Source of the DNA: Deltaproteobacteria bacterium
Lineage (GTDB): Bacteria; Desulfobacterota; Desulfomonilia; Desulfomonilales; Desulfomonilaceae
Reading direction: 5' to 3'
NCBI GenBank assembly: GCA_016875095.1
Contig: VGSG01000041.1
Location: 1-36,227 of the forward strand
DNA length: 36,227 nucleotides
Part shown: positions 1 to 36,227 of the stretch, in pieces
How the letters are laid out: each line of letters begins with the position of its first letter
How positions within the stretch are numbered: the first letter of the stretch is position 1
The notes under the pieces: generated by a model
The model's database searches: none
Told to the model about the DNA's origin: nothing
Seen by the model: only the letters and a program-made list of their open reading frames with translations
Position numbers and translations under genes: made by a program

Positions 1-77
1 CCTGCGAAAAAGCGGCATCCAGCCTCATACGCGGCCCAAGCGATGAGTTCGTTGCCCTCCATTAAGGTCAAACCCAT
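1..77 (-). CDS. 2-oxoacid:ferredoxin oxidoreductase, alpha subunit, N-terminus (cut by window edge)
   Basis: Only the first 25 codons are inside the window. They begin MGLTLMEGNE and continue through AYEAGCRFFAG. This matches the start of KorA/VorB-type alpha subunits, where a GNEA-like segment and an AGCRFFAGYPITP-like segment open the pyrimidine-binding domain. These enzymes decarboxylate 2-oxoacids to acyl-CoA and reduce ferredoxin, working with a thiamine-diphosphate-binding beta subunit. The ATG at 75-77 has a GGAG about seven bases upstream. The gene is separated from the transporter gene by a probable terminator, so it is probably a separate unit. Which 2-oxoacid is used (2-oxoglutarate, branched-chain or other) cannot be told from this fragment. 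Confidence 0.72.
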   Translation of the reverse strand, partial: MGLTLMEGNELIAWAAYEAGCRFFA

Positions 78-134
78 AATCGAGCTCCAAACCGATTCAC
101 GTTTTTTCCATGTTCAATAAACCCGCTTACCCTG

Positions 135-187
135 CCCTCTCCCACGAGGGGAGAGGGTCTTGAAATGCTTTCCACGAAAGGGGAAAG
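135..187. repeat. Intergenic palindromic repeat, copy 1 (double hairpin)
   Basis: CCCTCTCCC (135-143) and GGGAGAGGG (149-157) form a perfect 9-bp inverted repeat. A second hairpin follows, CTTTCC (168-173) with GGAAAG (182-187). A nearly identical first hairpin occurs at 5095-5117, also followed by a second, weaker hairpin. The two copies lie at opposite ends of the transporter/glcF/glcD block. The rest of 78-317 holds no convincing gene. Confidence 0.7.
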
Positions 188-234
188 ACGAAGTGGGGCT
201 ATTCCGATCCGCTTCTCCTTGGTAACGTGGCGCT

Positions 235-273
235 CAAAGAAACAGCCGGGGGAATCACGTTTGCCCCCGACTG
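235..273 (-). terminator. Probable Rho-independent terminator after the transporter gene
   Basis: On the minus strand, a 10-bp stem (264-273 with 243-252, one G-T wobble, five consecutive G-C pairs next to the loop) encloses an 11-base loop. It is followed by TTTCTTTG. It starts about 45 bases after the transporter stop codon. The loop is long and the T tract is interrupted, so termination may be incomplete. Confidence 0.55.
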
Positions 274-317
274 CATTCATGTGTCGCTCTTGTCTCTGAA
301 AGCGCCGATATCGCAGT

Positions 318-1850
318 CTAGAACACGACGAGCGGTTTGCCCGCCACTTGGAGAGACAAGAAGTTCAAGAAGAAGAACCCGAAGAAGACCACGTTGGCAA
401 TCAGCATGATGGTCGACCAGATCCCGCCCCGCGCGGCTTCAGGGAGTTGGCGGTTCAGATAGATCAGCACGAGCGGGTAGATGATGGACGCAAGGTTCGC
501 CATGTTCGCTGAAATTTGCAGCAACTTGGTCGGGAGCGCCAAATGGATGATGATGCCGATCGCGACGATCAGGATCACCGCCATGAGATAATAGAATTTG
601 CGCGGGTCGCCCGCGATCCATTGGCGCAGGCCGGGGCTGACCGCGATAGCGGAATCCGCGGTGTTGCGGATCAACATTTCCAAAAGGGTGGTTTGCGTTT
701 TCCATAGGATCAGCGATCCGATAAATAGGACGAAGGGGAACAGCCAGGCCGCTCGCTTGCCCAATTCCATCGCGGCGTAAACAGGCATGTTCGCCACAGT
801 GGGTTCCGCAGCCCCGGGCGTTACCGCAAGGGCGACCACGAGCATACTGGGGATGAACATGCCGATCATGGCGCCTACGAAAAATACCGCCCACTGATCG
901 ATGATCAGGTAGCGGAACCAACGCTTCCAAGTCGCCCTGTTCTCCGCCGTATCCGAGAAGGTGCAACCCGAAGGGAGCACGTCTACTTTCGCGCCGCCGA
1001 CGATGCCGGAGTAAAAGCCGCATCGGTGGCCCATGGCATACCCGTGATCACGATAATAGTTGATCAGCATAAAGTTAAAGCCTGAGGCAAAGCCCGTGTA
1101 ACCCATGATGGCGCCGAGCGTTGTGGCGTCAATGCCTTTGGGCGGCATCGCGGGAGTAACAATGCTGAGGAGCATTTCCCCCCACATCTTCCCCGGCGCG
1201 AAAATGATGGTCAAGGTGATCAATACCACGAGGATAAGGAAGACCAGGAACGTGTCAATGGCCTCCATAGTCCGGACGATCTTCTTCCCGAAGAGGTAGA
1301 TCACGAAAGACAAGCACAGCAAAAGGATGGCGATAATGCGCACGGTCTGCAATTGCCCGGGATCCTTCATATTGACGGGCCCGCCAAGAAACAGGGCATA
1401 GAGGCCCTGCCCAGCCGCGGCCGCCCAGCCACCCCAGATCCACGCCAGGTACATGAGAATCAGGGAGACGGGGACCCAGAAGAACAGGCCCGGAGGAAAC
1501 CGGTTGAAGCCGACTATCGGCACTTCGCCGGTAGCCAGGGTGTAACGCGCGTTCTCCACATTGTAGAAGGTCTGGAGCACGGCCGAAATCATCACAAGGA
1601 ATCCCAGGCCCATGAAGCCGTACTTCCCGAATCCCAACGGACCCAGGAGCCACTCTCCGCTGCCGATGGACACCCCCAGGGCGATCATGCTCGGTCCCAG
1701 GACGCACGTGATCAGCTCCTTGCCGCCGATTTTCGGTTTGTTGAAAACCTCTTCCGGAGTCGGCAGATCGGTGAGCGGAAGCGGGGGACGACTCACCCCA
1801 ATCTGAATTGAGGTTTCGTTTTTCGAGTTGCCAGCAGCCGCACTTGCCAT
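318..1850 (-). CDS. Nramp-fold membrane transporter lacking the usual metal-binding motifs
   Basis: A 510-residue, very hydrophobic protein with about 11-12 membrane segments. The overall pattern is that of the Nramp (LeuT-fold) family: a first helix with a central break, then a long helix array. However, the first-helix DPGN motif of metal-transporting Nramps is replaced by GSGEW, and no MPH motif is seen in the sixth-helix region (around MGYTGFASGFNFM). The chosen start, ATG at 1848-1850, has a good ribosome-binding site (AAGGAGG, about eight bases upstream). An upstream in-frame ATG at 1952 would add 34 unlikely residues. It follows glcD and glcF on the same strand, with a candidate promoter of its own at the end of glcF. 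I infer that it may carry an organic acid used by GlcDF rather than a divalent metal, but the substrate is unknown. Confidence 0.78.
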   Translation of the reverse strand: MASAAAGNSKNETSIQIGVSRPPLPLTDLPTPEEVFNKPKIGGKELITCVLGPSMIALGVSIGSGEWLLGPLGFGKYGFMGLGFLVMISAVLQTFYNVENARYTLATGEVPIVGFNRFPPGLFFWVPVSLILMYLAWIWGGWAAAAGQGLYALFLGGPVNMKDPGQLQTVRIIAILLLCLSFVIYLFGKKIVRTMEAIDTFLVFLILVVLITLTIIFAPGKMWGEMLLSIVTPAMPPKGIDATTLGAIMGYTGFASGFNFMLINYYRDHGYAMGHRCGFYSGIVGGAKVDVLPSGCTFSDTAENRATWKRWFRYLIIDQWAVFFVGAMIGMFIPSMLVVALAVTPGAAEPTVANMPVYAAMELGKRAAWLFPFVLFIGSLILWKTQTTLLEMLIRNTADSAIAVSPGLRQWIAGDPRKFYYLMAVILIVAIGIIIHLALPTKLLQISANMANLASIIYPLVLIYLNRQLPEAARGGIWSTIMLIANVVFFGFFFLNFLSLQVAGKPLVVF

Positions 1851-2134
1851 AACTCTATCCTCCTTACTCGAAATTTTGCAGCGTGCCCCACATGTTGGAG
1901 TTCCTCGGATGAATTCCCGGGCCGTCCTCCTCAGACGCTGCCGCGGCGTCACCGAAAAGCTCCCTCAGAGGCACGATTACCGCCACCTTAAGTAAGCAAA
2001 GGAATTTGACTGACCTCCCCCTCATCGGGAGTGAGCTTTACAGTGTCGAATGCGGGTTGATAAGCGAATTCCGACGGCCTAGGAGAATGTATATCGGAAA
2101 ATCATGCAGGATTATATCCAAATTCAGGAATTGA
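1851..2134 (-). other. 284-base gap between glcF and the transporter gene (long candidate leader)
   Basis: If the promoter at the end of glcF is used, the transporter mRNA carries a leader of about 250 bases. I see a short hairpin (CTCCC...GGGAG around 2015-2030) and AT-rich stretches. I found no match to the manganese yybP-ykoY element or to any other riboswitch I can recognise by eye. No gene is apparent. Confidence 0.4.
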
Positions 2135-2138
2135 TCAA
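2111..2138 (-). promoter_or_regulatory. Candidate sigma-70 promoter for the transporter gene
   Basis: Minus-strand TTGATC (2138-2133), a 16-base spacer, and a perfect TATAAT (2116-2111). The -35 box overlaps the glcF stop codon. The transporter could therefore be transcribed apart from glcDF as well as by read-through. Confidence 0.45.
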
Positions 2139-3469
2139 GAAAAGGTTGAACGGGCGATCTCGCCTCCTTCCAATGCCTCTCGAAGGAACTCGGTTATATG
2201 AGAGACCGTCCAATCCTGACGCCATCGCATCCTCGCATATTGAAGCTGCATCAGGCAGCCCGGATTTGAGGTGATCACTCTCCGCGCGCCGGTTCTTCCA
2301 ATCGCCGCGACCTTTGCTTCAAGGATTTTCATCGAGCGTTCCCGGTGTGTGATGTTGTAGACGCCTGCCGAGCCGCAGCACTGACCTTCATCCGGGAGAT
2401 CCTGAAAGACCACACCGGGGATTCGGCGCAAGAGCTCGCGGGGCTGCCTAAGGACCTTTTGCGCGTGGCGCGAATGACACGGATCGTGGAAGCAGACCAC
2501 CTCATCCATCGGTCTGAATACGGCATCCGGGCCGAGCGCCGCGCTCAGGAACTCGGATATGTCCTGCGTTTTACCGGAGAACTGCTCGGACATCCCTGCG
2601 AGCCCGGAGCGGCTACGGAACAGCTCCCTATAACCTTTCAATTCGCTTCCGCACGCCGCGCAATCCGTTACAATGGTGTCCACGTCGCGTTCCGCGAACA
2701 ATCGCATGTTGTGCTCGGCCATTTCGCGGCACGTTTTCCGTTCGCCCTCCGCAATATTGGGCGCGCCGCAACACTGTTGCCCTTTGGGGATAATCAGCGT
2801 GTAGCCGGCGCCGGACAACACGTCCACGGTCGCGCGGCTCACTTCCGCGAATATCAGGTTCATCGCGCAGCCAAGGAAAAACCCGACCCGGCCTTTCACA
2901 ACGCCGCGAGCGGGAATCTCTTCGGGTATCGTCTCCGAGAGCGGGCGCGCCGGGAGCGGAGGTAGGAGCGCCTCCATGAACTCCAGATCCTCGGAGATCA
3001 GCTTGAGGATGCCGTATTTCCGCGCCAGCGAAGGAACTCTCGCAGCCTGGAGCCATCTCAACGGTGTCAGGAGCCGAGACATCCCGCGCTGGTCCCTAAT
3101 CAGATGATGAAGAAGAAGACGCTTCAGACGCGGCTGGGGCCGATTCTCTTCGATCCGATGCCGCGCTTCGAGCACAAGTTCGCCGACCTTGACTCCCGCC
3201 GGACAGACGCTCTGGCAATTGCGGCAGTCCAAACAATGGTACATGTGCTCGATGAATTCTTCAGACGCGGGCAGGCGACCGTCTATCACGGCCCTGATCA
3301 TTGCCATACGCCCTCGCGGAGATTGGGTTTCAATGCCGTCGGTGCGGTAGGTGGGACAAGTGGGAAGACACGTGCCGCATCGCATGCACTGAATCACATC
3401 GCCGTAATCATGCGCGTCCAGCGTGGCGAAAGCTTTGGATATCTTTTCAGGATCTATAGATCTACCCAT
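2135..3469 (-). CDS. GlcF-type iron-sulfur subunit of a 2-hydroxyacid (glycolate/lactate) dehydrogenase
   Basis: A 444-residue soluble protein. Two ferredoxin-type [4Fe-4S] motifs are complete: Cys28, 31, 34, 38 and Cys79, 82, 85, 89. Two cysteine-rich CCG-type domains follow, with signatures FLGC...QQCCGAP and HDPCH...GQCCGSAG, as in GlcF, LutA and the HdrB family. Together with the FAD subunit it should pass electrons from a 2-hydroxyacid to a membrane or quinone acceptor. The start lies five bases after the glcD stop, so the two genes form one operon. The clearest Shine-Dalgarno (GGAGG) is about 16 bases upstream, inside the end of glcD, so initiation is probably coupled. The substrate, glycolate or D-lactate, cannot be decided from sequence. 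Confidence 0.88.
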   Translation of the reverse strand: MGRSIDPEKISKAFATLDAHDYGDVIQCMRCGTCLPTCPTYRTDGIETQSPRGRMAMIRAVIDGRLPASEEFIEHMYHCLDCRNCQSVCPAGVKVGELVLEARHRIEENRPQPRLKRLLLHHLIRDQRGMSRLLTPLRWLQAARVPSLARKYGILKLISEDLEFMEALLPPLPARPLSETIPEEIPARGVVKGRVGFFLGCAMNLIFAEVSRATVDVLSGAGYTLIIPKGQQCCGAPNIAEGERKTCREMAEHNMRLFAERDVDTIVTDCAACGSELKGYRELFRSRSGLAGMSEQFSGKTQDISEFLSAALGPDAVFRPMDEVVCFHDPCHSRHAQKVLRQPRELLRRIPGVVFQDLPDEGQCCGSAGVYNITHRERSMKILEAKVAAIGRTGARRVITSNPGCLMQLQYARMRWRQDWTVSHITEFLREALEGGEIARSTFS

Positions 3470-3474
3470 GTGGC

Positions 3475-4863
3475 TTACGGGCTATCCTCCAGGAAAATCT
3501 TTCCGGGATTCAGTCGGCCCTCAGGGTCAAAGGCTGACTTGACACGCCTCATCACTTCGATGGCCTTTGGACCGATCATATGGGGCAGATATTTGGACTT
3601 GGTCACACCGGTCCCGTGTTCACCCGAGATCGTGCCGCCAAGACTAATGGCTTTGCGGAAGATGACGTCAAAGGCTTCTTCCACTTTGCGCATCTCGTCT
3701 GCGTCGCGTTCGTCCGTGGGGCAAGTCGGGTGCAGGTTTCCATCGCCCGCGTGGCCGAATGTCCCGATGGTGAGGCCGAATTTCTGCGCAGTCTCTCTGA
3801 CGGCGGCCATCATCTCGGGAATGGCCGGCCGAGGAACCGTCACATCTTCCAGGATCGTGGTGGGTTTCAAGCGAGCCAGCGCGGACAAGGCGTTTCGACG
3901 CGCCGTGAACAGTTTTTCCGATTCGGCCGCGTCCGATGCAACCCGTAACGTGCGAACCCTATTCGCTTTGCACGCTTGCTCGATTCCCGCAGCCTCCTCA
4001 CGAACCACTTCCTGATGGCCGTCAGCTTCGATAAGAAGCAGCGCGGCCACATCCCGCGGAAGCCCGATCCCCACATAGTCTTCCACGCAGTTGATGGTCA
4101 CCGAATCCATGAGCTCAAGCGTAGAAGGGATAATCTTCCGAGAAATAATTGCGGACACGGTTCGGGCCGCGTCAAGAACATCGTCGTACAAAGCCAAGAA
4201 GGTGATTTTGCTCTGAGGCTTGGGAATGAGCTTCAGTGTTATCTTTGAGAATATGCCCAGAGTGCCTTCAGAGCCCACAAGGAGTTTGGTGAGATTGTAT
4301 CCCGCCACGTCTTTCACGCATTTGGTGCCGTAATGAACCTTGGACCCGTCTACGAGAAAGGTGTCCAGCGCCATCACATAATCGCCTGTTATCCCGTACT
4401 TCAGGCCACGCAACCCCCCTGAATTTTCCGCCACGTTTCCACCTATTGTGGAGATCTTCATGCTTGCCGGGTCCGGTGGATAGAACAGCCCCTTCTCTTC
4501 AACCGCGGCGTGAAGACGCGCAGTGATCGCCCCAGGTTCGACCGTGACCGAGAGATCGTCGGCATCGATTTCAAGTATCCGATCCATCGCTGTGGTGAGC
4601 AGAACGATCCCGCCCTTCACGGGCGTCGAACCGCCGCTCAACCCTGTGCCGCTCCCCCGAGCAGTCACCGGAAGACCTTCAGCCGCGGCAAATTCCAAAG
4701 CCACGCGGATGTCCTCTTCGGAAAACGCCCTCACCACCGCGTCAGGCCGGTGGGAAACACGTGGGGTCGCATCATAGGAATAGCAGAGCAGTTCGGCCTC
4801 AGAAGCGAGTACTTTTCCCCTGCCGAGGAGTTCTTGGAGTTTGCGGAGGGTGTTGTGTTCCAT
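3475..4863 (-). CDS. GlcD-type FAD-linked 2-hydroxyacid (glycolate/D-lactate) dehydrogenase
   Basis: A 462-residue flavoprotein of the GlcD/vanillyl-alcohol-oxidase fold, the usual length for the family. An FAD-binding domain occupies about residues 38-176, with GTGLSGG at 72-78. The C-terminal oxidase cap contains the conserved histidine-rich segment GHAGDGNLHP and, near the end, GEHGTG. It oxidises a 2-hydroxyacid to the 2-oxoacid and passes electrons to the GlcF-type subunit encoded five bases downstream. A good sigma-70-like promoter with an overlapping palindrome lies about 35 bases upstream of the ATG. Paralogues act on glycolate, D-lactate, D-2-hydroxyglutarate or long-chain hydroxyacids, so the substrate is left open. 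Confidence 0.88.
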   Translation of the reverse strand: MEHNTLRKLQELLGRGKVLASEAELLCYSYDATPRVSHRPDAVVRAFSEEDIRVALEFAAAEGLPVTARGSGTGLSGGSTPVKGGIVLLTTAMDRILEIDADDLSVTVEPGAITARLHAAVEEKGLFYPPDPASMKISTIGGNVAENSGGLRGLKYGITGDYVMALDTFLVDGSKVHYGTKCVKDVAGYNLTKLLVGSEGTLGIFSKITLKLIPKPQSKITFLALYDDVLDAARTVSAIISRKIIPSTLELMDSVTINCVEDYVGIGLPRDVAALLLIEADGHQEVVREEAAGIEQACKANRVRTLRVASDAAESEKLFTARRNALSALARLKPTTILEDVTVPRPAIPEMMAAVRETAQKFGLTIGTFGHAGDGNLHPTCPTDERDADEMRKVEEAFDVIFRKAISLGGTISGEHGTGVTKSKYLPHMIGPKAIEVMRRVKSAFDPEGRLNPGKIFLEDSP

Positions 4864-4897
4864 AAAACGCTCGACGGCTCACACAGTCCTAAAGACG

Positions 4898-4925
4898 ATC
4901 ATAAAGTACCATGACCGGTGGTCAA
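4898..4925 (-). promoter_or_regulatory. Candidate promoter and operator for glcDF
   Basis: Minus-strand TTGACC (4925-4920), a 16-base spacer and TATGAT (4903-4898). A short palindrome, TGACC-N3-GGTCA (4912-4924), overlaps the -35 box and the spacer, which is where a repressor would act. The regulator is not in the window. Confidence 0.5.
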
Positions 4926-5280
4926 GAGCAATCCCGCGACAGCCGTAATCCTTCAATTACGCGGGGGAGACCGGACCGAAGGGACTGTCGTTATACAGTC
5001 AGGCATTGAAACTGACCCTCTTTCACCCTCCCCTGTCCCCCATAGGCGTTAAAATAAAATTGGCTCCTGGCGCTGGACATTCCCCATCATCCTGCCCTCT
5101 CCCGCCAGGGGAGAGGGTTTCCAGAACCCCCTCCCTCGATGGGAGAGGTTACGGGAGGGAGCATAGGGAAGGCCCAGAAGGCTCAAAGTTAAGGCGCAGC
5201 AATATAATTCAAGCCCTCGTTTTGCGCTGGACGGAGGCAAATTACTTCCGCATTGGTTAAAGGCACGTCCCCATCACGCA
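4926..5280. other. Gene-free gap upstream of glcD, holding the second repeat copy
   Basis: No ORF here looks real. The gap contains palindromic repeat copy 2 and is otherwise GC-rich and featureless. It separates the glcDF promoter from the 3' end of the DjlA gene. Confidence 0.5.
5095..5145. repeat. Intergenic palindromic repeat, copy 2 (double hairpin)
   Basis: CCCTCTCCC (5095-5103) and GGGAGAGGG (5109-5117) repeat the arms seen at 135-157, with only loop differences and the same TG before and T after the arms. A weaker hairpin follows, CTCCC (5131-5135) with GGGAG (5141-5145). Confidence 0.7.
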
Positions 5281-6057
5281 TTAGCGAGAATGAGGGCGCA
5301 GCTTCTCCCTGGATTCTCGGACCTTTTCGTACGCGGTCTGTATGTCCTGGAATTTCTCTTTTGCAAATCTGACGAATTCTTCGGGCAGTCCCTTGGACAC
5401 GACCTTATCGGGATGATAGTCCTGAGCGAGCTTCCTGTACCTGCTCTTTATGTGTTCGTCCGAATCCCCTTTCTCGCAGCCGAGTATCGCGTAATACCGG
5501 TCAAGTTGGGTATCAACATTTGTGCTGGCGCCCGTATACATAAAACGAATTTGACGATATTCTTCGCTGCTCAGATGAAAGATGCGCGCTGCATGTGAAA
5601 TCATCGCCTCTTCGCTGGAACACACATGGCCGTCGGCAATTGCCACGGTGAAGAGAACATGAATCATCCCCACGAGGGTCTGTTTGTCCGACCTGAACAT
5701 TAAGTAGAATTGGTTCGCGTAATCTTCAAATGTGCGAGCAGAGTCTTTCGCGTTCCGAAAGATTTTGATTGCCCGTGACCGTGACTCGCGGTTCAGTCCC
5801 AGGTTTATCATCATGAAGCGCTCGACAGCCTCGATTTCTTCTTGAGCGACAGCCCCGTCTGCTTTACTCAACTTTGCCAGAAGCGCGAACGTGCATTCGA
5901 GAAAATCATCTCGCGCATGTGATCGGGTCCGCAAAATAAGCACGCGCCCAAAATAGAAGTCGAACAAATGGCCCAAAACAAGGCCCACCACCAGACCCCA
6001 ATGACGAGCAACCAAAAATCCGACCACCGCTCCGATAAATTTGCCGATCCATGTCAT
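5281..6057 (-). CDS. djlA: DjlA-type membrane-anchored DnaJ co-chaperone with TerB domain
   Basis: A 258-residue protein. Residues 8-30 form a glycine-rich membrane segment with the G...GxxxGHxFD signature of DjlA. A TerB-like helical domain spans about 50-175, with two acidic repeats (SKADGAV and AIADGHV) that resemble metal-binding TerB sites. A C-terminal J domain spans about 187-250 with an intact HPD triad at 215-217. DjlA-type proteins stimulate the ATPase of DnaK at the inner membrane. The chosen start at 6055-6057 makes the membrane helix N-terminal, as in the family. A longer ORF from 6141 would add 28 basic residues without homology. No clear terminator follows. Confidence 0.85.
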
Positions 6058-6505
6058 TCGGCGTGAAATCCTTGCCCCAAGAGGCTCCCTTGAAGCCTCT
6101 GTCCGTGACCGCGTTCCGCGCGGCAGATAGTAGCACACCATAGTGCATGAAGCCTACTCATAACTCGGATTCACCTTAATAATTCAGTTACGAGGGGAGT
6201 TTGCCGGACGTGACTGAATCCTTGCAAAAAGGGTTTTACCTGTCTGGAAATTCTATCATAACATGGTCCATCATCGGTTGGTTGAATTCAGAGGAAAGGT
6301 CTCGGCCTCCGGAATGAGAGTTCCTATCTCGTGAGTAGGTCCGACAAATGGCCCGTACTCTACCAAAAGCCCCTGCGCCATGTCAGTGGATGATGGGCGC
6401 TTTGAAGCAGCCGGTCAGAAATTCGGGGGAAATTCCGTTGCCTTCATGTAGCCGGATTATAGCAATCCGGTGTATAGGATCAGCTTATGAACTTTCGCTT
6501 GGTGT
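6058..6505. other. Gap between divergent DjlA and radical SAM genes, with an upstream hairpin
   Basis: No gene seen. The one distinct element is a perfect 7-bp inverted repeat, CCGGATT (6452-6458) and AATCCGG (6464-6470) with a five-base loop, ending about 35 bases before the radical SAM start. I found no promoter with both boxes convincing. Confidence 0.5.
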
Positions 6506-7786
6506 GTGGCAATGACGAAGAAGAGGGCTTTGCTCATCACCCCGGAGAGTCCGGAAATTCATGCCTACCGAAAAAGGCAGTTCAACAACTTTGTTCAAAT
6601 AACCATGCCCTACCTGGCTGGCTTTGTTGACGAAGCCAAATATGATCTAACCCTTGTGGATGAATACAATCAACGGATTCCCTATGAGAAAAGATTCGAT
6701 CTGGTGGCCCTCACCGTCAACACGCCAAATGCCGGCCACTGTTATGGAACGTCCCGGCGATTCCGGCAACGCGGAGCAAAAGTAGTGATGGGTGGCCCTC
6801 ATGTCACACTCTTGCCGGACGAAGCGAAACACCACTGCGATCACCTCGTTACGGGTGAGGCTGAAGAGACATGGCCCCAATTCCTTGAGGACTTCCACAA
6901 AGGAAATGCGGAGCGCCTTTATGTGTGTAAACACCCTCCTTCTTTGGACGGGCTCCCCATTACACGGAGGGACTTGATAAGAAGAAGGAAGTTTACCAAA
7001 GGCGCTGTGTTCGCCAGTCGAGGCTGTCCTTACAATTGCCGCTTCTGTAGTCTCAAACAGATCTATTGTCCTTCTTTCAGAATGCGTCCGATTCGTGAGG
7101 TTATCGCCGACATCAAAACCATCGATCAAAGGTATTTCGTCTTCTGGGACGACAACTTTTTTGGAAACGTCGATTATGCCAAGCAGTTAATGCGCCAACT
7201 CAGACCTCTGAAAAAGAGGTGGGCCGCCCAGGTGACCATAGACCGGTGTATGGACGAAGATCTGCTGGCTCTCGCCAGCGATTCGGGATGTATCTATTTC
7301 TTTGTGGGCTTGGAGTCGTTTTCCGGGGAAAGTCTGGCCAGTGTTAAGAAAGAAAGCAACAACGTGGTCACGTACGCGACCGCAATCGACGCAATCCACA
7401 GACACGGGATCTCTGTCTGGGCTGGAATCGTTTTTGGTTTTGACACCGATTATAGGGATGTGTTCCGGAAGACATTGACCGCGTGCGAACAATTCGGCAT
7501 TGACGGAGTAACCCCGAGTATTTTGACCCCTTTACCCGGGACGCCCATTTTTGATGAGTGGAAGGAAGCCGGCAGATTAATTCACTCTAACTGGACATAC
7601 TACAATGGCAAAACGCGAGTCTGTTTTTTCCCCAGCAACATGACGGCTGAAGAACTTTTCGACGGGTACACGTGGTTCCGGAACCGTTTTTATTCGATTC
7701 GTTCCATGGCAAAGAGGCTGCTGGTGTCGAGAACGAATGTGATTCACAATTTCATCATTAATCTCGGGTACAAGTTGTCATTATGA
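6506..7786 (+). CDS. Radical SAM protein of the B12-binding superfamily (COG1032-like)
   Basis: A 426-residue protein. An N-terminal Rossmann-like, B12-binding-type domain covers about residues 5-130, including VVMGGPHVTLLPDEA, but I see no DxHxxG cobalamin-ligand motif. The radical SAM core covers about 165-370 with the cluster motif CPYNCRFC (Cys174, 178, 181). A C-terminal region contains the LTPLPGTPIFDEW segment common in this superfamily. Such enzymes carry out methylations, rearrangements or thioether chemistry on unknown substrates. The listed start is GTG; an ATG two codons later (6512) is equally possible, and neither has a strong Shine-Dalgarno site. It is monocistronic. No partner gene is adjacent, so the reaction cannot be named. 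Confidence 0.82.
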   Translation: MAMTKKRALLITPESPEIHAYRKRQFNNFVQITMPYLAGFVDEAKYDLTLVDEYNQRIPYEKRFDLVALTVNTPNAGHCYGTSRRFRQRGAKVVMGGPHVTLLPDEAKHHCDHLVTGEAEETWPQFLEDFHKGNAERLYVCKHPPSLDGLPITRRDLIRRRKFTKGAVFASRGCPYNCRFCSLKQIYCPSFRMRPIREVIADIKTIDQRYFVFWDDNFFGNVDYAKQLMRQLRPLKKRWAAQVTIDRCMDEDLLALASDSGCIYFFVGLESFSGESLASVKKESNNVVTYATAIDAIHRHGISVWAGIVFGFDTDYRDVFRKTLTACEQFGIDGVTPSILTPLPGTPIFDEWKEAGRLIHSNWTYYNGKTRVCFFPSNMTAEELFDGYTWFRNRFYSIRSMAKRLLVSRTNVIHNFIINLGYKLSL

Positions 7787-7826
7787 GGAACAGCCCTTCG
7801 AGGATTTCAAGAAATCCTGGTGTTCC
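7787..7826 (+). other. Stem-loop directly after the radical SAM stop codon
   Basis: An outer pair GGAACA (7787-7792) and TGTTCC (7821-7826) encloses a perfect inner pair AGGATTTC/GAAATCCT (7801-7818). There is no T tract, so it is not a standard Rho-independent terminator. It could protect the mRNA 3' end. Confidence 0.4.
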
Positions 7827-7932
7827 GCCTACCGGACAGCAGGACGATCAACCGAGGAGACTGGATATGCATGTAGAGAGACACCAAATAGAAACAGGCC
7901 ACAACCTCTCCGCTGTAACCTGCCGATATTCC

Positions 7933-8012
<80 letters not shown>

Positions 8013-8024
8013 TGTTATCTTTCT

Positions 8025-8053
8025 AACATACAAATCCAAATCATCTGTGTCAA
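8025..8053 (-). promoter_or_regulatory. Sigma-70 promoter of tRNA-fMet
   Basis: Minus-strand TTGACA (8053-8048), a 17-base spacer and TATGTT (8030-8025). The predicted start leaves a 5' leader of only about 8-10 bases before the mature tRNA, typical of tRNA genes. Confidence 0.72.
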
Positions 8054-8099
8054 GAAGCCTTTGCGTTTCCCGTCAACACACCGCGTTTTCTCCTTCTTG

Positions 8100-8121
8100 C
8101 CCCACGCTTCCCGGCGTGGGG
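8100..8121 (-). other. GC-rich hairpin 3' of the inositol monophosphatase gene
   Basis: CCCCACGC (8100-8107) and GCGTGGGG (8114-8121) form a perfect 8-bp stem with a six-base loop, about 50 bases after the stop codon. No T tract follows on either strand. It may end or protect the xseA-suhB transcript, and it also lies upstream of the tRNA promoter. Confidence 0.4.
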
Positions 8122-8169
8122 ACATCAATACCGCAACGTTCCACTCTCCCTCCGTGCATCTATAGTCGG

Positions 8170-8973
8170 TCACACCTCTGCAAGGAGTTCCAAGAGCAAG
8201 TCGTGCACGAGTCCGTTGCTGGCCACGATGCTTGCGGTCTCCACACCCGTCGGACTACCGTGCCGGTCCGTGATCTTTCCGCCGGCTTCTTGAACCAGGA
8301 GCATCCCCGCGGCCATGTCCCACGGTTTGAGCTTGAGTTCCCAGAACGCATCAAGTCGGCCGCACGCCACATAAGCAAGGTCCATCGCAGCGGAGCCTCC
8401 TCGGCGGAGCCCCTGGACCTGGGTCACCACACGGGAGAATTCGGCAACGTTGTTGTCAGGCGCGACCGCGCGGTCATAAGGGAAGCCCGTGGCAACCAAA
8501 GTCCGGTTGAGACTTTGCGCTTGCGAAACTCTGATGAGATTGCCGTTAAGGAAAGCGCTCCCGCCGCGGAGCGAGCAGAAGCTCTCATCTCTCAGCGGGT
8601 CCCGCACGATGCCGGCCAGAAGCTCGTCCCCTTCCATGAGCGCGATCGAGACCGAGAAGCATGGATAGCCGTGTGCGAAATTGACGGTTCCGTCGAGCGG
8701 ATCCACGAGCCACTTCCAGCGGGACCCTTTGCTTCGGACCTCGGTCTCTTCCGTAATCACGTCATGATCGGGGAATTCCTTGTTGATGGCCTTCAAGATC
8801 AGCTCCTCTGAAGCCAAATCCGCATCGGTTACGATATCGATGCCGCTGGACGCCAGATTCTTCGAGTTCACGTGGAATTCACCGCGGTGATAGGACAGAA
8901 TCAGATCCCCTGCTCTGCGACTCACATCCTCAAGAAAAGGGAGCAGATCCTTTGGGTTGATATGCTTATCCAT
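8170..8973 (-). CDS. suhB: Inositol-1-monophosphatase family phosphatase (SuhB/IMPase)
   Basis: A 267-residue protein, the normal family length. Metal-binding motif 1 is complete: ITEETE (Glu75/76), then DPLDGT (Asp91, Asp94). Motif 2, WDMAAG (Trp218, Asp219), is present near the C-terminus. Members hydrolyse inositol monophosphates, related sugar phosphates or 3'-phosphoadenosine nucleotides using Mg2+. In E. coli SuhB also affects rRNA transcription. I chose the ATG at 8971-8973, which lies inside the last codons of xseA, so the genes overlap by eight bases and are probably translationally coupled. A GGGAGG sits very close to this ATG. A longer start at 8989-8991 is possible but has a poorer site. 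Whether the true substrate is inositol phosphate is uncertain. Confidence 0.88.
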   Translation of the reverse strand: MDKHINPKDLLPFLEDVSRRAGDLILSYHRGEFHVNSKNLASSGIDIVTDADLASEELILKAINKEFPDHDVITEETEVRSKGSRWKWLVDPLDGTVNFAHGYPCFSVSIALMEGDELLAGIVRDPLRDESFCSLRGGSAFLNGNLIRVSQAQSLNRTLVATGFPYDRAVAPDNNVAEFSRVVTQVQGLRRGGSAAMDLAYVACGRLDAFWELKLKPWDMAAGMLLVQEAGGKITDRHGSPTGVETASIVASNGLVHDLLLELLAEV

Positions 8974-10402
8974 GACCTCCCTCTGTCTCATCCTTTGCAG
9001 GACTGCGCATTCCGACCCCGTTTTCGTCCGGCCGAGCTTTTTCAAACCGGATGGACCTGGGCTCGGAATCTCGCGTTCCTGTTACAGCGCAATCAATCTC
9101 TCCTTTGTGTAGCACCACCTTTAACTCCTCACCCACTGGGATTGAACGGGCCTCTTTGACCACGGCGCCCGTGTCCGGCCGCACCGTTATGGAGTATCCG
9201 CGGGCGAGGACCGCCAGGGGGCTCAGGTTGTTCAGTCCGGAGACAAGGCGCTCCGCAGATGCTCGTGACTGCGCCATGGAATCCCGCATGGATCGATCCA
9301 AATTGCGAAGCAGATAATCGAGCTCTTGGCGGCCTGTGGCGATCTTTCGGCTCATTATCTCGGGACGCGCCCGCGCGCACAAACCCAGAACTTCATTCTT
9401 GGATGCTCTGAGCTTCCGCTTGACGGCATTGGTCAAGCGCGCGGAAACGTCATCGAGCCACTGGCGTCGATCCTGGATCTTGCGCCTTGGATCGTAGAGC
9501 CTTTTCATGGTCTCTTGGACCGTTCGCGCCCACCGATCGAGAGAGAAGAGCATCCGATTCCTGAGCCGAGTTGTGAGATGCAGGACACGATCTTGCACCT
9601 CGAGCCGGTCAGGGACAACGATCTCCGCGGCCGCGGATGGAGTGGAGGCCCTGACGTCGGCCGCGAAATCCGTCAACGTAAAGTCGGTCTCGTGTCCGAC
9701 CGCGCTCACGATGGGAACCGGACACTGAGCCACCGCGCGGACCACCCTTTCGTCGTTGAAGGCCCAGAGATCTTCGATTGAACCTCCGCCTCGGCCAATG
9801 ATGATCACATCCACATCGCCCGCGGCGCAGAGCCTGTCCAGGGCGGCTATCAGCTCTTCCGGAGCGCGTTCGCCTTGAACCGAGGCCGGACTGAGTAGTA
9901 TATGGAGCGAGGGGGAACGTCTTCCGGCTATGCGCGCCATGTCTCGCACCACCGCGCCCCTCTTGGAGGTGACCAGGCCCACGGTTTTTGGAAAGCGGGG
10001 TAGATGCCTTTTCCGGCCTTCGTCAAAGAGCCCTTCCGCTGCGAGCTTATTGCGGAGCTGCTCGAACGCGAGCATCAAACTGCCCAATCCAAGAGGCTCC
10101 ATAGTGTCCAAGATCAATTGGTACTCACCGCGGGGCGTATAGACCGACACGCGGCCCCACGCGGCCACGTGGAGGCCGTCCTCCGGCCTGAACTTGAGAA
10201 AACGACTCTGGGGCTTGAACATCACGCAACGGATCTGGGCTGCGTCATCCTTCAGGACCAAATAGAAATGCCCGGAAGGAGCAAGGCGCGTGTTGGAAAT
10301 CTCCCCCTGGACCCAAATGGAGCCAAATTCGCCCTCCAGTAGGTCCTTTATCTCCTCTGTGAGTTCCGAGACCGTGTAGATCTTGCGTTCCGGCAGCTCC
10401 AT
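8966..10402 (-). CDS. xseA: Exodeoxyribonuclease VII large subunit
   Basis: A 478-residue protein. The N-terminal OB-fold (about 5-100, beginning YTVSELTEEIKDLLE) is followed by the catalytic domain with the signature IIGRGGGSIEDLWAFNDE and SAVGHETDFTLTDFAADVRASTPSAAAE. A long coiled-coil region and a C-terminal segment containing LNNLSPLAVLARGYSI complete it. With the small subunit XseB it degrades single-stranded DNA in both directions. The ATG at 10402 has GAGG five bases upstream, and a promoter-like pair lies at 10488-10516. The usual partner xseB is not downstream; the inositol monophosphatase gene occupies that position. Confidence 0.95.
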   Translation of the reverse strand: MELPERKIYTVSELTEEIKDLLEGEFGSIWVQGEISNTRLAPSGHFYLVLKDDAAQIRCVMFKPQSRFLKFRPEDGLHVAAWGRVSVYTPRGEYQLILDTMEPLGLGSLMLAFEQLRNKLAAEGLFDEGRKRHLPRFPKTVGLVTSKRGAVVRDMARIAGRRSPSLHILLSPASVQGERAPEELIAALDRLCAAGDVDVIIIGRGGGSIEDLWAFNDERVVRAVAQCPVPIVSAVGHETDFTLTDFAADVRASTPSAAAEIVVPDRLEVQDRVLHLTTRLRNRMLFSLDRWARTVQETMKRLYDPRRKIQDRRQWLDDVSARLTNAVKRKLRASKNEVLGLCARARPEIMSRKIATGRQELDYLLRNLDRSMRDSMAQSRASAERLVSGLNNLSPLAVLARGYSITVRPDTGAVVKEARSIPVGEELKVVLHKGEIDCAVTGTRDSEPRSIRFEKARPDENGVGMRSPAKDETEGGHG

Positions 10403-10487
10403 TGCATCCTCATTTCTGGAAACGGCTCCGAAGGGCTCTTATCCCGTCGAACCGATTGCCTTCAGTTCCGCGTCATGCACGGCCGGC

Positions 10488-10516
10488 ATTTTATCGGTGA
10501 GACGGCGTTTTTGCAA
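10488..10516 (-). promoter_or_regulatory. Candidate promoter of xseA
   Basis: Minus-strand TTGCAA (10516-10511), a 17-base spacer and TAAAAT (10493-10488). It is back to back with the promoter of the outer-membrane protein gene. Confidence 0.48.
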
Positions 10517-10587
10517 ATAGCCGCCCGGCGCATGACTTTGGCGCGACCTATGCGAAATTTCAGTTTATTTCTTGCTCGCAGAAAGGT

Positions 10588-10593
10588 TATAAT
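10588..10593 (+). promoter_or_regulatory. Perfect -10 box upstream of the outer-membrane protein gene
   Basis: TATAAT at 10588-10593. The region 16-19 bases upstream has no good -35 hexamer. The predicted start of transcription (about 10600) leaves a leader of roughly 38 bases before the TTG start codon. Confidence 0.4.
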
Positions 10594-10637
10594 CAGGCCG
10601 ATTTGTGTGCCCGTTCATCGGATGAGGGGAGGAAATA

Positions 10638-11507
10638 TTGGCGCACCTCGCTTTCCGAATAGCTTTCTGTGCTCTGGTCCTCGTTGTGGCTCCGGCCGGG
10701 GCGATCGGGGAGACGCTGCCCTGGAATATGACCCTGGACGCCGCTCTGAGAATGAACTTCTTCCTCGGAGAACAGGTCGCGATTTACGATGCCAATCCGC
10801 CTGGGGAGGCCCACCCCTACCGCGTCGCGTATAATCCACGTTTGCTGGTTTTCTCAGGAGTGTGTGAAGTCTCTCCGGCGCGTTTTTTTTCAGGGCGGCT
10901 GGGTGGCGCGCTCAGCGTCAATCCGGGCGGCTTCTCTAAATTCCATGGCACGGGAGTGGTCAACCCTTCGGACGACTTTTGGGAGATGAGGCCCGAATAC
11001 CAGAGCTGGGAAGCGGCCGGGTTGTTGCACCTCTGGAGCGAACTTGGGTATCGCTTCAGCGTCGTGGGAGGTTACCGAGAAGACTTCTGGATTTATCGTG
11101 GGCAGCCCCAGTTGAGCCAGGGAGCGGAGGCCGAATGGCGGGACGAATTCGTCCATCGCATCCCGTTCATCGGCTTGCAGACGGCCGCCTTTTTTCCATG
11201 GTGGAAGGCGCGGTTCGAGGTTATTGGTTCGTGGTTCGTAAACGAAAATTTGCTGAGCCGATTCGACCGCACGGACACATTCCTCCGATATGAAAGCAAA
11301 TTGGACAATGGGGGCTTCATTCAGCTCGAAGCCCAGGGAAACGTTGCGCTGACGCCTGCGATCTGGCTGGGGCTTTATGCCCGGTACAGCTATCTGGAAT
11401 TGTTCGGCCTGGGCAACCGCACGCGGCCGAATGGTATCGTTTACTATCAGACTTCCGTCGATGAAAACGTGGGCGTGATCGGTCTGGACCTGTCAATCCT
11501 GTTTTGA
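10638..11507 (+). CDS. Putative outer-membrane beta-barrel protein
   Basis: A 289-residue protein with a signal peptide (about residues 1-22, hydrophobic, ending AGA-IGE). The rest has many alternating aromatic and polar strands (such as GYRFSVVGGYREDFWIYRG and AIWLGLYARYSYLELFGLG). It ends in phenylalanine (LDLSILF), the typical C-terminal signal for BamA-assisted insertion. I read it as an outer-membrane barrel of about 10-12 strands, function unknown. The start is an unusual TTG, chosen because GGGGAGG lies five bases upstream and no ATG or GTG is suitably placed. It converges with trmFO, with a gap of only about 32 bases. Confidence 0.68.
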   Translation: MAHLAFRIAFCALVLVVAPAGAIGETLPWNMTLDAALRMNFFLGEQVAIYDANPPGEAHPYRVAYNPRLLVFSGVCEVSPARFFSGRLGGALSVNPGGFSKFHGTGVVNPSDDFWEMRPEYQSWEAAGLLHLWSELGYRFSVVGGYREDFWIYRGQPQLSQGAEAEWRDEFVHRIPFIGLQTAAFFPWWKARFEVIGSWFVNENLLSRFDRTDTFLRYESKLDNGGFIQLEAQGNVALTPAIWLGLYARYSYLELFGLGNRTRPNGIVYYQTSVDENVGVIGLDLSILF

Positions 11508-11511
11508 AGGA

Positions 11512-11542
11512 TAGCCGCATCCTCACTGGTTGAAAGCGGCTA
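11512..11542. other. Inverted repeat in the convergent gap between the barrel protein gene and trmFO
   Basis: TAGCCGC (11512-11518) and GCGGCTA (11536-11542), a perfect 7-bp pair with a 17-base loop. It overlaps the trmFO stop codon. No T tract follows on either strand. Confidence 0.35.
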
Positions 11543-12916
11543 CGTCCCACCTGAGCGTATTGGCGCCTTGTCCCGCAATTCATGGACTCGATCGCGCCAG
11601 GATTTGATTTCTGTCAGCGCTCGTGCGGCGAGCATCTCTCGTTTGTTCCTCTTGGAAACCTTTCCCTCCGGAGCGTCGATCAACCCAAAGCTGATGTTCA
11701 TGGGTTCGTACCGTTTCGCAGGCTCGCTGACGGTATGCTTGAGGAGCGCGCCCACGGCCGTGGCGCTCGGCGGGGGTTCAGGTTCGATCCCGCGAGCAAT
11801 CAGGCCGGCCATGATTCCCACGGCCAGTCCCGACGCAGTGGACTCGATATAACCTTCCACCCCGGTTATTTGCCCGGCAAAGAAGATATGCGGCGCCGTC
11901 CGAACCCGCGAGAAACGATCCAGCAGCCGTGGGGCGTCGAGATAGGTGTTCCGGTGGATAGACCCGAGACGCTCGAAGACCGCGTGTTCCAGCCCGGGGA
12001 TCATGCGGAAGATTCGTTCCTGTTCCGGGTAGGTCATCTTTGTCTGGAAACCCACCAGGTTATAGAGCGAGCGCGCCGCGTTCTCCGGGCGTAATTGCAC
12101 GACTGCAAACGGCCGCCCGCGTGTGGCGGGATCTATGAGCCCGACCGGCTTCATGGGGCCGAAAGCCAAAGTATCCGGGCCGCGCCTAGCAAGTTCTTCG
12201 ACCGGAAGGCACCCTTCAAAGTGAGGAATTTTCTCAAAAGGATAGGGATCCACTTTGTCCGCGTCGAGGATCGCCCGCACGAATTCCCTGTATGTGGTTT
12301 CATCCATAGGAGCGTTCAGGTAGTCCCCTTCCCCTTTGTCGTACCGGGAGGCTCGAAAGAGCCTGCTCATGTCCAAGGATTCCGCGGTGACAATCGGAGC
12401 TATCGCGTCGTAGAAGGAGAGGTTATCCGCGCCGATGAGCTTCCGGATCTCTTCGGTCAGACGATCCGAGGTGAGCGGCCCAGTGGCAAGGATCACCAGA
12501 CCGGCTTCTTCGGAGGGTATTTCCCTGATTTCGCCGCGTTCGACGGTGATGAGCGGCTCGCTCTCGACACGTTCCGTGATGAATCTCGCGAAGAGGCCGC
12601 GATCCACCGCCAAAGCCTTGCCTGCCGGAACAGCGGTCGCGTCGGCCGCGGCCATGATCAGTGAATCCATGATCCGAAGCTCTTCTTTAAGGAGCCCCGC
12701 GGCAGACGTCAGGGACGCGGATCTGAGGGAATTTGAGCAGACCAGCTCTCCAAGGTCCGGGGAGGTGTGGGCAGGAGAATAGACCGTGGGCTTCATTTCG
12801 ATCAGGCGCGCGGCGATGCCCCTTCGAGAAAGCTGCCAGGCAGCCTCACATCCTGCCAGACCACCACCAACGATGGTGATGGGGCTAGCAGAAAGCTTTT
12901 TGCCAGAGTTTTCCAT
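11540..12916 (-). CDS. trmFO: Methylenetetrahydrofolate-tRNA-(uracil-5-)-methyltransferase
   Basis: A 458-residue flavoprotein. The N-terminal FAD motif is [17 protein letters not shown]. The catalytic cysteine lies in LVCSNSLRS (Cys60), and a second conserved cysteine in [16 protein letters not shown] later conserved stretch reads VQLRPEN. It methylates U54 of tRNA, the T in the T-loop, with methylenetetrahydrofolate as carbon donor and FADH2 as reductant. This folate route is typical of Firmicutes, cyanobacteria and delta-type proteobacteria. The gene lies about 50 bases after the HepT toxin gene on the same strand, so it may be transcribed with it. Confidence 0.95.
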
Positions 12917-12966
12917 GTCACAAGTGTTGCAGAGGGTGCGCAGTAGCCGCTAGCGAGTCTTCGGAT

Positions 12967-13308
12967 TCAGGTGTGTTCGCTCAGTATGATTCTCGTCTGT
13001 TCTTCAAGGGCGGGGATCTTCTCCTTAACGACATCCCACAATGTTTCTGCTTTAATGCCGAAGTACTCGTGGATGAGTACGTTGCGGAAGGCTGTGATCT
13101 TTCTCCAATCGATTCCTTCATATTTTGCCTTGATGTCGTCGGGTAAACGCTTAGCTGCCTCTCCGATGATCTCGAAATTCCGTATCACTGCATCCTGAGT
13201 TCTCAAATCTCCATGAAATTGCTCCAGAGACATTCCCTCAGTGTACAGTCGTAGCCTTCTACAGCACTCCAAGATGTCGTCCAGGTACAACCTATAATCC
13301 CGAGGCAT
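12967..13308 (-). CDS. hepT: HepT-like RNase toxin (DUF86)
   Basis: A 113-residue helical protein of the HEPN superfamily. The catalytic RX4HXY motif is intact: Arg75, His80, Tyr82 in FRNVLIHEYF. HepT cleaves RNA unless it is modified by its MNT partner, which transfers AMP to the motif tyrosine. It overlaps the end of the nucleotidyltransferase gene by 17 bases. The active site is complete, so the toxin is probably functional. Confidence 0.9.
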   Translation of the reverse strand: MPRDYRLYLDDILECCRRLRLYTEGMSLEQFHGDLRTQDAVIRNFEIIGEAAKRLPDDIKAKYEGIDWRKITAFRNVLIHEYFGIKAETLWDVVKEKIPALEEQTRIILSEHT

Positions 13309-13585
13309 AGACCGCGTCTTTCAGTATATAGGGTTTTATTCTTGGTTTGATGGTATCCTCCATCACGAGATCTACCTTGCGGCCGAAGATGTCTTCCAAA
13401 AAGAATTTCAGATCAAAATACTTGTCAAACGTAGCTTCATCAAGCAAAACGAGGAAATCTATGTCACTTGCTTCAGTATCTTCGTTTCGCGCGCACGAAC
13501 CAAATATCCCCAGACGGCGAACACCGAACCCTCGGATGGTGTCCCGGTTCTCTTCCAGCTTCTTGAGGATTTCGTCGCGAGTCAT
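13292..13585 (-). CDS. mntA: MntA-like minimal nucleotidyltransferase antitoxin
   Basis: A 97-residue protein with the polymerase-beta nucleotidyltransferase motif GSX10DXD, complete as Gly29-Ser30 to Asp41 and Asp43. The antitoxin adenylylates HepT on tyrosine and so silences it (type VII toxin-antitoxin). Its start codon overlaps the stop of a 25-codon ORF in an ATGA arrangement, and its end overlaps hepT. The order antitoxin then toxin is the usual one. Confidence 0.9.
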   Translation of the reverse strand: MTRDEILKKLEENRDTIRGFGVRRLGIFGSCARNEDTEASDIDFLVLLDEATFDKYFDLKFFLEDIFGRKVDLVMEDTIKPRIKPYILKDAVYASGL

Positions 13586-13659
13586 GCCGACAGCCTCTTC
13601 GCAAAATAAAGAATGTCCCTCTTGTACTCCAGTGTATCAAGCAAATCTTCCGCGGTCAT
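13582..13659 (-). CDS. Short 25-codon ORF coupled to mntA (possible leader peptide)
   Basis: ATG at 13657-13659, stop TGA at 13582-13584, overlapping the mntA ATG by the classic ATGA. The predicted peptide starts MTAEDLLDTLEYK and ends FAKRLSA, amphipathic and lysine-rich. A GAGG lies about ten bases upstream. It may be a translated leader that couples antitoxin synthesis to upstream translation, or the relic of a longer gene. Nothing but the arrangement supports it. Confidence 0.35.
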   Translation of the reverse strand: MTAEDLLDTLEYKRDILYFAKRLSA

Positions 13660-13679
13660 CCTGACAGCGCCTCAATCCC

Positions 13680-14066
13680 CTATTGTTCTTGCGCGAGATA
13701 CTCGATGATAAGGCCTTTGACGTGCTCGGTCATATTGTCCACGATTTGAGCGGCGTTTTCAGGACCGACATCCGGGGAGGTGATCAGCGCGTCCCATGAA
13801 GCGACGGCCCATTCCCGCAGAGCTTCCCGAAAAGGGCCACCCTGGCTTTCAAGAATTGCCACGATCGCCGCGTGAACCTGTTCTTCGGCCGGGAGATACT
13901 TGATCAGGGGCTTCATATGGGGCGGCCATTTGTTCGGATCGGGCTCCCTCATGAATATCTGCATGGCCTCATCACCCAGTTCGTCCAAGCGGTCGCGGGG
14001 GATAAGACCTTCCCCGATGGCCAGCACGCGATTGGGCAAGAGCGGTTTCTTGGGACGGTTCGCCAC
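13680..14066 (-). CDS. Conserved-looking hypothetical protein of the signalling operon
   Basis: A 128-residue, probably soluble protein, mostly helical and rich in proline near its N-terminus (such as RPKKPLLPNRVLAIGEG). I do not recognise the family. The GTG start is supported by AGGAG seven bases upstream. It follows the SpoIIE phosphatase gene with a 36-base gap on the same strand and could be a partner of that module. It has no signal peptide or membrane segment. Confidence 0.7.
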   Translation of the reverse strand: MANRPKKPLLPNRVLAIGEGLIPRDRLDELGDEAMQIFMREPDPNKWPPHMKPLIKYLPAEEQVHAAIVAILESQGGPFREALREWAVASWDALITSPDVGPENAAQIVDNMTEHVKGLIIEYLAQEQ

Positions 14067-14102
14067 GTTGTCACTCCTGGCTTGGGATCGTCGAGAGGGG
14101 GC

Positions 14103-15260
14103 CTAGTGGACTTCCAGGTTTACCTCTTTGCCTCTTTCCTTGAGCAGGTTCACGATAGCCTGCACACTGCGGCTCTTGAATCCCATCTCTTGCGGCATTT
14201 TCGGGTTCAGGTGCGCGGGGTTGATAGCCTGGCCAAGGAAAATGTTGATGCTGTCCGCGTGGAGGAATTCCCATGCCAGCCTGCTTGCGCCGTCCCGCTT
14301 ACCGGAAAGCTCTTCGATGTCCTTGATATTCATGAGGATGGTGCGGCAGCTATTCACCGTATGGACGCCTTCCGTGACCAGATCGATCCCTTCGAGATGG
14401 CCTGTGGGCGGTATCTTATCCGTCATGGTAGAGAGATCCACCACTACGTCTTTGTGGAGGATCTTGGCCAGGATGCCCGCGGTTGACCCGCCGCTTATGA
14501 CCTTGCGACCCGGCAGCTCCAGGAATCGTTGAGCGATTGCCGCATCCTCTTCGGGTTTAACCGGCGGGCCGATCATGAAGTTTGCGAAGCGTTTGGCTCG
14601 AATCTTCAGGACACCCGCGGTGGTGTCGTCTCCGGGCCGGTCTTGGTAAAGTTCGTTGGCCTGGTTAACGAGGATTTGGGCCACTTTTTGCGCTGAGATA
14701 TCTTCATGCACCTGAGTTTCGAGGAACTTGGCGATCTTTTCCCAATCCCACCCCAGGTTGAGCAGGCCTCCGATTCCCGCGTGGATTTCGCCGTCACTCA
14801 CCGTCACAAACCAGTCACCGGGCCCCACGTGGACGTGGGCTTCCCTGATTGTCCTTGTGCCGATGATGCGGTCCTTGTATTCGAGCCTGCTGACGTAACC
14901 TCGTTTCAGGAAAAACGTCGGCGGATTGTCGAATTCCGCCAGGTACGCGCGGCCGTCACCCTGGACTTTGAGAAGAGTAAAGGTGCTGTACGCGATCTTG
15001 CGGACCTGGCATTCGGGAAGAGTATCGGTCAGTGTATCGACCACTTCTTCTAGGGGAAGTCCTCTTTCCATAAGGCGAGTGGCTATGGTGGTGGTCAACG
15101 TGGCGAGGATGTTGGCTTTGACCCCACTGCCCAGGCCGTCGGAGAGCACCATGAGGCGACCGCCGTTCACAGAGCCCACGGATAAAGAATCGCCGCAGAG
15201 AATCTCCCCGAACTTGGAGACATGAGCCTCGCCGGTTTCGATGAACATCGGAACGCTCAT
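14103..15260 (-). CDS. SpoIIE-family PP2C-type serine phosphatase with C-terminal extension
   Basis: A 385-residue cytoplasmic protein. The PP2C/SpoIIE domain covers about residues 1-220 with the metal-binding aspartates in place: CGDS (Asp24), LSDGLGSG (Asp41), SDGEIHAG (Asp156) and RPGDDTTAG (Asp211, Asp212). The C-terminal part, about 225-385, is a separate domain I cannot name. It is of the type seen in SpoIIE proteins encoded near hydrogenases and their sensors in anaerobes (from memory). These phosphatases usually dephosphorylate an anti-sigma-factor antagonist or another phosphoserine protein. The start overlaps the sensor stop codon (ATGA), so synthesis is coupled to the sensor gene. 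Confidence 0.85.
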   Translation of the reverse strand: MSVPMFIETGEAHVSKFGEILCGDSLSVGSVNGGRLMVLSDGLGSGVKANILATLTTTIATRLMERGLPLEEVVDTLTDTLPECQVRKIAYSTFTLLKVQGDGRAYLAEFDNPPTFFLKRGYVSRLEYKDRIIGTRTIREAHVHVGPGDWFVTVSDGEIHAGIGGLLNLGWDWEKIAKFLETQVHEDISAQKVAQILVNQANELYQDRPGDDTTAGVLKIRAKRFANFMIGPPVKPEEDAAIAQRFLELPGRKVISGGSTAGILAKILHKDVVVDLSTMTDKIPPTGHLEGIDLVTEGVHTVNSCRTILMNIKDIEELSGKRDGASRLAWEFLHADSINIFLGQAINPAHLNPKMPQEMGFKSRSVQAIVNLLKERGKEVNLEVH

Positions 15261-17575
15261 TTGCCTTCACCTACCTCTTGAGCCAACTTCATCAGTTCAA
15301 AGAGGGCTGCTTTTGTTTCCGCGGTGGTCTCTCCCAGAAGCTGGGCGATCTCCTGCGCAACTCGCATCTGCTGGTGAATCACCTGCTGAGCCTTGGTGAT
15401 GGTTTCAGCCTTGAACACATCGGCCATCTGGTCTTTTTTCACCGTGTCGGTGATATCCAGAAGCATCAAAACCCGCAAGTCCTCCTCAGGGAGCTTGAAG
15501 TTGTAGAGCTTTGCGGTTCGACCGACCTTTTCCAGTTCGAGCCATCTGGATCCGGCGGCTTCTTCGCGGCCCTTGGCCCAATCAAGCGGGTCCACGCCGA
15601 AAAGTTCGTTGAACGTCTTGCCTTTGACCACCTGTTCCTGCCCATCGCGAGTTGCAAGCTCCACGAAAGCCCGATTGTTGTAGACTACGCGGTGGGCCTT
15701 ATCTGCCAGAGCTATGGCCACCGGGAGCCGCTGGAATATGGTGTCGGCCCTCTCTGCCGCGAGCTGGCGCCGGGTCTGTTGCACCATACGTTGGGTCTGG
15801 AGCGCGGTGTACACCATAAGCAGTATCTGGTGCGGCCCAAAGGGTTTGGGTATGTAATCGTACGCTCCCAGGTTGACCGCTTCTATCGCCTCTTCCGTGG
15901 CCTTAAACGGCGCTGTGAAGATGACCAACACTTCCGGCTGGCGATATTTTATCTCTTTGAGCAGCGTCTTGCCCGGCATCTCGGAAATATCCACATCAGC
16001 CACAACCACATCAAAGAATTCCTGTTCCAGTTCCCGAAGGGCCTCCTCCACCAAGCCGGTAACCCTGACTTGGAATCCTTCGTCGGTAAAGGCCCGTTCA
16101 CACAGCTCTCTGACTTTTTCGTCAGAATCAAGCACGAGGATACGGTTGGTGGCAGATTCCTGCGTCTCCTCTGTTCCCGCGAGCACCGGGACCATAGGAT
16201 CGGAGATGTGTCGCATGATATGCGACATGCCGTCAGCCATCTTTTCCAGGGAAGCCAGCTTTTTGACCCGCGCGACCTGCTCTTGCGCTTGCCTCAACTG
16301 ACCGGTCTTTTCCGCGACTTTGGAGGCAAGCTCTCTGCCCCATTCTTCGAGCTTAATTCGTGATTCGGCCAGACTGCGGATCATCAGATTGAAGGTCGCG
16401 GCCAGCTCTCCTACCTCGTCACGGGCAATTACCGGCACTTGTTGTGTCAGGTCTCCTTCCGCGGCTTTTCGGGCCGCATTCAGCATCAGCTCCAGCGGCC
16501 GGTTGATCCACTGGACCAGAAAGTACGATATGCCGGCCATCAGCAGCACACCGAACAGCGCGACGATGAAAAAGGTCGTTACCAGACGGTCCACCTCGGA
16601 GATTATCGGTTCCTCCAGAGTGGCGATCTCCAACGCGCCCACAATACCGCCCTGCATGTCACGGAGTGGATCCGCAGTGGAGAGGTAGGTTTTGCCGAGT
16701 TGGACCTCTTTGGCTATTGTGGGGAGGCCTTCCTGCTCCACCATCTTTCGGATGGCTGCCCCGCCTGCGAATCCCATTAAGGGCAACCCTTCGGGACCCT
16801 TCAAAGAACTGCTGATCGCCTGATTTGCCTGAAATATCGCGACGTAGCCAAGCGGTCGATTTCCATAGGTAGCGCCTTTGAAAATCAACTGGGAAACCTG
16901 GTCTACAATCAGATTGTTGCTGTTCAGGACCACACCGCCATACACGACGCTGTCGATCCCTGCCGAATCCACCAGAGGATAGGCTGATTCCAGCACCATT
17001 CCGGTCTCAGACGAACTCGCCGCAAGGCGTCGGAGCAACCCATTATTTTCCGCAGCCAGTTGCCGCTTGGTGAAGAGGCGCACTCCCGAACCGCCGCTGC
17101 CTTTCGCCGCTGCCATAACCAACGGGTCCCCGGCCACTATCTCGCCGTTGTTCGACGGCACGAAGGCCCTCACCAGCACACGCCCGTTCTTATCTGCGAT
17201 AGAGAGAAAATCCAGGTCGTTTTCCGCACAGACAATCGCCAGCCTGTTCCGCACCCCCTGGAGATCTCCTTTTGACATCAGTTCCTTGATGTTCTCAGAA
17301 CCCGCGATGAGCCTGACCTTGAGCTCCACATTCTTGCGGAACCCGTCCAAAATGAACCCTGCGGTGGCAAGATCGCTTGACAGTCTCACTTGCGCTCTGT
17401 CGATGATGGTGTCCCGAACCAACCGAGTTCCTATGAAAGCGGTCACAAGCCCTACGAGCACCACCACACCGAGGAATCCCCCCACCACCTTCTTTCGGAG
17501 AGAGAAGTCCTGCGCCCAGGCAGTGAACTCACTCCAGCTTTTCCAAGGCTTTCGTCGTTCCTGTGCAGACTCCAT
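15257..17575 (-). CDS. Membrane sensor: periplasmic sensor, HAMP, kinase H-box remnant, receiver, PAS
   Basis: A 772-residue protein from the ATG at 17573-17575, which has AAGGA eight bases upstream. A longer start at 17674 would run into the ferredoxin gene. Order: TM1 (about 29-49), a periplasmic Cache-like domain (50-330), TM2 (333-355), HAMP (356-408), a coiled coil, an H-box-like segment around His452 (SLEKMADGMSHIMRH), a receiver domain (478-598), a PAS domain (608-712) and a helical tail. The receiver has Asp483/485, phosphoacceptor Asp527, Thr554 and Lys577, so it looks functional. No HATPase domain is present, so it cannot phosphorylate itself. The tail contains QEIAQLLGETTAETK. It is co-transcribed with the SpoIIE phosphatase, which I infer to be its output. 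Confidence 0.85.
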   Translation of the reverse strand: MESAQERRKPWKSWSEFTAWAQDFSLRKKVVGGFLGVVVLVGLVTAFIGTRLVRDTIIDRAQVRLSSDLATAGFILDGFRKNVELKVRLIAGSENIKELMSKGDLQGVRNRLAIVCAENDLDFLSIADKNGRVLVRAFVPSNNGEIVAGDPLVMAAAKGSGGSGVRLFTKRQLAAENNGLLRRLAASSSETGMVLESAYPLVDSAGIDSVVYGGVVLNSNNLIVDQVSQLIFKGATYGNRPLGYVAIFQANQAISSSLKGPEGLPLMGFAGGAAIRKMVEQEGLPTIAKEVQLGKTYLSTADPLRDMQGGIVGALEIATLEEPIISEVDRLVTTFFIVALFGVLLMAGISYFLVQWINRPLELMLNAARKAAEGDLTQQVPVIARDEVGELAATFNLMIRSLAESRIKLEEWGRELASKVAEKTGQLRQAQEQVARVKKLASLEKMADGMSHIMRHISDPMVPVLAGTEETQESATNRILVLDSDEKVRELCERAFTDEGFQVRVTGLVEEALRELEQEFFDVVVADVDISEMPGKTLLKEIKYRQPEVLVIFTAPFKATEEAIEAVNLGAYDYIPKPFGPHQILLMVYTALQTQRMVQQTRRQLAAERADTIFQRLPVAIALADKAHRVVYNNRAFVELATRDGQEQVVKGKTFNELFGVDPLDWAKGREEAAGSRWLELEKVGRTAKLYNFKLPEEDLRVLMLLDITDTVKKDQMADVFKAETITKAQQVIHQQMRVAQEIAQLLGETTAETKAALFELMKLAQEVGEGK

Positions 17576-17594
17576 CCGCTTATTCCTTCGTGCG

Positions 17595-17843
17595 CTACTT
17601 GCGCTTACGGAGTATCTCTCGTTCGAAGATCTCCCGGGCGTCCTCCGGAGAATTGGCATGAAAGAGCTCTTCACCGATCAAGAGGTTTGCCCCGTCAGTG
17701 CACTTCTCCATGCAGAACGTGCCTTTGAGCTCAACTTCCTTTTCCAGGCGCGACTCCTCTATCGCCTTCTTGAAATACTCAATGATTTGATGTGACCCCT
17801 TCAGGTGACATGCGCTACCCACACACACAGTAATCACGGTCAT
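17595..17843 (-). CDS. Thioredoxin-like [2Fe-2S] ferredoxin
   Basis: An 82-residue protein of the NuoE/HydC-type thioredoxin-like ferredoxin family. The cluster ligands are Cys7, Cys12, Cys44 and Cys48 (CVGSAC and CMEKC), matching the C-X4-C...C-X3-C pattern. The start has AAAGGAG eight bases upstream. The sensor gene begins 19 bases after its stop. In anaerobes such small ferredoxins commonly accompany electron-bifurcating hydrogenases, but none is encoded here. I infer that it supplies a redox signal or electrons to the sensor system. Confidence 0.88.
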   Translation of the reverse strand: MTVITVCVGSACHLKGSHQIIEYFKKAIEESRLEKEVELKGTFCMEKCTDGANLLIGEELFHANSPEDAREIFEREILRKRK

Positions 17844-18115
17844 TCATGAAACTCCTTTGACACGAATTCGCCTGCCGCAAATCACGCTCGGGACACAACC
17901 CCGCGCGTCCGCTTGCCTCCGGGAGGAACTGCCCTGCCAGTATCCTGAAGGCATGGAATGGAACCGCACGGACGGTTGAACCCATTCGAAGGTCGAAGAG
18001 CGAATTCGTATGAGCGCCGCGAAACGAACTTACGACTCTCTCGAGATAACTGCGCTGATTATGAGCGTAACATACCATTAGCAGCGGAGGTTTTCCAGCT
18101 CAACCGGAATTCTGC
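17844..18115 (-). other. Gap upstream of the ferredoxin-sensor-phosphatase operon
   Basis: 272 bases with no convincing gene on either strand. It must hold the 5' end of the signalling operon, but I see no promoter with both boxes convincing. The operon could depend on an alternative sigma factor or on read-through from the upstream dehydratase-activase gene. Confidence 0.4.
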
Positions 18116-21100
18116 TCACGCAGATCTGCGCTCGAAATGGTCACGAACCTGTTCCATGAATGCTTCGAGGCGGGTCTTTTCGTTGGTCTTTTTGAGGCCG
18201 TCATATATCAGGGTGAGCATAGGCGTGGAGAATCTCTCTTTCAGCGCCCTCATGAGCACCGCAGTCACCACCGTGCCGTACGAACAATTGAGAGTCATTA
18301 GGTTCAGCAGGCCGTCCGCGCCGAGTTCCAGATGCTGGAGCGCAGTCGCGATGGGCGCGGTGATTCCGGAATGGAGCGCGGTGTGGGCATGCCGTGAGGC
18401 TGAGGCCCACATTGATCGGCCGCTCAAGTCGAGCGGGGCGTCGAGAGCCCTACGGGCCATTTCGCCGCCTTTGGCCTTGAATTCGGACATCATGAGGAAT
18501 AAGTAGAGCAAGCCGGCTTCAGCCGTTCCTCTCGATTGTCGGCTCAGGAGATTCCAGACCATGTCTCTCAACGTGGAGAGCTTCAAGCTGTCTGTCAGAG
18601 TGGGCGGAGACCAGAGCAAGCCTCCAAGCCTTTCCACTTCACGGTACACATCATTATTGGCAAACGGAATCACCCGCGTGTAGTAGTCTCCGGTAACCGC
18701 TACCACGGGCCTGGGGGGCGCAGGAACCGTGGGCGCCTCCCAAAGCTCATGAAGAGCATCTTCCATTCCTTGCCGAACCTGGTTGCGAGATATGGCCTCG
18801 AAGAGCTTGCCTCTCGCCCGGCCGTACACCTGATCCAGCAGGGACTCATCCTGCGCAAACGGTCGTATTCTGAGCATAAGCTTCAACAATACATCAAAGG
18901 CGTTTAACCCTTCCCATCCTCTGAGCAGGACCCGCTGCCGATTGTTCTCCGACAATCCGAAGGCTCTCAGACCCTCGTCAATCTCGGCGATTACTCCGAC
19001 GGAGTAGCCCAGTTCACGGCGCACCTTGTCCACGTGGACCGGGTACTGACCCATGCGGCACGCTTCAGGACCGGGAAAATAGAATAAGGATCGTTCCGCC
19101 GCGTGGGGAGGCAAGGAGCCCGCGAGCTTCAGATAGTCACCCAGCACTAGAGCGAAGGGATGGCACTCACCCCCCACAAGATGAGCGATCCCCAACTTGG
19201 CCGACTGTTCGTCCGGAGGCGGCAAGACTCGCGCATCCACCCCTACGGACCGCGCGGCCGCGGCAAATCCGTAAGAATGATCGGCAAAATAAGGTATGTA
19301 AAGGTATTCGGGCCGCTGGCGCCCCGTGCTCGCCTTGGCCCGGAATGAACAACCAGAGACGGACGCCGGAATCGGCCGCGTTCGGTGGTCCTGGAGACGC
19401 TTCAGAGGAGCTTTCCGTTCTCTTTTCGCCCTTCCGTCTCTGATGTTGTCCAGGAAAGCCTCAAGCCTGGTCATGGCCCCCGCCCTGGACGTATGTTCGT
19501 CCATTTCCAAAACGAGAAGAGGCTTTGCCCCGAGCGCGTCCCAGATGTGGCGCAGGGTGAACGGATCAGGGCCGCATCCGAAGAAGGTGATCAACACGGG
19601 AAAGAGCCGATCGTCCGACGCGATACGACGCGCGACCCTGACCATCTGGGCCTCGTACTTCCAGCCCACCGGCGCGGGCTCGTCATCGGCTGCGTCCCCA
19701 AGCAGGTCCGAAGGCGCGGCGGCCACACCCAACCTGTGGAAAAGGCTGCCCAGGTTCATGTTTAAGAAGCGATCCGCCGTATGGTACGGCTTGCCCAAGG
19801 CAACCAAAGCAGGCTCGTCTCCCTCCGGAGAGTTGAGGAATTGTCTCCCCGCCGCCCTCAACTTGGCTTGGAAATGATTGAGCTGCTCAAAGCCTTGTTC
19901 CACCGCTTGCCTGGCCTTCGCGCGTGAAAAGCCCTCCCTCCGGGCCAGACGCAGATGCTCTCTCTCAAACGAATGAGGGTCAAACTCGTGCTTGATCACC
20001 GGCTCCTTCCATTCCACGGGGAAGACCCCCTTGAAGAACTGTGAAGACGCCTGGATATACGGACAATGCGCCGTGGGCTTGTCAGAGGCCCCCCAAGGCG
20101 GCTCGGAAAGGATCGTGGGACAAAAGACACTCTGAACGCCGGAGCCGACCAGATCCGCCAACTGCCCATACAAGACCTTCAGGGGCAGGCATGTCTCCAC
20201 TTTGAGGAACCGCAAACCTCGCTCGAATTGTTTCCGATCCGCTGCTCCCGCCACAGCGAGGGATATGCCCAAAGTTCGACAAAACGCGCTCCAGAACGGA
20301 AACCATTCGAAAAAATGAGGAGAGCGAATCATTCCCCACGTTCGCTCCCCAGAGCTTTCCGGCTGAGACAATTCCTCCAGCAGCTTGCCCCTCAACTGAA
20401 ACAAATTTCCGTCGGACCGGGCCGCATCACCGCCCTGCTCCACTTCCCAGCGGTCGCACAGCCCGCCGTGGTAAACGATCCGCCCGCCAGGCCGATACTT
20501 ATCCACCATGCATTCATTGGAACAACCACGGCACCTGAACTGACTTCTGGGGATTTGTTCAGCATTGAAATCGATCTCTCGCGGCTCCTTCATGGGGATT
20601 TCGTCTCTTTTCAGGCTGTCCGCGAGTTTCAGGGCGGCCCCCAGCGCTCCGGACACTTTATAGAACGCGGGCGAACGAAGCTCCCGCCCGGTTTGATGCT
20701 TGAACGCCGCTCGCACGGCAGGAGCCGCGGCAACACCACCCAGGAAGAGGACATTCTCGCCCAGGGTCTTGTTGGTCGCCACCCGCTCCAGGTAATTCTG
20801 CACGATGCTGACACACACTCCCGCGGCCAGATCCTCAGAGGAAGCGCCGTTGTTCTGGTGGTGGATCAGGTCGGACTCCATAAAAACCGTGCATCGAGTT
20901 CCCAGGTCCGCGGGGGCGGCTGACGCGAGAGCCGCATTGGAGAATTGCGACTCAATGGCAAGTCCCAAGCGTTCCGCTTGTTCCAGGAGGAAGCTTCCCG
21001 TGCCGGCCGCACACACCCGGTTCATCTCGAAATCTTTCACCGCGCCGTTCTCAAGGCTTATCCATTTCGAATCCTGCCCACCGATTTCCACCACCGTATC

Positions 21101-22342
21101 GGTCCGCGCGTCGTAGCTCACGGCAGCCCTGGCTTGGGCTGTTATCTCGTTCAGGATCAGGTCCGCGTCAATGAGGCGTCCTGCCAAGTATCTGCCGCTG
21201 CCGGTCACTGCGACCAGCGCCGGCGCGGTTTCCGAAGAGCAGAGAGCGGAGATGACCGCTCCCAGTGTCTCCAAAGGCCGCGATCGGGAAAGGCGGTAGT
21301 CCTCAGCGAGTATCCGACCGTCTGCGTCAATCACCACTCCTTTGACGGAAACCGATCCTACATCGAGCCCTAAGACCAAAGGCTGAGCCTTCGGATCCGC
21401 ATGGAGACGATCATCTACCTTTGATAACGCCTGCAGCCGCGGACGTTCCAGCGGCTTGAGCGGAGACCGCGCGGCAGGTCGGGCTAAGCTGCCTAAGGCC
21501 CGCTCTTTGAGCTCAGCCAGAGCGCAAGGTCCTTGTTCAGCAGTCCTCCCCGCGATGAGGGCGCATCCCAGGGCCCCCAGCACAGTGAAATGCCGCGGCA
21601 CGGTGATCAATTCGTCAGGAAGCTCCAGCAGATCCCTGAACGCCTTCACCACCGCGGAGTTACTCATCACTCCGCCTTGCAAGGAGACCACGGGTTCCAA
21701 AGGATCTCCCCGGACCAAGGTCGCAATGTAGTTGCGGGCCAGCGCATACGCGACGCCCATGAGGATGTCGGGGAGCGGAGCGCCCTCCTGGGCCCTATGG
21801 ATCATGTCCGTTTTGGCAAAGACCGCGCAACGGCCTGCTATGGGAGCAGGATTAGCGCTGCGGAGCGCCACGGACCCGAATTCTTCAATGCGGATTCCGA
21901 GCCTCGCCGCCTGTTCGTCAAGGAACGCGCCTGTGCCGGCGGCGCAGACTTCGTTCATCCTGAAGACGGAAAATCGGGGGAGTTCGTTTTCGGCGGGGGC
22001 CTCGAGTCGGATGAACTTGGAATCCTGGCCTCCGATTTCAATGATCGTGCGCACCGCCGAATCAACGTGGAGCACGCCCGCCGAATGCGCGGTGATCTCG
22101 TTAACCGCGGGGATGCGTAGCGAGCGCGCCAAGAGTTCCCGCCCGCTCCCGGTGGCAAGAACACGGTCCAGCGCGACATCTTGCCCGCACAGATCGATGA
22201 GTTCATCAAGGCCGAGGATCAGGGCTTGCAGTGGCCTGCCGGAGGTGCGACGGTATACGGTGAGCGGCTCATCCGTGGGATTCCGGAGGAGCGCCAGGTT
22301 GAGACTGGTTGAGCCGCAATCGATTCCCAGGCGAATTTCCAT
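18116..22342 (-). CDS. Giant fused 2-hydroxyacyl-CoA dehydratase activase/dehydratase-like protein
   Basis: About 1408 residues from the ATG at 22340-22342 (an in-frame ATG at 22417 would overlap the upstream gene). Two ASKHA ATPase domains of the BadF/BcrA/HgdC family come first, about 1-275 and 320-575. Each has a DCGST/DVGSV phosphate loop, GGQDSK, and both cluster cysteines: Cys133 and Cys172, then Cys444 and Cys484. A cysteine-rich segment (Cys604, 607, 611, 629) leads into a DUF2229-like region and a C-terminal part resembling the dehydratase component, with GGECHPF and GPEACRMGQYP. Classical activases use ATP to send one very low-potential electron to a [4Fe-4S] dehydratase or benzoyl-CoA reductase. 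This fusion has both roles in one chain, and its substrate is unknown. No separate dehydratase subunits are nearby. Confidence 0.85.
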   Translation of the reverse strand: MEIRLGIDCGSTSLNLALLRNPTDEPLTVYRRTSGRPLQALILGLDELIDLCGQDVALDRVLATGSGRELLARSLRIPAVNEITAHSAGVLHVDSAVRTIIEIGGQDSKFIRLEAPAENELPRFSVFRMNEVCAAGTGAFLDEQAARLGIRIEEFGSVALRSANPAPIAGRCAVFAKTDMIHRAQEGAPLPDILMGVAYALARNYIATLVRGDPLEPVVSLQGGVMSNSAVVKAFRDLLELPDELITVPRHFTVLGALGCALIAGRTAEQGPCALAELKERALGSLARPAARSPLKPLERPRLQALSKVDDRLHADPKAQPLVLGLDVGSVSVKGVVIDADGRILAEDYRLSRSRPLETLGAVISALCSSETAPALVAVTGSGRYLAGRLIDADLILNEITAQARAAVSYDARTDTVVEIGGQDSKWISLENGAVKDFEMNRVCAAGTGSFLLEQAERLGLAIESQFSNAALASAAPADLGTRCTVFMESDLIHHQNNGASSEDLAAGVCVSIVQNYLERVATNKTLGENVLFLGGVAAAPAVRAAFKHQTGRELRSPAFYKVSGALGAALKLADSLKRDEIPMKEPREIDFNAEQIPRSQFRCRGCSNECMVDKYRPGGRIVYHGGLCDRWEVEQGGDAARSDGNLFQLRGKLLEELSQPESSGERTWGMIRSPHFFEWFPFWSAFCRTLGISLAVAGAADRKQFERGLRFLKVETCLPLKVLYGQLADLVGSGVQSVFCPTILSEPPWGASDKPTAHCPYIQASSQFFKGVFPVEWKEPVIKHEFDPHSFEREHLRLARREGFSRAKARQAVEQGFEQLNHFQAKLRAAGRQFLNSPEGDEPALVALGKPYHTADRFLNMNLGSLFHRLGVAAAPSDLLGDAADDEPAPVGWKYEAQMVRVARRIASDDRLFPVLITFFGCGPDPFTLRHIWDALGAKPLLVLEMDEHTSRAGAMTRLEAFLDNIRDGRAKRERKAPLKRLQDHRTRPIPASVSGCSFRAKASTGRQRPEYLYIPYFADHSYGFAAAARSVGVDARVLPPPDEQSAKLGIAHLVGGECHPFALVLGDYLKLAGSLPPHAAERSLFYFPGPEACRMGQYPVHVDKVRRELGYSVGVIAEIDEGLRAFGLSENNRQRVLLRGWEGLNAFDVLLKLMLRIRPFAQDESLLDQVYGRARGKLFEAISRNQVRQGMEDALHELWEAPTVPAPPRPVVAVTGDYYTRVIPFANNDVYREVERLGGLLWSPPTLTDSLKLSTLRDMVWNLLSRQSRGTAEAGLLYLFLMMSEFKAKGGEMARRALDAPLDLSGRSMWASASRHAHTALHSGITAPIATALQHLELGADGLLNLMTLNCSYGTVVTAVLMRALKERFSTPMLTLIYDGLKKTNEKTRLEAFMEQVRDHFERRSA

Positions 22343-22373
22343 GGCGGCCGCATCGTCTGCTATTCCCGCCGGA

Positions 22374-23249
22374 TTAGAGCGCTCGCAGGAATTCCGGCCG
22401 TAATTTGCTCCTGTCACGGGAACTCATTACGCGCTCGATGGCCTTCAGTATCTGTTCCTTGTCCCGCGGAAGCGTCGCCTTCACCGGCAGGTAGTTGGAC
22501 GCGTGGTTGGAACGGAATACGCAATGAGAAAAAGAGGAATCGCTTATCATGATCCTCAGTTCGTCTATAAGTCCGAATGGATCAGGCAGCTCGAAGCGGC
22601 CTTCCATATACTCCCTATGCAGCTCGGTCCCGGGAACGACTATGACGCTGAGCGCTCCCACATAATTGGGGTCCATGTCGGTTAAGATCCGCGCGGTTTC
22701 GCGGGCGTGCCTTTCACTCTGCGCGACTCCCCCTATGCCCAAGAGGACAGTCACCGAGAGCGCAATTCCTACTTGCTTCACTCTCCGGGCCGCTTCAACC
22801 AATTCTTCGTATGAGGCGCCCTTGCGGATCTTTTCGAGCAACTCCCGATCGCCGGTTTCCACACCGAGATAGATGATTCCCAGTTTCAGGTCACGCAATA
22901 TCTGCAAATCTTCCAGGGGTTTGCGCAGAATGTTCTTTGCATTCGCGTAGATACCCACCCGCTCAAGCGAAGGGAAGTATTCGTTGACGAGCTTGAGCGC
23001 CTCAACCAACCTCTTCTGCGGAATGCACAAAGCGTCGCCGTCCGCTAAGAAGACCCGATCCACCGGGCCCATGTGACGGGCATCTTCCAGATCCTGCCTG
23101 ATCTCTTCCAGACTTCGAATCTTGAAACGCTTTTCGAGATAACTGCCGCAGAATGAGCACTTGTTATGACTGCACCCCAATGTGGCCTGGATAATCAGGC
23201 TGTCGGCTTCACTGGGAGGTCTATAAACCGCGCCGATATATCTCACCAT
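22374..23249 (-). CDS. Radical SAM protein (Elp3/YgiQ-like) next to the dehydratase activase
   Basis: A 291-residue protein whose radical SAM core spans nearly its full length. The cluster motif is CX4CX2C (Cys26, Cys31, Cys34, GCSHNKCSFC), the spaced variant typical of one COG1032-like subgroup. FLADGDALCIP and LGVETGDRELLEKIRKG are the glycine-rich SAM-binding and barrel motifs of HemN/Elp3-like enzymes. The ATG has AAGGA six bases upstream. It ends 31 bases before the chosen start of the activase gene, so the two are probably an operon. No function is known for this subgroup; it may act in tRNA or cofactor modification. Confidence 0.82.
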   Translation of the reverse strand: MVRYIGAVYRPPSEADSLIIQATLGCSHNKCSFCGSYLEKRFKIRSLEEIRQDLEDARHMGPVDRVFLADGDALCIPQKRLVEALKLVNEYFPSLERVGIYANAKNILRKPLEDLQILRDLKLGIIYLGVETGDRELLEKIRKGASYEELVEAARRVKQVGIALSVTVLLGIGGVAQSERHARETARILTDMDPNYVGALSVIVVPGTELHREYMEGRFELPDPFGLIDELRIMISDSSFSHCVFRSNHASNYLPVKATLPRDKEQILKAIERVMSSRDRSKLRPEFLRAL

Positions 23250-23340
23250 TTCTGATCCTTCGTAAGACCTTCAGTCAATCGGGCGCAATGAACTGCGCCT
23301 CCACTCCGCCCCATAGAAGCGCTTAGGTCGTGGAGACACG

Positions 23341-23922
23341 CTATCGATAATCGATCCCGGACTGCACAAACTTTTCAAACTTCTCTCTCGCCGAGTCAAT
23401 AAGGTCTCCTTCGGCCCTGACAAAAATATAATAGAGGAAGGCATCCCCTTCCACAAGATAGAGTCTACTAAATACCGGCGCCACAGGGCCGTACAGGACT
23501 CGGATCGATGCGCCGGAATTCGGGTCGATCATTGAGCCGAACGTCCATCCCGGCGGGACGTTTTCTTGAGTAGCGTCCGCGGGTGCCCGCTGCCTCCTCC
23601 GAATGTATTTGGTCCTGAAAGTGACCCGGTATGCCTTTCGTTTATCAATGGTGAGGTATTCCTCCAAGTCTCCCGGCCGGATAATCTCGCCCCCGGGGAA
23701 AAAGGCATTGTAGTGGATGGCCAAGTTGTCCAGCTTCCGCGGCATGGCGGCCTTGCGAATCTCTATGAGGACGCTGTCATCCTTGTTTCCGAACCTCTCT
23801 GTGGAGTCGTCTTCGTACAACAGGGCATACGGCTCATAGAGGATCTCCGTTATGCCCCGGGGCGCCGAGCAGCCCACCGCAAAGACGGTAACCAGACAGA
23901 ACAAGAGGAGGCCCACTCGCAC
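23341..23922 (-). CDS. Hypothetical lipoprotein
   Basis: A 193-residue protein with a signal peptide ending in the lipobox AVGC (lipidated Cys18). The mature part is mixed alpha/beta with no family I recognise. The GTG start has GGGGG about six bases upstream. It lies 66 bases downstream of the TPR protein gene on the same strand and is probably co-transcribed. The envelope location is inferred from the lipobox. Confidence 0.65.
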   Translation of the reverse strand: MRVGLLLFCLVTVFAVGCSAPRGITEILYEPYALLYEDDSTERFGNKDDSVLIEIRKAAMPRKLDNLAIHYNAFFPGGEIIRPGDLEEYLTIDKRKAYRVTFRTKYIRRRQRAPADATQENVPPGWTFGSMIDPNSGASIRVLYGPVAPVFSRLYLVEGDAFLYYIFVRAEGDLIDSAREKFEKFVQSGIDYR

Positions 23923-23988
23923 AACCGACCCCCGTTCCCGGAACGGTTTCAGGAAGTATGAGACTGTGGAATAGTCGCCGGGATGGCC

Positions 23989-25794
23989 CTAACTCCGGCG
24001 GAGATCTCTGAGATCAATGACCTTGTCCAGCTCTTTCAGCGGAATCGCAGACGTGTCCACCGTGGCGTCTCCCGGTTCCGCGTCGGATCGGAGGTCTAGA
24101 TCCAGCGCCGCGCTTCTGGTCTTCCTGAGGCTCTCGTCGTCGGGACGCGCAACCAGGGCCTGAGTGAAATCGTCCACCGCGTCGGAGAGGTTCCGGTTCC
24201 GCTTCATCGCCAGGTAGATACGGCCCCTCAATTCATACGCTCCCTTTGTCCCCTGCGCGAGAGCCAAGCAGGCTGTCACGTCTTCAAAAGCGGCCTGAGT
24301 ATTACTTTTCATGAAGTTGGCGAGCCCCCTGAGGAGCAGGACCTGCGGGTCTCGAGGCGTAAACTTCATGGCCTGAGCCAAATCCACCAGCGCTCGACCC
24401 AGATAACGGGCTTGCTTCGGCTCGTCCGCTTTCGTCGCCAAGGCCAACTCCAGGTGCGCCATGCCTCGGTTAAAAAAGGTCTTGGCTAGAGACGGCCCCA
24501 GAGACGAACTGTCCTGGACCTTTTCCGGAAGCTTACTCGCCGCGTCATATGCTTCCACGGCCGCATCGAGCTTCCCCTCCTGATGGAGAGAGACCCCTTT
24601 CTCGAACCGCTCCTTCACACAGTGCGGCACGTCCAGAGTGAGCTTTTCAGGGGCCTGGAAAGAAATGGTGTTTCCCTTGTCATCGTGAATCTTGACCGAG
24701 AGCCCATACGACCGAGGATGAGGATCCTGCATTGCGACGGACGGAATTTCAACCTTGAGAAATTGCCGCGCGGACTCGTTGGAGACGTTGGGGACATCCG
24801 CACGGTCAATGACCTCACCTAACACCAGGGGTCTCTCGCCAGGGTCTTGTAGTGGGGTCAGGCGCGCCTCCATACGCATGATTGGGTTTTCGGACGTGAA
24901 ACCGAGTTTCAAGTAGGCCTCCTGGCCGGGACAGATCCTTTGCAGGGGCTCTTTGGATCCGGAGGACGACGTCAAGAGCAGTTCCAGGATGCGGGCTCTT
25001 GACGCCTGAAACACAAGCTCTTGTGGTTTTGTGGACGCACGCGCTTCCTTGGAGACGGGATTGAAACTCATCTCCTCATGACGCGGCGCCAGCAAGAAAG
25101 GCCCATCATGAGGTATCTCGATCACAAAGCCCCCGTATTTGTCCGTCATTACTTTGGACAGCTCCTGCGCGCCGTCCGGGCTCCTCAAGATCAGTTCCAC
25201 CCCGGCCAAACCCGCGCCGCCGTAGTCTACCTTTCCCTCCAGCGCCTGCGCGACCCGAAACGTGTCCTTCGCGACCACGTTCCCACCACCGGGCAACGCC
25301 ATCTGGGCCTCCACTCGATAAGCGCCCCGATCGATCTTGGCCTCCAATCGAGTTCCGGTCCCGATAACCTTTCCTTGCTGCTCCTTCTCCTTGAAAACCT
25401 TCCAGACCAAAGCCTTGCCCTCTACCGGTTTGCCGTCCCGGAGCTGGGCCTCAGCTTGGAACAAGATAGGTTTGCCCGAAATGTGCCGTCCTTTTGCTGT
25501 CGGCGATAGAATCTTCACGACGCCCGCAGGCGGCGCGGGCGCGCCGGGCTTTTTGCCGGGCGCCGGCTCGGAAAAGGTTAGAAACTCTTGGATCGGTTTG
25601 GGGACCTTTTCCTTGACGAGCGCTTCCGGATCGCAAGCAGTGGTCGCACACACAATCCAGCTCGCCGCCAGAACGCTCAGGCCCCTCCTGAAGACCGAAT
25701 AGGCCCCGGAAAAAGGCTCATCGGTTCGCGCGCGCTGCCTTCGCTCGCGACTGAGAAAGAAGAGAGGCTTGCTCACAGCTCCGCCTATATCCAT
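23989..25794 (-). CDS. Envelope protein with Ig-like/carboxypeptidase-regulatory region and TPR repeats
   Basis: A 601-residue protein. An N-terminal hydrophobic stretch (about 37-50) ends near Cys54, which could be a lipidation site although the box (TTAC) is not typical. A proline-rich linker follows, then beta-sandwich-like modules (about 90-390) that include a segment resembling carboxypeptidase regulatory repeats. At about 395-545 there are TPR-type helical repeats (such as EGKLDAAVEAYDAASKL and YLGRALVDLAQAMKF). Such combinations usually bind peptides or polysaccharides in the envelope; no precise role can be named. Candidate promoter at 25892-25919. Confidence 0.68.
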   Translation of the reverse strand: MDIGGAVSKPLFFLSRERRQRARTDEPFSGAYSVFRRGLSVLAASWIVCATTACDPEALVKEKVPKPIQEFLTFSEPAPGKKPGAPAPPAGVVKILSPTAKGRHISGKPILFQAEAQLRDGKPVEGKALVWKVFKEKEQQGKVIGTGTRLEAKIDRGAYRVEAQMALPGGGNVVAKDTFRVAQALEGKVDYGGAGLAGVELILRSPDGAQELSKVMTDKYGGFVIEIPHDGPFLLAPRHEEMSFNPVSKEARASTKPQELVFQASRARILELLLTSSSGSKEPLQRICPGQEAYLKLGFTSENPIMRMEARLTPLQDPGERPLVLGEVIDRADVPNVSNESARQFLKVEIPSVAMQDPHPRSYGLSVKIHDDKGNTISFQAPEKLTLDVPHCVKERFEKGVSLHQEGKLDAAVEAYDAASKLPEKVQDSSSLGPSLAKTFFNRGMAHLELALATKADEPKQARYLGRALVDLAQAMKFTPRDPQVLLLRGLANFMKSNTQAAFEDVTACLALAQGTKGAYELRGRIYLAMKRNRNLSDAVDDFTQALVARPDDESLRKTRSAALDLDLRSDAEPGDATVDTSAIPLKELDKVIDLRDLRRS

Positions 25795-25891
25795 CTCAAG
25801 CCACGGAAACGCCGCCGGATGATACGATCATATTCACGTGTCCGACCTTGCGGCGCCCTGTTGGAACGGGTCGGTCAAGCATGGTCCCGAG

Positions 25892-25919
25892 CTTACACCG
25901 CCTTTCGGAAGCGCGTCAA
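25892..25919 (-). promoter_or_regulatory. Candidate promoter of the TPR protein gene
   Basis: Minus-strand TTGACG (25919-25914), a 16-base spacer and TGTAAG (25897-25892). The -35 box is good and the -10 box is moderate. Confidence 0.35.
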
Positions 25920-26059
25920 GAACAGTGTTCGGGACTGATGGGGTATGCAATGGGGCGCGGGGCATTCGTGCACGGGTTCTCAGAGGCGCCTGAGCCGTTT
26001 TCTGAGGCATTCGGATTAGCGAGAAATTATATCAGACTTTGATGTTAACATGTTGATAA

Positions 26060-26088
26060 TTGACGCTAAAATATGTTTATGCTATAAT
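26060..26088 (+). promoter_or_regulatory. Near-consensus sigma-70 promoter placed almost on the rlpA start codon
   Basis: TTGACG (26060-26065), a 17-base spacer and perfect TATAAT (26083-26088). The expected transcription start is about 26093-26097, and the first possible start codon of rlpA is ATG at 26097-26099. The mRNA would be leaderless or nearly so. Confidence 0.72.
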
Positions 26089-26096
26089 CGGGGAGA

Positions 26097-26741
26097 ATGG
26101 AAAGAGTCCCGGCGCCCCATCAACGACACCCAATATTCGCACGCCTCATCCTACTGTGCGCCTGCGCTCTGCTCCCGATTTGCACGAGCTGCGCAACCCG
26201 CGCGCCGTGCGTTAAGGCGGAAAAGCAAGGCTCCTACACGATCAACGGCAAGACCTACAAAACCATGAAAACCGTCAAATCAGGGCACAAGGAGACAGGG
26301 GTGGCGTCGTGGTACGGTCCTGGGTTCGACGGCAAGAAGACGGCCTGTGGTGAACGGTACGACATGCACGCCATGACTGCGGCGCACCCTTCGCTCCCCA
26401 TGAATACGCTTGTCCGCGTAACCAACCTGGCCAACGGGCGGGCAACGGTGGTGCGCATAAACGATCGTGGACCCTTTGTGGACGATCGGCTAATCGACCT
26501 CTCCTTGGCCGCGGCAAGGGAACTGAAAATCGTCAGGCCTGGGCTGGCTTCGGTGCAGCTCGATGTGATCGGGTCGTCAGGGGCCATGGTGGCCTCCAAA
26601 GGGCGCTCGATCAGCAACACGCCTGATCCGACAAGGGCGCCGAATCCGTTCTATCAGGCCGCGACACAAGGCTCGAAGCCGGAGTCGGCCGCTCCGGCGT
26701 CCCTAGGACGTCGCCTCGTGGCGAGCCTCTGGTCCTTCTAA
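26097..26741 (+). CDS. rlpA: RlpA-type septal-ring lytic transglycosylase
   Basis: A 214-residue protein with an N-terminal hydrophobic signal (about 13-30) and several cysteines around 29-38 that may include a lipidation site, though no classic lipobox is seen. The double-psi beta-barrel RlpA domain covers about 67-160 with the signature GVASWYGPGFDGKKTACGE. The catalytic pair is present: His97 and Asp123 (AAHP and RINDRGPF). RlpA cleaves denuded peptidoglycan strands at the division septum. This version has no SPOR domain, so septal targeting would need another route. The only usable in-frame start lies within about ten bases of a strong -10 box. Confidence 0.9.
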   Translation: MERVPAPHQRHPIFARLILLCACALLPICTSCATRAPCVKAEKQGSYTINGKTYKTMKTVKSGHKETGVASWYGPGFDGKKTACGERYDMHAMTAAHPSLPMNTLVRVTNLANGRATVVRINDRGPFVDDRLIDLSLAAARELKIVRPGLASVQLDVIGSSGAMVASKGRSISNTPDPTRAPNPFYQAATQGSKPESAAPASLGRRLVASLWSF

Positions 26742-26963
26742 AGGCATTTTCGTTTACGGCGCTGAAACTCTTTTGTTCTTGACAATACGAGGGAAATTCT
26801 TTAGCATACGGCTCTCCAGGATTTGATCCCTTTGCTTAGACTTATCGGTCGTTTGGGTTCCTTGAGGGGCAACAAGGACTCACCCCACGTGACGTTCTGT
26901 CTTTACCCTACAGCTTTGCATTTTAGTCTGCTGGGAGTTTAGAGAAGAGAAAGGAGAAAGAAT
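26742..26963 (+). other. sat leader region
   Basis: Contains the sat promoter, then a leader of about 150 bases. TCCTTG (26859-26864) and CAAGGA (26873-26878) form a small hairpin. I recognise no riboswitch and see no gene. Confidence 0.5.
26779..26807 (+). promoter_or_regulatory. Sigma-70-type promoter of sat
   Basis: Perfect TTGACA (26779-26784), a 17-base spacer and TAGCAT (26802-26807). The predicted start is about 26814, giving a leader of about 150 bases. Confidence 0.65.
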
Positions 26964-28217
26964 ATGGCAGAAATAGGACATGGTGGAAAGGAAATCGTCG
27001 AGCGGATTATGGAGCCCGCTCAGGCGAAGTCCAAGATCCAAAACCTGGCCAAGATCCCGGTTCGCAGCCAAATCGCCAACGAAATCATAGGGATTGCCTA
27101 TGGATTCTTTTCGCCGCTGCAAGGCTTTATGGGCAAGGCGGACGTGGAGTCCGTGTGCAAGAATATGAAGCTTGCAAACGGCGTGGTCTGGAGTATCCCC
27201 ATTTTGTTCGATCTCAGCGACGAAGAGATCAAGCAATATGGGATTAACAAGGGTGCTTCCGTGGTCCTCACCTACAACGACAACCCCATGGCTATCATGG
27301 AGGTTGAAGAGATCTTTGACTACGACCGCAAGTCAATGGCCGCGGCTGTATACGGCACGGACGATCCCAAGCATCCCGGATGCTCTCGCACCTACGCGTA
27401 CAAAGATAAGTTTATAGGCGGCAAAATCACACTGATCAATCGACCCAAGATTAACCCGCCGTATGATCCTTACTTTGTCCCGCCTCTGGAACTGCGCAAG
27501 AAGTTCAAGGATAAGGGCTGGGTCAGGGTTGTTGCCCACCAGACCCGGAACGTGCCCCACACAGGCCACGAGTGGCTCATGAAGGGCGCCTGGTTCCAGA
27601 CTTACGGAGAGCTCTCTATCGAGAAGCCCATTGTGGGCGTGCTCGTCAACGCGATCATCGGCGAAAAGCGCAAAGGCGACTACATTGACGAATCGATCAT
27701 CCTGACTCAGGACGAGCTGCGCAAATCCGGGTACTTCGGCGATCACAACCACCTGACCACCCTCACATTCTGGGATATGCGCTACGCGGGCCCACGAGAG
27801 GCCGTATTCCACGCCGCGCTTCGGACTAATCTCGGATTGACCCACCATATGTACGGGCGAGATCACGCGGGCGTGGGGACTTACTACGGGCCGTACGATG
27901 CGCACCATATGCTCGAGAAAATCGCTAAGGACCTTGCCATTGTCCCCGTATACTCCATGAACTGGCTCTACTGCCCCCACTGCGGTGAAGTGACCTCCGA
28001 GGGCCTCTGCAATCACAAGAAGGAATGGCAGAAGTTCAGCGGCACCTTGATCCGCAGCATCGTCATGGACGGCGTCAAGCCCCCGCGGCTGATTTTCCGC
28101 CCGGAGGTCTTCGATCTGGTGATGGAGTGCGCTGATAAGTACGGTTTCGGATCGCCCTTCGTAACTGACGACTATTTGGCGAAACGCATCCCTGTCTTTG
28201 AAATTCCCCCCATGTAA
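26964..28217 (+). CDS. sat: Sulfate adenylyltransferase (ATP sulfurylase)
   Basis: A 417-residue protein of the homo-oligomeric dissimilatory type. Active-site motifs are intact: QTRNVPHTGH (residues 193-202, with the HxxH pair at His199 and His202) and GRDHAGVG (298-305). A zinc site is indicated by Cys337, Cys340, Cys349 and His351, as in Sat of sulfate reducers and Thermus. It joins sulfate and ATP to APS plus pyrophosphate, the first step of sulfate respiration. The start has AAGGAG eight bases upstream. aprAB and qmo genes are not in the window. A small gene follows after 14 bases. Confidence 0.97.
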   Translation: MAEIGHGGKEIVERIMEPAQAKSKIQNLAKIPVRSQIANEIIGIAYGFFSPLQGFMGKADVESVCKNMKLANGVVWSIPILFDLSDEEIKQYGINKGASVVLTYNDNPMAIMEVEEIFDYDRKSMAAAVYGTDDPKHPGCSRTYAYKDKFIGGKITLINRPKINPPYDPYFVPPLELRKKFKDKGWVRVVAHQTRNVPHTGHEWLMKGAWFQTYGELSIEKPIVGVLVNAIIGEKRKGDYIDESIILTQDELRKSGYFGDHNHLTTLTFWDMRYAGPREAVFHAALRTNLGLTHHMYGRDHAGVGTYYGPYDAHHMLEKIAKDLAIVPVYSMNWLYCPHCGEVTSEGLCNHKKEWQKFSGTLIRSIVMDGVKPPRLIFRPEVFDLVMECADKYGFGSPFVTDDYLAKRIPVFEIPPM

Positions 28218-28218
28218 G

Positions 28219-28228
28219 AGGAGGTGAT
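28219..28228 (+). promoter_or_regulatory. Extended Shine-Dalgarno site of the sat-linked small gene
   Basis: AGGAGGTGAT, ten bases fully complementary to the usual 3' end of bacterial 16S rRNA, seven bases from its core to the ATG at 28232. It suggests a high translation rate. Confidence 0.75.
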
Positions 28229-28231
28229 ACC

Positions 28232-28531
28232 ATGGCCGAAGAGAAATACCCCATAAACATCTGGATTAATGAAGAGCGTTTTAAGCAGCTTGAGAAGGCT
28301 GGGCTTTCGGATATGTGCGAGGAGATGCTGGCCGGACTGAAGGTCTTTCGCGTGTTTGCGAACGACGCTCAGAGGGACAAGATTCTCAAAGTCTTCCCCA
28401 CGGCCAAATTCGATAGCGCAACGACAAAGAGCATCGAGCTGCTCCCGAAAGACGTGAAGGACGCGATCTTCGTCAAGTGCGTGGAAAAGAAGTCCATGGA
28501 CGTGCTCGACGACTTCTTGAAATCGTACTGA
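28232..28531 (+). CDS. Small protein co-transcribed with sat, function unknown
   Basis: A 99-residue, acidic and lysine-rich, probably cytosolic helical protein without signal peptide or membrane segment. I do not recognise the family. It starts 14 bases after the sat stop codon, has an exceptionally strong ribosome-binding site, and is followed by a clear terminator, so sat and this gene form a complete two-gene unit. The arrangement suggests a role linked to ATP sulfurylase, perhaps as partner or regulator, but this rests on position alone. Confidence 0.8.
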   Translation: MAEEKYPINIWINEERFKQLEKAGLSDMCEEMLAGLKVFRVFANDAQRDKILKVFPTAKFDSATTKSIELLPKDVKDAIFVKCVEKKSMDVLDDFLKSY

Positions 28532-28567
28532 TCACGCTTCACGGGATCTTGCAACGCCTGGAGACAG

Positions 28568-28600
28568 AAGAGGGAACCCCGAGGGTTCCCTCTTTTCTTT
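28568..28600 (+). terminator. Rho-independent terminator of the sat operon
   Basis: A 12-bp stem (28568-28579 with 28583-28594) and a three-base loop, with a T-rich tail (TTTTCTTT). It starts about 37 bases after the small gene. On the opposite strand the stem has an A-rich flank, so it could also serve the convergent M23 gene. Confidence 0.9.
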
Positions 28601-28618
28601 TGCGGGCGGCAAGGGCTC

Positions 28619-29542
28619 TTACCGCCGTGCGGTCAGCAGATCGGGAATGCCCCACTGCGCGGGAACCGGGCCCATAGGGGAGTTGGAGAAGCGCTTGGCG
28701 ACTCGAACGCCTTTTAGTTGCTGCGGAGAGAAATACGCGAGCGGATTGTAGAGCTTGTTTCGCGCTCGCACCTCAATGTGGAGATGAGGTCCGGTGGAGC
28801 GCCCGGTGTTCCCCACGGACGCCATCTTCTGGCCTCGTTTTATCCTCTGTCCCTTTTTCACCAGGATCTGGTTCAAGTGCGCGTATTGAGTGTAGATTCC
28901 ATTCCCGTGATCCAGCAGGACCGTCTTCCCGTAGTTCTTGAACTTGGGGACTCCGGTAAAAAGAACCCGACCTTCCAAACACGCAAGCACAGGAGTTCCA
29001 ATGGGGGCGGCGATATCCAGACCTTTGTGAAAAACGCCCCAACGATGACCGAAGGGCGAACTCAATTCACCGCCGGGCACTGGAAATGCAAGCGTGGGAA
29101 CTGCCGGATCCCTCTTCCCTCGGATCGTTCGGACAACTGAGTCGGCCTTATGTCGCCCCGCCGGCTCTTGCCACCCGGTCTTATCCTCAGCCGAAGCCGT
29201 CTTCTGCGGTTCGTCCGCGTTGGGCAGCAGCGCGTCCGCATGCAGAAAGACCGTATCACCCGGTTGCAGTGTGTAGGGCGGTTTGAACGCGTTGAGCGCG
29301 GCTACCTTTTTTAGATCCAGGTTGTACACGCCGCAGATGTGCTCCAGAGTCTCATCGCGACCCACGATGTGAAATACCCCTTCGTCCTCTGAATGAGATA
29401 TCTCCGAAGGCTTTTGAGTGACCTGGGTTGTTTTCTTCGCGGGGGTGTCCTGAGACGAAGAGCTTTTGAAAATGCCGGTATGAGAGCACGAGGCGAGAAC
29501 GAGGAGGGGAATCGCGAGTAGCAGGATAGGTTGGGGCCTCAT
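28619..29542 (-). CDS. LysM and M23 peptidase lipoprotein (NlpD/EnvC type)
   Basis: A 307-residue lipoprotein with lipobox LASC (Cys19). A LysM domain lies at about 55-102, and an M23 lysostaphin-like domain at about 155-275. The zinc and catalytic residues of active M23 peptidases are present: His172 and Asp176 (HKGLD), His222 (YAHL) and His253/His255 (HLH). E. coli NlpD has lost these and only activates amidases; here the enzyme probably cuts peptidoglycan cross-links itself. GGAG lies five bases before the ATG, and a candidate promoter is at 29579-29607. It converges on the sat unit. Confidence 0.88.
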   Translation of the reverse strand: MRPQPILLLAIPLLVLASCSHTGIFKSSSSQDTPAKKTTQVTQKPSEISHSEDEGVFHIVGRDETLEHICGVYNLDLKKVAALNAFKPPYTLQPGDTVFLHADALLPNADEPQKTASAEDKTGWQEPAGRHKADSVVRTIRGKRDPAVPTLAFPVPGGELSSPFGHRWGVFHKGLDIAAPIGTPVLACLEGRVLFTGVPKFKNYGKTVLLDHGNGIYTQYAHLNQILVKKGQRIKRGQKMASVGNTGRSTGPHLHIEVRARNKLYNPLAYFSPQQLKGVRVAKRFSNSPMGPVPAQWGIPDLLTARR

Positions 29543-29578
29543 GTCTTCTCCAGCCCGGAGATCAAGGTCAGCGGGGCC

Positions 29579-29607
29579 ATGCTACACGAAATGACAAATA
29601 AAGTCAA
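29579..29607 (-). promoter_or_regulatory. Candidate promoter of the M23 lipoprotein gene
   Basis: Minus-strand TTGACT (29607-29602), a 17-base spacer and TAGCAT (29584-29579). The -10 box is identical to that of the sat promoter, with the same spacer length. Confidence 0.5.
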
Positions 29608-29911
29608 CAATAAACAGGAGATAGTATTCTTTTATAATATTTGATATCGTAAAAGAATATTATCATAATGAAATAACTGTCTTATCTGGCTTACATCAGC
29701 CGCGGCCCTCGCGCGACGCGATAACCTCCCTTCCCTGCGGAATGGGCAATCTCCCGAAAGCTTCTCCCGGTTGAGAACTGATCCGGTCCCCCGATTGTGT
29801 TGCGGCCCTTTCGGGGGCCGCACGATTGGGAACAAGGAGCCCTGGGAAAGGGCTGCCTCGCGCCTCCCGGGAGAGAAGCACGGCGCGAGAGAAGATCCGC
29901 GCTCGCGAGTC
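29608..29911. other. Gene-free, strongly structured segment between two envelope genes
   Basis: An AT-rich part (29625-29663) holds two alternative perfect inverted repeats: TATTCTTTTA (29625-29634) with TAAAAGAATA (29650-29659), and ATAATATT (29634-29641) with AATATTAT (29656-29663). The GC-rich part holds GCGGCCC/GGGCCGC (29802-29821), AGCCCT/AGGGCT (29838-29854) and CTCGCGCC/GGCGCGAG (29857-29889). No coding potential is seen. It could be a structured 3' UTR or a small RNA. Confidence 0.5.
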
Positions 29912-30379
29912 CTACGGCCTCATCGTGTTCTTCATCTGATCCTGGGTCGTCTGTTGGACGCCGGAGACTTGGCCTCTGAGGTCTCTTAGGCTCTGCGCTT
30001 GATCTTCGGGTTTTTTCGTCAGGCTGGAGATTTGCGACCTGATCTGGTTTATGGTTGCCTCGTAGCTTCCGATTTGTCGGCTCAGCTCTTCCTGAGAGTT
30101 TTTCTTGAGCGCTCCGATCTGTTGCTCCAGCTTGGCAATGTGCGCGTCCAGGGCCACTCGCTGTTTCAGGAGGCCGTCAATGGACTGTTTGATGCCGTCG
30201 ATCTGGCTGCTCAACATCGCCTGATTGGCCACTTTGGCCTTTTCGATCTGCGTCTGGACCAGGAGAGCCCTTTGTTCAAGGGCCTGAATCTCGGCATCGA
30301 AATTCCCCGCGAACGCTTGAGCGCCTCCAAACGGAGCAATGATGACCAGTATCGCAGTGAAGATGCCGGCGCTTTTCAT
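29912..30379 (-). CDS. Periplasmic coiled-coil protein
   Basis: 155 residues from the ATG at 30377-30379, which has AAGGAG seven bases upstream; the longer ORF from 30445 adds an unlikely 22-residue extension. A cleavable signal peptide (about 1-25, ending AQAFAG) is followed by heptad-rich helix from about 28 to 150 (many Q/A/L/I/K positions, such as EIQALEQRALLVQTQIEKAK). The protein probably forms a periplasmic oligomer. No enzymatic motif is visible. A promoter-like pair lies at 30434-30461. Confidence 0.7.
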   Translation of the reverse strand: MKSAGIFTAILVIIAPFGGAQAFAGNFDAEIQALEQRALLVQTQIEKAKVANQAMLSSQIDGIKQSIDGLLKQRVALDAHIAKLEQQIGALKKNSQEELSRQIGSYEATINQIRSQISSLTKKPEDQAQSLRDLRGQVSGVQQTTQDQMKNTMRP

Positions 30380-30433
30380 AGTTGCACTCTCCTTATCAGG
30401 GGGTTGGGCCTCGGGTCGGCCCTGTGGTGGGGA

Positions 30434-30461
30434 GTCATACCACATGGAGGATGAATTGCAA
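30434..30461 (-). promoter_or_regulatory. Candidate promoter of the coiled-coil protein gene
   Basis: Minus-strand TTGCAA (30461-30456), a 16-base spacer and TATGAC (30439-30434). Both boxes are moderate matches. Confidence 0.33.
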
Positions 30462-30907
30462 GGTTTTTGTATTTATTTAATTAGGTTGTGCTTAAAATCT
30501 TAAGTAATAGTTTATCTATGAACCGGGGCGCGCTCGTTTCTTCCGAAGGAAGAACTTCCAAGTCCCTCCGGGTTCACTGAGGAAATCCTTGAGGTTGTGG
30601 ACCGACGCGGAACTCATTGGCCTGGATTCATTGGCCGACTGAGCCCGTGATTCAGGCAGTTCTGCGCTCGGATATTGACAGAGGTCAGCCTCCGGTCCGA
30701 TTTCAAGGCCGGTCGGCGCCGTCCGCTTAAGATACGGATTGAGCGAACCTCTTATTATGAAAGATAGTTCCCGGCGATTTTGACATGGCTTCTCACAATG
30801 GCTTAAAGCCTACCTTTTTTATTTACATTTGCTGCGGTCGGTGGTAGTAGTGATGGAAAAACGACGAACCCGGTTCGTCTACCGTAGTCTGAAAGCGCGG
30901 AAATCCG
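30462..30907. other. Gap between divergent envelope genes
   Basis: No gene seen. An AT-rich stretch at about 30470-30520 is followed by ordinary sequence. A perfect TTGACA at 30780-30785 faces the plus-strand gene, but the box 17 bases on (TTAAAG) is poor, so I do not call it a promoter. Confidence 0.45.
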
Positions 30908-32305
30908 GTGGAAGAAAAATCTAACATTAAAAGGAGAGGATTCATCAAATATCTGGGGATGAAGACACTGATATCCAAATATCATTTCCTCAGGATCGCG
31001 AAGTCGCTTCATCGTCGGCCTTGCGCGGCGAGCGGACGAGCGTTGGTGAGCCTGGCTTTGGCTTCCTGTCTGACGTCCTTCCTGGCGCCGGAATTGTTCG
31101 CGGCGCAGAAGATTCCCGGCGAAGAAGGATCCGGCCTTCTGTATGCGCTCACCAATTTGCATCCCGTGGCCTACGTGATTCTCGTGCTCGTCTTCATCCT
31201 CTCCGTCCTGAATCTCCTGCTACAGGATCTGCTGCATCCCGAGACATGGCCTTCATCGGTCCGGAGACTCTTCACATACGGAGTCGCTCCCGACATGGCC
31301 AAGCGCGACCCGCAATCGGACTCAGGTCGATTGTCCCGAGTGGGAGTCGGTTTCTATTCGGGAATGTCCTCGGGGGATTTGCCTGGCTATGCGGCTGACG
31401 CACACGAGGGCGTGGTCGGCCCGAGGCGGGTGGCGCGGTCGAATAGGGAAGAAATGGAAGGCCGTCCAACCCCATTGGACGGGCTGAATCATCCTCTCCC
31501 GAGCTTTGCCGCTTCCCGGAGTGTCCGGCCCGAGGAGGCGCCTCCGATGATTGGCGGTTCAACCGACAAGAAAGGTCAGAAGCGGGAATTCAAATTCACC
31601 ACGGCTGTGGACCTCCCCCCGTTGGACGAGATGGAAAGGAGGGAAAGGGAAAAGCTCGTGGTTTCCGGTCGAGTGATGGGTTCTGATGGGAAAGCTTTGG
31701 CATCCGCGCTGGTTTTCCTGACCGACCAACAGGGCAATCGGGTTGGCCAATCCGCTCGATCTGCGGAAAATACCGGAGAATTCAAGGCGCAGGCCCATGA
31801 GCCGGGCAAGTATGTGATTCAGGCGTACAAGCGCGGATACCTGATGGAGAATACGGAGCCGTTGGCCATACCTGTGGAGGCGGGGCGGATCGAAGGGATC
31901 GACATTCGCATGATACCGGAAGGATGTCTAGTCCAAGGTCATGTGGAATTCGACGGCCCCCCGGAAGAGCTCACGGGTCTTGAAGCGCGGTGCTCGATGG
32001 AATCGAGTGACTGGTCTCGTTCCAGCCGGCTGGACCCATCGGGAACATTCAGAATCGCGGGCGTTCTCCATGACTCGAGCTGCACGCTGGAGCTTGTGGC
32101 CGGAGACGGGACCGTCCTGGGGCGCACCGACCCATTCGACACCAAGAGGAACCGGGAGATGTATCGGACAATAAAGGTGTCGTGCCGCGCCGGTGAAGAG
32201 CGCGAGGCGGAGATGGCTTCCGAGGAACGGCCCTGGCGCGAAACCGAAAACTCAGGAGAACCTCCGCCCCAATCGTATTCAGCGGATACGTGCAAAGCCG
32301 GATGA
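30908..32305 (+). CDS. Membrane protein with carboxypeptidase-regulatory-like domain
   Basis: A 465-residue protein from the GTG at 30908, or 448 from an ATG at 30959; neither start has a clear Shine-Dalgarno site. An N-terminal hydrophobic segment (about 45-65) and a strong membrane helix (about 87-112) anchor it. A low-complexity, proline- and glycine-rich linker follows to about 225. The C-terminal part, about 245-430, contains two beta-sandwich modules of carboxypeptidase-regulatory type (LVVSGRVMGSDGKALASA, then GCLVQGHVEFDG). These modules usually mediate protein or glycan contacts at the cell surface. The function is unknown. Ankyrin and CoA-ligase genes follow on the same strand. Confidence 0.68.
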   Translation: MEEKSNIKRRGFIKYLGMKTLISKYHFLRIAKSLHRRPCAASGRALVSLALASCLTSFLAPELFAAQKIPGEEGSGLLYALTNLHPVAYVILVLVFILSVLNLLLQDLLHPETWPSSVRRLFTYGVAPDMAKRDPQSDSGRLSRVGVGFYSGMSSGDLPGYAADAHEGVVGPRRVARSNREEMEGRPTPLDGLNHPLPSFAASRSVRPEEAPPMIGGSTDKKGQKREFKFTTAVDLPPLDEMERREREKLVVSGRVMGSDGKALASALVFLTDQQGNRVGQSARSAENTGEFKAQAHEPGKYVIQAYKRGYLMENTEPLAIPVEAGRIEGIDIRMIPEGCLVQGHVEFDGPPEELTGLEARCSMESSDWSRSSRLDPSGTFRIAGVLHDSSCTLELVAGDGTVLGRTDPFDTKRNREMYRTIKVSCRAGEEREAEMASEERPWRETENSGEPPPQSYSADTCKAG

Positions 32306-32718
32306 TCACTTGGGCCACTGCCGGCTTGTCCAGCCGCTCCCTCCATTTGACTCAACAAACCCCATTCTCGATGACGCGCGCCGAATGCTGGGGACCCCCC
32401 TATTCATGAAACGGAGCGCTCAAGTGGGGGCCTTCGTCGGTCTCCACGTCTCCGTATGCTTGTGGCGCAGACCAAGATCAAGTATGGTGATGACTCTGCG
32501 GGACGCGGGGCCCCTGCCATTTGTGGCAGGTCACCCATCGGAACACAACATAGCGTATCGCGTTTGCCGGAATTGTCGATATTTGGCATCCAACAATCGC
32601 GGATTAGTCTTTGGGCCCGGCTGCCGGGTTGTCCGGCGGTCCAGGAGCGTAGGAAATCACGCCACGGGCCGGGCTCGATAGGCCGGCTGTGGCTTTTGCC
32701 AATCAGTGGCGCCGGCGC
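32306..32718 (+). other. Gap before the ankyrin gene, with a perfect hairpin
   Basis: No convincing gene. CCTGCCA (32513-32519) and TGGCAGG (32524-32530) form a 7-bp stem with a four-base loop. No T tract follows. It could be a processed or attenuating element in the leader of the ankyrin mRNA. Confidence 0.4.
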
Positions 32719-33300
32719 ATGGAAGAAGCTCTCTTCGCCGCGGTGAAAGCGGCTAACCTAGCTAAACTACGAATGCTCATCGAAGTGGGCGCGGAGGTCA
32801 ACGCGCGGGACCCGGTGGGGTGGACTCCATTGATGTGGGCGTGCGCGCTCAACCTGTCTGAAGTTGTGAGGGTCCTCCTGGAGCATGGCGCCGACACGGA
32901 GCAAGCCGACGAATATGGCGCGACGGCCTTGATGAAAGCCTGCCGTCAAGGCAACCTTGAGGTGGCCGACCTCCTGCTCAAGTACGGGGCTGATGTGAAC
33001 GCCACGGATGTCTTGGGGTGGACGGCCCTGATGCGAGCGGCCCATCGCGGCCATGAGACCCTGTTGAGGCTGCTGTTGGAGCACAATCCCGAGGCCGAGA
33101 TCGCTGACGGCGCCGGCGCCACAGCGCTCATTCTGGCCGCGGCAGAAGGCCACGCGGGGGTCGTTAAAGCGCTGTTGGAGTGGGGAGTCGATTGCGAGGC
33201 TCAGGACAAAGCCGGTAGAACCGCGATGGCGTGGGCGCTCTCGCGAGAGCACATACCGGTCGTCGATTTATTGAAGACGATGGGGATGCGCCCCAAATAG
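32719..33300 (+). CDS. Ankyrin-repeat protein
   Basis: 193 residues from the ATG at 32719; a GTG at 32689 would add ten basic residues. About five ankyrin repeats run through the whole protein, each with the pattern GxTALMxAxxxGHxxVVxxLLxxGA (such as GWTPLMWACALNLSEVVRVLLEHGAD). There is no signal peptide or other domain. Ankyrin proteins act as binding scaffolds; no partner can be named from sequence. It lies 59 bases upstream of the CoA-ligase alpha gene and is probably co-transcribed with it. Confidence 0.88.
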   Translation: MEEALFAAVKAANLAKLRMLIEVGAEVNARDPVGWTPLMWACALNLSEVVRVLLEHGADTEQADEYGATALMKACRQGNLEVADLLLKYGADVNATDVLGWTALMRAAHRGHETLLRLLLEHNPEAEIADGAGATALILAAAEGHAGVVKALLEWGVDCEAQDKAGRTAMAWALSREHIPVVDLLKTMGMRPK

Positions 33301-33359
33301 CGCGCATATGATTTCCCGATCCGATTGCGATGCTTTGGATGTGGAGGATTCGACAATAG

Positions 33360-34733
33360 ATGGAGCGTTTCGTGCGTCCCGGAAGCGTCGCGGTAATCGG
33401 AGCATCTGCGGATAGACGCAAAGTCGGTTATGCGATGCAAGCCAATGCCAGGGCGAGTCTCGGCGATCGTTGCCACCTCGTGAACCCCGCGTATAAGGAG
33501 ATCGAAGGTCTGCCTTGTTACCCCAGCGTTGAGGACCTCCCCGTTGTGGTCGATCTCGCAATCGTTTTCGTCCGCGCCCCTCTTGTTCCCGACGTGTTGA
33601 GGGCTTGCGGCCGTAAGGGCATACGGAGAGTCATGATCCAGAGCGCCGGATTCGCGGAAACGGGCGAGCAAGGCCGGGCGCTTCAGGATGAATGTTTGGC
33701 GACCGCTCGGGAATACGGGGTGAGAATCTGGGGACCCAACTGCATGGGCGTTGTCAACGGACAAACCAAAATGGCGCTCTCTTTCATGCGGCCGAACCTG
33801 TGGCGGAATAGCCTGCGTCCTGGGGGCGTCTCTCTCATTGTGCAAAGCGGCATGTTGGCCGCCGGTTTTCTCATGCAGATTCTCAGCGAGAATTACTTCG
33901 GCCTGAATCTGGCCTGTTCCATAGGAAATCGGTCGGACATTAACGAATGCGACCTGCTGGAATACATGGCCGACGATCCGTGCACGGAAGTGGTGGCGAT
34001 GTATCTGGAATCCATCGCGGACGTTCAGCGATTTCGCGAAGCCGTCACCCGATTGAACCGGCCGGTGCTTTTGCTGAAGGGCGGCGCCAGCGCTCAGGGA
34101 GCGAAAGCTGCGCTGAGTCACACGGCAAGTATGGCCGGTAACGCGAAAATTTCAGAGGGCCTCTTTCGGCAGCTAGGCATTCTAAGGGCCGTGGATTTCA
34201 TTGAATTGATGGACCTCACCAAGGCTCATGTGCTGTGGAGGAAGAAGAGCGCGGGGAATAGGGTGGCGATAGCCACGTTTAGTGGGGCGGCCGGCATCGT
34301 TGCCACCGACCACGTGATGGGGAGGGGGATGGTCATGGCCGATCTGAGCCCTCAGACTGTCCGGCGGCTGACGTCCATATATCCGGACTGGATGGAGCCG
34401 GGAAATCCTCTGGACCTCTGGCCCGCTATCGAACGGAACGGCGTAACGCGGGTCTATTACGAAGTGAGCGATGCTCTCCTGAACGACCCAGGAGTAGACG
34501 CAATTCATTTCCACATATTTGTGGAGGAATCCCTCCTCAAGCGGGGTCTTGACTTTCTCCATGTCCTCGGAAAAGCGCCCAAGCCGGTTGCTTTCTGGAT
34601 GATCGGTGACACGGCCTATTTCAGGGGTTTTCGAGACAGGGTTGAGTCTTTGGGCATTCCGGTCTTTACCGAGATCGAGCGCGGAATCCGCTGCCTCAAA
34701 GCCATAACCGACTCAATCGCAAACAATTCTTAG
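33360..34733 (+). CDS. NDP-forming acyl-CoA synthetase, alpha subunit (CoA-binding/ligase)
   Basis: A 457-residue protein. A Rossmann CoA-binding domain opens it (VAVIGASADRRKVGY, residues 10-24), then a succinyl-CoA-ligase-like domain with GPNCMG (125-130), and a second ligase domain. The phosphorylated histidine of the family lies at His254 in LSHTASMAG. The family makes ATP (or GTP) from acyl-CoA, ADP and phosphate, or runs in reverse to activate an acid. The ATP-grasp beta part is not fused and no beta gene is in the window, so the partner must be elsewhere. GGAGG lies 11 bases before the ATG. Confidence 0.85.
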   Translation: MERFVRPGSVAVIGASADRRKVGYAMQANARASLGDRCHLVNPAYKEIEGLPCYPSVEDLPVVVDLAIVFVRAPLVPDVLRACGRKGIRRVMIQSAGFAETGEQGRALQDECLATAREYGVRIWGPNCMGVVNGQTKMALSFMRPNLWRNSLRPGGVSLIVQSGMLAAGFLMQILSENYFGLNLACSIGNRSDINECDLLEYMADDPCTEVVAMYLESIADVQRFREAVTRLNRPVLLLKGGASAQGAKAALSHTASMAGNAKISEGLFRQLGILRAVDFIELMDLTKAHVLWRKKSAGNRVAIATFSGAAGIVATDHVMGRGMVMADLSPQTVRRLTSIYPDWMEPGNPLDLWPAIERNGVTRVYYEVSDALLNDPGVDAIHFHIFVEESLLKRGLDFLHVLGKAPKPVAFWMIGDTAYFRGFRDRVESLGIPVFTEIERGIRCLKAITDSIANNS

Positions 34734-34783
34734 GCGCAGGCGTTCAATTACGGGTGGCAAAAGGAATGCTCGTCGGTTGCAGA

Positions 34784-35977
34784 CTATTCGAATCTCATGG
34801 CGTCGACTGGGTCCAGCTTCCCTGCTTTCCGCGCAGGGATCACTCCTGAGAGCACGCCGATGACTATGCCCAGAATTACCGACCAAAAGAGGCTCGCGAC
34901 CATGACCGCGTAATTGGGGTCCATATCCAACGCGTTACTAAGGAAATAGACGGCAATAATACCCAGGGTCATGCCCACGGCCGCGCCTATCAGACTCACC
35001 GTGAGTGACTCACACATGAACTGGAGCATGATCATGGGTTCCGTGGCGCCCACTGCTTTGCGCAGTCCCACTTCACGGGTGCGTTCGCTCACCACGGCCA
35101 GCATGACGTTTGTAATGCCCAGTCCGCCTAGGGCCAGAGTCACTCCGATGGCCGCATAGACAAAGAATTTAAATACAAAGATGATGGTCTTGATGATATT
35201 CAGGCTCTCTGCATAATATTTCACGTGAATGGCGCTGGCGTATCCCGGCTGATTCGCTCGCAGTAGATTTTCCGCGGCCTCTCTGAGATTTTGCACCACG
35301 TCCCAATTGACCGCTCGAATATAGACGTCCCGGATTTTGTCCATCGCCGGGAATTGGCTCTTGGCCACAGATATGGGCAGCAGTATGCTCTCCAGGAGTT
35401 CCTGGTCCTCCGCGCCGCCTAAAACGCCGATCACCCGAAAGGACCGGCCGTGCATTGCAATCACCTGGTCGAGGGATGGCGAGCCTTCACCAAAGAACTT
35501 GTTTTCCACTTTCTTGCCGATCACGCACACGTGTCGGCGCTGCTCGATGTCTTCTCCGGTGAAGATACGCCCCTTGGAGACCGGGAGATGTAACGCCCTG
35601 AAGAAATCGGGGTCCACTCCCATGAGCTTCGCGCTCATCTTCTCTCGACGGTAATGGACCTCTTTCTCACGGCTCCAAACTGCCGGCGCCACCGCTAGAA
35701 CCCCGGGAAGTCCTTTGAGATCTTCTATGTCCTTGTTGGAGTACTCGCCCTGGTGCCAACGCACAGTTCTGGCGAAATCCCATTCCGCCTTCACAATAGT
35801 CGCGCTGCCCAAGACCTCCAGATTGTAGCCCAGGTTGCTTTCCACCGAATCGCCGATGGTGAGCACCGTGATGAGCGCTCCGATCCCCAGGGAAATTCCA
35901 AGAAAAGCGCCCTTGTACCGCCTCTTATTGCGATAGATCTGCAACCAGGAGAGCCTTATCAAATCCGCGGCGAGCAT
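34784..35977 (-). CDS. ABC transporter permease of the MacB/FtsX type
   Basis: 397 residues from the ATG at 35975-35977; a TTG three codons earlier is possible. One membrane helix near the N-terminus (about 26-42), a large periplasmic MacB-type domain (about 45-260), then three C-terminal membrane helices (about 270-295, 325-350 and 365-385). It contains the FtsX-domain segment ERTREVGLRKAVGATEPMI. This is the four-helix layout of MacB-like permeases that drive efflux or lipoprotein release (LolC/MacB). The ATPase and any adaptor gene are not within the window. A promoter-like pair lies at 36060-36087. Confidence 0.88.
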   Translation of the reverse strand: MLAADLIRLSWLQIYRNKRRYKGAFLGISLGIGALITVLTIGDSVESNLGYNLEVLGSATIVKAEWDFARTVRWHQGEYSNKDIEDLKGLPGVLAVAPAVWSREKEVHYRREKMSAKLMGVDPDFFRALHLPVSKGRIFTGEDIEQRRHVCVIGKKVENKFFGEGSPSLDQVIAMHGRSFRVIGVLGGAEDQELLESILLPISVAKSQFPAMDKIRDVYIRAVNWDVVQNLREAAENLLRANQPGYASAIHVKYYAESLNIIKTIIFVFKFFVYAAIGVTLALGGLGITNVMLAVVSERTREVGLRKAVGATEPMIMLQFMCESLTVSLIGAAVGMTLGIIAVYFLSNALDMDPNYAVMVASLFWSVILGIVIGVLSGVIPARKAGKLDPVDAMRFE

Positions 35978-36227
35978 AAGAACCAACCGTCGTGAAAGGA
36001 GCGGGCGCGTATTGGCGGGAAGCCCTCTGTGGGGCCTCCTCTTTCATTCAAACATATAAATTTAACAGCTTCCCGGAGAATAGTCAAAGGGCCGACCCCC
36101 AGCACGGGAATCCTCCCGTGGCCCTCCTCGACCGGCCATGCGGGACCGGCTTCCTGCGTATCTCATTCGCGCGCCGCCCTATCGGGCTCTGCGCACCGAT
36201 TCCCTTTCTTATATACTTTCGCTTGAG
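35978..36227. other. Right-edge region upstream of the permease gene
   Basis: CACGGGA (36103-36109) and TCCCGTG (36114-36120) form a perfect 7-bp hairpin with a four-base loop. No gene is supported here. Confidence 0.4.
36060..36087 (-). promoter_or_regulatory. Candidate promoter of the permease gene
   Basis: Minus-strand TTGACT (36087-36082), a 16-base spacer and TTAAAT (36065-36060), the only AT-rich part of the gap. Confidence 0.35.

Follow-up and report, generated by a model that had tools for sequence, protein, structure and literature searches.

A HydS/HfsABC-type phosphatase module of Desulfomonilaceae in which a membrane dCache-HAMP-receiver sensor probably replaces the hydrogenase input

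The cassette within positions 13680-17843 of the window (the whole stretch of DNA analyzed, 36,227 nucleotides long, which is contig 41 of a 4.7 Mb assembly with a stated completeness of 100) is probably a HydS/HfsABC-type phosphatase module whose hydrogenase input has been replaced by a membrane dCache-HAMP-receiver sensor, and we propose that this sensor signals to the phosphatase in trans. The conserved unit comprises three genes, encoding a ferredoxin, a membrane sensor and a SpoIIE/PP2C phosphatase. Features of the HydS/HfsABC-type module that are present at the locus are a phosphatase with a C-terminal domain, a PAS-helix protein directly upstream of it and a thioredoxin-like [2Fe-2S] protein before that. 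We also lean toward a family-wide rewiring of the H2-sensing HydS pathway in these sulfate-reducer-like bacteria, with a Cache/receiver sensor brought in and the PAS-helix, phosphatase and ferredoxin retained.

The three cassette genes and a neighboring 128 amino acid open reading frame all lie on the minus strand. The first gene (17595..17843) encodes a thioredoxin-like [2Fe-2S] ferredoxin of 82 amino acids (PF01257, E 8.2e-9) and is separated by 19 bases from the second (15257..17575), which encodes a membrane sensor of 772 amino acids with a TM-dCache-TM-HAMP-linker-REC-PAS-helix architecture, as judged from Pfam, hydropathy and AlphaFold2. The best start for the sensor is the ATG at 17575; a longer GTG frame would overlap the ferredoxin gene. 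An ATGA overlap joins the sensor gene to the third (14103..15260), encoding a SpoIIE/PP2C-type serine phosphatase of 385 amino acids (PF07228, E 2.6e-16). The 128 amino acid frame (13680..14066; GTG start with AGGAG in front, no assigned family) follows after 36 bp. Promoter and terminator scans of the locus yielded no more than shuffled sequences. These positions bear out an earlier note on this DNA as to four genes in one direction and the ATGA overlap; the four-gene operon that it described is instead a three-gene module. The 128 amino acid protein has no family match and no homolog at the relatives' loci, and its gene was rejected as a fourth operon member, since no homolog follows the phosphatase in any relative. 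The gene in that position varies between genera, which places the 128 amino acid gene outside the conserved unit; it is lineage-specific.

The surroundings differ in how far they are shared. Directly downstream of the 128 amino acid gene is a toxin-antitoxin pair of the MntA/HepT type (12967-13585; PF01909, PF01934), absent there in relatives. In four relatives a family of 286-288 amino acids follows the phosphatase on the same strand (L020:5716-6582, L021:10242-11102, L022:10359-11222 and L029:5270-6136), with no Pfam match for the one member scanned. Before the cassette, 18116-23922 encodes a putative lipoprotein of 193 amino acids, a radical SAM protein (23246-22377) and a 2-hydroxyacyl-CoA dehydratase activase-like protein of 1433 amino acids. 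The radical SAM gene is kept upstream of the cassette in most relatives and the activase gene in some.

Among 18 genomes of the order Desulfomonilales, the phosphatase is present in every one, at 75-83% identity. The sensor gene lies directly upstream of it in all 17 genomes in which the contig continues, so that the gene order seen here is kept in every testable relative, and the ferredoxin precedes the sensor wherever the relatives' sequence reaches far enough. Distances for the parts of the sensor correlate with those of the phosphatase (r 0.77-0.91 by sensor part), as expected under vertical inheritance, which rules out unrelated histories for the two proteins. Neither outcome that the earlier note named as a refutation, genes lying apart in relatives or separate histories of sensor and phosphatase, is seen. 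Over the computable pairs, dN/dS is 0.11-0.14 in the Cache domain and lower, 0.009-0.07, in the PAS-helix, phosphatase, ferredoxin, HAMP-linker and REC; all parts of the cassette are under strong purifying selection. Chance falls far short of explaining the cassette, given its synteny (17/17), invariant catalytic residues and dN/dS values of 0.01-0.14. That it is a decayed relict, functionless after hydrogenase loss, might be suggested by the near family-wide loss of [FeFe]-hydrogenase. This reading is contradicted by the selection data (dN/dS 0.01-0.07 for phosphatase, ferredoxin and PAS-helix), and the invariant catalytic residues, the retention in 18/18 genomes and the newly acquired, complete sensor also speak against it; we regard it as highly improbable.

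The absence of a hydrogenase, claimed earlier for the locus, extends to the genome as far as [FeFe] enzymes are concerned. No [FeFe]-hydrogenase is present in the window or the whole assembly (PF02906, 0 matches at completeness 100), and a copy elsewhere in this genome was rejected on the same count. Counting this genome, 17 of the 18 in the order are without PF02906; a match is found only in G011, whose group A [FeFe]-hydrogenase is encoded far from the cassette. HydF exceeds the cut-off only in G011 and G006, leaving 16 of 18 genomes without a match at that level. In G006, a Desulfomonilaceae genome that yielded no [FeFe]-hydrogenase, the HydF maturase gene (G006:C349:369-1535, L207) is complete, possibly reflecting an incomplete assembly or contamination; as G006 is 85% complete, an unseen [FeFe]-hydrogenase may exist there. 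[NiFe] hydrogenases occur in 18/18 genomes of the order, so H2 metabolism has not been lost.

An alignment of the phosphatase was searched against 395 genomes of the phylum (Desulfobacterota) and 398 of Bacillota, and the family was found in 15 genomes outside Desulfomonilaceae and in 120 Bacillota genomes. We fetched 115 of these loci, 15 from other Desulfobacterota and 100 from Bacillota. A HydS-type protein occupies the sensor's slot in 114 of them, on the same strand and with no more than 87 bases between it and the phosphatase; one locus (L128) carries a second HydS copy upstream besides the adjoining one. The sole exception is L179 (G415, Bacillota), where the phosphatase has no HydS beside it. 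A Pfam check of three HydS proteins gave Fer4, the [FeFe]-hydrogenase H-domain, PF04060 and a PAS domain ending in a conserved helix. A thioredoxin-like [2Fe-2S] domain lies upstream in 104 of the 115 loci, sometimes just as the tail of a HydA that comes before. Two Bacillota loci (L036 and L037) have the order ferredoxin, HydS, phosphatase, group B-like hydrogenase, and at L035 HydABC-type genes follow the cassette. The earlier note held that such ferredoxins and SpoIIE phosphatases travel with bifurcating or sensory [FeFe]-hydrogenases. For the sensory enzyme, HydS, this stands; the bifurcating or catalytic enzyme is a frequent neighbor of the HydS cassette. The note's placing of a membrane sensor where a hydrogenase would be is also confirmed, in that the sensor sits in the exact HydS slot, a position that is constant throughout the family.

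The C-terminal end of the sensor (aa 613-772; 15260..15739, minus strand) ties it to HydS. Its PAS match falls under the Pfam cut-off and was confirmed by profile comparison: hhalign against 104 HydS sequences aligned the PAS domain at 94.9% (E 4.5e-8) and the helix, "MRVAQEIAxLLGETTAETK", at 99.8% (E 4e-30). This alignment indicates that the HydS output end was retained and the hydrogenase part exchanged. In the phosphatase tree, Desulfomonilaceae form one clade (support 100) with HydS-bearing rows on both sides, so a single exchange is enough to account for the distribution, and the hydrogenase domain would have been replaced in one event, no later than the base of the family. For an exchange in the opposite direction, the tree would have to be rooted within that branch; the tree alone leaves the direction unfixed. 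We found no report of such a swap in the open literature searched, and within the same open literature no paper pairing Desulfomonile tiedjei with SpoIIE.

The remainder of the sensor is that of a membrane receptor, with Pfam matches to sCache_3_3, HAMP and Response_reg. Hydropathy predicts two transmembrane segments (approximately residues 26-55 and 327-358) enclosing ∼270 periplasmic residues. This periplasmic domain (∼aa 55-322; 16610..17413, minus strand) is assigned as a dCache from the sCache_3_3 match, a dCache_3 Pfam match in a relative's sensor and Foldseek matches of the AlphaFold2 model to DctB (3by9) and LuxQ (3c38). The model is mostly good over the periplasmic domain (pLDDT ∼80-90) and poor at the PAS-helix end (pLDDT <50). 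The dCache is the fastest evolving part of the sensor, with a mean distance of 0.52 against 0.18 for the PAS-helix. It is followed on the same strand by the HAMP domain (∼aa 356-407; 16355..16510; PF00672, E 5.7e-14) and the receiver domain (∼aa 478-592; 15800..16144; PF00072, E 7e-21). Alignment columns show the receiver's phospho-acceptor, D527, kept in 11 of 13 relatives and replaced by Ala or Glu in the other two; K577 is kept in all 13, and the acidic pocket is retained. Pfam searches of the full sensor found neither HisKA nor HATPase_c, which rules out both a histidine kinase and an intact hybrid kinase. A HisKA remnant suspected by eye in the linker (KLASLEKMADGMSH) matched nothing in Pfam even with E allowed up to 10, and we do not claim it. 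Possible donors of the sensor's receiver domain occur in one genus, where four loci (L026, L028, L030 and L032, at about 1-2600) have genes for histidine kinase-like proteins and single receivers ∼4-6 kb upstream of the cassette.

By its domain content the sensor is not a group C sensory [FeFe]-hydrogenase. The locus resembles group C (M2f) HydS systems (Ruminococcus albus and, by architecture, Thermotoga maritima) in gene slot, PAS with C-terminal helix, phosphatase family and kind of ferredoxin. Unlike HydS, however, the sensor lacks Fer4, the H-cluster domain (PF02906) and PF04060 and has a membrane dCache-HAMP-REC portion instead, in a genome that has no [FeFe]-hydrogenase. In R. albus, the group C hydrogenase with a PAS domain, accompanied by a putative Ser/Thr phosphatase, has been proposed to sense H2 (PMC6776011). 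A second comparison is with hfsABCD of Thermoanaerobacterium, where HfsB is a hydrogenase with a PAS domain and HfsC is predicted to be a serine phosphatase (PMC5707799, PMC11837493). The pairing of a PAS protein with a predicted serine phosphatase is the same in both, and L036 and L037 show the matching gene order; in the window, by contrast, no HfsD-type hydrogenase follows and gene 2 is not a hydrogenase. Deletion of hfsB, hfsC or hfsD has regulatory phenotypes: loss of hfsA or hfsB raises ethanol yield, and loss of hfsC or hfsD directs flux to lactate (PMC5707799, PMC11837493).

The ferredoxin has its [2Fe-2S] cysteines at C7, C12, C44 and C48, and among solved structures it is closest to the C-terminal domain of T. 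maritima HydA (7p5h). It remains the first cassette gene in the family even without a hydrogenase. All four cysteine ligands are kept in 17/17 homologs, and this conservation is the sole basis for giving it a likely role as a cytoplasmic redox check on the module. A stronger role for it is conceivable: the sensor could be mainly a redox or low-potential electron sensor. The PAS domain, or a cofactor in it, would then receive electrons or redox state from the ferredoxin, and the Cache/HAMP portion would be no more than a membrane anchor. The full set of cysteines and the retention of the ferredoxin in first place are consistent with this, as is the finding that deletion of hfsA, which encodes the putative counterpart of the ferredoxin, mimics deletion of hfsB, although the hfsA deletion also lowered hfsB, hfsC and hfsD expression (PMC5707799). 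However, the alignment shows no Fe-S ligands conserved in the sensor, its single mostly-Cys column giving no sign of an Fe-S site, and the Cache is fully retained as a folded, constrained dCache (dN/dS ∼0.11-0.14). We consider a mainly redox-sensing role unlikely. The redox signal suggested in the earlier note is not borne out by the sensor, which is without conserved Fe-S cysteines; the ferredoxin is the only evident redox protein of the cassette.

The phosphatase is, by its metal-ligand aspartates and predicted fold, of the SpoIIE-type PP2C class. D41, D156, D211 and D212 are invariant in 17 sequences from two phyla, and the AlphaFold2 model (pLDDT 84) matches SpoIIE (5mqh, E 1.5e-13) and also 3pu9 in Foldseek. 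Residues 223-385 form an extra, family-specific C-terminal α/β domain that is kept from Bacillota to Desulfobacterota and has no significant sequence relative in Pfam or the PDB. The window phosphatase shares 38-44% identity over its full length, and the invariant motifs, with Bacillota members; as a query against its own genome it matched only itself. RsbU, RsbP and SpoIIE of partner-switching systems have the same PP2C fold of SpoIIE kind and PAS, HAMP or REC inputs acting via a helix. In contrast to these, the window sensor and phosphatase are separate proteins, the phosphatase has its extra domain and the locus encodes no partner-switching proteins. Membrane sensing is tied to a SpoIIE-type phosphatase also in SiaA, the Pseudomonas aeruginosa membrane PP2C phosphatase with a HAMP domain, which matches in the HAMP region. 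SiaA is a single polypeptide and, unlike the cassette, has no REC, PAS or HydS helix and no ferredoxin partner.

Beyond the observed gene content, order, homology and selection, we infer a signal path from the sensor through the phosphatase to a phosphoserine target. A periplasmic ligand would bind the Cache domain, and the signal would be relayed through HAMP and PAS to the C-terminal helix; an unlinked histidine kinase may phosphorylate the receiver domain and so tune the Cache signal. The dimeric helix would then contact the stand-alone SpoIIE phosphatase in trans and switch it, by analogy with the linker helices of RsbU and RsbP, which act in cis. Coiled-coil linkers from diverse, exchangeable sensors activate RsbU-type/SpoIIE-type phosphatases (PMC12143880). 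The phosphatase would remove the phosphate from a serine of a regulator, for which a STAS anti-anti-sigma factor is the most likely candidate. A candidate target pair is encoded in this genome at G000:C5:104973-105971 (L237, L243), where the gene for a STAS protein adjoins that for an RsbW-like kinase downstream of it; no SpoIIE phosphatase gene was seen next to the two. The pair is unlinked to the cassette, which favors an alternative in which metabolic enzymes or another regulator are direct substrates of the phosphatase, in place of STAS/RsbW partner switching. The C-terminal domain, common to Bacillota and Desulfobacterota, likewise suggests a specialized substrate, and AdhE activity changes post-transcriptionally in hfsB mutants (PMC5707799). 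Against a direct target stands the PP2C domain itself, which is of the SpoIIE/RsbU kind. To our knowledge, characterized phosphatases of that kind act on STAS proteins. Direct action is a serious possibility, to which we give rather less than even weight.

If the proposed family-wide rewiring is real, the helix-phosphatase unit would be a separable output of HydS, and the ferredoxin a signaling part of the module, not an electron supplier to a hydrogenase. The strong selection on the PAS domain, helix, ferredoxin and phosphatase after loss of the hydrogenase points to a minimal output unit that could be studied without H-cluster chemistry, and so bears on the open question of how HydS hands on its signal; for the related TamHydS, a redox change of the C-terminal cluster has been argued against as that signal (PMC13104023). 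A toolkit of exchangeable sensors has been proposed for SpoIIE-type phosphatases (PMC12143880), and the cassette would also be a naturally occurring case of it, operating between two proteins. For the Desulfomonilaceae, an H2-sensing switch appears to have been rewired to another signal, via a sensor that faces the outside of the cell.
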